The translations under genes were made by a program, and so were the position numbers. Source: a virus. From it: a stretch of DNA of 51,108 bases. Numbering within the stretch: the stretch's first letter is position 1; every line of letters begins with the position of its first letter. Under the pieces are notes generated by a model that was not told where the DNA came from, did no database searches, and saw nothing but the letters and a program-made list of their open reading frames with translations. Of this stretch, positions 1 to 51,108 are shown piece by piece. Where the stretch lies: IMG/VR virus record IMGVR_UViG_3300021963_000179, positions 1 through 51,108 of that record. One strand, written 5' to 3'.

Positions 1-2551
1 TTCCTTGGGTTCCTGTTGTACCTTGAGTTCCTGTTGTACCTTGAGTTCCTGTGGTTCCTTGGGTTCCTGTTGTACCTTGAGTTCCTGTTGTACCTTGAGT
101 TCCTGTGGTTCCTTGAGAACCTGTAGTTCCTTGAAGACCCTGAATACCAGCAGCAAATGGAGTAGTCCAACTTACTCCAGCACCGGTAGATACAAGAATA
201 GACCCAGCAACACCTACATTATTATAAAAATCATTAAGACCAGAACGAATTCTCAAGTTTCCGTTAACATCTAATTTTTCAGTTGGATTTGTGGTTCCTA
301 TGCCAACATTATAAGAACTATTACCATAAATCCAAGCAGTACTTCCTGAACCAATAACTAACTGATTACTTCCATCGGGAATAGGAGGATAAGAAGTTGG
401 ACCATAACTGATATCTGATGGACCAATAAGAACATTACCACTACCACTAGATAGATAATATCCTGCAAGATCGCCAATAGCAACATTATAACTTCCAGAG
501 GTATTAGCAGTTCCTGCATTATTTCCAAAGAAGATATTATTAGATCCTTGATTATTATATCCTGCAGCAACACCTATACCGATATTGTATAAATTGGATC
601 CACCATTATCAGTATTATTAAATCCTGATTGAGAACCTATAAAGATATTATAAGTTCCTTCAGTATTATTATATCCTGAAAATTCACCTATAAATGTATT
701 GGAAACACCACCAGTATTATTATATCCTACTTCATCACCTATAAATGTATTGGAAAAACCACCATTGTTATTATATCCTGCACGATTACCTATAAATGTA
801 TTGTTATATCCACCATTATTATAAACTCCCGCCCATCTACCTATAATGATATTGTAAAATCCATCAGTGTTATCATATCCTGCACCAGGGCCAATAACGG
901 TATTGCTATATCCACCAGTATTAGAAAATCCTGCAGAACCCCCCATAAAGATATTGCCATTTCCACCATAGTTATTATATCCTGCACGCTCACCTATAAA
1001 TGTATTGTAACTACCGCTACTGTCATTAAGTCCTACTTCATACCCCAAAAATATATTTTTATTACCTCTATTAGATGTGTCATATAATGTAGTTTTATCC
1101 GCTCCGGTAAGGAATATATTATATTTTGCAGAAACATCATCATTAAATTTTAATACTTCATTAATATTAAGATGATAAGAACTATCACCATAAATCCAAG
1201 CAGTATTTCCTGAACCAATAACTAACCTATTATTGTCACTATAACCAACCAAGGCAGGAACTACACCAGGTGTTCCTGATGGTCCTGATGGTCCAATAAG
1301 AACATTACCAGTACCATCAGTTAAATAACGTCCTGCTTCTGTTCCTATAAGAATATTATCGGTCCCACCTGAAATATTTTCACCAGTTATATTATTACCA
1401 ATTTTTATATTACTACCTGTAAATCCAAGAACACCATTAAGTTCAAGTTTTGTTTGAGGATTTGTAGTTCCTATGCCGACATTTCCATTTAATCTATAGA
1501 TATTATCACCAGTTCCAGCAGTCCACCTTGATGCTACAAATGGACTTCCGTTTTGATAGAAAGTTCCACTAAAATCAATATCACCACTAACATCAAGTTT
1601 ATTATCCCAGACTTGAACTGCACCTGCAGCAAGTCTGACTCCATTAGGAACTTGTGTAGAACCAATACCTACACCATAGTTAAATAACCAAGCATCAGTA
1701 ATACCAGCACCAATATCACCACCTCTAAACCACATAATTTTCTTATATGTGTCTGGGTTGGTTTCTCCACCAATAGCAAGACTTACAAGAGGAGTTCCTT
1801 CAGTTGATGCAATGGCAATACCACCATGACTTGCAGTTGCATCAGTTGGTGAGAATGAAGTACCAATACCAAGAACAATGTCAGCATCAACTACTGTAAG
1901 TTGTTGAGTGTTGAGTTGTGCTGATGTTCCGCCAATTGTAATACTTCCATCAACATTTAAATTGCCGTTGATATCAGTATTGTTGAGAACAGTTAGTGTA
2001 TGAGTAACTAATTCTGTTCCATTAAAAGTGAGATTAGCAGAACCTGTTGGATTATTTGAACCATCTTTATAAACAACTTGATTTGCAGAACCTGCTACTG
2101 GGCCTGTGGTGCCTTGAATGCCCTGTGTTCCTGTTGTACCTTGAGTACCTGTGGTTCCTTGAGTACCTGTGGTTCCTTGAGTGCCAGTACCTGTAGTTCC
2201 TTGAGTACCTGTAGTTCCTTGAGTACCTGTAGTTCCTTGAGTACCTGTGGTTCCTTGAGCACCTATAGTTCCTTGAGTACCTGCTCCAGTAGCACCTTGA
2301 GTACCTATAGTTCCTTGAGTACCTATAGTTCCTTGAGCACCTTCAGTGCCTTGAGTACCTATAGTTCCTTGAGTACCTGTGGTTCCTTGAGTTCCACTAG
2401 AATATGGAAGACTATTCCAGGATGTTGTACCAACACCTACTTTAAATTTACCAGTATCAAGTTCTAATCCAAGTTCTCCCTCAGCAAGTACGGGATTTGC
2501 TGATGTCCATTCGCTAGCATTGCCTCTTCTGAACTGAATTCTAGTTGCCAT
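1..2551 (-). CDS. Tail-fibre-like protein with collagen-like and YadA-like repeats (3' end outside window)
   Basis: The frame is open from ATG 2551 to the window edge, so at least 850 codons are seen and the C-terminus is missing. The N-terminus (MATRIQFRRGN..., then GELGLELDTGKFKVG) is the short module that also starts two neighbouring structural proteins and resembles Mtd-type fibre N-termini. A Gly-Thr-Gln/Gly-Thr-Thr collagen-like block follows, then a beta-rich part with GIGTTNPTEKLDVNG motifs. About ten YadA-head-like repeats (N-T-F-I-G-N-x-A-G-Y-N-N type) come next, and a second collagen-like block lies at the edge. This composition fits a trimeric fibre exposed on the virion. Family knowledge supports a structural role; receptor binding is inference. 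It lies last in a minus-strand run of structural genes. Confidence 0.8.
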   Translation of the reverse strand, partial: MATRIQFRRGNASEWTSANPVLAEGELGLELDTGKFKVGVGTTSWNSLPYSSGTQGTTGTQGTIGTQGTEGAQGTIGTQGTIGTQGATGAGTQGTIGAQGTTGTQGTTGTQGTTGTQGTTGTGTQGTTGTQGTTGTQGTTGTQGIQGTTGPVAGSANQVVYKDGSNNPTGSANLTFNGTELVTHTLTVLNNTDINGNLNVDGSITIGGTSAQLNTQQLTVVDADIVLGIGTSFSPTDATASHGGIAIASTEGTPLVSLAIGGETNPDTYKKIMWFRGGDIGAGITDAWLFNYGVGIGSTQVPNGVRLAAGAVQVWDNKLDVSGDIDFSGTFYQNGSPFVASRWTAGTGDNIYRLNGNVGIGTTNPQTKLELNGVLGFTGSNIKIGNNITGENISGGTDNILIGTEAGRYLTDGTGNVLIGPSGPSGTPGVVPALVGYSDNNRLVIGSGNTAWIYGDSSYHLNINEVLKFNDDVSAKYNIFLTGADKTTLYDTSNRGNKNIFLGYEVGLNDSSGSYNTFIGERAGYNNYGGNGNIFMGGSAGFSNTGGYSNTVIGPGAGYDNTDGFYNIIIGRWAGVYNNGGYNNTFIGNRAGYNNNGGFSNTFIGDEVGYNNTGGVSNTFIGEFSGYNNTEGTYNIFIGSQSGFNNTDNGGSNLYNIGIGVAAGYNNQGSNNIFFGNNAGTANTSGSYNVAIGDLAGYYLSSGSGNVLIGPSDISYGPTSYPPIPDGSNQLVIGSGSTAWIYGNSSYNVGIGTTNPTEKLDVNGNLRIRSGLNDFYNNVGVAGSILVSTGAGVSWTTPFAAGIQGLQGTTGSQGTTGTQGTTGTQGTTGTQGTTGTQGTTGTQGTTGTQG
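4..140 (-). repeat. Collagen-like coding repeat, distal block
   Basis: Tandem 18-nt units (plus-strand core CCTTGAGTTCCTGTTGTA) encode Gly-Thr-Thr-Gly-Thr-Gln on the minus strand. The block continues past the left edge. It is the second collagen-like segment of the fibre gene and is separated from the first by the YadA-like region. Confidence 0.85.
430..1045 (-). repeat. YadA-head-like repeats inside fibre gene
   Basis: A period of about 60 nt (plus-strand cores such as TATCCTGCA...CCTATAAATGTATTG) encodes repeats of the form AGYNN-G-G-NTFIGN on the minus strand. About ten imperfect copies are visible. Such repeats build left-handed beta-roll heads in trimeric adhesins. The copies differ at many synonymous and coding sites, so they are old or under recombination-driven diversification. 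Confidence 0.7.
2096..2396 (-). repeat. Collagen-like coding repeat, proximal block
   Basis: About 16 imperfect 18-nt units (core CCTTGAGTACCTGTAGTT on the plus strand) encode Gly-Thr-Gln-Gly-Thr-Thr/Ile/Glu on the minus strand, directly after the N-terminal module. The Gly at every third residue is unbroken. There is no proline in these triplets, unlike the glycine-rich protein at 8534-10288. Confidence 0.85.
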
Positions 2552-2556
2552 TTTAT

Positions 2557-3177
2557 TTAAATTCCTCCTGCATTTATTGATTCAATCCCACCATAATTTG
2601 TGCTTGGAGATCCCCCATCAAGATTACTTTGTAGATCTACTGTAATGGTGGATACTCCCGAACTCGAAGTTACAGAAGAGATACCTGTACCTTGAAAATT
2701 TAATGATGTAGATGCTGTTCCAATATTTATGTTGTTATAAAGAACTTGGACGCCAGAAATTCCACCCGTTCCAGTTGCAGAAATGGTTACATTTCCTGTG
2801 GATTGGCTAATTGAAACTCCAGATCCTGCAGTGATATAAGTTACAATACCAGTGAGATTACCACCAGAACCAGAAAATGAGGTTGCAGTAAGGACACCAG
2901 AAATATTAACATCACCAGTTACAGTAAGTTTTGATGTTGGTTGTGTTAAACCAATACCAATATTACCTGCTGTAAAATTAATATCATAAACATCAGTTCC
3001 TGTACCAACATTCCACGGGTTGACTGCAAAAACTGTTGTTCCTATTCCTACATTTTTAGAGGCGAATATTTTTCCGTCGTAAGTATTTAAAGCTATTTCC
3101 CCAAGAGGAAGTTGATTTTCGTTGGGAATTTTGCCAGGTACAGAAGACCGTTTAAACCTGATTTTGGGATCAGACAT
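2557..3177 (-). CDS. Small fibre-like virion structural protein
   Basis: 206 aa. It begins with the RFKRSSVPGK...LPLGEIALNTYDGKIF module shared with the genes starting at 2551 and 5326. A GIGLTQPTSKLTVTG motif follows around residues 75-90, then Ser/Gly/Thr-rich beta repeats. The C-terminus (ESINAGGI) resembles the DAGTF/DAGSF ends of two neighbours. It is probably a short tail-fibre or baseplate decoration protein. The gap to the next gene is 5 nt, which suggests co-translation. Function beyond structural is unknown. Confidence 0.7.
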   Translation of the reverse strand: MSDPKIRFKRSSVPGKIPNENQLPLGEIALNTYDGKIFASKNVGIGTTVFAVNPWNVGTGTDVYDINFTAGNIGIGLTQPTSKLTVTGDVNISGVLTATSFSGSGGNLTGIVTYITAGSGVSISQSTGNVTISATGTGGISGVQVLYNNINIGTASTSLNFQGTGISSVTSSSGVSTITVDLQSNLDGGSPSTNYGGIESINAGGI

Positions 3178-3202
3178 TCATCCTCATATTGGTAGGAACC
3201 GT

Positions 3203-3226
3203 AGAAACTCTTATATAAGAGTTTCT
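3203..3226. other. Perfect 24-bp palindrome in intergenic gap
   Basis: The 12-nt half AGAAACTCTTAT is followed immediately by its exact reverse complement. It lies in the leader of the 206-aa gene and just past the stop of the 62-aa gene. No T-run follows on either strand, so it is not a typical terminator. It could be an mRNA hairpin or a dyad binding site. Confidence 0.6.
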
Positions 3227-3228
3227 AT

Positions 3229-3236
3229 TATTTATT
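3229..3236 (-). promoter_or_regulatory. Possible late promoter box (AATAAATA)
   Basis: The minus strand reads AATAAATA, one base off the T4 late consensus TATAAATA, 52 nt before the ATG at 3177. It overlaps the TGA/TAA end of the 62-aa gene. Such boxes can arise by chance at AATAA-rich stops, so support is weak. Confidence 0.3.
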
Positions 3237-3420
3237 GAAAATCTTCCTCTACTTTTGCTCCTCTTTTTGGTTTTCGTAACTTTTCAAGTTCTGCACTTAA
3301 TGCGCTTACAGTTGCATTAAGGTTTTCTACTTGAGTTTCTAATACAATATTAGTATTATAAAGTTCAAATGCTTTTTGTTGGTATTTTGAAAGAACTGCT
3401 TTCAGATCATCTTCAGACAT
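3232..3420 (-). CDS. Small coiled-coil protein, unknown function
   Basis: 62 aa, charged. A predicted coiled coil spans about residues 15-50 (LYNTNIVLETQVENLNATV with leucines/valines at heptad spacing), followed by a basic stretch KPKRG and an acidic end. I do not recognise a family with certainty; similar short coiled-coil proteins sit among cyanophage structural genes. Its start codon abuts the U-tract of a terminator hairpin, so its translation may depend on readthrough or a very short leader. Confidence 0.6.
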   Translation of the reverse strand: MSEDDLKAVLSKYQQKAFELYNTNIVLETQVENLNATVSALSAELEKLRKPKRGAKVEEDFQ

Positions 3421-3449
3421 AAAAAAAGAGGAGTGTATTAAACTCCTCT
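3421..3449 (-). terminator. Rho-independent terminator
   Basis: On the minus strand an 8-bp stem AGAGGAGT/ACTCCTCT with a 7-nt loop is followed by TTTTTTT. It lies after the stop of the 617-aa gene (3473). The U-tract runs straight into the ATG at 3420. Confidence 0.75.
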
Positions 3450-3472
3450 ATTTAGAACTTATGATTTAGTTA

Positions 3473-5326
3473 TTAAAATGTTCCCGCATCAACCGTGATG
3501 TTCTCTAAGTACCTTGTAGTTCCTGTACAAGAAATCACTTGAGACTGACCAGCACAGTCATTAATCCAGAGTGCTTGAATTTCAATTGGTGCATAACCAC
3601 TGTTATTTGTAATTGTTAATTGTGGCGTATCTTTATCAGTTCCATTAGCATCTGCATCAAGAACACTTGCAAACTTAAATCTACTATCAGTATGTTCCCA
3701 AATAACTGCAGATTTCTTTGCAACAGTTGATGTTTTATAATTAAACAGAACACCCAAGTCCCAAGTAGTATTATCGGGAGAAACTGCACCATCAACTTTA
3801 CCAAGTTCAATAGTACGATCTTCTACTGTGAGAGAAGTAGTATTAACTTGAGTTGTAGATCCATTGACATAGAGATTGCCACTAATGGTTAAGTTAGTTG
3901 AAACACCAACATTACCACTACTATCAATGGTGATTGCTTCAGTACCATTGCTGTGCTGAACAGTAGCAGTGTTAATAGTTGGAGCACTTAATGAAGTCCC
4001 AACAACAACTGCATTAGGAAGACCAAAAGTTACTGATTGACCTGAAACAACTACATCTACTTCGTTGTTTGTGCCGTTGAATGTAAGTGTTTGACCTGTA
4101 CCTACATTGCCGGTTCCGGAACCATTTGTACCGGCAGCAAGATCAAGAGTTAAATCAACATTTCCAATTTGAGTTGCAACATAATCAATAACTGCAGAGG
4201 AAGTAGGAACAGAAGAAGTTGAAGTTCCTGTAGATACTGAACTAGAGAATTGCGTTATTCCTACACCAGTTGTTCCAACTCTTAATGTATTTCTTACGGT
4301 TGTAATACCAGTAGTTGCCGCTAAAACAATATCAGTTGCTGTTTGGAAAGCATTAACTGAAGTTAGGTTGGTATTAAAGAGAGTTAATGTGCCTGTTGAA
4401 GAACCAGCAATTGTTGGGTTTTCTCCATTAACATTAACTGTAGTTGCATTAGGTAATGATAGAGTTTGATTATTAATAGTTGCAATACCAGTCGCAGCAC
4501 CCATATTGAGTGCTGTTGCTGTACCAGCAAAGTTTACATTAGTTGCAGTTTGATTAATAAGGTTAAATGTCTCAGCAGATGTTGTTACATCTCCACCATT
4601 AACTGCAATATCACCAGTTAATGTGAGAGTATCTGTGTTTGATACATATGAAATACCAGAATCAACATATACTGCAGTTGAAGCAGTACCAGCACTATTA
4701 TAAAACAGACCGGGATAAAAAGTTCCATTAGGTGCAGTCGTGGTATCAACTGTCTGTGCTCTAGTTGCCGTACTAATAGTACCAGTAATGGATTGTGCAA
4801 AAGTAGAGACTCCCGCAACAAGAACCTCTCCTACTACGGAAAGTCCAGCACCAACTGTAACGTTCTTATTGACACCTAAACCACCATCAATCTGTATTGC
4901 ACCACTATTTGGATCTCCAAGTGTATTATCAGTAGTATCGGTAAATGTTACAATACCTGCAAATGAACTTTGAGAAACTGCAGCCCAAGATAAAGTTCCA
5001 TCTGCACTTGTTTTTAAATAATAATCGGCAGTTGGAGTTGCTGGGAAGGTATAAGTTGTAACACCTGCAAGAGTATTTGGTGCTTTAAGATTGATACTAT
5101 TAGTTCCGTCTTTATCAACTAACTTTAATTTGAGTGCGTTAGTTCCATCTTCTCTTCCCCAGTAGCGGTGGGAACCGAAGAACTTGTTATTTGCTACAGA
5201 GGTATCAATACCAATAAAGAAATCAAAGTTGTTTAACGAAATTGCGGGTTCACCTGGACGGAGTGCAGGTACGGTTCCTGCTACTCCTGCATTACCTCTC
5301 TTAAACTGAAGTACTGGTGCAGGCAT
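3473..5326 (-). CDS. Fibre-like virion structural protein, 617 aa
   Basis: It starts with the shared module (LQFKRGNAG...ALRPGEPAISLNNFDFFIG) followed by a SHRYWGREDG segment. A long Thr/Ser/Val/Gly-rich beta region of fibre type comes next, with repeats such as GNLYVNGSTTQVNTTSLTVEDRTIELGK near residues 480-520, a motif I associate with cyanophage fibres. The last residues are ENITVDAGTF, matching DLDAGSF of the next upstream gene. It is almost certainly a virion protein of the tail or baseplate appendages. Copy position and receptor role cannot be told. A strong terminator follows it. Confidence 0.75.
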   Translation of the reverse strand: MPAPVLQFKRGNAGVAGTVPALRPGEPAISLNNFDFFIGIDTSVANNKFFGSHRYWGREDGTNALKLKLVDKDGTNSINLKAPNTLAGVTTYTFPATPTADYYLKTSADGTLSWAAVSQSSFAGIVTFTDTTDNTLGDPNSGAIQIDGGLGVNKNVTVGAGLSVVGEVLVAGVSTFAQSITGTISTATRAQTVDTTTAPNGTFYPGLFYNSAGTASTAVYVDSGISYVSNTDTLTLTGDIAVNGGDVTTSAETFNLINQTATNVNFAGTATALNMGAATGIATINNQTLSLPNATTVNVNGENPTIAGSSTGTLTLFNTNLTSVNAFQTATDIVLAATTGITTVRNTLRVGTTGVGITQFSSSVSTGTSTSSVPTSSAVIDYVATQIGNVDLTLDLAAGTNGSGTGNVGTGQTLTFNGTNNEVDVVVSGQSVTFGLPNAVVVGTSLSAPTINTATVQHSNGTEAITIDSSGNVGVSTNLTISGNLYVNGSTTQVNTTSLTVEDRTIELGKVDGAVSPDNTTWDLGVLFNYKTSTVAKKSAVIWEHTDSRFKFASVLDADANGTDKDTPQLTITNNSGYAPIEIQALWINDCAGQSQVISCTGTTRYLENITVDAGTF

Positions 5327-5364
5327 CTTTTTATGTTTGTTATAATATAATATTATTTAGAATA

Positions 5365-5664
5365 TTAAAAGCTTCCAGCATCTAGATCAACGCGATCCTC
5401 CAGATCATTATCCAATTGATTTATAAAATTAGAAGGCAAACCAGGTTGAGTAGATTCGGTAGTTGATGCAGCAGAGAGAACTGTATCTGGATTTACTGCT
5501 CTATATTTTTTTGTAACCGAATCATACATTAATACATATTTATCACTAACACCAGAAACATCAACGTCTAAAAGCTCTTCTAATTTCCTTGCCATATTTA
5601 TGTCTGATTTTACTACTGCTTTTATTTTTTTATTATTATTGTTTACTGTAACTTTGTAGATCAT
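5365..5664 (-). CDS. Small structural-block protein, unknown function
   Basis: 99 aa. The N-terminal third (MIYKVTVNNNNKKIKAVVK) looks like a short beta hairpin. The middle has VSDKYVLMYDSVTKKYRAVNPD, a pattern common in small cyanophage fibre-associated proteins. The C-terminus ends VDLDAGSF, like the 617-aa neighbour. Its ATG overlaps the stop of the upstream gene by 4 bp, indicating translational coupling with the beta-sandwich protein at 5661-5996. Confidence 0.6.
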   Translation of the reverse strand: MIYKVTVNNNNKKIKAVVKSDINMARKLEELLDVDVSGVSDKYVLMYDSVTKKYRAVNPDTVLSAASTTESTQPGLPSNFINQLDNDLEDRVDLDAGSF

Positions 5665-5996
5665 ATCGATACTGTCTCCTGAACGAGTACATTTCCTTCT
5701 ACAATTTTAGTTTTAACACCACCTGAACTTGTTAACACGACATCATAAACGCAACGTCCACTGGGAAGAGTAGATGTAATTGTTGATGCCATTCCTACTT
5801 TAATGGTACTATTGGAAGTTGTAAGAGTAGTAGTGAATGAATAATAATTTTTTGATGATGGATGTTTTTTTAATCTAGCAGTAGCAGTAGTATTAGATAA
5901 ATTTAATCCGTATCCATCTTCTTCAGTAAAATAAAAAGTCTCTTCAAAGTTAGTACCCTTATGAATTACAAGATTAACTATACTTACAGCAGCCAT
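5661..5996 (-). CDS. BppU-like beta-sandwich structural protein
   Basis: 111 aa, all beta by appearance. The pattern NLVIHKGTNFEETFYF (residues 8-23), then dLSNTTATARLKK, then GRCVYDVVLTSSGGVKTKIVEGNVLV near the end, follows the N-terminal domain of BppU-family upper-baseplate proteins (KGxxF, DLxxxTxxAxxR, GxYxYD, VxEGxVxV). A role as a connector in tail-appendage assembly is inferred from that and from the setting. It is coupled to the 99-aa gene by a 4-bp overlap. Confidence 0.6.
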   Translation of the reverse strand: MAAVSIVNLVIHKGTNFEETFYFTEEDGYGLNLSNTTATARLKKHPSSKNYYSFTTTLTTSNSTIKVGMASTITSTLPSGRCVYDVVLTSSGGVKTKIVEGNVLVQETVSI

Positions 5997-6015
5997 TTTG
6001 CAAATTGGGTTTTAA

Positions 6016-6168
6016 CTATTTATCCAATTCATTTAATGCATCAATTGCACCCTGAATTCTAATAAATTGTTCTTTTTTAATATTAAAATCTTTTTCCATT
6101 ATAATAAGTTCTTCCTTTAAAGATTCATATCTCTCTGTGAGAGTTTCAATCATTTCTTCAGCTTTCAT
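6016..6168 (-). CDS. Short coiled-coil ORF, 50 aa
   Basis: The ORF reads MKAEEMIETLTERYESLKEE and continues through a Lys/Glu-rich amphipathic helix to ALNELDK. Heptad-spaced Leu/Ile/Met suggest a coiled coil over most of its length. It fills the gap between the dioxygenase-like gene (ending 6193) and the beta-sandwich gene. I know no function. Coding is supported by uninterrupted helix-like composition and by the lack of other features in the gap. Confidence 0.55.
   Translation of the reverse strand: MKAEEMIETLTERYESLKEELIIMEKDFNIKKEQFIRIQGAIDALNELDK
6017..6024 (-). promoter_or_regulatory. Possible late promoter box (GATAAATA)
   Basis: The minus strand reads GATAAATA, one base from the T4 late consensus, ending 21 nt before the ATG at 5996 and overlapping the stop of the 50-aa ORF. 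Spacing is acceptable but chance occurrence is possible. Confidence 0.35.
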
Positions 6169-6192
6169 TTTGTTTTCTATAGATTGGCACAA

Positions 6193-6771
6193 TTATTTAT
6201 TAAACCCCAAATAAGATCTTTTATCGTAAATGAACTCACTATATGGTCCGTCAGAATCTACAAAATTCAAAACAGATTCTAATAACCATTTACTTTTTAC
6301 TGGATCTCTCCAACAATTAAAATTTAAATTTCTGTATATAAGAAGATCTCCTTTATTTAAATTTAATTCTTTTATATTAGATTTAGATTTTTTAAAATAA
6401 ATTGGATCTTGAGCATCTCCTGATTGACCTAAAAAAAGTATTGCAGATATTTCACTAGATTCATTTTGTACATTTTCATAAGAATCACCATTCATATGAA
6501 AATGTACAGAAGAATATGTAGGGAGTAAATTAATTCCTATAAGTTCTGATATTGCCTCACAAGAATTTTGAAGTATTGTTTCCATCAAATTTTCATTATG
6601 AAAACAATACCCGTAAGTAAATTTATTTTTATCTACAGTATATGAACCAGAATTGATTTTTAAAGAATAATAATCCTGAATAAATTCAATGAAATCTTCT
6701 TCTATAAAATTCTCAATAATTTGATAATTATTTTCTTTAAACTTTATTTTATTATTTAAATTTTGGTCCAT
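6193..6771 (-). CDS. 2OG-Fe(II) oxygenase-fold protein lacking iron ligands
   Basis: 192 aa from the ATG at 6771 (an upstream TTG exists in frame). It follows the phage/bacterial family with the pattern L-P-T-Y-S...GD...SxEIS..LxLG...GD.L.Y...WRD...GP...LGF. All landmark residues are present: LPTYS 83-87, SSEIS 105-109, GDLLIY 141-146, CWRD 153-156. Where I expect the HxD iron motif it has N100-V-Q102, and where I expect the distal His it has C153. By this reading it should not bind iron and may be a structural or regulatory relative. It overlaps by 20 nt the end of the intact dioxygenase gene upstream. The loss is judged from remembered family patterns, not an alignment run. Confidence 0.6.
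   Translation of the reverse strand: MDQNLNNKIKFKENNYQIIENFIEEDFIEFIQDYYSLKINSGSYTVDKNKFTYGYCFHNENLMETILQNSCEAISELIGINLLPTYSSVHFHMNGDSYENVQNESSEISAILFLGQSGDAQDPIYFKKSKSNIKELNLNKGDLLIYRNLNFNCWRDPVKSKWLLESVLNFVDSDGPYSEFIYDKRSYLGFNK
6194..6201 (-). promoter_or_regulatory. Possible late promoter box (AATAAATA)
   Basis: The minus strand reads AATAAATA 26 nt before the ATG at 6168. That spacing matches the better boxes at 37887 and 50503. It overlaps the stop codon of the upstream gene, so chance remains possible. Confidence 0.35.
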
Positions 6772-7423
6772 GAATCCAACCAACTAAAGTACATCTAGTC
6801 CCAGAAATTACTGGAGTACACTCGTGCAAAACGTGAGAAGGAAAAAATGTAATAAGACCTTTTTCTTTTTCCACACAATCACCATCTCTTCCAAAATGAA
6901 GTTTCAATACTCCACCTTCATATTCTCTAGGATCAGTTAACTGCATAACGAACGTTAATTTTCTATTCTCATCAAAGTGACCAAAATTGGAATCTATATG
7001 TGGTCCATAAAATCCTTTTTGATTGCCATAATAACGAGTAAATTGCAATTTTTCAATTTTAGTTAATTCGTATTGAAAAAATAACTCATTAACTTCATTA
7101 ATACATTTTGAAAGTTTTTGATATATCCAATGTGTTTCATTATTTACAGGAACCCAAGATAATGTAGATTCTCTATAACTTTTATCTACTTTATTTGCAG
7201 ATCCTAAAGTTGCTTCTGTTTTAGGAAGTTTATCGCATATTGCTAATATTTTTTGTATCTCATAATCATCAAATAATTTTCTATAGTAATAATAAAAAGA
7301 AGATTGATCAGAAGACTTTAAATGGTAATAAGGGTTGTTAATATCATTCTTAAGTTCTTCTTCATTTATAGTTGGATTTATTTGGTCTATTATATTTTTA
7401 AATTTTAAATATTTTGATATCAT
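6752..7423 (-). CDS. 2OG-Fe(II) oxygenase, prolyl-4-hydroxylase-like
   Basis: 223 aa. It uses 2-oxoglutarate, O2 and Fe(II) for hydroxylation; the substrate is unknown. The iron triad is visible: H142-I-D144 in YGPHIDSNFG and H200 in SHVLHECTPV. R210 is placed to bind 2-oxoglutarate (GTRCTLVGW). The core strands RKLTFVMQL and EGGVLKLHFG match the PiuC/P4H-like double-stranded beta-helix. It lies two genes from a collagen-like protein rich in X-Pro-Gly and overlaps the DUF4376-like gene by 4 bp. Modification of virion proteins is a reasonable inference; action on host proteins is the alternative. Confidence 0.8.
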   Translation of the reverse strand: MISKYLKFKNIIDQINPTINEEELKNDINNPYYHLKSSDQSSFYYYYRKLFDDYEIQKILAICDKLPKTEATLGSANKVDKSYRESTLSWVPVNNETHWIYQKLSKCINEVNELFFQYELTKIEKLQFTRYYGNQKGFYGPHIDSNFGHFDENRKLTFVMQLTDPREYEGGVLKLHFGRDGDCVEKEKGLITFFPSHVLHECTPVISGTRCTLVGWIHGPKFK

Positions 7424-8007
7424 AATATAATTTTATCATCACAAGTTATATTTAAATCCAATAGAATCAAAGATTCTATACTCTCACATTCATCAATATT
7501 TTTATGTAAACTTATTTCAAGATCAAATAAATTTTGAATATGTCGTTGAGTTTTTTTATATAATTTTAAAAATTCTTCCGAAGTAAATTCTACATATCCT
7601 CCTATTGTTTTCCAATTAAACTTTAAGTCTTTATCCAAAATACATTCATTGTACTTCATTAACATGTGTAATTTAAATTTTTCTGTAAGTTGAATAGAAA
7701 ACTTATTATCGACCAATACTGGTTGCAACTCTTTAGCGAAACGATTATTTGAAATAATGGTTTTAAATTTTGATTTTGTTATGTCTAATATATTTTCAGT
7801 ATAATTAAATTTTTTTATAATGTCAACATTATCCCTGCAAATTTTTATAAATCCAACGTTTGGATATCCTGCCCAAGATAAATCATAAAGTTCATCTTTA
7901 GATAAAAATATTATTCCAAATATATTGTTCCAATTTACATCCAATTCTTTTGGAGGACTTAAAATTTTATTTTCATTTGGATTTATTTCAAAATACAAAT
8001 CATCCAT
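7420..8007 (-). CDS. DUF4376-like tail-fibre-associated protein
   Basis: 195 aa. The N-terminal two thirds are unrecognised. The C-terminal part (about residues 128-185) reads FNWKTIGGYVEFTSEEFLKL, then a helix with QRHIQNLFDLEISLHKNIDE. This follows the DUF4376 pattern (W...GG...T..E....., H...F..E..L...I), which in phages sits in tail-fibre assembly chaperones and fibre-adjacent proteins. The start at 8007 follows GGAG 11 nt upstream, and its end overlaps the dioxygenase ATG. A fibre chaperone role is inferred only. Confidence 0.5.
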   Translation of the reverse strand: MDDLYFEINPNENKILSPPKELDVNWNNIFGIIFLSKDELYDLSWAGYPNVGFIKICRDNVDIIKKFNYTENILDITKSKFKTIISNNRFAKELQPVLVDNKFSIQLTEKFKLHMLMKYNECILDKDLKFNWKTIGGYVEFTSEEFLKLYKKTQRHIQNLFDLEISLHKNIDECESIESLILLDLNITCDDKIIL

Positions 8008-8016
8008 AAATTACTT

Positions 8017-8514
8017 TCACTCCTCCGAATCAAAATGCTCTTGATTATTATTGGTAAGTTCTAATTTTTCATTTTTTTTCTTTGCTGATATTTTTGTTGA
8101 TTCTTCAGATTCTGGCAATTGTTTTTGGTCTTCTTCATTTCCTTCTAATGCTTTTCTTGCAGGATCATCATTACCAAGTTGCCAATGAGCAGAACCAATC
8201 CAATATTTATTATCAGTTTCAACATTCCAACCCCTCCAACTTGCAAAATCTTGCTTTGGTCGGAGTGCAACTTGAAGTCCAGAAGCAGCTGCTAACTGTT
8301 CTATAAATTCTACTGCTTCCACTGGTTGCAATAAACACCACATATTATGAAAATCACCTCTCATGGACACTTCAATAATTCCACCAAAAGCAGTTCCTAC
8401 ACTGAATGAACGAGCTCTATTTCTATTTGATTCTAAATTTGCAAGTTCATTTTCTTCATAATATTGATTTATTTTTTGTCTAATTTCAGATTCTTGTTCT
8501 TTTTTCTTTTGCAT
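8017..8514 (-). CDS. Conserved cyanophage-type protein, unknown function
   Basis: 165 aa from ATG 8514, chosen because GGAG sits 6 nt upstream; an in-frame TTG at 8526 is less likely. A charged helical N-terminus comes first, then a compact beta/alpha core with RSFSVGTAFGGIIEVSMRGD (residues 35-54), LQPVEAVEFIEQLAAASGLQ and RPKQDFASWRGW. The last 45 residues are a low-complexity acidic/Lys/Asn tail. I recall this core from other cyanophage genomes without a function. It lies between the glycine-rich protein and the DUF4376-like gene. Confidence 0.6.
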   Translation of the reverse strand: MQKKKEQESEIRQKINQYYEENELANLESNRNRARSFSVGTAFGGIIEVSMRGDFHNMWCLLQPVEAVEFIEQLAAASGLQVALRPKQDFASWRGWNVETDNKYWIGSAHWQLGNDDPARKALEGNEEDQKQLPESEESTKISAKKKNEKLELTNNNQEHFDSEE

Positions 8515-8533
8515 AATTTTCTCCAAAAAATTA

Positions 8534-10288
8534 CTATTGTGCGTACCACTTTATAGTTATATATCCACCATCTGGGACAGTTACATCATAAGAAGTAAAT
8601 GGATTAATAATAATATCATTATATGTTGTGGGATTTGCAACATTTCCAGGAGATAATGGATTTGTAAATCCATCTGTTCCAGCAATTCCTGGTTTTCCAT
8701 ACATGGCTGGATTCATTACATTTGTTTTAGTTCCTTGGCGATTTGCTAATGGAAATTTTGTGGATGCATAACTATTGGGTTTTAAATTTCCTGGTCGTCC
8801 GCGTGCGCCATCATTTTCTTCACCATCTCTTCCACGGATGCCATTCGCTCCAGTAGCATTACCTCCCCAAGATCCTGCACCTCCTCCTCCTCCTCCGCCA
8901 CCACCAGATGCTGGATTATATCCAGGAACACTACTGCCACTCGTAGCTCCTCCTCCTCCACCACCGCCTCCATGCACTATATATCCAGGAGTATTTGTGA
9001 TTGGGTCACTTCCATTTTTGCCATCATTTCCGTTGCCGCCATCATTTTTAGTTCCTCCATCTCCTCCTGGTGATCCTCCTGCACCTGCACCGCCGGCACC
9101 TCCAGGTTTGGTTTGGGAAGGGGCACCCCCAGTCCCACCTACAACATTATCACTCGATCCGCCATTGCCACCAGAAACAGAAGTAGTTCCATCTAAACTA
9201 GCATTTCCTTTATTTCCTCCATTGCCACCACCACCAGCATTACCAGGGTTGCCACCAGACCAATTGTGATTACCGCCACGCTCTCCAGGAGTTCCAACAC
9301 CATTATTTCCCCGTTCTCCTATATTTCCGGCATCTCCACCATTTCCAAAGTTTCCGGGATTTCCTGGAGTTCCTGCTGCTCCTTTTTCTCCCCCAACACC
9401 ATCATTCCCTGGATTTGCTCCTCCTCCTGCTCCACCATTACCTCCAGGAAAAAACCTACCAAAAACAGAAGATGATGCACCAAAAGTTCCAGCTATTCCT
9501 GGTATTGCTGCAGTACCAAAACTGCCACCAGTTAAATAATTTCCTGGTTTTTTATTTCCATCCTGTCCTGCGGATGCAGAAACAATATTACTTCCTGGAT
9601 TTAAAAATCCAGCAGTTCCTGCTTCTCCTGGATTTCCATCTTTTGCACCATATCCATTGTATCCGATGTTTCCATCTTGTGCATTTTGATTTACCGTTAC
9701 ACCTCCAGGATTTCCGAAATTCCCACGATTTCCGCGATCTCCATGTCTACAATCGGAGGATCCACTTCCTCCATAAGGGGTTCCAGGAACGCCTCTATTA
9801 GGAGGACAATAATTTTCAGCACCTTGTCCAGAATTACCGTAAGATCCACCATTTCCGCCACCATAAGCATTTCCTCCGTTACCACCATTGCCAGCATTTC
9901 CTTGTCCATCTTTACCACCCCCACCACCTCCACCTCCTCCTCCTCTCCCTGGAGTTCCGCCAGTAGCAGTGGCTACTGCTCCTGCACCACCATTTCCCTT
10001 TTGTCCACGATTTCCAGGATCTCCACCTGGTCCTCCTTTTCCATCATTTCCAGCATTTCCAGCTTCTCCAGCAGGACCATTAACTCCATCATTTCCTTTA
10101 TTTCCAGCAAATCCTGCAGTTCCTGCTATTCCAGCATTACCAGAATTTCCTCTTGATCCTATACCTTCAACATTTACTATTTTTATTCTTGATGTTGGTG
10201 CGGACCAAGTTGCAGGAGCATAAAAAGTTATTTCTCCAGGAGGTGTTTGGGATGCTTTTAGTGTTCTTCTGCTTATTCCGAATGGCAT
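8534..10288 (-). CDS. Collagen-like/glycine-rich virion protein
   Basis: 584 aa. The N-terminus (residues 1-45, GEITFYAPATWSAPTSRIKIVNVEG) looks like the small beta domain that often precedes glycine-rich regions in phage fibres. Residues about 46-500 are Gly-X-Y triplets interrupted by poly-Gly runs (up to 11 Gly). About two dozen X-Pro-Gly sites occur, e.g. GDPG, GTPG, GNPG, GSPG, GRPG. The C-terminus (DVTVPDGGYITIKWYAQ) is a short beta end. Collagen-type triple helix and polyglycine-II packing (as in gp38 adhesins) are both possible. Prolyl-hydroxylase-like genes lie on both sides, so the prolines may be substrates. The high-GC glycine codons make this the least AT-rich stretch nearby. Confidence 0.75.
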   Translation of the reverse strand: MPFGISRRTLKASQTPPGEITFYAPATWSAPTSRIKIVNVEGIGSRGNSGNAGIAGTAGFAGNKGNDGVNGPAGEAGNAGNDGKGGPGGDPGNRGQKGNGGAGAVATATGGTPGRGGGGGGGGGGKDGQGNAGNGGNGGNAYGGGNGGSYGNSGQGAENYCPPNRGVPGTPYGGSGSSDCRHGDRGNRGNFGNPGGVTVNQNAQDGNIGYNGYGAKDGNPGEAGTAGFLNPGSNIVSASAGQDGNKKPGNYLTGGSFGTAAIPGIAGTFGASSSVFGRFFPGGNGGAGGGANPGNDGVGGEKGAAGTPGNPGNFGNGGDAGNIGERGNNGVGTPGERGGNHNWSGGNPGNAGGGGNGGNKGNASLDGTTSVSGGNGGSSDNVVGGTGGAPSQTKPGGAGGAGAGGSPGGDGGTKNDGGNGNDGKNGSDPITNTPGYIVHGGGGGGGGATSGSSVPGYNPASGGGGGGGGGAGSWGGNATGANGIRGRDGEENDGARGRPGNLKPNSYASTKFPLANRQGTKTNVMNPAMYGKPGIAGTDGFTNPLSPGNVANPTTYNDIIINPFTSYDVTVPDGGYITIKWYAQ

Positions 10289-10294
10289 TGTTCT

Positions 10295-10891
10295 TTATTC
10301 TAGATGGAACCAACCTGTTATTATATATTTTGCTTTGTCCCCGTGTACTACATTACCTCTATGAGTATGAGTAAATGCAGCAGGCCAAATTACCATAGTA
10401 TTTTCTTGAGGAGGAATTCTCATTTTTTGATATAAAAATTCAGTCTCCCCAGCGGAATCATCATCTAATGTATTTAAGTACAGAATATAAGTTAAAACTC
10501 TATTTGCACAATCTCCATTTCCCTGCTCACCGTGCCAAACATGATACCCAGCACCAGGAACTGTTTTTTGCATTTTTACTGAAGTGCATTTAATATCCAT
10601 TCCTTCTAAAGAATCATACTCACTAATATAACTATCAAAACATCTTTGCAATCCATCAAAAAATATATTTAAAGAACCTGCATTGTTAAATGAAGAGGGG
10701 AAATGATTTCTTAAATTTAAAAACAAAAATTCATCTTGTTTTTTAGTTTTTGTTGTTCCCTCACTAACCTGACGATTTCCACAATATCCCCCAGCACGAA
10801 ATCTTTCAAATTCTGCAATCATATGGGAACAGAATCCATCCTCATAAACGTTATTATACATTCCAATAAAATCTTTATATACTGACTGCAT
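10295..10891 (-). CDS. 2OG-Fe(II) oxygenase with HxE iron motif
   Basis: 198 aa from ATG 10891 (a GTG 9 nt upstream is also in frame). The motif order is that of phage prolyl-hydroxylase-like enzymes: YHVWHGEQG (H120-x-E122, Glu in place of the usual Asp), RVLTYILYLN, AGETEFLYQKMRI, then WPAAFTHTHRGN (H177) and KYIITGWFHLE with K188 for the 2-oxoglutarate carboxylate. Glu as iron ligand is tolerated in some members. It ends 6 nt before the collagen-like gene, downstream on the same strand, which is the strongest positional argument for that protein as substrate. Confidence 0.8.
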   Translation of the reverse strand: MQSVYKDFIGMYNNVYEDGFCSHMIAEFERFRAGGYCGNRQVSEGTTKTKKQDEFLFLNLRNHFPSSFNNAGSLNIFFDGLQRCFDSYISEYDSLEGMDIKCTSVKMQKTVPGAGYHVWHGEQGNGDCANRVLTYILYLNTLDDDSAGETEFLYQKMRIPPQENTMVIWPAAFTHTHRGNVVHGDKAKYIITGWFHLE

Positions 10892-10927
10892 TATAATCAC
10901 TATTAAAAATAACTTATATTATATATC

Positions 10928-13900
10928 TTATGAGAAATTAAAGAGGGCAATACTTCCATACCACGTAGTTCCTTGATCTGGTGTGATAAAAATCCAAATA
11001 TCAGTTTTTCCTGCTTCTGTGGTTCTTAATGGTCCCGTTACACCATTCGGGAATTTTATAGTACTACCAGAAGAAGTCCAACTAACACTATAAGGTCCTC
11101 CAGTTCCGTTTTTAAGGATAACTGTAAAACTTGATCCAGATCCTGACGTACTCAAAGGATTAGAAATAGTAAATGTCGTATTTGCTGTTAAAGTTGCAGT
11201 AAATATATTACCATTATTTAAGTTAATTGATGCACTATTGGAAACATCACCCAAATTAGTAACAACTTCACCGTATCTTTGTAAGACAAGATCGGTTACT
11301 CGTACAGAATTGAATGTGCTATTTGAATTTACATTTATTGAAGAAAATTTAGCTGCCGCATAAGAAGTAATTCCAATAGGTACATTATCAATAGAACCAG
11401 CAGAAATATAAGCTGTTGGTATTGTAGAAACACCAACAACGTTTAAATTTTGTCCAATAGTAGTATTTCTAGTAATATTTACATTACCGCCAACATTTAA
11501 ATTTTTCTCAATTCCAGCACCACCATCAACAACTAAAGCACCAGTGTCTTTATCTATCGATTCTGTTGTTGCTCTAATTTGAACAAGACCATTACTGGCA
11601 ACTTTTCCAAGATAAATTCCAACTGCATCACCAAAAGCATTTACTGTAGAAACATTATTATTAAGTAAATTAAAAGTACCTGTCGTTGGAGTATGAATTG
11701 TCAATCCATTAAGAGTAAATGTACCGCCAATACTTACGTCACCATTTCCAGTTACTTTTAGTTTTGTGTCTGTATCAAATCTTTCATTATTGTAAGCTAC
11801 TGTTACTTGAGGATTTGCTAACTTCCAAGAATACCCATCACTTGTATCAATACCAGCATACCAACGACGGTTTGCATTGTTGTGAGTAATATCCCAAGAT
11901 AGTGCAACATCTCCAGGTCCACCTTGATTAATTTTAAAATGAGCGCCTCTTAAATTCTCTCCACTATTATTTTGATAAGACGTAATTGTTCCAGAAAAAC
12001 CAACTCTAAATCTTTCAGTATTATTACTAAAGATACTTACATCGGCTTCTTCTTCAGCAATAATTTGTAAAGGTTGATTTCCTTTATGTCTGATCTGGGA
12101 AGAAACACTACCAATACCAGCATTTCTTATAAGTCTTAATCCATAATCTGGGAATATTCTACCATCGTTATTTAAATCAATGTAAGATGCTGTATTTGTA
12201 TTACCAACACCAAGTTGAAGAATTCTAGAATCCACAAGTCTTGCAGTAGTTGCCATACCAACTACTGAAGAAACAGCAACGATTGAATTTCCTAAAATTT
12301 CAACATTATCAATAACTTTAAGAGTACCGCCAGAACTATTAAGTGTTAGATTACCAGTAGTGGTATCGATGGTATTATCATCTGTTATTCCAATTTGTAT
12401 ATTACCAAAATCAGCTCCTGGTCCATAAACATTAGAATTAAAATTAACTATTTGGTTAAATGTTGATATACCAACAACTTCTAAATTATAAAGTTTAGAG
12501 ATTCCACTATCGTGAATTTGCGTATATGCACTACCAAGTCCACTTATAGGATCTACACCAGTTGCTGTAAATCTTGCAGTTTTTTCAACTGTAATATCCT
12601 GGAAAGTAACATCTCCAAGACTTTGTGGTTGTTGGAATGTAACTTTACCAGTAATGATAAGATTTTGAACGCTAGAATCGCCAATAACTTGGAAATCAAA
12701 TGCACCAGCAGTCTGAACTCCAACTTTCAATTTATCAACACTTATGTCTAATTTATTTTCACTCTGACTTATTAAACCAAATGGCTTCCATTTATTATCA
12801 ATGTAAATGTGTCCGACATAATCATCAAATGGACTTGATAAGAAGGAAATATCGCCAGGTCTTGGTGAAGAAATTTGATCAGTAGTTGGTGTTGAAATTC
12901 CAACAGTAATTAATTTTGGTTGTGCAGCTATTCCTTTAATGAATAAATTCTTTGTTTCAATTCCAGCATCAGATACGTTAGTTATTTTTTGAGTAAAATT
13001 TACTGGACCATAGAATTGAGAACTTTGATTGTTGTTTTCTCCACCTTCAACTGTAATTCTTTGTCTTACAAGAACTTCATCAAAAATTCCATTCAGAACA
13101 TTTGATAATTCACCTTGAGCATCATCTCCAGTAAATGTAATAATTGGTGCCTCAATAACTTTTTCTTCACCAGTTGCAGAACTTAATTTCTTACTTCCCG
13201 TAAAGAATTCTCCAAGGTCATTCATACCAGTATAAACAACTGTTCCACCTCTTTGTTCTCTTGCTTGAGATACTAAGATTTCATCTTCGTTTAAAATCTT
13301 GGTTTGTTTTTGTGGCATAGCAGTTGAGTAGTTGCCAGGACCATATCCAAGATATTCAAAAGTGTGTCCAGACGCCCTCATAAATGAAGGTCTTCTTACC
13401 TCAAATGGTAGAACATTAATTTTCTTAATTATAGAACCAGATGCAGCAGTTGTTTTAAATGTTCCAAATTCTCCCCTAATAACAGTAAATGGATTTGATG
13501 TACTTGCAAGTCTAATTATTTCAGAGTTAACCAAAATGTGGTCTCCTCTTTGGAAACCATTTGCAGAAATTAAATTAATAGTTGTACTTTCAGTATTAAA
13601 TTCTGCAGAAATTGTAGTACTAATGCCAGCATAAAAATATGAAGCACGAGATCCTAGATTTTCTTCACCTCTTCCTAAATTTGTGGCATTGGCTGAAATT
13701 CCGTGCTTTAAAAGTTTACCAGTTGTTGATGATTTTGTTTGAGTTACCACTCCAACATTGAAATTAAATGTGGTAATTCCGATGACATCTTTTGTTACAA
13801 AAGTACCATCATAAATGGTATGACCACTTCCGACAATAGTAAATTTATTTCCTGGAAGTAATCCGTGAGGTTCTTTTGTTGTTACAGTAACAATACCTGC

Positions 13901-16900
13901 ACTTGCTCCAACAAATTTGAAAGATCCGATTCCTACACCTTTAGATGCAAGAACAACTAATGGGAGAACTCCACTTGTATTCTGAACATAGGAAGAAATT
14001 CCAGATGGAGAATTAACAACTACTGTTTTAGAGTCTGGAATACTAATAATTTCAAATACTTTATTATAATCTTCTTGATAAAAACCAGATAGTTCTAAAG
14101 AATCCCCAATATTATTATTAATAGAAGTCACAGTTACAAAACCAGGAGAAGATCCTCCAAGAATTCTTAAAGTATCCCCAACTTGATAGTTTGTTCCTCT
14201 GTCAAGTAGAGTTACACTAATAATACTTCCGGATGGATTTGTTACTACTCTGGCGTTAGATCCTGTACCTCCACTGGAAACTACATTTTGAAGAGTTGAT
14301 GAATAGAAACTAGTTGAGAAAGGATAACCAGAACCAGAAGAAAATGTAAATCCTTTAATCGAATTTAAATTATGCTCTCTATCTGTATAGAGAGTAATAG
14401 TTGTGTTGCCAGTACCAGATACTGAAACACCAGTAACAGCCAATCCAACTTTTGTTTGTTTTATTAAATAATTTAAAGACTCTCTTGTAATAGAATTTTT
14501 CTTATCATCCGTAACTACTTTACCAATAACATTCAAATCGGCATAACTTATGGAAGATTTAGGATCAGATAGATAATTGTCACGATCGGATTGAGGATAT
14601 AAATTTCTTACGTCCTGATTAAACGATTTTTTATTCAATCCAAATCCAACAGAATCTGGAGGTGTAACATTTGAAGTAAGTGCAATTATATGATAAATTC
14701 CATCCTGACCATCAGATCCAGGAATATGTTTTTTTAGAGTGTTTACACGATAAATGAAAAATGTATTATCAAAAGATTCTCTAGAAACAACTGGAAGTGC
14801 TTCTCTTTGTTGTCTTGTTGAACGTGCGTTTATTTGATTTGTAAAAGTTCCAGGATTTAAAGATATTCCACCAATTGAATATTGGAATTGCTTGGAATTT
14901 AGTACTGCTGTAACTTCATACGAACCATTATATGATGAGGTTAATCCTATACCAAGAGAATTATTTGTACTTCTTACTTTTTGTACTTTGACGGTATCTC
15001 CAACAGAAAAATAATGAGGTACTTCTGTTGTTACTGTAATAGTTTGGGAATCATCTATTATTGTCGATGCAGTTATATTGCTAATAACTCTTTCATTTCG
15101 TAATTCAGTCGATGAAGTTAAAACATCATTTGTATATGAAACGCTACTTACGCCAACATTTTTACTTTCCTGTAAAATAAATCCTGCTTGAGGAGGTCTA
15201 GCATTTTGATATTCTTTGGGAATAACATAACGAAGCTTATAAATTTTATCCTCAATTGAACGATTATCTAGTTTTCTTTTAACAAAAGTAGATCCAGTTT
15301 CATTTCCGATTATTTGTGTGCCTAAACCAACAATAGAAGAATAGATTTGATTACCATCTAAAGCAGTTGAGCTATTTACATACCAAGAACTAACAGAAGT
15401 ATCATATTGAATAGGATGTCCAAGATCTCCTGGTAGTTTATCGTTTATTCTACTTACAACCGTTAAAACTCCACCATTATTGTTAATACCAAGAATAGGA
15501 TTATTTGAAATTGCATCATTTAACGAAACTGCCAGTCTTATTTGATTGGATCCCAATCCATTAGTAATTGCATAATAAATTGCATCAATCTCTAATCCAT
15601 CAGGTGCTTGAGCGGTATCACTATAAATTCTAACTTTCTCACCATTATATAATCTATGATTTTCAGTAAAAGTTAAAGTATTTAATGAAATATTGTTAAT
15701 ACTTCCTGTTCTTCCTACTGTATATCTCTTTTCTGCAGAAACTCCTACTCCTGAAGGAGAAGGCATTAATATCGGAGCACTATAAGTAGTTTGAGAAGTT
15801 CCAACTGTAATAGTTAAATATAATTTATCATTATATCTTGCTCCAACTCTATATCCATCAACTTCGTGTGGAGGAGCAATATCTTTATTATTTTGTCCAA
15901 ATAAGTAAAGTTTTTTCTGATCTATTGAATTTACTATTTTTAATGCATCGAGAGATGACCAAGTAGCTTCATTTTCTGAAGTGTCTAATTCTTTTGGAGG
16001 AATGACGTGAGTAACAAATCCAGTGTCATCTCTATCAAAAGATTCTTTTCTAAATCCAACAGATTCTAGAGAAACTGCACCAAAGTTGGAATTAGAGTTG
16101 GTGATAGACATATCCCCACCAGACTCTGTTAGAAAATGCTTACTATATCCAATAGCAAAAACTGATACGTTTTGAATAAACGCATCATTTGAACAACGAA
16201 TATGATAGTTTTCGTAATCTGGTTTATAGATAGAACTTGAATTTGTATGTAAAGGTCTATACTCACTTCCAGAAGGTAAAGTTAAATCATCATAAAAAAC
16301 ACCATCATCATAAACTATGAATGCATTATCATCTTTTTGAAGCGAAACTCCAGTAAATTGGGCAACAACCATTGATTTAAATCCTGTTGCCTTGGATCCA
16401 TCAGCGTGAAGACCACAAAGACCATAAACAGAGCGTAATGATACGTTAAAAATATATGGTGATGCTGATTTTACCGTATCTGATTCTACTTCTATGGTTG
16501 CAGTATCAATATCAGAAGAACCAGGTAAGAAATTAGTAGGTGCAGAGGTAGTAACATACTTAAATGTTGTCAATCCTACAATTTCACTTACTGTAAATGA
16601 ACCATTGTAAGATAGAGGATCTGCTTCTACACCACTAATTAAAATAGGACTATCAATATACAATCCGTGCTCTTGTATATCGCCTGTTTGGAGATTTGAT
16701 GTTGTTACAGTAATTTCGGTAAGATCGCCAGTACCATCCCCATTACCAGAACGAATACTGGTAATTCCCAATGAATTTGACTGTAAATTACCAACAATTC
16801 TATATTCATCAATACTTGGTTCGAAATCTATACCTACAGGATAATCTTTTAGACCTCTTCCAGTTGTATCGCCATAAGCTCTTGAAATTTTATAATAATA

Positions 16901-17626
16901 CATCTCAAGATCTGTCAAATTAGTTTGAGATGCACCTAAAGTAACTTTGTTTACACCATCAGCATAAGTGAATGCTGTTAGTTTATGGTGAGAAAACGCA
17001 GGAACATATTTTGTATTGCTATAATCTTTGAATACTGTTTTTGTTAAATCGGCATCAAAAACAGTAAATGAGGTAAAGTAACAAGTACCAGTTACATTTA
17101 AAATGCTTGTTGCTTCAATGTCATCATTTTCTGGATCTGGTACAAAAAGTGGACGAATTTTAGTTTTTCTTAAATCAAGACCAATAATTGATGTACCACG
17201 AGGAAGTATTACACCACCATTTACGGAGTTGAATTTATAAAGATCATTTGCAGGGTCAAGAATATCATAGTTAGTAGATGCACTAAATTGATCAATTGTA
17301 TCGACAGACCAAGTTGATGGTCCCGTTCTTTTCTTGTATACTGCAGAACCACTAATATTTTCAATTGAAAATCCAGGTCTATTATCAATATAGTGAGTTC
17401 CTGGATATACTAAAATTGTAGTGTTATCAATTTTGTCATTATTTTGCCCAGTTTGATAGGAAAACCTAGCGGCTTCAATTAGAGCTCTTTGAATGGTTTT
17501 GAAAGGTCTTGTTAATGAGTTTCCTTGATTTTCAAAACTATCGGTAGCATCAAAATCTGACGGACTAACGTAAAGGATATTACCTTCAGCATTCTTGAGA
17601 AAATTCTCTAATCTTGAAAGGGGCAT
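10928..17626 (-). CDS. Giant virion structural protein with beta-helix N-terminus, 2232 aa
   Basis: This is the largest gene in the window. Residues 1-100 carry NILYVSPSDFDATDSFENQGNS and PFKTIQRALIEAARFSYQTG followed by ILVYPGTHYIDN. This is the DUF1565/pectate-lyase-like entry to a parallel beta-helix and is conserved in cyanomyovirus structural proteins. The middle is long Ile/Val/Thr/Gly beta sequence. From about residue 1690 fibre-type repeats appear (IQIGITDDNTIDTTTGNLTL, GIGSVSSQIRHKG, GAGIEKNLNVGGNVNI). The C-terminal 120 residues are a compact beta domain ending TTWYGSIALFNFS. A role as a major tail-fibre or baseplate appendage is inferred. I cannot assign a T4 homologue. Confidence 0.75.
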   Translation of the reverse strand: MPLSRLENFLKNAEGNILYVSPSDFDATDSFENQGNSLTRPFKTIQRALIEAARFSYQTGQNNDKIDNTTILVYPGTHYIDNRPGFSIENISGSAVYKKRTGPSTWSVDTIDQFSASTNYDILDPANDLYKFNSVNGGVILPRGTSIIGLDLRKTKIRPLFVPDPENDDIEATSILNVTGTCYFTSFTVFDADLTKTVFKDYSNTKYVPAFSHHKLTAFTYADGVNKVTLGASQTNLTDLEMYYYKISRAYGDTTGRGLKDYPVGIDFEPSIDEYRIVGNLQSNSLGITSIRSGNGDGTGDLTEITVTTSNLQTGDIQEHGLYIDSPILISGVEADPLSYNGSFTVSEIVGLTTFKYVTTSAPTNFLPGSSDIDTATIEVESDTVKSASPYIFNVSLRSVYGLCGLHADGSKATGFKSMVVAQFTGVSLQKDDNAFIVYDDGVFYDDLTLPSGSEYRPLHTNSSSIYKPDYENYHIRCSNDAFIQNVSVFAIGYSKHFLTESGGDMSITNSNSNFGAVSLESVGFRKESFDRDDTGFVTHVIPPKELDTSENEATWSSLDALKIVNSIDQKKLYLFGQNNKDIAPPHEVDGYRVGARYNDKLYLTITVGTSQTTYSAPILMPSPSGVGVSAEKRYTVGRTGSINNISLNTLTFTENHRLYNGEKVRIYSDTAQAPDGLEIDAIYYAITNGLGSNQIRLAVSLNDAISNNPILGINNNGGVLTVVSRINDKLPGDLGHPIQYDTSVSSWYVNSSTALDGNQIYSSIVGLGTQIIGNETGSTFVKRKLDNRSIEDKIYKLRYVIPKEYQNARPPQAGFILQESKNVGVSSVSYTNDVLTSSTELRNERVISNITASTIIDDSQTITVTTEVPHYFSVGDTVKVQKVRSTNNSLGIGLTSSYNGSYEVTAVLNSKQFQYSIGGISLNPGTFTNQINARSTRQQREALPVVSRESFDNTFFIYRVNTLKKHIPGSDGQDGIYHIIALTSNVTPPDSVGFGLNKKSFNQDVRNLYPQSDRDNYLSDPKSSISYADLNVIGKVVTDDKKNSITRESLNYLIKQTKVGLAVTGVSVSGTGNTTITLYTDREHNLNSIKGFTFSSGSGYPFSTSFYSSTLQNVVSSGGTGSNARVVTNPSGSIISVTLLDRGTNYQVGDTLRILGGSSPGFVTVTSINNNIGDSLELSGFYQEDYNKVFEIISIPDSKTVVVNSPSGISSYVQNTSGVLPLVVLASKGVGIGSFKFVGASAGIVTVTTKEPHGLLPGNKFTIVGSGHTIYDGTFVTKDVIGITTFNFNVGVVTQTKSSTTGKLLKHGISANATNLGRGEENLGSRASYFYAGISTTISAEFNTESTTINLISANGFQRGDHILVNSEIIRLASTSNPFTVIRGEFGTFKTTAASGSIIKKINVLPFEVRRPSFMRASGHTFEYLGYGPGNYSTAMPQKQTKILNEDEILVSQAREQRGGTVVYTGMNDLGEFFTGSKKLSSATGEEKVIEAPIITFTGDDAQGELSNVLNGIFDEVLVRQRITVEGGENNNQSSQFYGPVNFTQKITNVSDAGIETKNLFIKGIAAQPKLITVGISTPTTDQISSPRPGDISFLSSPFDDYVGHIYIDNKWKPFGLISQSENKLDISVDKLKVGVQTAGAFDFQVIGDSSVQNLIITGKVTFQQPQSLGDVTFQDITVEKTARFTATGVDPISGLGSAYTQIHDSGISKLYNLEVVGISTFNQIVNFNSNVYGPGADFGNIQIGITDDNTIDTTTGNLTLNSSGGTLKVIDNVEILGNSIVAVSSVVGMATTARLVDSRILQLGVGNTNTASYIDLNNDGRIFPDYGLRLIRNAGIGSVSSQIRHKGNQPLQIIAEEEADVSIFSNNTERFRVGFSGTITSYQNNSGENLRGAHFKINQGGPGDVALSWDITHNNANRRWYAGIDTSDGYSWKLANPQVTVAYNNERFDTDTKLKVTGNGDVSIGGTFTLNGLTIHTPTTGTFNLLNNNVSTVNAFGDAVGIYLGKVASNGLVQIRATTESIDKDTGALVVDGGAGIEKNLNVGGNVNITRNTTIGQNLNVVGVSTIPTAYISAGSIDNVPIGITSYAAAKFSSINVNSNSTFNSVRVTDLVLQRYGEVVTNLGDVSNSASINLNNGNIFTATLTANTTFTISNPLSTSGSGSSFTVILKNGTGGPYSVSWTSSGSTIKFPNGVTGPLRTTEAGKTDIWIFITPDQGTTWYGSIALFNFS

Positions 17627-17656
17627 TGTATTTGCACTTATACGTTCTATTATGAT

Positions 17657-18292
17657 TTATTTATCTTCTTCTTTCCAATTGATTTCTTCCCAAGTTAATT
17701 TTTGCCTTAAATCTTTATCAAATATCATTATATACCTATGTTTTTTTGTTCGTTCTCTCCATTCTCCCTCCAATCCTTTAATCGGACCTCTAGAATGTTT
17801 AATATATGAACCATCAGAATTTTTAATCCAAAAATCTTTTTTTGGATCTGTCATACCTCTGTAAGAAAAATTACAAGCACGGTAAATAATTCCGCTATGT
17901 TTAGAAGAATCTGCATATGAAATAATAGCCTTGGGATTGGCATCTTTTCTAAATCTTTTTATGCAACGACTGACGAACCAAGATGTAATGTTATGTTCTT
18001 CCTTTTGTACATCTGGATGAATACAAAGTCTTGATAACTCATAGATTCCCTCTTGCTCGTGTCTCTGCAGTCCAAAAGCACCAACTGCTATTTCTGGGAC
18101 GGGGAGACCAGTAAAGACACAAGCACCCAAGCAACCACCAATACGCAAAATATCAGAAACCGAGGATCTGAAAAGCCCATAATTGAAACCAGATTTAAAA
18201 TCTTTTGATTCGTCTTTTAGATAATGATAGGTATAAAGAAGATTTTTGATTTCTTCTTTATTTACTTTATCTATAAAATAATTATCTTTCAT
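17657..18292 (-). CDS. Mom-like GNAT-family DNA-modification enzyme
   Basis: 211 aa, close to the 231 aa of phage Mu Mom. Matching features are YHYLKDESKDFKSGFNYGLF near residues 22-41, IGGCLGACVFTGLPV, YELSRLCIHPDVQKEEHNIT, then SWFVSRCIKRFRK and AIISYADSSKHSGIIYRACNFSYRG. The ELxRLC...SxFxSRCxR...VxSYAD...GxxYxAxNFxYxG sequence is the Mom signature. Mu Mom converts adenine to N6-carbamoylmethyladenine and shields DNA from restriction. A similar role here is inferred; a protein or other acyl-type substrate is possible. It sits among structural genes, preceded by two tiny ORFs with which it may form a separate transcript. Confidence 0.6.
   Translation of the reverse strand: MKDNYFIDKVNKEEIKNLLYTYHYLKDESKDFKSGFNYGLFRSSVSDILRIGGCLGACVFTGLPVPEIAVGAFGLQRHEQEGIYELSRLCIHPDVQKEEHNITSWFVSRCIKRFRKDANPKAIISYADSSKHSGIIYRACNFSYRGMTDPKKDFWIKNSDGSYIKHSRGPIKGLEGEWRERTKKHRYIMIFDKDLRQKLTWEEINWKEEDK
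17658..17665 (-). promoter_or_regulatory. Candidate late promoter (GATAAATA)
   Basis: The minus strand reads GATAAATA 31 nt before the ATG of the 2232-aa gene. It overlaps the stop of the Mom-like gene. Spacing agrees with the two better late boxes in the window. Confidence 0.4.
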
Positions 18293-18349
18293 TAAGTATT
18301 TTTACTCACTTTGTTTGCATTTCAAAATATTTTACAACTCATAATAATT

Positions 18350-18616
18350 TTAATCTGGCATATCCTCTGGATTTTCCAATTCTATTTCAAAAAGACAAGG
18401 ATGAACTTCTTCATCTATAAGATAAAAAGAAGAACGATATAAGTCTTCTGGTTCATACATTCTTTCTTTATCTGCTATTTGTAGAATATCAAAATCGGAT
18501 AGATATTCTTCTGGTAAATCATCAAAAGTAAATGGAACAGAATTAATAAAATACATTTTAACGAGTTGACTTCCTTTATTGTACCAACAATAACTAGTGT
18601 CAATTCTGTATTTCAT
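18350..18616 (-). CDS. Hypothetical acidic protein, 88 aa
   Basis: The protein is strongly acidic and begins MKYRIDTSYCWYNKGSQLVK. It has a DDLPEEYLSDFDILQ helix-like middle and an acidic end NPEDMPD. No family recognised. It lies between the 58-aa ORF and the Mom-like gene, with 17- and 57-nt gaps. A small charged accessory protein beside a DNA-modification enzyme is an observation only. Confidence 0.55.
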   Translation of the reverse strand: MKYRIDTSYCWYNKGSQLVKMYFINSVPFTFDDLPEEYLSDFDILQIADKERMYEPEDLYRSSFYLIDEEVHPCLFEIELENPEDMPD

Positions 18617-18633
18617 TTCCCACTCCCTTTATT

Positions 18634-18810
18634 TTATGTAGGATCTGAAACAATCTCTCCTCTTAATTCTGCTAGTTTTGCTTCTGCTAGACATTGAACA
18701 CAAGTCCAATATGTTTCCCCGCTAATTGGAAAATGTTCATCTGTAAAATGCTCTGCCATATCTTCCTGCATTTCACGCAAGTCTTTAAGGGAGGTCCTGG
18801 TAATCATCAT
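18634..18810 (-). CDS. Small CxxC protein, 58 aa
   Basis: The ORF begins MMITRTSLKDLREMQEDMAE (two tandem ATGs at 18810 and 18807). It contains a single CxxC (WTCVQC) and ends ELRGEIVSDPT. The lone CxxC could be half of a zinc site in a dimer. No family recognised. It is the first gene after the terminator at 18850-18884, with a TACAAT hexamer about 20-30 nt upstream but no convincing -35. Confidence 0.5.
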   Translation of the reverse strand: MMITRTSLKDLREMQEDMAEHFTDEHFPISGETYWTCVQCLAEAKLAELRGEIVSDPT

Positions 18811-18849
18811 AAGAAGTTAAGTTATCTCAATTGTATTGTAGCAGAAAAA

Positions 18850-18884
18850 AACCAAAAATAGTGGTGTAGTGTGCCACTTTTTAA
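18850..18884 (-). terminator. Probable rho-independent terminator
   Basis: On the minus strand AGTGG and CCACT flank a 9-nt loop, with A-rich/T-rich extension (AAAAAGTGG ... CCACTATTTTTGGTTTTTTT). It follows the stop of the 310-aa structural gene at 18889. The stem is short, hence moderate confidence. Confidence 0.5.
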
Positions 18885-18888
18885 AGGA

Positions 18889-19821
18889 TCACACTGTAAT
18901 TTTTTGAGATATTACTTTGACAGTTGCAGATGAACTACTAGTCATGTTTACTAACAATCTAGCATTTCCACCGCTTATATCTGAACTAAAAGTACACAAA
19001 TAATCATTAGTTGAAACTGAACCATATTCAACTATATTAGAAATAGTTCCATTATGTACTAAAAGTAAATCTGAAGATTGATAATCGGTTCCTTGTGAAA
19101 TCTGTACTTGAATTTTCGCTGATCTATAAATGGAAGAAGAAAAACTTTCAATTGAAGTTGATGTTGTTGTACTTATTGCTACTAGATTTGTAGATATATT
19201 TGCTACGTTTGAAACACCATAAGAAGATGAAGTTACAATTCCACTAAATGATCCATTACCAACAACATCTAATGTTTCTTTTGGTAATGATGAATTAATT
19301 CCTACTCTTTGAGTTGTTGGATCAAATATAAAATTATCGGATCCATCAAGTACGCCAGCATTTCCATTATATTGGATATATTTGTAATTTCCAGCAGCAG
19401 AACTGATACCTACTTTCAATTCAATTTCAACAGAGCTAGATCCTGCACCAACCCAAGATGCTGGATTTTTTACTGTAATACCAGTACCAACAAAATCCAA
19501 ATCTGTTATTTGATTTACACCTCCCAGTATACTTCCATTAGCACGAACAGTAATGGATCCGGGAGTTAATACCCCTGTAGAAATTATATCCGATTGAGTT
19601 TTCCAATATCGATTTCCCGTTCCGGTATTATCTGTAACCAAAACATATAAATCGGAAATATTTCCATTGTAAGGTTTTGCGCCAATGGATGATACTCCAA
19701 TTATAGGATCTCCTAAATTTGGCTCTGCTTGATCCAAACCAAGAAATTGATATCTATCGGAAGTAATTCCAGATTGATTTTTTAATTTTACTCTTTTTGA
19801 TAGGAAACCGTTATTTAACAT
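18889..19821 (-). CDS. Fibre-like virion structural protein, 310 aa
   Basis: The N-terminus (LSKRVKLKNQSGITSDRYQFLG) may be a divergent form of the FKRG module. A GNRYWKTQSD segment near residue 70 recalls SHRYWG of the 617-aa protein. The motif RVGINSSLPKETLDVVGNGSFSG is the GIGTxxPxxxLxVxG fibre signature. The last 100 residues are Ser/Thr-rich beta sequence. It is last in the transcript before the terminator, 10 nt after the 118-aa gene. A structural role is well supported by composition and place; specific role unknown. Confidence 0.7.
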   Translation of the reverse strand: MLNNGFLSKRVKLKNQSGITSDRYQFLGLDQAEPNLGDPIIGVSSIGAKPYNGNISDLYVLVTDNTGTGNRYWKTQSDIISTGVLTPGSITVRANGSILGGVNQITDLDFVGTGITVKNPASWVGAGSSSVEIELKVGISSAAGNYKYIQYNGNAGVLDGSDNFIFDPTTQRVGINSSLPKETLDVVGNGSFSGIVTSSSYGVSNVANISTNLVAISTTTSTSIESFSSSIYRSAKIQVQISQGTDYQSSDLLLVHNGTISNIVEYGSVSTNDYLCTFSSDISGGNARLLVNMTSSSSATVKVISQKITV

Positions 19822-19831
19822 TTCTTTTTAA

Positions 19832-20188
19832 TTACTGGTTGGAGGTTTCAAGAATACTAGTTAAAAATTTTAAATTAGTAGATGAACTTCCACTAATAGT
19901 AATATAATCTCCAGTTTCTAGTACTAATTTTCCTGGAAGAAGACTTGCAGTATCATTAGGGGGAATTTGAAAATCTTTAACAACTTCGGTAGTAACTGTT
20001 CCAACTCCAGTAACATTTCTATTATGATAAAAACTAATGCTTTGTGTAGTTTCCCCTATGTTAGAACATTGAGCCAAAAGAAAAACACCAACATATCCAA
20101 CAGGAGATTCGTAAATTACTTCTGTACTTAATCCTACAACTTTTGTTACAGTTCTAAAATTATTAACTGCTGCTGCTGCAACTGCCAT
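19832..20188 (-). CDS. Small beta-rich virion-type protein, 118 aa
   Basis: It begins MAVAAAAVNNFRTVTKVVGL, then predicted strands (VIYESPVGYVGVFLLAQCSN, SISFYHNRN, TTEVVKDFQIPPNDTASLLPGKLVLETGDYI). The pattern of proline-containing DxASLLPGKLVLExGDxI resembles small phage tail/decoration beta-sandwich proteins that follow large fibre genes. It sits 15 nt behind the 1695-aa gene, likely as a partner. No named family assigned. Confidence 0.55.
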   Translation of the reverse strand: MAVAAAAVNNFRTVTKVVGLSTEVIYESPVGYVGVFLLAQCSNIGETTQSISFYHNRNVTGVGTVTTEVVKDFQIPPNDTASLLPGKLVLETGDYITISGSSSTNLKFLTSILETSNQ

Positions 20189-20203
20189 TTTTAATTTTCC
20201 TCC

Positions 20204-23200
20204 TTAATCTGATAGTGCAAGAATAAATGGGGTCATAGTCGTAAATAGTGCTTTTGTAAAATCTCTACCAGAAATTTGTCCGGTAGATTGATTGATAACT
20301 ACACCATCACCAATTTTGAAATTACCAGCTTGGTCTGTGCTAGTATAAACAACAATACCACCATTGTCTTGGACCACTTCATTTTCTGGTATAACAACAC
20401 CACCTAAAGCTGGTTTTGCTCTATTAATATCGTTTCCAGATCCAACCCATTCAAAAGAATGTGAAGAAGTAATTTGTAAACTCACACGACTAAAGTATAC
20501 TGTTGTTCCTGCACTAACTGTATTATTTAGATTCTGTAGTAAAGATACTGTAGAAATACCAGAAGATGGTAAAGTAGCACTATCAACTTTGTAATATATG
20601 GGCTGCATCTTTGCTACAGAAGCAGTAGCGGACACACCAACTCCAATTGGAGGATCGATTGTAATTGTGGGTGGATTTGAATATTGTGTTCCTGAATTTA
20701 CAATGTTTACTGAAGTTACTCTACCAAAAGCATCAATAGTTGTAGATGCTTGTGCAGCAATTCCATTTGGACCCTCTGGTGCGCTTATATTGACTTTTGG
20801 TGGTGCAGTATATCCAGACCCACCATTAGTTAGATTAATAGTGTCTACAAAATAATATAATTGACCAAAATAACATACTTGTCCATCATATGGACGAATA
20901 GATCCAACTCCAGAAACTGTAATTGTATTTGTTCCTCTAGGAGTATCTGTGGTAGCAACTCCAGTGTAACGATAAATTGATTTTGTTGTGGAATCACCGA
21001 CACCATCAGCAACAAGACCTAATCTACCAAAAGATGAGTTGGAGTTTGTAATATCACACTGACCACCAGATCCAGTAAAGATTGCAATATCATCACAGAT
21101 AGTAAAAATAGAAACTAATTGAGAGTATGCACCGTTAGTGATTGAAACTCCAATACCTCCTTGGTTATATTGAGTATAAGAATCAACACTCATTGATCCC
21201 GTTACGCCAATATCAAGTTGATCTCCTGGTTCTGCAGCAAATCCATCTACCTTCATTCCAATACTATTTGAAATAAAGTTAGTACAGTTTCTAACATATG
21301 GTCCTTGTGTGATTGGACCTACCCCTGGAGAATATGAAGGGTCATTGGGATTTGTTGTTCCAATTCCTGAATTTCCTGGATAAGTGCGATTGAATAAAGT
21401 TCCAACCGCAGTTGTTCCTACACCAATAATCGTAGTAACAACTCCAACACAAGAATTAAGTGCAGAGATTACGTTAGAGCAAGAGTTAATATCAATATTC
21501 GATCCTGTTGCTGGATCTGCTTGAGTGCTTAAATCTTTGATTTGTGTAAATTCATTTTGGAATCCACCAATCCAAGAGACGTTATTGATACAAGATTGTG
21601 CAATACCAACAGCATACTTTAATGCATCAATTGTAGTTGTTCCAATACCAGCGTTGATGACGCCTTCAGTGTAAAATGATAATCCAACACCGACACATTT
21701 AGAATTTCCACCTCTCGTAATGTCATGACAAATTGCTAAACAAGTAGATCTAATATAATTTCTATAGTTTGCCGTATTAATCGCTACAACAGGACTCTGA
21801 TACGCAGTGCTGCTAATATATCCTGTTGCCTCTGCTGCGATATAATCCAGATTCATACGAATCATTCTTGCAGCATCAAAAAATCTATTAGAAGAAACTC
21901 CTGCTAATGGTTGGAAAGCAATTACGGCAGCACCATTGGTAGAGTCAGATCCAACAAAACTTAAATCTGTAATGTGGCAACCATTATTTACATGGAATAG
22001 ATCCAATCCAGGATTTTGTGGAGTAATTATACAGTTTCTAAGTTCTGTTCCCTCAACCGAAACTGTTTTTTGCAAAACGATTGGATTGTTTTCTACATAT
22101 ACGCCTGGGAAAACTTTAATAGTATCTCCAGAACTTGCAATTCCTGCTGCGTTTTTAACTGTTCTTTTGGGATAATTTTCTGCTAGTCCAGTGTTACTAT
22201 CATTACCATTCTGGGAAACATAAATTGTTTTTCCGATAGGTTTATATGATGTTACTGTTACTGATCCTTTTCCTTGAGATTGTGTAGAAACTAAATCAAT
22301 ACCAATTCCTGATATAATTTGAGTTACAATTCCAACGATATTTGTTCCATCTCCATTTATAGTACTTGCAGTAAGAACTCCAACGTATGCATTTGTTGCG
22401 GTTATAAATCCAGTTGTAGTTACTCCTGAAGAATTGACATTATCTACAGTCAGTTGAGTACTACTTAATAAAGTTGTTCCATCAATTTCATACACCTTTC
22501 CTGCAGCAAGATTAAAGTTTTCACTTGATTTTAATGCAGAAGTATTACTATCCCAAGTCAGTGTTTTTCTGATCCCTGTAGAACCAATACCAATTCCTGC
22601 TCCATCGAGAAGTTCATTAGATCCTACAGTCGTTGCAATACCAACATTAAAGTCTGCTAGTTCAATAGATGTTGAATTAATAACTGTCTGTGTTCCGTCA
22701 ACAAATAAGTCACCTTTAATTCTTACAGAACCAGTGTCATCACCAACTGCAGATGGATCGATTGTAATTTGTGTAGGACCACTAATTGTATCTTGAGTAA
22801 TATTAATAGCAACACCAGTTTGTCCTGTAGACAATCTAGTGCTTGATGTTATTACGCCAGATACATTGATGTCGCCTTGAACTTGAATCTTTGATGTTGG
22901 ATTTGTGATTCCAATTCCAAGATTATCGGAAACATAAGCACCACCAGTAACCTGAAGTGTCTGTGACGAAGTTCCTGTAGAAGTTGCTGCTCCTATAATT
23001 GCAGGTCCAGTAGAAATTTGCAGTTGACCTATTATATTTGTAGTTCCTATACCAACTCCAGAACTTGTAATTCTTACATACTCTTGAGTTTCTGTTTTAT
23101 CGGTAAAGATAATATCTTCAGATCCAATAGTAATATTAGAACCTGTTGCAGTTCCATTATAATCTGTGACAATTTTTAAATCACCATTAGAGGTAAAGAT

Positions 23201-25291
23201 TCTTGCAACCCCTCCAGTACCAGGAATTCCCCCAAAATTATCATAAATGAGACCAAGATGATCTTCACCACTTCCATCAATATTTTGACCTAAAGTAAAA
23301 GTAGCAGGTAAACCAGAAGCAGAAGACGCAATAGAAATAGTAGGAAGAGTAAATGTTTGTGGGAATAGAGAGTTTAAAGAAATTACACCAGAATTCAGTA
23401 TAAATGTGTCAACATCAGTTTGAAAATATCCTCCAGGAGTATTGATTGCAATATTAGGAGCATAAACACTTAAAAGAGGTGTAGAAATATCTACAATTGA
23501 TGTGCCAATTCCAACTGAAGTAAATGTATTGCCGTCGTTACAATCAAAATTTACTGTTCCTAAAACATCTAATGTCGTTAATGGATTTGTAGTTCCTATA
23601 CCAACTCCAGAACTGTTAATTCTTACATACTCTTGAGTTTCTGTTTTATCGGTAAAGATAATATCTTCAGATCCAATAGTAATATTAGAACCTGTTGAAG
23701 TTCCATTATAATCAGTAACAATTTTTAAATCACCATTTGAGGTAAAGATTCTTGCTGTTCCACCAACACCGGCAGTTCCTCCAAAATTATCATAAATGAG
23801 ACCAAGATGATCTTCACCACTTCCATCAATATTTTGTCCTAATGTAAAAATTGCAGACGAAGTTGTGGATGCAACGGAAATACTAGGAAGAGTAAATGTT
23901 TGTGGGAATGGAGAGTTTAAAGAAATTACATCAGAATTCAGTATAAATGTTCCAACATCAGTTTGAAAATATCCTCCAGGAGTATTGATTGCAATATTAG
24001 GAACATAAAGATTTAAAGATGGTGTGGATATATCTACAGTTGATGTACCAATACCAACTGAAGTAAATGTATTACCATCATTACAATCAAAATATGCTGT
24101 TCCTAAAACATCTAATGTCGTTAATGGATTTGTAGTTCCTATACCAACTCCAGAACTTGTAATTCTTACATACTCTTGAGTTTCCGTTTTATCTGTAAAA
24201 ATAATATCTTCAGATCCAATAGTAATATTAGAACCTGTTGAAGTTCCATTATAATCAGTAACAATTTTTAAATCACCATTTGAGGTAAAGATTCTTGCTG
24301 TTCCACCAACACCGGCAGTTCCTCCAAAATTATCATAAATGAGACCAAGATGATCTTCACCACTTCCATCAATATTTTGTCCTAAAGTAAAAGTAGCAGG
24401 TAAACCAGAAGCAGAAGACGCAATAGAAATACTAGGAAGAGTGAACGTCTGTGGGAACAGAGAATTTAATGAAATTACATCAGAATTCAGTATAAATGTT
24501 TCAACATCAGTTTGAAAATATCCACCAGGAGCATTGATTGCAATATTAGGAGCATAAACACTTAAAAGAGGTGTAGAAATATCTATGGATGTTGTAGCAA
24601 TACCAACTGAAGTAAATGTATTACCATCATTACAATCAAAATATGCTGTTCCAATTACTTCAATGTTGTAATTAGGTAAATTGGTCCCTATACCTAACCT
24701 GTTTTGACTTGGGTTATATACAAAAAGGGAATCTACTTTGGGGGTAAAATCAGAATCATATCCTTCAACAAATGGTAAATAGTAATATGTATCATCGTCT
24801 ATTAAATTAACCTGAATTGAATTTGCAGCACCAATTGTTTCGAAAGCTGTTCCAGTTATATTAATATCATAGGTTCCAGTTAATCTACTAGCATCTATAT
24901 ATCCAGTAAGAATATTAGCAGCATCAGTTAATGTTGTAGCTGTGCCTGCATTTCCTTTAATATTAATGTCATAATCACCATTCAATCTTTGTGGATTTAT
25001 AGTACCTGTTTGTATATTTGCAGCATTTGATAGATTATTTGCTGTTGCTACACCAATATTATAAAAACCTTCAAGTCTATCTGGATTTAAAATTCCCCCT
25101 TGGATTTCTGCAGCATCTCCTAATCCAAGAGCAAAATCAGCAACGCCAGTTAAATTTCCAACAAAAGAGGTTGCAGTTATTGTACTTGCACCAACTATTG
25201 AATTATTGGTCAGATCTAAATTATCGTTAGCTGCCAGTTCCTCAATCCTTTTTGTAGTCGGATTGATTATAAGTGGAAATCTGTCTGCCAT
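20204..25291 (-). CDS. Large fibre/beta-helix structural protein, 1695 aa
   Basis: Residues 1-150 contain repeats of GxxDINITGTAxxxxxAANIxTGxIxxxRLxGxYD type. Residues 217 to about 752 are three tandem domains of about 181-183 aa, nearly identical over long stretches. Around residues 790-870 are the usual fibre motifs (LGIGITNPTSKIQVQGDINVSG). From about residue 1010 a DUF1565-like beta-helix begins (TIYVSQNGNDSNTG...KVFPGVYVENNPIV) and runs on with many Asn/Ser turns. The C-terminus has KVDSATLPSSGISTVSL and GKFKIGDGVVINQSTGQISG-like sequence. It is likely a long appendage protein. Receptor binding is not demonstrated. Confidence 0.75.
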   Translation of the reverse strand: MADRFPLIINPTTKRIEELAANDNLDLTNNSIVGASTITATSFVGNLTGVADFALGLGDAAEIQGGILNPDRLEGFYNIGVATANNLSNAANIQTGTINPQRLNGDYDINIKGNAGTATTLTDAANILTGYIDASRLTGTYDINITGTAFETIGAANSIQVNLIDDDTYYYLPFVEGYDSDFTPKVDSLFVYNPSQNRLGIGTNLPNYNIEVIGTAYFDCNDGNTFTSVGIATTSIDISTPLLSVYAPNIAINAPGGYFQTDVETFILNSDVISLNSLFPQTFTLPSISIASSASGLPATFTLGQNIDGSGEDHLGLIYDNFGGTAGVGGTARIFTSNGDLKIVTDYNGTSTGSNITIGSEDIIFTDKTETQEYVRITSSGVGIGTTNPLTTLDVLGTAYFDCNDGNTFTSVGIGTSTVDISTPSLNLYVPNIAINTPGGYFQTDVGTFILNSDVISLNSPFPQTFTLPSISVASTTSSAIFTLGQNIDGSGEDHLGLIYDNFGGTAGVGGTARIFTSNGDLKIVTDYNGTSTGSNITIGSEDIIFTDKTETQEYVRINSSGVGIGTTNPLTTLDVLGTVNFDCNDGNTFTSVGIGTSIVDISTPLLSVYAPNIAINTPGGYFQTDVDTFILNSGVISLNSLFPQTFTLPTISIASSASGLPATFTLGQNIDGSGEDHLGLIYDNFGGIPGTGGVARIFTSNGDLKIVTDYNGTATGSNITIGSEDIIFTDKTETQEYVRITSSGVGIGTTNIIGQLQISTGPAIIGAATSTGTSSQTLQVTGGAYVSDNLGIGITNPTSKIQVQGDINVSGVITSSTRLSTGQTGVAINITQDTISGPTQITIDPSAVGDDTGSVRIKGDLFVDGTQTVINSTSIELADFNVGIATTVGSNELLDGAGIGIGSTGIRKTLTWDSNTSALKSSENFNLAAGKVYEIDGTTLLSSTQLTVDNVNSSGVTTTGFITATNAYVGVLTASTINGDGTNIVGIVTQIISGIGIDLVSTQSQGKGSVTVTSYKPIGKTIYVSQNGNDSNTGLAENYPKRTVKNAAGIASSGDTIKVFPGVYVENNPIVLQKTVSVEGTELRNCIITPQNPGLDLFHVNNGCHITDLSFVGSDSTNGAAVIAFQPLAGVSSNRFFDAARMIRMNLDYIAAEATGYISSTAYQSPVVAINTANYRNYIRSTCLAICHDITRGGNSKCVGVGLSFYTEGVINAGIGTTTIDALKYAVGIAQSCINNVSWIGGFQNEFTQIKDLSTQADPATGSNIDINSCSNVISALNSCVGVVTTIIGVGTTAVGTLFNRTYPGNSGIGTTNPNDPSYSPGVGPITQGPYVRNCTNFISNSIGMKVDGFAAEPGDQLDIGVTGSMSVDSYTQYNQGGIGVSITNGAYSQLVSIFTICDDIAIFTGSGGQCDITNSNSSFGRLGLVADGVGDSTTKSIYRYTGVATTDTPRGTNTITVSGVGSIRPYDGQVCYFGQLYYFVDTINLTNGGSGYTAPPKVNISAPEGPNGIAAQASTTIDAFGRVTSVNIVNSGTQYSNPPTITIDPPIGVGVSATASVAKMQPIYYKVDSATLPSSGISTVSLLQNLNNTVSAGTTVYFSRVSLQITSSHSFEWVGSGNDINRAKPALGGVVIPENEVVQDNGGIVVYTSTDQAGNFKIGDGVVINQSTGQISGRDFTKALFTTMTPFILALSD
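23036..24643 (-). repeat. Three tandem ~545-nt internal repeats
   Basis: Copy 1 spans 24643-24095, copy 2 spans 24094-23552, and copy 3 runs from 23551 to about 23036 (incomplete end). Each starts at a codon block for Y/N-F-D-C-N-D-G-N-T-F and ends near G-I-G-T-T-N. Many runs are identical at the nucleotide level, e.g. the stretch covering GQNIDGSGEDHLGLIYDNFG. This points to recent duplication or gene conversion. It is in frame throughout. Confidence 0.9.
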
Positions 25292-25334
25292 TACTTATAT
25301 TTTATAGTACGTTTAATCTTATAATATATATGTC

Positions 25335-27038
25335 TCATTCGTATGCACTAAAATCAAAATTAGAAATATCAGAAATAGCAGATTCCAATTCAGTAATTTC
25401 TTCATCAAGTTTGGATGCCGATTGAAGAATAGACCAAGCATATCTTTGTAATTTTTCTCTCTGTTTTCTTAAAATATTGGACATATTTGCCTGCGATTGA
25501 ATTTGTGGTACATTCGTTGATCTTGTACTGTTGTAAGTATTCAATGCAGTATTAATTGTAGTATCATATGTGGAGCAATTTGCAGGAAAAACACCGCTTG
25601 GTGGTGGTCCAGATGCATATCCTATCAATCCAGTTGCTGTTGATGCGACAGTAACTCTAGTCCCTTCTGATGCATATGTAGTGGTATAAACTGGAGGATC
25701 TCCACCATTAGAAGATGTTATGGTTGGCCATTGAGTTGTTCCAATATAATAATCTTCTCTTCCAGCACCAACTTCTGGTTCAGCATTTCTTATACATTCT
25801 CTTGTATCTGGATTCCAAATGGTATTTGCTCTTAAAGTACCATCACTTTTGTAAATACAATCATTTCTATTTTTTTTAGTCGAATCGACATAAGTTTTTC
25901 CTGGTTTATACTTATCAAAAGTTTTTCCTATTCCAGACTCATCAAAGTAAACACTATTTCCAATACCAGCATTTGATGCACCTACAATACCAATTTTAAT
26001 TGGGGAATTTGGACTTTTGGTATAATCAAATCCCTTATAGACACTAGAATCGACTCTCAAAGCAACTAAATCTGTTGTTAATCCAGACCTAGATGCTTCT
26101 GTAGATAAAAATAATGCCGTATATGCTGTAAGAATTCCTACTACAAATTCACCTTCTTGAATATAATCAGTTGCACTTTTATTCAATATCAATGTATTTG
26201 TTGTTAATGTAGATGTTTTAAAAACACCATTTCCATCATAATATTGAATTGATTGTCCTGTAGTTCCAAATCCAATAATAGTAGTAAAGGTTGGAAGAAC
26301 TGGCGGATCAGTTCCAACTCCTAAATGGACAAGAACCATTCCTGTTGTAACCCCGGTTAAACTTCCAGATCCAAAGTGATTAAAGACAGGGGATCCTGTA
26401 GAAATTCCTCCAACTAATGTGGTTACAATACCAACAGAAGTTGTTGTTCCAAATCCAACTACTTCTGGCAAATTGCCAAGAGAAAAGATTATTGGATTGT
26501 CAATATCATCGCTAATTGTATCATTAATTCTAATTTCTGGAGGAGTGGTAGTAGGATTTCCACTTTCATTAGTAATTGCAATTATCGATGAACCTGCAGA
26601 AACATTTCCATAAAATTCAGAAACTAACGTTGATCCATAATCACGATCTAAAGGTTTTTGATAATACTTTAATCCAACTTTTGGTTTATAATCATAAGTA
26701 TCTGGATTTTTTTGAACTTCCCAAACATCAACTTGTCTTGCTGTTGGAGCTCCACCTTCATCAATAAGTTGAGTTGTAGTACCAACTTTAACCCATTTCA
26801 AATCCGTTCTACAACCAGCAGAGATTCTTGCTTCATATGCTGTTCTTACAGAACTTGCAGAAGAATTTACTTGTTCCGATAGCGGCAAAGTACTTTGATC
26901 TATTGGACCAATTAAACCATCATACTTATCTAGTTTGAGGTCAATTAATGCTAATTGATCTAATAAATTGTTTATTTGCTGTTTTTTTCTTGCTACTTCT
27001 ATTTTATATTCTTCAATTATATCAAGAGAGTTGCTCAT
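25335..27038 (-). CDS. Structural-block protein, 567 aa, unknown function
   Basis: It has helical ends and a beta middle. Residues 1-45 (IEEYKIEVARKKQQINNLLDQLALI) and about 500-560 (MSNILRKQREKLQRYAWSIL, then SKLDEEITELESAISDI) are coiled-coil-like and could pair with each other. Between them lie beta segments and a segment with WVKVGTTTQLIDEGGAPTAR and NRNDCIYKSDGTLRANTIWN. This architecture suggests a baseplate-peripheral or fibre-anchoring protein. I do not recognise a T4 counterpart. It lies between the hub genes and the 1695-aa fibre gene, 22 nt downstream of the tip-type protein. Confidence 0.6.
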   Translation of the reverse strand: MSNSLDIIEEYKIEVARKKQQINNLLDQLALIDLKLDKYDGLIGPIDQSTLPLSEQVNSSASSVRTAYEARISAGCRTDLKWVKVGTTTQLIDEGGAPTARQVDVWEVQKNPDTYDYKPKVGLKYYQKPLDRDYGSTLVSEFYGNVSAGSSIIAITNESGNPTTTPPEIRINDTISDDIDNPIIFSLGNLPEVVGFGTTTSVGIVTTLVGGISTGSPVFNHFGSGSLTGVTTGMVLVHLGVGTDPPVLPTFTTIIGFGTTGQSIQYYDGNGVFKTSTLTTNTLILNKSATDYIQEGEFVVGILTAYTALFLSTEASRSGLTTDLVALRVDSSVYKGFDYTKSPNSPIKIGIVGASNAGIGNSVYFDESGIGKTFDKYKPGKTYVDSTKKNRNDCIYKSDGTLRANTIWNPDTRECIRNAEPEVGAGREDYYIGTTQWPTITSSNGGDPPVYTTTYASEGTRVTVASTATGLIGYASGPPPSGVFPANCSTYDTTINTALNTYNSTRSTNVPQIQSQANMSNILRKQREKLQRYAWSILQSASKLDEEITELESAISDISNFDFSAYE

Positions 27039-27060
27039 TTATTATTCCTCATTAATTAAA

Positions 27061-27948
27061 TTATGCATTAATACCAGGTCTATAATCATAATGATATCCA
27101 ACTATAGACCTTTGATCTTTTCCTGGATAATCTTCTATTTTTCCTTCATATTCTACAACTATCTTATCTACATCTTTTCTTTCACCATAAACAATATAAC
27201 TGCAGTTAATAGCACTACCTGCATTATTTAGAATCTTAATTTTAGTCCCCCAATCAAATATTTCATAAGAAAGTTCTTGATATGTTCCAATAGGAGTCAA
27301 ATGCACTGTGATTGTTTCAGAATCAACCAAACCTCTCCAATAATCTGGAAGTTGTATGATATTAGATCCTTTTAATGTTCCTCTATGATAAACAGCTGCT
27401 TCAGGTCCTTCCAAACAAATATGCGTTAATCTCCAACCTTTTTTAGTTGGATGGTGCATATCAAAACCCTTTGGTGGTGATGCAGCTGCTGCAGCTAATT
27501 GACTATCAAGCCATTCGCAACTTATAACACCATCAACTCGCAAGGCACCATTTACAACTTCAGCAAGATTGGCAATGCAAAGATCATTTCCAATTGCTAA
27601 AGCATTACTTAGATTTGTTCCTTGTTTAATATCTGCAGATTGTTTAATCGTTAATCCTTCACAGACAACTGCCCCCGCAAATAAACTAGCACCTTCTACA
27701 TTAAAAGAACCAAGAATATTTGTTACTCCATCAACAACAAGTGATGCAGGTAAAGAAGCAGATAACGGAGGACCAATAGTGCAAGTTGCTCTAGCGGCAG
27801 GAGCAGCAAGAGCAGCACCCATTAAAACCGGACCATTTAAAACTGCAGTTCCTGGTAAAAGTTTTGTTGATGCTGATATAAAAGAAGTATCAATAGGTCC
27901 AACTAATAATTTATCACCTACTTGTGATATAGAAGTACAATGTGACAT
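27061..27948 (-). CDS. Virion protein with cyanophage HPTK...LEGPE domain
   Basis: 295 aa from ATG 27948, which shares its A with the preceding TAA (TAATG); a TTG 12 nt upstream is in frame but less likely. Residues 1-150 are Ala/Gly-rich beta repeats (GTAVLNGPVLMGA, LTIKQSADIKQGTNLSNALAIGND). Residues about 168-280 carry HPTKKGWRLTHICLEGPEAA, YHRGTL, LPDYWRGLVDSETITVHLTPIG and YGERKDVDKIVVEYEG. I know that C-terminal domain from cyanophage structural proteins and other tail proteins. Position directly after the beta-helix needle gene suggests a role at the tail tip or spike. Confidence 0.65.
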   Translation of the reverse strand: MSHCTSISQVGDKLLVGPIDTSFISASTKLLPGTAVLNGPVLMGAALAAPAARATCTIGPPLSASLPASLVVDGVTNILGSFNVEGASLFAGAVVCEGLTIKQSADIKQGTNLSNALAIGNDLCIANLAEVVNGALRVDGVISCEWLDSQLAAAAASPPKGFDMHHPTKKGWRLTHICLEGPEAAVYHRGTLKGSNIIQLPDYWRGLVDSETITVHLTPIGTYQELSYEIFDWGTKIKILNNAGSAINCSYIVYGERKDVDKIVVEYEGKIEDYPGKDQRSIVGYHYDYRPGINA

Positions 27949-28508
27949 TATCCAAAGCAATCCTCTAAAAACTTTTTAATATTCTTTAATCCACTTGTTA
28001 TCTGTCCTACAACTGACCCCTGTAATATTTCATTTGATGAAGACGAACAATTTGAAATATGCCCTGTAGATTCTACTGACAAACCAGTAACATTAACACT
28101 TTTTGATCCTAATATTGTAGTATCTGTACCATCAATTTTACATACTGGAGCATTTACGTAAAAATGTTTTCCTGATGATAATGTTATTTCTCCACTACCA
28201 TCTTCCGCGACAAATCTTATATTTTTTGCCTTTATAACAATATCTCCATTTTTTGCTTCCAAGTGGATATTTCCATTTTGAGCAATTATAACTTTTCCTG
28301 GAGATACGTCATCAGTCAAATCAGTCCCACAAACTTCTAATGATGTTTTTGTACAAGCTTGTTTAAACTCCCCATCTTTGTAATATGCAAATCCTATTCC
28401 TTCATCAGTATGAACTGCATATCCATAAAGATTTCCATCTGGATCTTCGACCCCAGATTTGACCTTAAATCCTTGTTTACCAATTAATGTTACTTTATTT
28501 TGTTCCAT
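27948..28508 (-). CDS. Baseplate spike/needle beta-helix protein (gp5 C-terminal-like)
   Basis: 186 aa from ATG 28508, coupled through TAATG to the gp5-like gene; an in-frame TTG upstream is discounted. The middle (about residues 73-135) shows short alternating strands NGNIHLEAKNGDIVIKAKNI, then GEITLSSGKHFYVNAPVCKI. This is the VxVxxxNGxIxLxA pattern of the three-stranded beta-helix that forms the T4 gp5 needle and VgrG spike. In T4 this helix is fused to gp5; here it is a separate gene. A trimer below the hub is inferred. The C-terminus is a Ser/Asn-rich segment and a short helix LKNIKKFLEDCFG. Confidence 0.65.
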   Translation of the reverse strand: MEQNKVTLIGKQGFKVKSGVEDPDGNLYGYAVHTDEGIGFAYYKDGEFKQACTKTSLEVCGTDLTDDVSPGKVIIAQNGNIHLEAKNGDIVIKAKNIRFVAEDGSGEITLSSGKHFYVNAPVCKIDGTDTTILGSKSVNVTGLSVESTGHISNCSSSSNEILQGSVVGQITSGLKNIKKFLEDCFG

Positions 28509-31021
28509 TATACACAATCAATAACGCTAACTATTCCTACTTGAGTTACTGGGAGTTTTGATGATCTTACTAATTGTGGGACATATTTAACAACTGGATA
28601 CAACGCGGCCCCAGCGCCGGTCTTTGTATTTATGTCAGCACCAGGAAGATCTTTAAATGTTCCATTACATTCTCCCGGAATTACTGCAAGTATAGAACCA
28701 TCTGGTGACAGTTGGAGTCCAAATACACAATCTCCGATAGTAACAGTATCTCCACCAGTATAACCATATCCTGGTCTGTCAACAATAATAGTTGTAACTA
28801 TACCAACAATATCTGTTCCAATTCCAATCGGAGGTTCTCCAGGATCTCCAGGATCTTCGGGAACGATGATAGCAGGAGGTGTAGTATCACTATCTCCACT
28901 TGGAGGATCAGTTGGATCATTAATTGGGGGAGAAATTATTGGTGACAAACTATCACTAACTGTAACAATAGCTCTTGCAACATTAGTATCTGAAGAATCG
29001 TAGACATCAAATTGTAACATCTCCGTCCTTTCGGAAATGCTATCTTGTCTTGTTTTTATTGAAACAACTCCTTTATTTTGATTAATTATAATCGTACCAC
29101 TTACATTTCTACCATCAATATCATTAGAATTTACTGACCCATTAATTCTGTAATTTAAAATTGTTCCATCACTAACATTAGATGTATTGACTGTAAAGTT
29201 TATCGTTTCACCTTCATATACTGCATATCTATCAGAAACAACATAATATGTTGGCAATGGTATTATATTATTATAGTCTGGTTGACAATATCCTGATCCA
29301 TAATCTGTAACGTATATTTGTGATATTTTTCCTCCAGAAATCACTGAAGAAGCTTTTGCACCTTTTCCATATCCACTATTATCAACTATTCTAATCTCTG
29401 GGGGTCTAGTATATCCTCTTCCAGAATTTATAATCTCAATTGATAGAATTCTTCCCGATTCGGCAACAATAGGAACTGCCTGGGCATAGAATCCATCGCC
29501 AATTATTTCTACTTTTGGTGGAATGCAGTAAGGGTATTGATACCCAGCAGGAACAGGAGTCAAGTCATCTTGACTTTTTGGATTATAAGTTTTATCTGAA
29601 CAATCTTTAAATGGGGTATCTGAAGATCCAAAAATAGAAAGGAATCCTAAAGAGTCTTCTATTTTATCATTCAAACCAGAAAGAGAATTCATTTTACCTA
29701 ATGTTCTATTCCAATTATCTTCTTCCAATTTTGATGGTCCAAATCTAGATGACCATTGTGATGGTGTATTACATTTTAGTCCATCACAACCAATAAAACT
29801 AATAATTTGATTTGCAAGAGAAGACGCTTTAGATAATACGCTAGTTATTTGACTCAATCCGCCTAACAACCAATCAAGTCCAGACATTACTGGTTCTAAT
29901 AAATCTTCAATTTGACTCATCAATTTAGAAAGAATTGTGGCAGCAAATTCTTCAGCAGCACAAAGAGAAGAGTTAATTGCTTTACCAACAATACTGTTTA
30001 AAAGATTAGTGACAAAATCAATTAATAATGGAATAAGTTTTTCAAATAAACAAAAAATAATATCTAAAATATTTTTAGTTGCTTCACTAATAATTGGTTG
30101 TTGAGGGAGAGGAACAACAGAACCAATAAATTCACCAAATAAACAACCGATCAACTTCATAATAGATGATCTCATATTATTAATGATAAACTTAACCGAT
30201 CCTAAAATTATATTCGCAAATCTTTTGACCTGATAAGTCATATCAACAAAAGTGTTTAATGTAGAATATACATAAACATCAAGATATTTTTGTACTCCAT
30301 TAGTAAATGCAATAAAATCTTGTAAAGCTCTTGTAATTTTTCCTATAGGATTAGTATCACAACCATTTTCATTGATAATAGTAATATCCGTTAACTGGCT
30401 AAATTTTACAGCAGCAGCATCCTTTTCAATTAATTTATCTTTTCCCGTATCTTCTTCTTTTTCTCTTATTTTTTCTGTTGGGTCTCCAGGAGAAGTAGTA
30501 TTAGCAACATCACTAGGAGCAGTTTCAGGTCTTTCTGGTTGGGATATAGTACCGACTTTTCTTGGTTTTATTTGTGTTAAACCTTGAATTAAATTTCCAG
30601 TATTTCCAGTAAAAGGTTTATATCCATCGTCATTTTCTTCGAGAACAAGTGATTTTACATTTTCATTTCTGTACAAACATCCAACAACAACTGGTTGTTG
30701 AGCATCATCACCATCCAGAAAAAATCCAAATACTGTTTCTCCTCCTGTTAAATTATGACTTGCTCCCAATGAACCTTGTGCTGATCCGTCAGCGGGATCT
30801 ACCATAACGTGAGCCCAAGGAAGATCATCTTCCTTTAAGATAGTTCTATTAAAAGTATGATAACCAATAATCCTTACTTTACAACGATATGCCCATCCAG
30901 ATTCATCATCAATTTTAGATTTTTCTGTTCTCCAATATTTTGCCGGAGCAACTTGACCCAACCACCATATAAATCCATCTTTTCCAAGATAATTAGATTT
31001 TAATAAAGATTCTTCAATCAT
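28508..31021 (-). CDS. Baseplate hub protein, gp5-like OB-fold without lysozyme
   Basis: 837 aa. Residues 14-118 are a gp5-type OB-fold: DGFIWWLGQV, WAYRCKVRIIGYHTFNRTIL, DDLPWAHVMVDP, ETVFGFFLDGDDAQQPVVVGCL. Residues about 200-410 are long hydrophobic helices (ILGSVKFIINNMRSSIMKLI, IIFCLFEKLIPLLIDFVTNL), unusual for a hub protein. Residues 500-580 are beta repeats with GRGYTRPPEIRI and GSGYCQP. Residues about 598-690 resemble a Calx-beta domain (VYEGETINFTVNTSNV...TEMLQFDVYD). A Pro/Asp-rich linker follows. I see no T4-type lysozyme domain. It should trimerise with the gp27-like protein at the tube end. It is coupled to both neighbours. Confidence 0.75.
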   Translation of the reverse strand: MIEESLLKSNYLGKDGFIWWLGQVAPAKYWRTEKSKIDDESGWAYRCKVRIIGYHTFNRTILKEDDLPWAHVMVDPADGSAQGSLGASHNLTGGETVFGFFLDGDDAQQPVVVGCLYRNENVKSLVLEENDDGYKPFTGNTGNLIQGLTQIKPRKVGTISQPERPETAPSDVANTTSPGDPTEKIREKEEDTGKDKLIEKDAAAVKFSQLTDITIINENGCDTNPIGKITRALQDFIAFTNGVQKYLDVYVYSTLNTFVDMTYQVKRFANIILGSVKFIINNMRSSIMKLIGCLFGEFIGSVVPLPQQPIISEATKNILDIIFCLFEKLIPLLIDFVTNLLNSIVGKAINSSLCAAEEFAATILSKLMSQIEDLLEPVMSGLDWLLGGLSQITSVLSKASSLANQIISFIGCDGLKCNTPSQWSSRFGPSKLEEDNWNRTLGKMNSLSGLNDKIEDSLGFLSIFGSSDTPFKDCSDKTYNPKSQDDLTPVPAGYQYPYCIPPKVEIIGDGFYAQAVPIVAESGRILSIEIINSGRGYTRPPEIRIVDNSGYGKGAKASSVISGGKISQIYVTDYGSGYCQPDYNNIIPLPTYYVVSDRYAVYEGETINFTVNTSNVSDGTILNYRINGSVNSNDIDGRNVSGTIIINQNKGVVSIKTRQDSISERTEMLQFDVYDSSDTNVARAIVTVSDSLSPIISPPINDPTDPPSGDSDTTPPAIIVPEDPGDPGEPPIGIGTDIVGIVTTIIVDRPGYGYTGGDTVTIGDCVFGLQLSPDGSILAVIPGECNGTFKDLPGADINTKTGAGAALYPVVKYVPQLVRSSKLPVTQVGIVSVIDCV

Positions 31022-31223
31022 CGTAAATTCTACATTCTAGAGAGTCTGGATTTAAAAAACAGTAAAGAGAAAATTGGCTTGGAGCTATATTTAAATTTGG
31101 ATTAGATTTTTGATATTCTAAAAGATCATTAAGATAACTTTCTAGATATCTTTTTCTTTGACCGTTTATAGAAGAATCTTCCAATTCTTTAGAAACAGTA
31201 CTAATAAGTGTTTGAAGTTCCAT
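31014..31223 (-). CDS. Small conserved hub-operon protein, 69 aa
   Basis: A helical N-terminal half (MELQTLISTVSKELEDSSIN, RKRYLESYLNDLLEYQKSNP) is followed by FSLYCFLNPDSLECRIYDD. I recall homologues at the same place between gp27-like and gp5-like genes of cyanophages. The function is unknown. It has AAAGGAAC upstream of its ATG and overlaps the hub gene by 8 bp (ATGA junction). An assembly factor for the hub is one guess from position. Confidence 0.6.
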   Translation of the reverse strand: MELQTLISTVSKELEDSSINGQRKRYLESYLNDLLEYQKSNPNLNIAPSQFSLYCFLNPDSLECRIYDD

Positions 31224-31235
31224 TGTTCCTTTTAT

Positions 31236-32558
31236 TTATTGGGATAACCAAACATTATTGGATCCATAAAGACCATAACTATCACGAATTAATTTTAAAC
31301 TAGTTACTAATTGTCCACCCTCAAAATGATGACGAAGCTCTTTGATTAAATAATTTCCGCTTTGTTCTTCGTCAATTTGCTTCTTATCGGACCTTTCGAT
31401 TCTTGGGAACTCTGCGTAAATTATATCTCCAACCTTTAATGTTGGATTACATGGTACAACCATATTTAGTGCTTGAGTAAATAATAAATTGTATCTGGAG
31501 AAAGATTTAGCCATATCGGCATTATCTCTACCTGAAGGTTCCGATAATCCAAGTTTTGGCAAAACTCCACGATCAGAAGTTCTCACTAAAACTCTTGATA
31601 CAGAATCTCCAAATTCTTTTGATACTGAAATATCATTAATACCAAGTTTATTTTGAATTTGATCTTTTAGTTTATATGTAATCGCATCTAAACGATTTTC
31701 ATAAAGATCAAAGAAATAAGTTTTATTTGAGTACATACCAACACGTAAAGACTTCATTAAATCTATATTTTTTTCAAAATTATAGTTTAGTATTTTTCTT
31801 TCATTTCCCTTTACATTTGATTCTATAACTTTTTGAGTATAAATGTACCTCTGGATGTCTTTTTTATCTGAAGAGCTAATTTCTATTTGAGTTGGAGCAA
31901 CCAAACTTTCCATACTCCTAAAATTAAATCCATCTTGATTTTCAAAAAATAAAAATCCAGCAACTCCCTTCGCTTCTGCATTATTTCCTTTTTGAGTTCC
32001 TGCTCTCTGCGTACTAGCAGGTACAGATTTTGGACATAACCAAGTTAGAATATGAAATGGTTTCTTTTGATTTCCAATAAAGACGTAAGAATTTGCTGTT
32101 TTTTCAATATTTTTTTCTTCATACTTATCCGTCATCAAAACATTGTCTAAAATATCAATAACAGTATCTTTTATATTGCCTTCATATCTTTTGAGGCATC
32201 TATTTGTTTCATTTGTCAATCCTTCTCTCGAAACTAAATGTAAAGTCAGCATTTCATTTGTACTTTCCGCCATTATATTGCCGACTTTATATACATACAT
32301 CGACTTATTTCCATCCAATTCGAATCTACCAAAAACTGTTTCTAAACTAATAGATATTCTCTCTCCCCCCCTAATTGGTAAAATATTAAAAAGTGATGAA
32401 CTATTCATCAATTGAATAGTCATAGTAACACAAGGTGATAATATATCTTCAAAATAATCCGCAAAAAGAATAGAGTTTGTTATATCAACCTTTTTTGATC
32501 CATCAAGAGTTTCAATAACCGCTTGATTAAATTTAAATCCTGTTACTGCAACTGACAT
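31236..32558 (-). CDS. 27: Baseplate hub protein, gp27-like
   Basis: 440 aa (T4 gp27 is 391). It has the order of a gp27/gpD-type tube-domain protein. An N-terminal barrel half contains ILFADYFEDILSPCVTMTIQLMNSS and ILPIRGGERISISLE. A middle insertion contains PFHILTWLCPKSVP and GFLFFENQDGFNFRSME. A second half contains LRVGMYSNKTYFFDLY, and the end contains NPTLKVGDIIYAEFP and SGNYLIKELRHHFEGGQLVTSLKLIRD, the typical closing strands. It forms the trimeric adaptor between the tail tube and the spike. Its ATG shares an A with the preceding stop (TAATG). Identity rests on pattern and position before the gp5-like gene. Confidence 0.7.
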   Translation of the reverse strand: MSVAVTGFKFNQAVIETLDGSKKVDITNSILFADYFEDILSPCVTMTIQLMNSSSLFNILPIRGGERISISLETVFGRFELDGNKSMYVYKVGNIMAESTNEMLTLHLVSREGLTNETNRCLKRYEGNIKDTVIDILDNVLMTDKYEEKNIEKTANSYVFIGNQKKPFHILTWLCPKSVPASTQRAGTQKGNNAEAKGVAGFLFFENQDGFNFRSMESLVAPTQIEISSSDKKDIQRYIYTQKVIESNVKGNERKILNYNFEKNIDLMKSLRVGMYSNKTYFFDLYENRLDAITYKLKDQIQNKLGINDISVSKEFGDSVSRVLVRTSDRGVLPKLGLSEPSGRDNADMAKSFSRYNLLFTQALNMVVPCNPTLKVGDIIYAEFPRIERSDKKQIDEEQSGNYLIKELRHHFEGGQLVTSLKLIRDSYGLYGSNNVWLSQ

Positions 32559-34333
32559 TAGCTTGAAGAAAGATTAGTTAGTAAAAATGTTTTCATAAGA
32601 CTATTTACTATTTGACCTTCCGGTGGTGGAGGAATAAACACAGTGGATCCACCATCTCCACCACCAACTGGTATAATAATTGGTTTTTGTTGTCCTCCTT
32701 GAGACCCCATCAAAATTGGCATAATGGTTGTAGTGGAAACCATCTGATTATATGAAGGATAATATTGTGGAGTTACTTTATAACTCTGAAGTTCTTGGCG
32801 ATTTACTTCTACCTGTGGAGCAACATATGATGTCTGTTGTGGTGTAGGTGCATTTAAAACTCTTTGCTCTAATTTATTAGGTTGATTAGGTAAATTTTGC
32901 CCCGACTGTATAGATGTTTGATTTGGAATTGTTTTGTTTTGTTGTGGTTTATTTTTATCTTGCATTGCCACATCTACATTTGGTGCTTCAGTTCCTTTTA
33001 TTTGTCCTTTCTTTTCTGACAAACCAGATTTTGAATTTGGATTCAAATGTCCTATCCAAGTATCAGTTCCTTGAATATAACCAGCAATTCCGCCTCTTCC
33101 ATATCCACCATAATCACTCCCAGTAGGACCAACCTGCGTAAGTGAAACAGGAACTTTCGTTCCCTTTCTCACAAAAACATCAATTGATTTTCCACTTCCA
33201 CTATGAGTATGTGCTTGTCTTGCACCCTCAACATATTGTCTTATTTCTTCATCACTATATTTTTTACCTGGAAGCAAATCAACACCAGGTTTTAAATACA
33301 CTGGAGAACCTTGTTGTAGTAATTGTTTAACAACTATTGTTGTATCTCTAACAACACTTGCTTCACTTGAACCTTGAAAGTGTCCGTGAACCCATCCAGC
33401 AGAATTTCTAACATTTCCAGTTTCACCAAACTCTGCATTTCCACTCCCATAACTTACATGACCTCCCTTTTCATCTGGTGGAGTTGGTTGTTCTTCTGGG
33501 GGAAGTTCTTCATCATAACCAGATGGTTGTTCTAATTGCTGCTGTTCCATATTTCCAAATAATCCCGCAGCAACTCCTCTTTCAAATTTCTGTATAGCAA
33601 CTTCAAATCTATCAAGAACAGAAGCAAAAGTATCCCCTTGTGAAACTAGTGCTTTTTGTTTTGACTCTTGTTCTTTTAGTCTTTGAGTTAGTTTTTCGGA
33701 AACACCTCCTTTGCCACCTGTTGCCAATTCATACGCCCTATCGCCAGTCCATCCACCAAGAAATCCACCAACAGCAGATCCTGCAACTACTCCAAATGGC
33801 CCTAAAGGTGCTCCTAAAATACCACCAATAATAGACCCAGCTAAAGATGCCCCAGCACCAGAAGCAGATTGAGTTACTGTTTCACCTTCTTGCATTCCTT
33901 GATAGAAATCAAGTCCAGTAAATAATGCATTTAAAACTCCTAATGCCTTAAATCCACCAAATCTAATATTTGGACCTTTTGGTGTAACTTTTGGTGATTT
34001 TGGATTTCCATATTTTTGAGGGCTTCCTACTTTATTATTTCCCGGGAACATACTTCCAAGGAATCCACCCAAATCTAAAGCGCCAGAAAACAAACTAGAA
34101 AGAAGACCACCGGGAGATCCAAAGGTACTCGCAATATTTAAATTTGCAAGTTCTTTGATTTTCCTTTTCTCTGGTAATTTAATTTTATCAAGTTCAATTT
34201 TTTTAAGATTTAAAACATTAATAAAATCATTATATTCGCCTATAAATCTTTTTACTGATTTATTTTGGCGAGATCCGAGAGCAACTATATTATTTGCTGC
34301 TTGAGTTAAAGGAGAATTAAGTTTAATTGTCAT
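32558..34333 (-). CDS. Large hub-block protein with possible M23-like site
   Basis: 591 aa. Residues 1-65 are helical. Residues 70-200 are Gly/Pro-rich with glycine-zipper-like hydrophobic segments (GASLAGSIIGGILGAPLGPF, VVAGSAVGGFLGG), which could insert in membrane or pack inside the tube. Residues 310-430 hold GWVHGHFQG (H316, H318), then AHTHSGSGKSIDVFVRKGTKVPV (H375, H377, D385) and WIGHL (H429). The combination resembles an M23 metallopeptidase with the HxH strand moved ahead of the H...D strand. Residues 450-590 are low-complexity Gln/Pro/Asn linker. The length is near that of T4 gp29 tape measure (590 aa), but composition differs. The enzymatic role is a hypothesis. Confidence 0.5.
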   Translation of the reverse strand: MTIKLNSPLTQAANNIVALGSRQNKSVKRFIGEYNDFINVLNLKKIELDKIKLPEKRKIKELANLNIASTFGSPGGLLSSLFSGALDLGGFLGSMFPGNNKVGSPQKYGNPKSPKVTPKGPNIRFGGFKALGVLNALFTGLDFYQGMQEGETVTQSASGAGASLAGSIIGGILGAPLGPFGVVAGSAVGGFLGGWTGDRAYELATGGKGGVSEKLTQRLKEQESKQKALVSQGDTFASVLDRFEVAIQKFERGVAAGLFGNMEQQQLEQPSGYDEELPPEEQPTPPDEKGGHVSYGSGNAEFGETGNVRNSAGWVHGHFQGSSEASVVRDTTIVVKQLLQQGSPVYLKPGVDLLPGKKYSDEEIRQYVEGARQAHTHSGSGKSIDVFVRKGTKVPVSLTQVGPTGSDYGGYGRGGIAGYIQGTDTWIGHLNPNSKSGLSEKKGQIKGTEAPNVDVAMQDKNKPQQNKTIPNQTSIQSGQNLPNQPNKLEQRVLNAPTPQQTSYVAPQVEVNRQELQSYKVTPQYYPSYNQMVSTTTIMPILMGSQGGQQKPIIIPVGGGDGGSTVFIPPPPEGQIVNSLMKTFLLTNLSSS

Positions 34334-36195
34334 TATCCATCAACCACGTTATATACGATTTTTGAGTATAATACCAAGAAATTATCAGGATTACTAGAAG
34401 GCAGTAATGGAACAGAAGGTCCATTTTTTTGAGATGGTGGAGAAGAAATTACCTGTCCTCCACCACCAGACTGCTGCTGTGTCGATGATAAATTAATTGG
34501 CAAAACATTAACACTGGATGCTACCTGTGTTGGAGGTGGTTGAGCAACAGATGCTGCTCTTTGTTGAGCAATTTGTGTTTGTGCTAGTGACACAGAAACT
34601 TGTGGTTTTGTTGATGGAACTTCAACTTGAGACAATGGTAATTGTGCTGGTATTTGTTTTTGGTTAGTAGAACCTTTAACTCTTGATTCTTGGCGTCTTC
34701 TTATGTCCTCTAAAAATTGTCTGTTTTTTCTTTCGTGTGGATTATTAGGTGTGTATCTAGACCCAACAATTGGTTTGCTATAAGCAGCTCTTTCAAATTC
34801 ATTATAAAAAAGACTTGCAGCATCTTCTGGTGTTTTTGCTGCTTTCATTCTTTCTAAAGTTCCAAGTTGTTGTGCTTCTATTAAACCATACTGCAATTGA
34901 GCTTGATGGCTCATCGGATCAAGATTTTTGGATTTTGCCCATTCTTTAAATCTTGCTTCTCTATTTTTATCCAATTGAAACATTCCAAAATAACCACCTT
35001 CTGGTGCATTGGTTCTATATCCACTTTCCCTCATTGCATTGGACAACATGCCGTAAGCAACATTTTCTCCATAATTTTTTTTAAGATAATCAAACATTTG
35101 AGATTCAATTTGTTGCTGATTTCCACTTATCTCACCAGTTGGTGGAGGGGTAGGTCCTCCACCAGAACTAGGTTTAGTCTTTGGAGATCCAGAAGGAGAT
35201 CCACCAGAACTAGTTACAGTTACATTTTCTTCTTTCTTCTTACCAACAAGAGCATCAAGAATATTTGAAAATCTATCGACTACTGCACCAAATCTATCGA
35301 CTAAATTTTGAGGAATGTCTGTCTGCACTTGCTGCGGTTGTACCTGCTCTGAGTCTGCAAGAGCATTAACCACTGCTCCACCGCCTAGTCCTGCTGCTCC
35401 AAGTCCAAGAGCCCCAAGTCCAAGCATTTTCCCTCTACCCATTCCCTTCATTGCAGGAGCACCTGCTTTCTTCAATGGGGAACCAGGAACATTAACATCA
35501 AGATTCAATCCACCTCCAGAGGGAGTTGCCCTTGGAAGATTGGAAAGTTGATTTACAATTTTTAGAATTACTTGACGAACTAATTTTGCAACTTCAAAGC
35601 TTTCATTAAAACTAGTTTTTAACGCTACTAAATTTGATTTTAATCTATCTACATTTTTTTGATTTCCAAAAAATTGAATAAATTCTAAAGCGTTTCGATA
35701 TACTTTTAAAAATCTATCTAATACTTGTGATGGTTTATTTTCTTCAATATTTCTTATTTTCTGTGCATAATCATTACTAAAGTCACCAATGACTTTTTGT
35801 ATTGATTGATTAATTCTATTTTGAACTACTTGAACTATATTTTGCAATTGAGTTACTGGACCTGTAGATCTAACGTTCTGAATCTCATTAGATAATCTTT
35901 CAGTAACATTTGTTATTTTATTATCTACATTATTATTAATAATTTGCGTAGAATTTTTAATCGAATTATCAACAGAAGATAAAATATTATTAGTAATTGA
36001 ACTAATAATATAATTAATATCTGGAGTAACTGGTCTTACTTCTGCTCTCTGAAATCCTACTATTTTATTTGATGCAGACTGAACAAGAGAAGATCCTATT
36101 GGAGATCCACCAGAAATAAAATTCTGGGCATCTTGAATAGTTCCTCTTGGAGATCTTGCTATTTTTTCTGGAGATAAGAGCGAACTAACTGCCAT
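34333..36195 (-). CDS. Hub/tape-measure candidate with lysozyme-like domain
   Basis: 620 aa. Residues 55-225 are helix-rich (IISSITNNILSSVDNSIKNS, VQNRINQSIQKVIGDFSNDY). A Gly/Ala-rich hydrophobic stretch follows (LGLGALGLGAAGLGGGAVV, residues 258-276). Residues about 360-465 form a phage-tail-lysozyme-type domain: NVAYGMLSNAMRESGYRTNA with E390 as the likely catalytic Glu, then GGYFGMFQLDKNREARF and HQAQLQYGLIE. The rest is Gln/Ser/Pro-rich. Such domains in tail proteins locally open the peptidoglycan during DNA injection. It follows directly the gp26-like gene with the frameshift signal, the place of tape-measure genes in other phages. That identity is inference. Confidence 0.6.
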   Translation of the reverse strand: MAVSSLLSPEKIARSPRGTIQDAQNFISGGSPIGSSLVQSASNKIVGFQRAEVRPVTPDINYIISSITNNILSSVDNSIKNSTQIINNNVDNKITNVTERLSNEIQNVRSTGPVTQLQNIVQVVQNRINQSIQKVIGDFSNDYAQKIRNIEENKPSQVLDRFLKVYRNALEFIQFFGNQKNVDRLKSNLVALKTSFNESFEVAKLVRQVILKIVNQLSNLPRATPSGGGLNLDVNVPGSPLKKAGAPAMKGMGRGKMLGLGALGLGAAGLGGGAVVNALADSEQVQPQQVQTDIPQNLVDRFGAVVDRFSNILDALVGKKKEENVTVTSSGGSPSGSPKTKPSSGGGPTPPPTGEISGNQQQIESQMFDYLKKNYGENVAYGMLSNAMRESGYRTNAPEGGYFGMFQLDKNREARFKEWAKSKNLDPMSHQAQLQYGLIEAQQLGTLERMKAAKTPEDAASLFYNEFERAAYSKPIVGSRYTPNNPHERKNRQFLEDIRRRQESRVKGSTNQKQIPAQLPLSQVEVPSTKPQVSVSLAQTQIAQQRAASVAQPPPTQVASSVNVLPINLSSTQQQSGGGGQVISSPPSQKNGPSVPLLPSSNPDNFLVLYSKIVYNVVDG

Positions 36196-36352
36196 TTTGT
36201 TGGTGTTTTAATTTTTCTTCTTCAATATGTTGCTGTAGAAGTGCCAAATATATATCTCTTTCCCACGGGATCATATTTTCAATCTCGGTCAAAGAATATT
36301 TATGAAACTGCATTAATGCAAAATTAATTCTAAAATACGACTCAAGATCCAT
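36185..36352 (-). CDS. 55-aa ORF, probable -1 frameshift extension of gp26-like protein
   Basis: The ORF reads MDLESYFRINFALMQFHKYS, then LTEIENMIPWERDIYLALLQ and a charged tail. The ATG at 36352 is 11 nt past the upstream stop and has no Shine-Dalgarno match. The frame is open upstream to the slippery site at 36376-36370, so a -1 shift would give a fusion of 241 + 6 + 55 = 302 residues. The sequence resembles the small helical T-domain of tail-assembly chaperones (N-terminal YFRINFALMQFHKYSLTEIENMIPWERD-like segments are typical of short ORFs between chaperone and tape measure). Its end overlaps the start of the 620-aa gene by 11 nt. Independent translation by reinitiation is the alternative. 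Confidence 0.7.
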   Translation of the reverse strand: MDLESYFRINFALMQFHKYSLTEIENMIPWERDIYLALLQQHIEEEKLKHQQNGS

Positions 36353-36363
36353 ATGAGCCACAA

Positions 36364-37092
36364 TTAACCGAAAAAACTAGTCAGTCCCTCCAACGCAACT
36401 TCATTTTCAACTCCAGTCTTTGGATTTTTAACTTTAATTGAATGTGAGAGTTTTGGCATTGTTTCAAAGAATTTTTCAATCATTTTAAATTGATTTGAAT
36501 TCATACTTTCAATAAATTCAACTAATTCTTTTTTGGTACAATCAGATGCAGACCAAGAATCCTCTTTTGAATAAATTCCTTCAATGCACGATGCAATAAT
36601 CTCAAAAGATTTATCAATATTTGATGAATTTTTATCAGAACTAAAATCAAAATTATTTTTAATAAACTGGTCCAATGAAGGATATTTCATTCTCAAAATT
36701 AGAGTTGGATCTAATTGTATATCAGTTTTATGTTCTGGGTTTTTTTGGACTTTTATCTCATCAATAAACACAGTAATTGGAACTTGGGTTTCGCCATCAT
36801 CAGAACAAGTAACTATTAATTCAATAGTTTCTCCAACAGATTTTCCTCTTACATTCAGAAAGATATATTCAATATCAAATGTTGGCAATTCATCAATTTT
36901 GATACCTTTTGTAATTACACAATCTTTTAAGACTTGCTTAATAGCATTTGTAATTTGCTTTGTGTCTTGACTCTCTAAAGCAAGAATTAATATTTTTTCT
37001 TCCTTTACTAGGAAAGGTCTATATTTAATTGTTTTTCCAGATGAAGGCAACTCAAGTTCATAAGTTGGCGTAGAAATAGAAGGTAATGGCAT
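36364..37092 (-). CDS. 26: gp26-like baseplate hub/tail-assembly-chaperone family protein
   Basis: 242 aa. It fits the T4_baseplate (gp26) family of T4-like phages: PSISTPTYELELPSSGKTIKYRPFLVKEEK at the start, ALESQDTKQITNAIKQVLKDCV, DIEYIFLNVRGKSVGETIEL, then a four-strand segment, and a C-terminal helical part (DQFIKNNFDF, MIEKFFETMPKLSHSIKVKN) closing EVALEGLTSFFG. The R-P-F-L-V-K-E-E-K and F-L-x-V-R-G-K-S motifs are the clearest. In other phages proteins in this position act as chaperones for the tape measure. The last codons carry a -1 frameshift signal. T4 nomenclature by family; the chaperone role is inferred. Confidence 0.7.
   Translation of the reverse strand: MPLPSISTPTYELELPSSGKTIKYRPFLVKEEKILILALESQDTKQITNAIKQVLKDCVITKGIKIDELPTFDIEYIFLNVRGKSVGETIELIVTCSDDGETQVPITVFIDEIKVQKNPEHKTDIQLDPTLILRMKYPSLDQFIKNNFDFSSDKNSSNIDKSFEIIASCIEGIYSKEDSWSASDCTKKELVEFIESMNSNQFKMIEKFFETMPKLSHSIKVKNPKTGVENEVALEGLTSFFG
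36370..36391 (-). promoter_or_regulatory. Programmed -1 ribosomal frameshift signal (candidate)
   Basis: The minus-strand zero frame reads TTG GAG GGA CTG ACT AGT TTT TTC GGT TAA. The heptamer T TTT TTC (36376-36370) fits X XXY YYZ. A Shine-Dalgarno-like GGAGG (36391-36387) lies exactly 10 nt upstream, the distance of the stimulator in E. coli dnaX. The zero-frame stop comes two codons after the heptamer. The -1 frame continues CGG TTA ATT GTG GCT CAT ATG into the 55-aa ORF. All four elements are seen directly; function is inferred. Confidence 0.75.
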
Positions 37093-37117
37093 AAAGAATC
37101 CAGGTCAGTAAAAATAT

Positions 37118-37885
37118 TTAGTTTAGATCTTGAGTACCTCTATTTCTTTCGATAACATATCTTGTATATGCAAAACTTACAGTAGTTTTTGTAATAGTGC
37201 TACCTTCATATGAAAGAGGTATTGCAGTTATATTTGTTGGATACGCATCTATCATTCTATAAGTTAACGATGGAACATTTCCCACTTGTCCTCTATCTGA
37301 AAATTGAGGGTCTTTCAAAAAATTCCTTTCAAACTTTACAATAGAAATAACTCTTCTATAAGTATCAGGATACTTAAACCTAAAGAAATTTGTATTATCT
37401 TTTCCTTGCCCCTGCCCAATTGGACTACCAGCAAGTTGACCCCCAGAAGTATAAAGTGGATTAATATAATTCATCCATTCTTCAAATAATCTTATGAGTC
37501 TGTAATCATTATCTACATAAAATGTCATAGTAAAATCTGGATAAACTCTTCTTGTTGGAAAAGTTTCAACTACACCTTGCCTTGATCCAATTTCAGTAGC
37601 AGATTCAAAAGTTGCTCCTGGTAAAGATGCTTCAGCACAGTAAAAATTATAAAGTTCATTTTTTGTAGCATCATTAGTAAGTTCGAGGTCATTCAAATAA
37701 GTCATCAAAGGATCACCACCAGTAGTTAAGTGCAAAGCAACTTTAAACTGACTGCTTATTGAAAGTTTTCCAAATATGTCTAAAGCACCAGGAAGTGTTA
37801 CGCTTCCACTAGACCTGGGCGTAGTCATCTTAACGTATAGAGGACCTATTTCGGGCTTTCCTGCTCCGAAGGTTTCATTAGCCAT
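37118..37885 (-). CDS. 54: Tail-tube-fold protein, gp54/gp19-like tube initiator
   Basis: 255 aa (T4 gp54 is 320, tube gp19 is 163). It shows the gp19-type order: FKVALHLTTGGDPLMTYLND, then YNFYCAEASLPGATFESATE, RRVYPDFTMTFYVDNDYRLI, RLFEEWMNYINPLY, and after an insertion YRMIDAYPTNITAIPLSYEG and TKTTVSFAYTRYVIERN. LPG...E...G......P.R...D.T.TF.VD......LFE.WM.YI is the tail-tube signature. A single copy next to hub genes and opposite gp48 argues for the tube initiator rather than the tube subunit, hence gp54-like. It is transcribed divergently from gp4. Confidence 0.6.
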   Translation of the reverse strand: MANETFGAGKPEIGPLYVKMTTPRSSGSVTLPGALDIFGKLSISSQFKVALHLTTGGDPLMTYLNDLELTNDATKNELYNFYCAEASLPGATFESATEIGSRQGVVETFPTRRVYPDFTMTFYVDNDYRLIRLFEEWMNYINPLYTSGGQLAGSPIGQGQGKDNTNFFRFKYPDTYRRVISIVKFERNFLKDPQFSDRGQVGNVPSLTYRMIDAYPTNITAIPLSYEGSTITKTTVSFAYTRYVIERNRGTQDLN

Positions 37886-37886
37886 C

Positions 37887-37894
37887 TATAAATA
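37887..37894 (+). promoter_or_regulatory. T4-type late promoter, exact consensus TATAAATA
   Basis: TATAAATA lies in the 34-nt gap between divergent genes, 25 nt before the gp4 ATG at 37920. Transcription would begin about 37900, leaving a leader of about 20 nt. The exact octamer with fitting spacing makes this the best late promoter in the window. Confidence 0.75.
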
Positions 37895-37919
37895 TTTTCT
37901 AAAAGTACCTATAATATGT

Positions 37920-38387
37920 ATGCCACGCAACGAAGATAGTAAATACAGGCAAGGAAAGTATCGTCCACAAAACCCTAAAAAATATGGTGGAGATCCTACC
38001 AATATTGTTTACCGTTCTTCATATGAATTAAAATTTATGCAATATTGTGACTTAACAGAAAATGTCAATTCCTGGAAATCTGAAGAATTTTTTATACCAT
38101 ACATTTCCCCTATAGATAATAAGGTCCATAGATACTTCCCAGATTTTTTTGTTAAATATAAAGATAAAAATGGGAACAATAGAACTTTAGTTGTGGAAAT
38201 AAAACCACAAAAAGATTTGAAAGAACCAGATACAAATCCAAAAAGGAAAACAAAATCTTGGGCATATCAAGTAAAAATTTGGGCAGTAAACCAAGCAAAA
38301 TGGAAAGCAGCAAAGGAATGGTGTGCTGATAGAAAATATGAGTTTAGAATTTTAACAGAAACGGAATTAGGAATACCAGTAAAATGA
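37920..38387 (+). CDS. 4: Head completion nuclease, gp4
   Basis: 155 aa from ATG 37920 (T4 gp4 is 150). An upstream in-frame ATG at 37776 would place the start inside the opposite gene and is rejected because the late promoter lies between. It is a TnsA/PD-(D/E)XK-type fold: E36 in SSYELKFMQYCD, D75 in YFPDFFVKY, E93-I-K95 in LVVEIKPQ. The end (KWKAAKEWCADRKYEFRILTETELGI) matches TnsA-like closing elements. In T4, gp4 completes the filled head so that the tail can join. It is first gene of a plus-strand late operon with gp48 and gp53. Confidence 0.8.
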   Translation: MPRNEDSKYRQGKYRPQNPKKYGGDPTNIVYRSSYELKFMQYCDLTENVNSWKSEEFFIPYISPIDNKVHRYFPDFFVKYKDKNGNNRTLVVEIKPQKDLKEPDTNPKRKTKSWAYQVKIWAVNQAKWKAAKEWCADRKYEFRILTETELGIPVK

Positions 38388-38881
38388 TAGCAGAATCAAT
38401 TATAAACAGTGCTGGCAAAAAATACAGAAGCACATCTTGGTGGACTAATTCTTTAATGAATGAATTGAGAAATTATCAGACAAAAAATACAAGCCAATTA
38501 GATACTTTTTTTATTGAACCTGGCGATTTAGTATTTTTTATGTATTCCGCTGCATATCCTCAAAGATATGATTATTGGGACCAACACCCATTATCCTACA
38601 TAATTGAAGTAAATCCAAGACAAGGTTGGTTTTTTGGATCAAATCTTCATTACCTAAACCCACAATATCGTGGAGGGATAGCAGAATCTTATCTAAATAA
38701 AGAAGGAATAGTAAACGCACCAAAGAAAACACTACATCGTTATTTGTTCTCTGGTGTTATGACAGACTTCTTTAAGATTCCAAAAAATGAATGGAGAGAA
38801 ATTTCATTACTCCCGACTGAAAAATTTGTAGATAAAAGGGGTCAACCAGTATTCAAAACAAAAGTTTGGGACGCTCCATAA
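38384..38881 (+). CDS. Conserved phage protein of unknown function, 165 aa
   Basis: Its ATG overlaps the gp4 stop (ATGA). The sequence has a helical start (SWWTNSLMNELRNYQ), then a beta part PGDLVFFMYSAAYPQRYDYW, HPLSYIIEVNPRQGWFFGSN, LHYLNPQYRGGIAESYLN and a C-terminal KIPKNEWREISLLPTEKFVD. I recall the PG.L.FF.Y......YD..PL......FxG.NLHYL.P..R pattern from many marine phages, without an assigned role. Position between gp4 and gp48 suggests a head-tail or tail-completion part. Confidence 0.6.
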   Translation: MIAESIINSAGKKYRSTSWWTNSLMNELRNYQTKNTSQLDTFFIEPGDLVFFMYSAAYPQRYDYWDQHPLSYIIEVNPRQGWFFGSNLHYLNPQYRGGIAESYLNKEGIVNAPKKTLHRYLFSGVMTDFFKIPKNEWREISLLPTEKFVDKRGQPVFKTKVWDAP

Positions 38882-40294
38882 ATGGCTTTTCAAGATATAA
38901 AACCAAAACCATATTATACAAAGCAAGGAAAAAACTTTAAGCTTCAGTATGACCCCACAAATGGAAATGTACAGCTTGTAGAAGATGGTTTATTGGCAAT
39001 TGGTACAACTCCAATATTTTATAATGGAAATTTTAGAACAGACTTTTTAGATAATCTCGGAGTAACAACACAAGAAAGAAATACATTATATCAACAAATA
39101 CAGAATTCAGTTAATACTTCTCACAAAAATGCTGGTGGCAATGCTGCAGGATTGAAATTGCCATCTTGGGCGCAATCATCTCAATTTGGGCAAGCACCAG
39201 GATCAACAACTGCACCACCAGGAGCAACACCACCAATTCCAGGTGCAGGATCAATATTATCTCCAGTAAATCCAATTTCAATTAATAATAGTTTTGCTAG
39301 TGTAAATGCAAAAAGTGTTTATGGTGGAACTTGGAAATACCCATCTGATATTTTAGAACTTCAGCAAGATACTCTACAAATATCACAGTATCGCTATAAA
39401 GCACCAAACCAAGATTCTTTTACTAGTGGTGACTATAAAAACATTTTTTTACAAGGACTACAAAGAAACAGTGCCATACAAGATTATCAAGGAACAGTAA
39501 TACTCCCAATTCCAAGCGGAGTACAAGATTCCAATGGGGTAGATTGGGGAGGTGGAAATACGATGAGCAATATCAATGCAGCAGTTACCTCATATGTACA
39601 ACAAAATCCCAATCAAGCTATAGGAGGTCAACTCGCAACACAAGTAGCATCAATGATTACGGGAATTTCTCCTCAACTTGCAAATCAAATTGGAACAATC
39701 GCGGCAGCTACTGGATTTGATGTTCAAAATATAATGGGAAGACAGGATATATCTGCACTTATAACCTCTTTTCTTCTTAAAAATGCAGGATTTGACGTAG
39801 CACCAGAAACAATCCTATCAAGAGGATATGGAATTGTTCCTAATGCAAACCTTGAATTATTATTCAATGGACCAACATTAAGACAATTTAGATTTACATA
39901 TCGTATGAGTCCAAGAAGTGAAACGGAAGCATTAGAAATTAGAAAGATAATAAGATTCTTTAAACAAGGAATGGCGGCAAGAAAACAAAATGCTCAAAAT
40001 GGTTCTGGTGCAAGTTCTTTATTTTTAGGAACACCAAATGTATTTAAATTAGAGTACAAATCTGGAGGAAGATCAATTCCAGGATTAAATAAATTTAAGA
40101 TATGTGCTTTAACTGGATTATCTGCAAATTATGCACCAGATGGAACTTGGGCAGCATATGATGGTGGTCAACCAGTATCACTAGCTTTAGCAATGGACTT
40201 CCAAGAACTTGAGCCTATTTACGAAAGTGACTATCAAGAAACAGTCGCAGTTAATGACAATCCAAAAGTTGGTCCAGACGACATAGGTTACTAA
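38882..40294 (+). CDS. 48: Baseplate tail-tube cap, gp48
   Basis: 470 aa (T4 gp48 is 364). The C-terminal half is clearly T4 tail-cap family: LRQFRFTYRMSPRSETEALE, IRKIIRFFKQGMAARK, FLGTPNVFKLEYKSGGRSIP, GLNKFKICALTG, SANYAPDGTWAAYDGGQPVS, DFQELEPIYESDY. The N-terminal half is longer than in T4, with a Pro/Gly linker near residues 105-130. gp48 caps the central baseplate hub and nucleates tube growth with gp54. It begins immediately after the previous stop and is 2 nt ahead of gp53. Confidence 0.8.
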   Translation: MAFQDIKPKPYYTKQGKNFKLQYDPTNGNVQLVEDGLLAIGTTPIFYNGNFRTDFLDNLGVTTQERNTLYQQIQNSVNTSHKNAGGNAAGLKLPSWAQSSQFGQAPGSTTAPPGATPPIPGAGSILSPVNPISINNSFASVNAKSVYGGTWKYPSDILELQQDTLQISQYRYKAPNQDSFTSGDYKNIFLQGLQRNSAIQDYQGTVILPIPSGVQDSNGVDWGGGNTMSNINAAVTSYVQQNPNQAIGGQLATQVASMITGISPQLANQIGTIAAATGFDVQNIMGRQDISALITSFLLKNAGFDVAPETILSRGYGIVPNANLELLFNGPTLRQFRFTYRMSPRSETEALEIRKIIRFFKQGMAARKQNAQNGSGASSLFLGTPNVFKLEYKSGGRSIPGLNKFKICALTGLSANYAPDGTWAAYDGGQPVSLALAMDFQELEPIYESDYQETVAVNDNPKVGPDDIGY

Positions 40295-40296
40295 AG

Positions 40297-41124
40297 ATGT
40301 CTTATTTCAGAGAACTACCAGATCTTGAATATCTTTCACAATCTCCAGATAGGAAATCTAATGGAGATTATATAAAAGTAAAAAATATCTTCAAGAGACC
40401 AAAACTTCGTGAGGATATTAAGAATGCAATAACAGCATTTAATTATTATCAAGTAGAAGATGGCGAAAGACCAGATCAAGTTGCTGAAAAATTATATAAT
40501 GATCCTTCATTAGACTGGGTAATTTTAATAACAAATAATATTACAAACATAAAAAATGACTGGCCTTTAGATACCGAATCATTTAATAATTATGTTTTAG
40601 AAAAATATGGATCTGAAGAAAATTTATATCAAGCACATCACTACGAAACAGTAGAAACTAGAGATACTTATAATAGACTAATTATTCCTGGTGGTTTATT
40701 AGTAGATCCATTAACTTCTTTTGACTTTATATCAGATCTCGGGAGAGATTATATTTTACCAGCATTCCCAGCAGACAAAGCATTAAATGTAGTAACAGTC
40801 AATTTAAATCAAGTTCTCAAAGTAGGAACAAGAACAAATGATGTAGAAATAATCATTCCAGAGGTAACAGCAACAACTTCAAATTTTTATGCATATACTA
40901 GAGACAATCAAAGTGTAAAATTAACTATAAACAATACTTATGATGGTTGGCCTGCATCGTGGAGTGGTATAAATATTGTAACAGGAAGAAGCCAATTATA
41001 TAGAATTACAATTGATGATTATATTGGACCTCTTGATGTAGAAATTCCAGATACTTTATATGAAGTTGTTGGCGAGTTCCGAAATGGAAGAATAGTACCA
41101 GTATTTAAATTCAAAGAGCAATAA
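40297..41124 (+). CDS. 53: Baseplate wedge protein, gp53
   Basis: 275 aa (T4 gp53 is 196). Diagnostic parts are SYFRELPDLEYLSQ, KVKNIFKRPKLREDI, FNYYQVEDGERPDQVAEKLY, NDPSLDWVILITNNITNIKN, DWPLDTESFNNYV. This is the family core covering residues 1-120, shared with LysM-type wedge proteins (DGxRPxxxAxxxY...WxIxxxN...DWP). The extra C-terminal ~130 residues are beta-rich (VELTVNL, IYRITIDDYIG-like) and are not in T4. gp53 joins wedges to the hub. Short gaps on both sides indicate one transcript. Confidence 0.8.
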   Translation: MSYFRELPDLEYLSQSPDRKSNGDYIKVKNIFKRPKLREDIKNAITAFNYYQVEDGERPDQVAEKLYNDPSLDWVILITNNITNIKNDWPLDTESFNNYVLEKYGSEENLYQAHHYETVETRDTYNRLIIPGGLLVDPLTSFDFISDLGRDYILPAFPADKALNVVTVNLNQVLKVGTRTNDVEIIIPEVTATTSNFYAYTRDNQSVKLTINNTYDGWPASWSGINIVTGRSQLYRITIDDYIGPLDVEIPDTLYEVVGEFRNGRIVPVFKFKEQ

Positions 41125-41133
41125 AATAAAGAA

Positions 41134-41418
41134 ATGGCAGAACCACTAGAAGGTCTAAATGTAAAGTTTTCAACCAAATCTTACGAATTAAATTACATAG
41201 ATAATGAAATAGTTTTTAGTGCTCCAAACTCCATCAAAGTAGTGACTAATTTGGCATACGAAACAAAATTAAATGATGAAAAAAGACAAATTCTTGTATT
41301 AAAACCAGAATATCTTGGTGCTTTTGTTGGAGATGTTAAGAATATGATGGTCTATGATACTTCAAGTCAATTCGTAGATAAAAAAACAAAAAGAGTTTAT
41401 AACTCTCGTCTCAAGTAA
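41134..41418 (+). CDS. Small protein at end of gp53 operon, unknown
   Basis: 94 aa with AAAGAA upstream. The sequence is mixed beta: LNVKFSTKSYELNYIDNEIV, FSAPNSIKVVTNLAY, then EKRQILVLKPEYLGAFVGDV and a Lys-rich end. No family recognised. It sits 9 nt after gp53 and is followed by a strong terminator, so it is the last gene of the late transcript starting at 37887. Confidence 0.6.
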   Translation: MAEPLEGLNVKFSTKSYELNYIDNEIVFSAPNSIKVVTNLAYETKLNDEKRQILVLKPEYLGAFVGDVKNMMVYDTSSQFVDKKTKRVYNSRLK

Positions 41419-41448
41419 AAAGGGGAGCATATGCTCCCCTTTCTTTTT
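41419..41448. terminator. Bidirectional rho-independent terminator
   Basis: A perfect 12-bp stem (AAAGGGGAGCAT and its exact complement) is followed by CTTTTT on the plus strand. Its minus-strand product is followed by a T-run from the preceding AAAAA. It lies between convergent genes ending at 41418 and 41447 and serves both. Confidence 0.9.
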
Positions 41449-41680
41449 AGCAAGAATATCTTTGAACTTCAGTCCATCTTTTTATATAACCTTCATTTAT
41501 ACCATCCCCAGAGACATATTCTTCACGATATATTTCTCTTCTGCAAACATTATAATATCTTGGAACATAATAAGTTGGATAATATCCATTATTTTTGAAT
41601 GGTCTCCAAAATTGATTCCAAGTTATAGCTTTAGATGGGGAAGAAAATAAAATCAAAAAAAGAAGAACTATAATCTTCAT
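41447..41680 (-). CDS. Small exported protein with signal peptide
   Basis: 77 aa. Residues 1-18 (MKIIVLLFLILFSSPSKA) are a signal peptide with a clear SKA cleavage site; no lipobox. The mature part is about 59 residues, rich in Tyr and Arg (YYPTYYVPRYYNVCRREIYR), with two Cys (VCRRE and the final RYSC) that could form a disulfide in the periplasm. No family known. Its ATG shares one base with the gp32 stop (TAATG), so it is made with gp32. An exported protein coupled to a ssDNA-binding protein is an odd pairing. Confidence 0.65.
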   Translation of the reverse strand: MKIIVLLFLILFSSPSKAITWNQFWRPFKNNGYYPTYYVPRYYNVCRREIYREEYVSGDGINEGYIKRWTEVQRYSC

Positions 41681-42594
41681 TATGATTCTGCTAGTTTTTG
41701 AAAGTATGATAGAGCATCATCTTCATCTTCTCCATCATCAGATGAAGAGATTGAAGATTGTACGCTAGTGTTGGATGTAGTTTCACCACGACGCTCTCTT
41801 TCCCATTCTTCCTCTTCTGCAACAACTTCAGGATCTTGATTCTTGGGAACACCACGAAGACCAAGAGTATACTCAAGACGCTTCTTCAGATCATCATATG
41901 ATTTGAATTCTTTCACGTCTGTAAAGTCATTCAAATTGTTCAGAGATTTGTAGATGCTTTCAAGTTCATCATCATCACCATCAAGTAGAGCAGAAGGAGA
42001 TGCAAACTCGGACTTATCATAATTCCAGTAACCATCTTTCTTAACAAGTTTTAGTTTGAAGTTAGCACCAGTCCAGAAATCGAAAGGATTGATTGGTTGC
42101 TCATCATCAAATTCTGGTTGCATTGCTGCCATAATCTTATCAAAGATTTTTTTACCAAACTTATAAAGAAATACTTTACCTTCATTATCTGGATTGGCAG
42201 GATCCTTTACAACGTAAATATTAGCAAAGTAGGAAAGTTTACGCTTTTGTTTACGTGCTTCTTCCTTGTCACGGTCAGAACCAGAGTTCCATAGAACACG
42301 GTTCTTCTCACAAACAGGACATTGTTGACCAAGAGTGGTGAGGCAGTTGTCAATCAACCAACCACCAGGACCTTGGAATGCGTGAGACCATACTTGTGCC
42401 CAAGGTAGTTCACAACCTTCGGGGGCAGGGAGGAAACGGATAACTGCGGAACCTACACCGCTCTTATCCATAACAGGTTTCCAAAAACGGTCGTCATCTT
42501 TGGAACCAGAATCGTTGAGTTTCTCAACTTGTTTGATGAGTTTTTCGGTAAGTGAACCCATCTTTGATTGCTTTTTAAGATCAGCAAATCCCAT
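41680..42594 (-). CDS. 32: Single-stranded DNA-binding protein, gp32
   Basis: 304 aa (T4 gp32 is 301). An N-terminal basic region (MGFADLKKQSKMGSLTEKLIKQ) is followed by an OB-fold core with SAVIRFLPAPEG and a zinc site H71, C84, C92, C95 (HAFQG, NCLTTLGQQCPVCEKN), corresponding to the T4 His-Cys3 site. YFANIYVVKDPANPDNEGKV, FWTGANFKLKLVKKDGYWNY and an acidic Ser/Asp/Glu tail ending SYFQKLAES follow. It coats ssDNA in replication, recombination and repair and contacts gp59 and others through the tail. It has its own strong promoter and an unusual repeat-bearing leader. Confidence 0.9.
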   Translation of the reverse strand: MGFADLKKQSKMGSLTEKLIKQVEKLNDSGSKDDDRFWKPVMDKSGVGSAVIRFLPAPEGCELPWAQVWSHAFQGPGGWLIDNCLTTLGQQCPVCEKNRVLWNSGSDRDKEEARKQKRKLSYFANIYVVKDPANPDNEGKVFLYKFGKKIFDKIMAAMQPEFDDEQPINPFDFWTGANFKLKLVKKDGYWNYDKSEFASPSALLDGDDDELESIYKSLNNLNDFTDVKEFKSYDDLKKRLEYTLGLRGVPKNQDPEVVAEEEEWERERRGETTSNTSVQSSISSSDDGEDEDDALSYFQKLAES

Positions 42595-42595
42595 T

Positions 42596-42647
42596 CGTAT
42601 TCTCCGTATTAGTAGTATTGAAAGTGTGTGCCGTATTGGTACGTATT
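42596..42647 (-). promoter_or_regulatory. gp32 mRNA leader with AATAC repeats
   Basis: The about 48-nt leader between the -10 box and the gp32 ATG contains AATACG four times (42642-42647, 42632-42637, 42605-42610, 42596-42601) and AATAC once more (42615-42619). The last two copies flank the GGAG ribosome site. T4 gp32 represses its own translation by binding its leader, so these repeats are a candidate operator. That function is inferred. Confidence 0.45.
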
Positions 42648-42648
42648 A

Positions 42649-42677
42649 ATTGTAGCAAAATCCTTGTCAAATGTCAA
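42649..42677 (-). promoter_or_regulatory. Sigma70-type promoter for gp32
   Basis: The -35 is TTGACA (42677-42672) and the -10 is TACAAT (42654-42649), with 17-nt spacing. A second TTGACA lies 7 nt further in (42670-42665). The -35 region overlaps the end of the DUF1825-like gene. This fits host RNA polymerase and early/middle expression. Confidence 0.75.
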
Positions 42678-42999
42678 GGCTGTCTTCAAGTTTTTTTATG
42701 CTGTTTTCCATAATATTGAAAAAATCATTGATATTTTGTCCGTCTTTTAAACCAAACATTTTAGCGGACTCTATAATTTTTTCTTTCATTTCCACTGCTT
42801 CTGGATCATCAGATAAAGATAACCGAAATATAAAAAGTTTCTGTTTTTCAAGAAATTCTTTCATTCTTTCTAAATGCTCTTTTTTCCCTTCTTTATCAAG
42901 GAAAGGAAGATTCATAACATCAATAAAAAGTTGATTTTGAAGATCATCCAATTCAAATAAAGATTCCCTTACAAGTTCGGATTCAAAAAAAGAGCTCAC
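42667..42999 (-). CDS. DUF1825-like protein (cyanobacterial family)
   Basis: 110 aa. It matches the DUF1825 pattern of cyanobacteria and cyanophages: SFFESELVRESLFELDDLQN, then GKKEHLERMKEFLEKQKLFI, FRLSLSDDPEAVEMKEKI, and a last helix DFFNIMENSIKKLEDSL. FESE at the start and RLSLSDDPEA are the tell-tale parts. The start is GTG 42999, overlapping the gp59 stop (GTGA), and it agrees with the family N-terminus. Function is unknown in any organism I know. Its position between gp59 and gp32 suggests a replication-linked role. Confidence 0.75.
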   Translation of the reverse strand: MSSFFESELVRESLFELDDLQNQLFIDVMNLPFLDKEGKKEHLERMKEFLEKQKLFIFRLSLSDDPEAVEMKEKIIESAKMFGLKDGQNINDFFNIMENSIKKLEDSLDI

Positions 43000-43586
43000 A
43001 ATACGATCTCCCGCAGTACTTCTTTATATTTTGCTACATCAATATTTAGAAATGGTTTATACTTAAATATTTTTAAACTTACGGTTTCCCACACAGGGTC
43101 ATCAAGACGCTTATCAAATGTAGATGTATAATTTAAAATCAAATCGAGTATTACAATAGTTTCTAAACTAATGACACCCTCAAGATATTTTTTAAGTATC
43201 TCTGGGTGTCTTCCTTTTTTGCAGGAAAATAAATTTTTAAAATTTTCTTTTTGAATAAAAACTTCTACTTCTGTTTTAAATGTATAAAATAAACTTTGAA
43301 TTTTTTTTAACCAATCCATATATACAGATTCACCATTTCTGATGATTTCACCTATCCATAGTGATTGTGGATCATCACAGGAAGAAAAGTTTGCTACAAA
43401 ATATGCTTTAATTTCATTATCAGTTTTTTGTCTAGAAGTTCTTTCAAAAAAATATCTATCAGTCCTCTTATGAAAAGAGTCTAGAGAAGCTCTAGACTTT
43501 CCACAATATTTGAAATAATCGTAATTCTTTTTTGAAAAATGGTTTTTAAATGCAAGATATGTTTTATAAACTTCAAATGGAGTCAC
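42996..43586 (-). CDS. 59: Helicase loader, gp59
   Basis: 196 aa (T4 gp59 is 217). Matching elements are VYKTYLAFKNHFSKKNYDYFKYCGK, SFHKRTDRYFFERTSRQK, AYFVANFSSCDDPQSLWIGE, YMDWLKKIQSLFYTFK, then a C-terminal domain with YLEGVISLETIVILDLILNY, DKRLDDPVWETVSLKIFKYKPFLNID. The second half parallels T4 gp59 closely (ISFETFILLDSFLN, NLVWNNYSIKL, ILNID). It loads gp41 helicase on gp32-coated forks. The start is GTG 43586 with no strong ribosome site, so coupling to gp33 is likely. Gene order 33-59-32 is as in T4. Confidence 0.85.
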   Translation of the reverse strand: MTPFEVYKTYLAFKNHFSKKNYDYFKYCGKSRASLDSFHKRTDRYFFERTSRQKTDNEIKAYFVANFSSCDDPQSLWIGEIIRNGESVYMDWLKKIQSLFYTFKTEVEVFIQKENFKNLFSCKKGRHPEILKKYLEGVISLETIVILDLILNYTSTFDKRLDDPVWETVSLKIFKYKPFLNIDVAKYKEVLREIVL

Positions 43587-43590
43587 TTTA

Positions 43591-43845
43591 TCAAAGAGGT
43601 AATTTTGCTCTTGTAGTTTTTTTAAGAAAATTCAATTCTATAGCATTATGCTTTAGTTTTTCTTTTAATGGTTTAGAAATTAGTTTTGATATATTCTCGA
43701 CCTCAATACTATTTTCTTCACAATAAGTGACAATTGCATCAATATAATTAATTTTAGATTCTTTTACAATCTTTTCAATTTCTTGTGCAAATTTTTGAGG
43801 ACACAAAAATTTTGTGTTTAATTCTTCTTTTACTTGATCATCCAT
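43591..43845 (-). CDS. 33: Late transcription coactivator, gp33
   Basis: 84 aa from ATG 43845, which overlaps the stop of the nuclease gene (ATGGATGA); a longer in-frame start at 43944 would lie deep in that gene and is rejected. The body AQEIEKIVKESKINYIDAIV-TYCEENSIEVENISKLIS-KPLKEKLKHNAIELNFL parallels T4 gp33 (IEKMVEEFGMSYLEATTAFL, EENSIPETQFAKFI, AIDENLL). gp33 bridges RNA polymerase and the gp45 clamp to activate late promoters of the TATAAATA type. T4 gp33 has 112 aa, so this is shorter at the N-terminus. Confidence 0.75.
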   Translation of the reverse strand: MDDQVKEELNTKFLCPQKFAQEIEKIVKESKINYIDAIVTYCEENSIEVENISKLISKPLKEKLKHNAIELNFLKKTTRAKLPL

Positions 43846-44512
43846 ATTCCTGAAGTTTATCTCTAACAAACTTTCTAATGTATTCTGTGAGAAGTTTAAT
43901 GTATTTTGTTTTGTCTCGTTCTTCATAAACAATGCATTCTCCATTTTCGCAAGCCATAATAATTACAAGTTTTTTAACTGAAATACCAGTCAATTCATAA
44001 AGCATACATCCATATGCCATACATTGAACAAAATAATGATCGATCCACTCTCTTGGTTTAGGTTTTTTAGAAGTCTTAAAGTCAATTATTGCCAACTCGC
44101 CGTCATATTCAGCGATACAATCTACTGTCCCAGCGATACCTAATTGCCTACTATATAGCGACCCTTCAAGAGCGTGAATATTATTTATTCTATCAAGTTG
44201 TGGTTTAGCAATCTTAAAAAGAAAATCAGAAAGAGGTTGAACTTTCGGTAACTCTTCATTTTTAAGATGCTGCTCAACAAGTGTATGCATATCAGTTCCG
44301 CGACTTGTTGCCGCTTTTGTAATACGCTCTGCTTGCTCATTGCCAACTTTTTTGCGCCATTTAATAAAAATTTCTTTATTGAAATGGCTAGTTACAGAGG
44401 TAATAGATACCAATCGGATAAGTTCTTCCTCTGTTGGAACTTTATAATAACGAACTCCTTCAATAGTTTCCCTCTCCAGTTGAGGAAGATTCAATTCAAC
44501 GTGATTAAACAT
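43838..44512 (-). CDS. RecB/MGME1-like PD-(D/E)XK exonuclease
   Basis: 224 aa from ATG 44512, sharing a base with the PhoH stop (TGATG). Motifs are TSRGTDMHTLVEQHL (conserved RGTxxH..vE), then LGIAGTVDCIAEYDGELAII with the metal-binding Asp, DFKTSKKPKP with the (D/E)xK pair, and the Gln of HYFVQCMAYGCML. The VDCIAEYDG...IDFKTSKKPKP string closely resembles mitochondrial MGME1 and related ssDNA exonucleases. A role in DNA processing or host DNA degradation is inferred. It forms a tight cluster with PhoH upstream and gp33 downstream. Confidence 0.75.
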   Translation of the reverse strand: MFNHVELNLPQLERETIEGVRYYKVPTEEELIRLVSITSVTSHFNKEIFIKWRKKVGNEQAERITKAATSRGTDMHTLVEQHLKNEELPKVQPLSDFLFKIAKPQLDRINNIHALEGSLYSRQLGIAGTVDCIAEYDGELAIIDFKTSKKPKPREWIDHYFVQCMAYGCMLYELTGISVKKLVIIMACENGECIVYEERDKTKYIKLLTEYIRKFVRDKLQEYG

Positions 44513-45270
44513 CAAAAACCTGCTTCCATCTTTGCAATAATATATTCTTTGACTAGTCCTGAACGGACAATATCATCAACACCAAATTCAATTATATCAA
44601 ATGATGGCATTTTTCTCAAGATATTCATAAAATCACTAATGCCTGTCCTTTCATTTGTCTTAACCAAATCTGATTGTGAAGCATCACCACAAAAACAAAT
44701 TCTACTATTTTCACCAACACGAGTAATTATAGAATCAAGTTCGTGGAAATTGAGATTTTGATATTCATCGACAATAATAATAGAATTATCTAAAGTTGAT
44801 CCACGAAGAAAAGAAGTACTCCAAAACTTAATTGTTTCTTGCTGCTTTAAATTACCATAAAGCATTTCAAAGTCAGCATCACTGGGCATTTGGAACATAT
44901 ACTTTACCATATTCTTATAAGGAATTTGATAAAGAGCAGACTTATCATCATGGTCTCCTGGAAGGAATCCAATCTCACGGGTTGCAACTAAAGAACGAAC
45001 AATATAAATTTGCTCATAAGGAGTAATTTCATTAAGAACTTCTTTTAATGCATTGTAAAGTGTAATAAATGTTTTACCAGTTCCTGCACATCCATATGCA
45101 ACTAAATGTTTTCCTTCAGAATAAGAATCAAAAAGTTTTTTCTGATTTTCTGTTAAAGGATCAATATCAATCAAATAATCGGAACTAATTGGTTTTCTTC
45201 TTTTCATCTGCTTGGCAGTCATTCCAACTCCAATTGGATGATTGTCATTGTTTCTTCTTTTTCTTGCCAT
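44512..45270 (-). CDS. phoH: PhoH-like P-loop ATPase
   Basis: 252 aa. A basic N-terminus (MARKRRNNDN) precedes LTENQKKLFDSYSEGKHLVA, Walker A GCAGTGKT (residues 60-67), then IYIVRSLVATREIGFLPGDH, Walker B IIIVDEYQNLN and sensor-type RICFCGDASQSDL, and RTGISDFMNIL. This is the PhoH family, widespread in marine phages. The cellular job is unsettled: an RNA or DNA-dependent ATPase, sometimes under phosphate control in bacteria. No Pho-box-like element was recognised here. It is followed directly by a nuclease with which it may act. Confidence 0.9.
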   Translation of the reverse strand: MARKRRNNDNHPIGVGMTAKQMKRRKPISSDYLIDIDPLTENQKKLFDSYSEGKHLVAYGCAGTGKTFITLYNALKEVLNEITPYEQIYIVRSLVATREIGFLPGDHDDKSALYQIPYKNMVKYMFQMPSDADFEMLYGNLKQQETIKFWSTSFLRGSTLDNSIIIVDEYQNLNFHELDSIITRVGENSRICFCGDASQSDLVKTNERTGISDFMNILRKMPSFDIIEFGVDDIVRSGLVKEYIIAKMEAGF

Positions 45271-45274
45271 TAAA

Positions 45275-45508
45275 TTACTTGTAGGGTTTTACTGTAGCTC
45301 CTGGAACTTTAGATACTTTGTGAAGTACCTCATTCCATCCTCCATCTGTTTTGTTCTGAAAATCACCAACAGAACTTACAGAATTTAAAATAGTTGGCAT
45401 TTGTACAATATTTGGATGTTCTTTAAGATAAGGTTCCCTTTCTGCCATATACATCCATTTTTCAAAAATTTCACCCGTATCTGTGTTTTGGAATCTATAT
45501 GTTGGCAT
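45275..45508 (-). CDS. Small MPTYRF protein, FmdB-like without cysteines
   Basis: 77 aa from ATG 45508; a TTG 9 nt upstream is discounted. It begins MPTYRFQNTDTGEIFEKWMY, like the FmdB zinc-ribbon N-terminus (MPTYxYxC..CG..FE), but the Cys pairs are absent. It continues AEREPYLKEHPNIVQMPTIL and ends in a basic segment. I recall similar proteins beside phoH in cyanophages. The function is unknown. Confidence 0.6.
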   Translation of the reverse strand: MPTYRFQNTDTGEIFEKWMYMAEREPYLKEHPNIVQMPTILNSVSSVGDFQNKTDGGWNEVLHKVSKVPGATVKPYK

Positions 45509-45530
45509 TAGTATCAATTATATACAAAAA

Positions 45531-45538
45531 TATTTATT
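45531..45538 (-). promoter_or_regulatory. Possible late-type box (AATAAATA)
   Basis: The minus strand reads AATAAATA 22 nt before the ATG at 45508, overlapping the end of thyX. It is one base off the late consensus. Given the replication genes downstream it may be a chance match. Confidence 0.25.
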
Positions 45539-46250
45539 CTATAGTTATTGAGGGTGCATCCACGCACTCTGTACATCCTTTACGAGACCAACCAAGTGCT
45601 TCAGATACTGCAGGGAACTGACAAGTAAAGATACAACGAACAAGTTCTGCAATCTCCATATGTTCCTTCTGCGTACCGTGTGCAGAGCGAAGATCAATAT
45701 AATGAATCCATGACCGCACAGAACCGGTCATATAGAGTCTTGTGGGGGTCGCCAAGGGGAGTACAAACCTTGCACACTCCTTTGCTACTCCTTTCTCCAG
45801 AAGTCTATTGTAAAGACGTAGACCTTGCTCAAAATGAACGCGGATGTCTTCGGTCAGGGTCAGTTTTAAATAGTCAGGAATATCATCAATTGAGTTTTGA
45901 CGATTCTTTGTATCCTGACGACGTAGTTCAGGAAGAGGAATAGTATTGTTTAGAAGATTAGTATCAGCATACCGTTGCGAAAATTCTTGATATGTGAACG
46001 AACGGTGACGAAGGATTTGAGCCGCCAGTCCACGAGTAGTATTAATCTCTACTGTCATAGTTGCTTGCTCAAAGATGCTCCAGTGCTGATGCTGAATACA
46101 ATACTTGAGCAGTCCAGAGAACTTTTCGTTCTCTTGATTTGCAGGGTTACTTACGCGAGCACAATATGCCATATGCTTTTCTGCGTCAGGAGTAACACTG
46201 ATTAGTTTTACTTCTGGTTTCATAAACTCAAATTCGTTTAAAATTTCCAT
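45534..46250 (-). CDS. thyX: Flavin-dependent thymidylate synthase ThyX
   Basis: 238 aa. The ThyX signature RHRSFTYQEFSQRYAD (RHRxxSxxExSxRY type) is at residues about 80-95. HQHWSIFEQATMTVEINTTR upstream, and RFVLPLATPTRLYMTGSVRSWIHYIDLRSAHGTQKE downstream, match the FAD- and dUMP-binding parts. It makes dTMP from dUMP with methylene-folate and NADPH/FAD. The start could be 46250 or M10 at 46223 (MKPEVKLISVTP, the usual family start). It supplies thymidine nucleotides for phage replication. Confidence 0.9.
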   Translation of the reverse strand: MEILNEFEFMKPEVKLISVTPDAEKHMAYCARVSNPANQENEKFSGLLKYCIQHQHWSIFEQATMTVEINTTRGLAAQILRHRSFTYQEFSQRYADTNLLNNTIPLPELRRQDTKNRQNSIDDIPDYLKLTLTEDIRVHFEQGLRLYNRLLEKGVAKECARFVLPLATPTRLYMTGSVRSWIHYIDLRSAHGTQKEHMEIAELVRCIFTCQFPAVSEALGWSRKGCTECVDAPSITIE

Positions 46251-46261
46251 AACCTCTTATT

Positions 46262-46426
46262 CTATAAGTTGTTTCCAAATCCTTTATTATTTTTTGTTCT
46301 TTCCTGTTTATTTAAAAATTCAACTTCTTTCAATTGATTTTTCAAATACCTTATTTCTTCATCGGAAAAAAACTGTTCTTTTTTTAAAGTATCTTTAATA
46401 ACTTTAATAATATCCTTTGTTTTCAT
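46262..46426 (-). CDS. Small helical ORF upstream of thyX, 54 aa
   Basis: The ORF starts MKTKDIIKVIKDTLKKEQFF and continues SDEEIRYLKNQLKEVEFLNK, a Lys/Glu-rich amphipathic helix pair, ending NKGFGNNL. No family recognised. It lies 11 nt before thyX and 5 nt after the next small ORF, in the transcript from the promoter at 46619-46647. Confidence 0.55.
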   Translation of the reverse strand: MKTKDIIKVIKDTLKKEQFFSDEEIRYLKNQLKEVEFLNKQERTKNNKGFGNNL

Positions 46427-46431
46427 AATTT

Positions 46432-46596
46432 TTAATGATCAAACACTTCATCAAAATCGTCTATAGGAGGACCACTACTTTCAAAATCATCTAAAAATTT
46501 ATTTTCTTGAGTACTATCTTCCAATAACTCATCTTTAAGAGATGATAAAAGAAGTTCCATATTTTTGATAATCAACCTTACCTTTTCTTTGTCCAT
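46432..46596 (-). CDS. Small helical acidic-tail protein, 54 aa
   Basis: The start is ATG 46596 (MDKEKVRLIIKNMELLLSSL), chosen because upstream in-frame starts lie in the promoter/terminator region. A single amphipathic helix (residues 1-25) is followed by an acidic low-complexity tail (DDFESSGPPIDDFDEVFDH). Similar MDxxKxxLIxxNMELL proteins occur in cyanophages; function unknown. Confidence 0.55.
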   Translation of the reverse strand: MDKEKVRLIIKNMELLLSSLKDELLEDSTQENKFLDDFESSGPPIDDFDEVFDH

Positions 46597-46618
46597 TTTT
46601 AAACTTATAGACATAATA

Positions 46619-46647
46619 ACTATACACAAAAAAAGAGGGGAAGTCAA
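46619..46647 (-). promoter_or_regulatory. Sigma70-type promoter nested in terminator
   Basis: The -35 TTGACT (46647-46642) and -10 TATAGT (46624-46619) have 17-nt spacing. The -35 lies in the loop and descending arm of the terminator, and the spacer is its U-tract. Transcription would start near 46612 and read the two 54-aa ORFs and thyX. Confidence 0.6.
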
Positions 46648-46658
46648 GTTCCCCTCTT
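46626..46658 (-). terminator. Rho-independent terminator
   Basis: On the minus strand a 10-bp stem AAGAGGGGAA/TTCCCCTCTT with a 6-nt loop CTTGAC is followed by TTTTTT. It begins 3 nt after the stop of the 32-aa gene. Its loop and 3' arm also contain the -35 of the promoter at 46619-46647. Confidence 0.85.
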
Positions 46659-46660
46659 AA

Positions 46661-46759
46661 TTATTTTGATGCTACTAGAGTAGCAAGAGATGCTTTATGA
46701 CGCCTCTCTTCTTTTTGCTTCTGCTCTTTAATAAGTTGAAGTACATTGAGTTTTTTCAC
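46661..46759 (-). CDS. Tiny basic helical ORF, 32 aa
   Basis: GTG start at 46759 with a strong AAGGAGGAG 5-10 nt upstream. The product reads MKKLNVLQLIKEQKQKEERR and then HKASLATLVASK. It overlaps the DUF4278-like gene by 4 bp (GTGA). The very good ribosome site argues for real translation despite the size. The function is unknown; a positively charged helix could bind nucleic acid. Confidence 0.55.
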   Translation of the reverse strand: MKKLNVLQLIKEQKQKEERRHKASLATLVASK

Positions 46760-46893
46760 TTGTGCTCCTCCTTTACGAACTTAACACCACGATAAGTTTC
46801 ATTATATTGTTGGGATTGCTGCATCATCTGCTGTTGATACTCTAAACGCTTTTGCGTATCGTATTCAATGCCGCGATAAACTACTTTAGACAT
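46756..46893 (-). CDS. DUF4278-like mini-protein, 45 aa
   Basis: ATG 46893 with AAGGAG upstream. It reads MSKVVYRGIEYDTQKRLEYQ, then a Gln-rich stretch, then YNETYRGVKFVKEEHK. Two YRG motifs, one at each end, are the hallmark of the DUF4278 family known from cyanobacteria. A Gln/Met-rich middle replaces the usual Pro/Glu segment. A host origin is inferred. The function of DUF4278 is unknown. Confidence 0.6.
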   Translation of the reverse strand: MSKVVYRGIEYDTQKRLEYQQQMMQQSQQYNETYRGVKFVKEEHK

Positions 46894-46925
46894 AGGGATT
46901 CTCCTTAATGGTTAGGTTAAAGAGC

Positions 46926-46942
46926 GTTCCTTCAGTCGGCTT
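46926..46942 (-). repeat. Leader element AAGCCGACT...GGAACG, copy 1
   Basis: The minus strand reads AAGCCGACTGAAGGAACG. It covers the last codons of the 51-aa ORF and lies upstream of the 45-aa gene. A nearly equal copy lies before the 51-aa ORF (47101-47115). Confidence 0.5.
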
Positions 46943-47087
46943 TTGCGTCTTGGAAACAACCTTTCTTTGAAACTTGTTTAATTTCCCAGACAATATCATT
47001 TTTTTGTTGATAAGTTAACTCTGGGTGATTAATAACTTTACCAATAAGAAAGTTTGCTTGTAAACACGTTAAGAACAGTGCTTCCAT
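46932..47087 (-). CDS. Small protein with conserved Cys, 51 aa
   Basis: It reads MEALFLTCLQANFLIGKVIN, then HPELTYQQKNDIVWEIKQVS and KKGCFQDAKAD. It is a helical protein with Cys at 8 and 44 (approx.). I recall short cyanophage ORFs of the type MEALxLTCLQA..I. It is the first gene after the promoter at 47159-47188; the leader carries a strong hairpin. Function unknown. Confidence 0.6.
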   Translation of the reverse strand: MEALFLTCLQANFLIGKVINHPELTYQQKNDIVWEIKQVSKKGCFQDAKAD

Positions 47088-47100
47088 AGATGAACGATCC

Positions 47101-47116
47101 GTTCCGAGTCGGCTTA
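47101..47116 (-). repeat. Leader element AAGCCGACT.GGAACG, copy 2
   Basis: The minus strand reads AAGCCGACTCGGAACG, 15 nt before the ATG of the 51-aa ORF. It shares AAGCCGACT and GGAACG with the copy at 46926-46942, which differs only by two extra bases between the halves. Confidence 0.5.
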
Positions 47117-47122
47117 CTTCCG

Positions 47123-47144
47123 TTCGCTATTTACGAATAGCGAA
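47123..47144. other. 9-bp hairpin in leader of small early operon
   Basis: TTCGCTATT and AATAGCGAA flank a 4-nt loop (CGTA on the minus strand). It lies between the promoter at 47159-47188 and the 51-aa ORF, so it would be near the 5' end of the transcript. It could protect the mRNA; no T-run follows on the minus strand. Confidence 0.6.
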
Positions 47145-47158
47145 TGAACGAGACAAAT

Positions 47159-47188
47159 ATTATAATATCTGTCTCATTATATAGTCAA
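47159..47188 (-). promoter_or_regulatory. Sigma70-type early promoter
   Basis: The -35 TTGACT (47188-47183) and -10 TATAAT (47164-47159) have 18-nt spacing. It drives the cluster of 51-, 45- and 32-aa genes up to the terminator at 46626-46658. A perfect -10 makes it a good early promoter. Confidence 0.7.
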
Positions 47189-47224
47189 ATATATTTGTAA
47201 CTTATTATACAAATTTACAATATT

Positions 47225-47527
47225 TTATTTTCTTTTCTTTTTTTCTGGTGCTTTATATCCCCAAAGTTTAGGATTAGTTCTCCCATATCCAAAATCAATT
47301 TTTTGAACAACTCCAGGCCCAAACTTATCATAATACATATCAAATATTTTAACTCTAGATCCTCTACAAAGATCAATTGATGTTTTATTTTCTATTTTAT
47401 AGAAGATAACATAAGCATCATTTGGATATGATGGATTTTTTGCATTTTCCAATGTGGTATCTTCTAAAATAATTTCGCAACCATACTTGGGAGGAATATT
47501 ATTTTTTTCTTCTTGCGACCAGTTCAT
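47225..47527 (-). CDS. Hypothetical protein, 100 aa
   Basis: ATG 47527 is chosen because AAGGAGG lies 9 nt upstream; a start at 47584 would overlap the next gene. The sequence contains IPPKYGCEIILEDTTLENAK, DAYVIFYKIENKTSIDLCRG and RVKIFDMYYDKFGPGVVQKI, then FGYGRTNPKLWGYKAPEKKK. It resembles small KOW/SH3-like beta proteins with a basic tail. No family name can be given. Confidence 0.6.
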   Translation of the reverse strand: MNWSQEEKNNIPPKYGCEIILEDTTLENAKNPSYPNDAYVIFYKIENKTSIDLCRGSRVKIFDMYYDKFGPGVVQKIDFGYGRTNPKLWGYKAPEKKKRK

Positions 47528-47565
47528 AATAATATCCTCCTTCTCCTCTACTACTTTCGTTCTAC

Positions 47566-48153
47566 TCACGAACGTCCACCCCAAGTAATATCAGGATACG
47601 CTTCACTTACAATATCTTTTGTTATGTTGTATTTATCTTGTAGTCTTTTATCTTTAACCAAGCAAAGAATTTCTGCTTCTAATGGATGAAGTCCCTGAAG
47701 TAAATTAATAAAAATGTTTTCTCTACGAAGAATACTCAACCCATCATTTCCACCTTTAATAAAATTATAAAATTTAGCATATTCAACCCTAATTGTAGTA
47801 TGCAACTTATCAGATACCCCAACAGAATTTGTTCCCAATTCTTTCATTGAAGAAACTGCCTGATTAATTCTTTCAGTCATTGTTGAAGTTTCTGGATTAT
47901 CATCACCAAAATAAGGAACATCTCCAGGAGGAAGCATAGAAATTACACTTTCATCAAAATTCCAAATGAAAATTGCTTTCAGTGAATCGTGCTCATACTC
48001 TTTGAGTATTTCTACTTTTTTTGCATTAGATCTTTGTTTTGAGACAAGATCCAAAACTTCAAATGCAAGTGGTTTTGGAGGGAGTTTAGTAATTACTCCT
48101 GCAGTACCTGCTTTTGTTTTAATCGTCTTCGTCGTCTTCGTCTGTGTGCTCAT
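47566..48153 (-). CDS. Conserved cyanophage protein (DUF6433-like)
   Basis: 195 aa from ATG 48153 (TTG 12 nt upstream in frame). After a Thr/Lys-rich start comes LAFEVLDLVSKQRSNAKKVE, ILKEYEHDSLKAIFIWNFDE, SVISMLPPGDVPYFGDD, then FYNFIKGGNDGLSILRRENI, FINLLQGLHPLEAEILCLVK, DKRLQDKYNITKDIVSEAYP-DITWG. I associate this core with a family conserved in T4-like cyanophages (I believe DUF6433); function unknown. Its first about 35 nt overlap the end of the membrane-protein gene in another frame. Confidence 0.65.
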   Translation of the reverse strand: MSTQTKTTKTIKTKAGTAGVITKLPPKPLAFEVLDLVSKQRSNAKKVEILKEYEHDSLKAIFIWNFDESVISMLPPGDVPYFGDDNPETSTMTERINQAVSSMKELGTNSVGVSDKLHTTIRVEYAKFYNFIKGGNDGLSILRRENIFINLLQGLHPLEAEILCLVKDKRLQDKYNITKDIVSEAYPDITWGGRS

Positions 48154-48349
48154 AATCGTTTTCAAACCTCACTGCTAGTATTTCATCGGGAATTATGTTC
48201 CCATTTTGATCAAACATTTCTGGATGTGTGTATACTTGTAATTGTTGAGTACTGTATACGTGTTGTTTTGTTAGCCAACCAATTACTCCTCCCACTAATA
48301 AAAATAAAAATGTAACTAAAGAAAAAATTGTGAGTTCTGCTGCTAACAT
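48119..48349 (-). CDS. Single-pass membrane protein, 76 aa
   Basis: Residues 4-27 (AELTIFSLVTFLFLLVGGVIGWL) are a transmembrane helix. The rest is soluble: HPEMFDQNGNIIPDEILAVR, then a very acidic tail DYEHTDEDDEDD. I recall the HPEM.D.NGN.IPDEILAVRFEN core from other cyanophages. The topology is likely N-out/C-in with the acidic tail in the cytoplasm; that is inference. It overlaps both neighbours. Confidence 0.65.
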   Translation of the reverse strand: MLAAELTIFSLVTFLFLLVGGVIGWLTKQHVYSTQQLQVYTHPEMFDQNGNIIPDEILAVRFENDYEHTDEDDEDD

Positions 48350-48498
48350 TTTTCTTCCTCCGAGAGATTAACTTTTTTCTTTATCAATAATTCAATCCTA
48401 AAGTCTATCTCTCTTCCAAAAAGAGAGAAAGTCTTTCCAAAATTGAACTTTTTAGATTCAAGTTCTGGTTGATCTTGCTCTCTCCTCCTGCGAAGCAT
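48343..48498 (-). CDS. Small basic protein, 51 aa
   Basis: ATG 48498 is preferred because GGAG lies 8 nt upstream; a longer frame to 48600 would overlap the glutaredoxin. It reads MLRRRREQDQPELESKKFNF, then GKTFSLFGREIDFRIELLIK. The RRRR start and KxFNFGKTFSLFGRE core recur in cyanophages in my memory. The function is unknown. Its ribosome site partly overlaps a hairpin at 48509-48526. Confidence 0.55.
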   Translation of the reverse strand: MLRRRREQDQPELESKKFNFGKTFSLFGREIDFRIELLIKKKVNLSEEEKC

Positions 48499-48508
48499 TA
48501 ATTCAACT

Positions 48509-48526
48509 CCACGATTTATATCGTGG
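48509..48526. other. Hairpin overlapping ribosome site
   Basis: A 7-bp stem CCACGAT/ATCGTGG with a 4-nt loop. On the minus strand its 3' arm ends in GTGG immediately before AGTTG, so part of the GGAG ribosome site of the 51-aa gene is in the stem. Confidence 0.5.
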
Positions 48527-48550
48527 TTTTCATTTTTATTTAGGATAGGA

Positions 48551-48799
48551 TCAAATAATATTGTTTTCTTGTAAATATTGAATTGTTTCACGGCATCCAC
48601 CTAAATGATTATTTTCGCATATTACTTGAGGAAATGTAGATCCAACACCAAACTCTGCATAAAATTCTTCTCTATTAAAATCTTTACCCAACTCATAAGT
48701 AACAAGATCTAGTCCTTTAGACTCTTTCAATGAATTTAGTACTGTTTTTACTTTATCGCAATAAGGACAACCGCCTTTTGAGTAAACTGTAAATCTCAT
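48551..48799 (-). CDS. Glutaredoxin
   Basis: 82 aa, normal length. Redox motif CPYC at residues 11-14 (KGGCPYCDKV), TFPQVI with the cis-Pro near residue 57, and GGCRETIQYLQ near the end (GG motif for glutathione). It reduces disulfides using glutathione, typically serving ribonucleotide reductase in T4-like phages. The fit is complete, so activity is likely. Confidence 0.9.
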   Translation of the reverse strand: MRFTVYSKGGCPYCDKVKTVLNSLKESKGLDLVTYELGKDFNREEFYAEFGVGSTFPQVICENNHLGGCRETIQYLQENNII

Positions 48800-48829
48800 A
48801 AAAATAACTGTGTGATAAAATTTTTTATA

Positions 48830-49201
48830 TTATGATGCATTATTTCTTCTTTGTCTATACTTGTATAAATTTTTTTTAGACTCTACAATAGTCCAATTAT
48901 GTATCTTTATTCTTTTTTCTTCAGAAAAAAAACTTTGTGATCTATACCACTCTTCCCAATCAGTATGTGATTTTGATTTATTGCAAGATTCGCAACAACA
49001 AATTACATTACTAATAAAGTTATTTCCTCCTCTAGATTGGGGAATAATATGATCTATTGTTAAATTTTCTTCAGATTCGCAATAAGCACATTTATTATTC
49101 CACTCTTCTTTTATGGATTTTTTCCAAAGTCTTCTTGCTTCTTGTGCTGATGAAGTTTGAAGATTGTAAAGATATCCTTGAGGGGAAGTATAGAGATCCA
49201 T
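48830..49201 (-). CDS. Free-standing HNH endonuclease
   Basis: 123 aa. CAYC (zinc pair), NLTIDHIIPQSRGGNNFISN (His of the HNH core and downstream Asn), then CCCESCNKSK (second pair), followed by a helix and a basic tail. This is the compact HNH fold. It could be a homing endonuclease or a phage-defence/packaging nuclease. No intron or intein was seen nearby, so a free-standing element between glutaredoxin and a zinc-binding ORF. Confidence 0.85.
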   Translation of the reverse strand: MDLYTSPQGYLYNLQTSSAQEARRLWKKSIKEEWNNKCAYCESEENLTIDHIIPQSRGGNNFISNVICCCESCNKSKSHTDWEEWYRSQSFFSEEKRIKIHNWTIVESKKNLYKYRQRRNNAS

Positions 49202-49220
49202 AGATTAATGCAACCTAAAC

Positions 49221-49427
49221 TTATGTATGCTTTTTTTCTCCATTGTGTTTTTTTGAACACGCACTCCTTGCCCAAGAACGACTTAAGCTATTTACATAAG
49301 AACAAGGTTTTCTTTTTTCCCCACAATAAGGACATTTTGCATCTGGGGGATCCGCAATGTATCCGTCAGGTGTGTACATCCTTTTCTTTTTTTGATTCTC
49401 CGCTTGTTTTCTTTTATGATAATTCAT
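49221..49427 (-). CDS. Small putative zinc-binding protein, 68 aa
   Basis: ATG 49427 (TTG just upstream). Basic N-terminus (NYHKRKQAENQKKKR), then PDAKCPYCGEKRKPCSYVNS with C32, C35, C42, and C57 in SACSKKH. The CxxC plus two further Cys/His could bind one zinc. No family recognised. It lies between HNH and dioxygenase genes with gaps of 6 and 19 nt. Confidence 0.5.
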   Translation of the reverse strand: MNYHKRKQAENQKKKRMYTPDGYIADPPDAKCPYCGEKRKPCSYVNSLSRSWARSACSKKHNGEKKHT

Positions 49428-49433
49428 CAAAGA

Positions 49434-49937
49434 TTAAAAATAATTAAAATTAATATTTGCTCTAATTTGAGCATTTGTACAATTAGTACTGCAATGAGGA
49501 ACTGTTGGATCAAAAAGTAAAAGTCTATTTTCTATAGACTCTATTTTATGTTCATCATTTATTATTGTATATCCATCATTGGTATTTAAATAAAAAATAG
49601 CTCCATTATGTAAAAAATCATAGTCTATATGATTTAAGTTATGATGTAATACATCTGTTCTTGGATATATGTTTCCTTTTATTCTAATTAATGATTTACA
49701 ATTTAAAACTTCTAGGATTGGTATCAATAAATCGTACCAATTACTTTTTTGTGGAGTAAAGTGTTCATAATAATAAAAAAGATGAGTAAAATAACAAACT
49801 TTTTCTATTCCGTTATTGCTAACATTTTTAGTATAATACCAAGGAATAGATCCATTACCAATTATATCTTCTGATATTTTTTTAAAAATATCAGAAGGTA
49901 ATACATCATCATAAATAATAAATTTTTCTTTTGTCAT
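49434..49937 (-). CDS. 2OG-Fe(II) oxygenase, cyanophage type
   Basis: 167 aa. It has H103-I-D105 (NHIDYDFLH), NGAIFYLNTNDGYTII, then ENRLLLFDPTVPHCSTNCTN with H148, and R159 near INFNYF. These are the Fe triad and the 2-oxoglutarate Arg in the order seen for the small cyanophage oxygenases (H.D...YxN..DG.T......N....FD....H.ST..T..R..IN.N). It is far from the structural block, so its target may differ. Substrate unknown; host translation or virion proteins are options. It overlaps the 103-aa gene by 4 bp. Confidence 0.75.
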   Translation of the reverse strand: MTKEKFIIYDDVLPSDIFKKISEDIIGNGSIPWYYTKNVSNNGIEKVCYFTHLFYYYEHFTPQKSNWYDLLIPILEVLNCKSLIRIKGNIYPRTDVLHHNLNHIDYDFLHNGAIFYLNTNDGYTIINDEHKIESIENRLLLFDPTVPHCSTNCTNAQIRANINFNYF

Positions 49938-50245
49938 ATCTTAATAGGTTTTCCTTGTCCTTCAGGAAGTTTGATTTGTTTTGGTTCAAATAAGTTACCA
50001 ATATACTCATCAAATCTTTCTGAACTTACATTATGAACTGCTACAATTTCTGTTGTCGGAAGTACTTTTGGAATCTCAATATCAACAACCTGTCCCATCA
50101 TAAACTTGTTTCTTGTAATGGTTCTATTTTGTGGATCGAATGAAACCATCATAAGAGCATCGGACTCTTCACCACAATCTGCAATCTTTCTTCCAGTCTT
50201 TATTTCGATGACTGAAAAGTAATCTTCACTGTTGTACTTTTTCAT
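49934..50245 (-). CDS. Conserved cyanophage protein of unknown function, 103 aa
   Basis: It reads MKKYNSEDYFSVIEIKTGRK, IADCGEESDALMMVSFDPQN, RTITRNKFMMGQVVDIEIPK, then a Pro-rich end. It looks like a small beta protein. I have seen the IADCG..DALMM.SFDP.NRTITRN core in other cyanophages. It is coupled to the dioxygenase downstream (ATGA) and overlaps the 52-aa ORF upstream by 20 nt. No function can be given. Confidence 0.6.
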   Translation of the reverse strand: MKKYNSEDYFSVIEIKTGRKIADCGEESDALMMVSFDPQNRTITRNKFMMGQVVDIEIPKVLPTTEIVAVHNVSSERFDEYIGNLFEPKQIKLPEGQGKPIKI

Positions 50246-50384
50246 TACTTAAGGTCTTTTGATTATTATAGGTCTTTACTGGTGGTCTGTAAAGTCCAGG
50301 CCAAGTATCGCGGATAATTTCTGCTAGTTTATATGGTGTTTCTGAAGTAATCACATTAATATTAGTATTTAAAAGTTTTTTCAT
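50226..50384 (-). CDS. Small conserved ORF, 52 aa
   Basis: It reads MKKLLNTNINVITSETPYKL, then AEIIRDTWPGLYRPPVKTYN and a polar tail. The DTWPGLYR motif is one I associate with cyanophage short ORFs. It is first gene of a minus-strand transcript from the promoter at 50422-50450. Function unknown. Confidence 0.55.
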   Translation of the reverse strand: MKKLLNTNINVITSETPYKLAEIIRDTWPGLYRPPVKTYNNQKTLSNEKVQQ

Positions 50385-50421
50385 AGATTCCAATATTTAT
50401 GATGAGACTATGGAAAAATTA

Positions 50422-50450
50422 ATTTTATCGTTTCTGCCGTAATTTGGCAA
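50422..50450 (-). promoter_or_regulatory. Sigma70-like promoter
   Basis: The -35 TTGCCA (50450-50445) and -10 TAAAAT (50427-50422) have 17-nt spacing, about 38 nt before the ATG at 50384. One and one mismatches from consensus. It would start the operon of 52- and 103-aa proteins and the dioxygenase. Confidence 0.5.
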
Positions 50451-50502
50451 AGTATTATAATTATTATTTGTTATTTTTATTCAACTTATTTTTAAATAAT
50501 TT

Positions 50503-50510
50503 CATAAATA
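50503..50510 (+). promoter_or_regulatory. Late promoter box (CATAAATA)
   Basis: CATAAATA lies 27 nt before the ATG at 50538, one base from the T4 late consensus and with spacing equal to that of the gp4 promoter. It heads the plus-strand pair of exported proteins. Confidence 0.6.
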
Positions 50511-50537
50511 CTTCCAGTGTTTATTCACAATAAGAAA

Positions 50538-50999
50538 ATGAAAAGACTTCTATTAGCCTTTTCGTTATTCTTCGCAATTCCAGTTAATGCTGCTGAAATT
50601 ACATCTAAAATCACTGATTCCGTTCAATTGAAAGTTGATGGTGCCGCTGTTCAATCAACCCGAATTGGTGCTTCCTATTCAGCGTCAGGAACCAATATCC
50701 AATCCTCATCCTTTGGTGGTGTGGGTGGTGCTGGAACCTACGACATTAATACTCCAGGCCAAGCATTTACTTTCTCGGAAAGTTTCAATGCTGCTGATAC
50801 TCCTGTTACTACCCAAACAGTCACCAACGGTGTTATTGGAACACCAAATCTCTACGGAGATAGTGTAACTCAAGTTGGTGGTGAGAAAGGATCCCTCGCA
50901 GGTACTCTTTCACCAACTGGCGTTCCTACTGTTACTGCTGGTGGTGCTGGTACAAGTGCTACTGCTCAAAGATCCATTGAATTAAGCGTATTCAAATGA
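50538..50999 (+). CDS. Exported beta-rich protein, 153 aa
   Basis: ATG 50538; a GTG at 50517 would add a poor N-terminal extension to the signal peptide. Residues 1-18 (MKRLLLAFSLFFAIPVNA) are a signal peptide cut at VNA. The mature part is Gly/Ser/Thr-rich: SVQLKVDGAAVQSTRIGASY, TNIQSSSFGGVGGAGTYDIN, AGGAGTSATAQRSIELSVFK. The composition is that of an outer-surface or periplasmic beta protein. I know no function. Its stop overlaps the next start (ATGA). A late-expressed, exported phage protein could act in lysis or envelope modification; that is inference. Confidence 0.65.
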   Translation: MKRLLLAFSLFFAIPVNAAEITSKITDSVQLKVDGAAVQSTRIGASYSASGTNIQSSSFGGVGGAGTYDINTPGQAFTFSESFNAADTPVTTQTVTNGVIGTPNLYGDSVTQVGGEKGSLAGTLSPTGVPTVTAGGAGTSATAQRSIELSVFK

Positions 51000-51108
51000 G
51001 ACATTTAACTCCCGCTTTGCTTTTAGCAACGGGAGTCATATGTACTCCCGTTTATGCTGAGAGTGTTGTGCCTAATTTCACTAGAGGTACAATCAATGCA
51101 ACAACAGA
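50996..51108 (+). CDS. Exported protein, N-terminus only (partial)
   Basis: ATG 50996 overlaps the previous stop. The 37 codons seen read MRHLTPALLLATGVICTPVY then AESVVPNFTRGTINATT. Residues 1-21 form a signal peptide with a VYA site. The gene runs off the right edge. Together with the gene before it, it makes a two-gene exported-protein operon. Confidence 0.6.
   Translation, partial: MRHLTPALLLATGVICTPVYAESVVPNFTRGTINATT

Follow-up and report, generated by a model that had tools for sequence, protein, structure and literature searches.

The closest described systems to the locus analysed here are lambda G/GT, P2 E/E′ and the other frameshifting tail chaperones, together with the frameshift site of E. 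coli dnaX and the T4 proteins gp26 and gp51. Vladimirov, Gautam and Davidson, in the abstract of their paper, reportedly describe frameshifting as conserved across several groups of T4-like phages, and genes 26 and 51 as the pair employed by T4. Their 2022 paper (Virology 566:9–15, doi 10.1016/j.virol.2021.11.003), the title of which covers T4-like tail-assembly chaperones, is cited by PRFect (PMC10885494) for the statement that some T4-like phages, rather than frameshift, have one short gene and one long fused gene, and by PMC12846349 for poly-T slippery sequences in T4-like TAC-N genes. In T4, gp26 and gp51 are counted among the chaperones of hub assembly, and gp51 is described as essential, of unknown function, needed for assembly and absent from the particle (PMC3004832). 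In the annotation of Acinetobacter phage Konradin, both are tape measure protein assembly chaperones.

We analysed a window of 51,108 nt, positions 1 to 51,108 of the IMG/VR virus record IMGVR_UViG_3300021963_000179. The locus described below very probably gives rise, by −1 slippage, to two lengths of a single tail-assembly chaperone, a short gp26 (TAC-N) and a long gp26–extension fusion (TAC-NC), a reading built on the site, its frame, its conservation and the homology to T4 gp51, all of which are plain in the sequences. An earlier sequence-only reading of this DNA had proposed a programmed −1 frameshift joining gp26 to a small open reading frame and had held it to be new for T4-type gp26. 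The frameshift is upheld by the site, the open −1 frame and the conservation; the novelty is not, because T4-like TAC genes were reported in 2022 by Vladimirov et al., as cited in PMC10885494 and PMC12846349. The finding is therefore known in kind, and this uncultured phage is probably not among the examples of that study. Relative to the 2022 paper as its citing papers present it, what is added here is a large conservation count, clades that have no start codon, a covarying hairpin and the finding that T4 gene 26 has lost the heptamer.

Gene order and layout of the frameshift site

The gene order at the locus is that of P-SSM2, so the record belongs to a T4-like cyanophage or close kin, and marine cyanobacteria are probably the host of this T4-type virus. 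The gp26 product scores 247.5 bits against PF12322, for which the curated cut-off is 24.5, and it thus belongs to the T4 gp26 family (Table 1). Its gene lies between the tail tube gene upstream and a tape-measure-like gene downstream, the latter matched by a profile at an E value of 1e-5 only. This is the layout of lambda G/GT, and it agrees with the G/GT-type chaperone that had been proposed from the sequence. The accompanying proposal, that the next gene encodes the tape measure, stands as a candidate assignment: the position fits, the profile match is weak, and a similar second gene follows. The start of the 620-aa gene overlaps the −1 extension by 11 nt, and downstream of it come genes for a similar protein of 591 aa, for a phrog_350 tail protein and for a gp5-like hub lysozyme. 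Two large tape-measure-like proteins are therefore encoded in succession after the chaperone (34333–36195 and 32558–34333, minus strand), the first with the phage tail lysozyme domain PF18013.

Elsewhere in the window (40297–41418, plus strand), a gp53-like baseplate wedge gene looks split. A 275-aa open reading frame that matches phrog_232 columns 2–133 ends in TAA, and a 94-aa open reading frame that matches columns 145–210 begins three codons after this TAA in the same frame, an arrangement that may have come from a genuine split, from an insertion or from a sequencing error.

Table 1. Features of the gp26 locus, in window coordinates
Feature	Position	Strand	Evidence
Tail tube protein, directly upstream of gp26	37118..37885	-	PF23849 1.2e-16; phrog_45 2.9e-36
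gp26, predicted short form (TAC-N), 242 aa	36364..37092	-	PF12322 E=1.6e-73; phrog_150 3e-79
Shine–Dalgarno-like GGAGG, 10 nt upstream of heptamer, putative stimulator	36387..36391	-	sequence
Slippery heptamer T TTT TTC	36370..36376	-	sequence and conservation
Zero-frame stop TAA, one codon past heptamer	36364..36366	-	sequence
Likely downstream hairpin, 5′ arm TGTGGCTCA, begins 7 nt past heptamer	36354..36362	-	covariation, 62 cyanophage relatives
Likely downstream hairpin, 3′ arm TGAGTCGTA	36336..36344	-	covariation, 62 cyanophage relatives
−1 frame extension (TAC-C), FFRLIVAHMDLESYF..., last 3 bases are the stop; called separate 'gp51' in cyanophages	36185..36376	-	phrog_634 6.5e-28; phrog_150 columns 231–280 2.3e-8
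Next gene, 620 aa, candidate tape measure with tail lysozyme domain	34333..36195	-	phrog_1272 tape measure 1e-5; PF18013 2.3e-14

The 3′ end of gp26, on the minus strand, reads TTG GAG GGA CTG ACT AGT TTT TTC GGT TAA. In the −1 frame a TAG abuts the heptamer, after which the frame is open to a stop at 36185–36187. Because this TAG closes the −1 frame, a shift in this genome is possible only at the heptamer or at the single next codon. All sequence details of the sequence-only reading proved right to the base, including the 10-nt gap between GGAGG and heptamer and the predicted length of the fusion, 302 aa. The dnaX-like arrangement that it described is likewise supported: as in E. coli dnaX, a Shine–Dalgarno-like element stands 10 nt upstream of a heptamer, and a likely hairpin follows. 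However, the heptamer is U UUU UUC here and A AAA AAG in dnaX, and the frameshift product is longer than the zero-frame product, whereas that of dnaX is shorter.

Conservation of the heptamer and its flanking signals

With the window gp26 as the query, an IMG/VR scan returned 80 loci at 64–83% identity. The gp26 stop falls within 78 of these, and in all 78 T TTT TTC precedes it by one or two codons and the −1 frame continues past it. A second scan, with gp26 of Sinorhizobium phage phiN3 as the query, returned 78 loci, nearly all at 30–40% identity, and T TTT TTC or T TTT TTT was present in every locus with the stop in reach. The comparison among homologues that had been proposed earlier covers 105 representatives dereplicated at 90% identity, which reach down to about 25–30% identity. 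A U UUU UUY/A heptamer is present in 103 of them (94 TTTTTTC, 8 TTTTTTT and 1 TTTTTTA), and the two that lack it are Ackermannviridae-like Vibrio phages. Named phages with the heptamer are Cr30, phiN3, RHph_I1_18 (TTTTTTA), BUCT608, Ah1, PhiW-14, V05, D486 and P-SSM2, and the homologues with it include those of T4-likes of Caulobacter, Sinorhizobium, Rhizobium, Stenotrophomonas, Aeromonas, Delftia and Vibrio. The codon ahead of the heptamer ends in T in 103 of 103 cases, through eight codons for seven residues (S as AGT or TCT, N, D, A, G, H and T), and the first phenylalanine of the heptamer is always TTT, whereas TTT accounts for only 67% of the phenylalanine codons in the rest of the gene. 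The naive product of these codon choices, about 1e-42, ignores shared ancestry and is a guide only. In complete cases, the −1 frame runs 140–215 nt beyond the stop. On this conservation, the heptamer is not a chance occurrence and the frameshift signal is real and ancient.

In 76 of the 103 representatives, a Shine–Dalgarno-like motif occurs no more than 18 nt ahead of the heptamer. The LEGL residues encoded over this region are conserved too, so the conservation of the motif is partly a protein constraint. Downstream of the heptamer, a hairpin is likely in the cyanophage clade. Among 62 cyanophage-clade sequences, the 8-bp stem ATGGCTCA / TGAGTCAT has 77.2% paired cells, compared with 70.9% in shuffles and 25–52% when slid, and shows 32 double-sided changes against 13.2 in shuffles, a count reached by 0 of 500 shuffles. 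Examples of the compensatory pairs are GGCTC/GAGTC, GGCGC/GCGTC, GGCAC/GTGTC and GTCTC/GAGGC, and a subgroup appears to have a shorter hairpin, GGTCC-ATAT-GGACC. The mean folding z is −1.55 downstream, compared with −0.25 in the upstream control. An energy-only test of the hairpin on the window sequence was not significant (z −0.56 and 0.18), and the hairpin therefore rests on covariation in the relatives. The stem is part of coding sequence and the covariation counts are raised by relatedness, so that we regard the hairpin as likely and not as proven.

The extension, T4 gp51 and competing explanations

The downstream open reading frame could start at a GTG at 36361 (58 aa) or at an ATG (55 aa). 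Neither start is preceded at normal spacing by its own ribosome site, the GGAGG being ~25 nt from the GTG, which bears out the earlier claim for the 55-aa frame. In many homologues, including most cyanophages, an ATG or GTG stands just past or overlaps the stop, which is why annotators call the extension gp51; in all public annotations examined, the extension is listed as a separate gene or missed. In Aeromonas phage Ah1 (locus L087, 3205–3384), the −1 extension is present between gp26 and the gene that follows and carries no annotation at all. By contrast with the homologues that have such a start, the −1 frame is free of ATG, GTG and TTG over the 45 nt next to the heptamer in 15 of the 103 representatives, and in several relatives the leucine codons CTC, CTA or CTG replace M at the start position. 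The zero-frame stop of RHph_I1_18 and of several marine loci comes 8–9 codons or more past the heptamer, and the −1 peptide is conserved within the overlap. The start-codon-less and long-overlap cases would need frameshifting to yield the full conserved extension, and homologues with a start codon could also produce a free extension.

In T4, genes 26 and 51 are on opposite strands, and gene 26 ends GAG TTC TTT GAG TTA CTA TAA, with the heptamer lost. T4 gp51 consists of a PF12322 domain (residues 1–201, 3.9e-52) followed in frame by the same extension (phrog_150 to column 280; phrog_634 1.2e-23), and by homology it is a paralogue of gp26 that carries the extension as an in-frame fusion. In profile comparisons, the cyanophage gp26 family matches T4-type gp51 residues 8–200 (E 8e-12) and the −1 extension matches residues 200–247 (hhalign, E 6e-10, 96.6%); the two matches are contiguous, with no gap, which places the extension at the gp51 C terminus. 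T4 gp51 therefore has the same two-domain architecture as the predicted frameshift product and is colinear with it, and, with the heptamer gone from T4 gene 26, the two T4 genes correspond to one frameshifting gene in the cyanophage-type locus. A cyanophage 'gp51' has been reported as lacking the first ~200 residues (PMC3037559). Homology indicates that this 'gp51' is merely the C-terminal domain of the long form and not a gene, which accounts for the missing residues.

The AlphaFold2 model of gp26 (pLDDT 86) places the HK97 tail assembly chaperone gp13 (2ob9) first and second among PDB chains, at an E value of 0.6 and a probability of about 0.3, which is not significant. The T4-type gp51 model (pLDDT 90) matches gp26 models in BFVD at about 1e-8; a fold search of the PDB with it gave nothing significant, 2ob9 not being among the best 50. 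A sequence search of the PDB with the gp26 profile gave no match. In contrast to lambda G/GT and P2 E/E′, the proteins of this locus are matched by no Pfam profile of a known TAC family, and the fold hint to HK97 gp13 is weak. In the extension, no known Pfam TAC domain was found, the best matches being Stealth_CR2 and DUF6760 at chance level. The DUF6760 match comes from one extension sequence (E 0.11); this family presumably occurs in bacterial contractile injection systems. Searching for DUF6760 gave no hit in the record and none in the control genomes either, an uninformative result.

The extension might instead be a separate small protein, made by termination–reinitiation at the GTG or ATG just past the gp26 stop. 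Such a route would suit the ATG found two nucleotides past the stop in most cyanophage relatives, the TGATG or TAATG overlaps in V05, D486, PhiW-14, Cr30 and BUCT608, and the public annotation described above. However, it would not need the heptamer, which is invariant, and it does not account for the homologues with no start codon, for the swaps of M for leucine codons or for the fusion of the two parts in T4 gp51; the conserved ATG, moreover, also sits within the hairpin stem. As the main route, reinitiation is rejected for the clades without a start codon, and we consider it improbable for the locus. Transcriptional slippage on the T run, which would make a fused message, is less probable again. 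Six or seven consecutive T can in principle act as a weak slippage site for polymerase, but the TTTTTTC kept in 94 of the 103 representatives, and the TTTTTTA in one, fit the X XXY YYZ ribosomal rule and not a long homopolymer, and a hairpin is conserved downstream. That the heptamer arose by chance, or that an assembly error split one gene, is barely credible, given that many independent genomes, among them those of isolates, show this split together with the heptamer. It was this conservation across isolates and metagenomes that led us to reject a fragmented gene or an assembly error.

Slippage at the heptamer, the preferred reading, does not extend to the Ackermannviridae. The sequence-only reading had held that homologues keeping both parts without the heptamer would speak against it; such homologues are found only in this family, T4 having two genes instead. 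In the Vi01 group (L191–L208) and in K351 and 207E48.1, the −1 extension is kept and looks homologous, and the canonical heptamer is absent. The junction reads GAR ATT TTC ATY TAA or CTT TTY, the former conserved in Vi01 relatives. K351 and 207E48.1 have TAATG overlaps and may make the extension by reinitiation, and the Vi01 group has no in-frame start near the extension. The mechanism in Ackermannviridae must differ from heptamer slippage. We suggest, tentatively and with more doubt than confidence, that cyanophages have a full three-part cassette of Shine–Dalgarno-like element, U UUU UUC and covarying hairpin, and that Ackermannviridae reach the long chaperone by a second route, so far undescribed, in which GAR AUU UUC AUY UAA takes the place of the canonical heptamer and, in the Vi01 group, no start is nearby.

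Predicted mechanism and meaning

We infer that slippage occurs, with an efficiency at which most ribosomes would read gp26 to its stop and yield the 242-aa short form. A fraction would pause on U UUU UUC, where both Phe-tRNAs could re-pair with UUU after slipping back by one base. Pairing of the GGAGG with 16S rRNA probably helps this slip, as probably does the hairpin about 7 nt downstream. Slipped ribosomes would stay in the −1 frame and make the 302-aa long form, with an extra C-terminal domain of ~60 aa. By analogy with lambda G/GT, we infer that the short and long forms would bind and coat the tape measure protein encoded next. In T4, the same job would be done by two genes, 26 (short) and 51 (long).

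The idea of frameshifting chaperones in T4-like phages is published, yet at the chaperone extension automated annotation has gone wrong in many T4-like genomes. For T4 gp51, these comparisons suggest a molecular role, that of the long tail-assembly chaperone.
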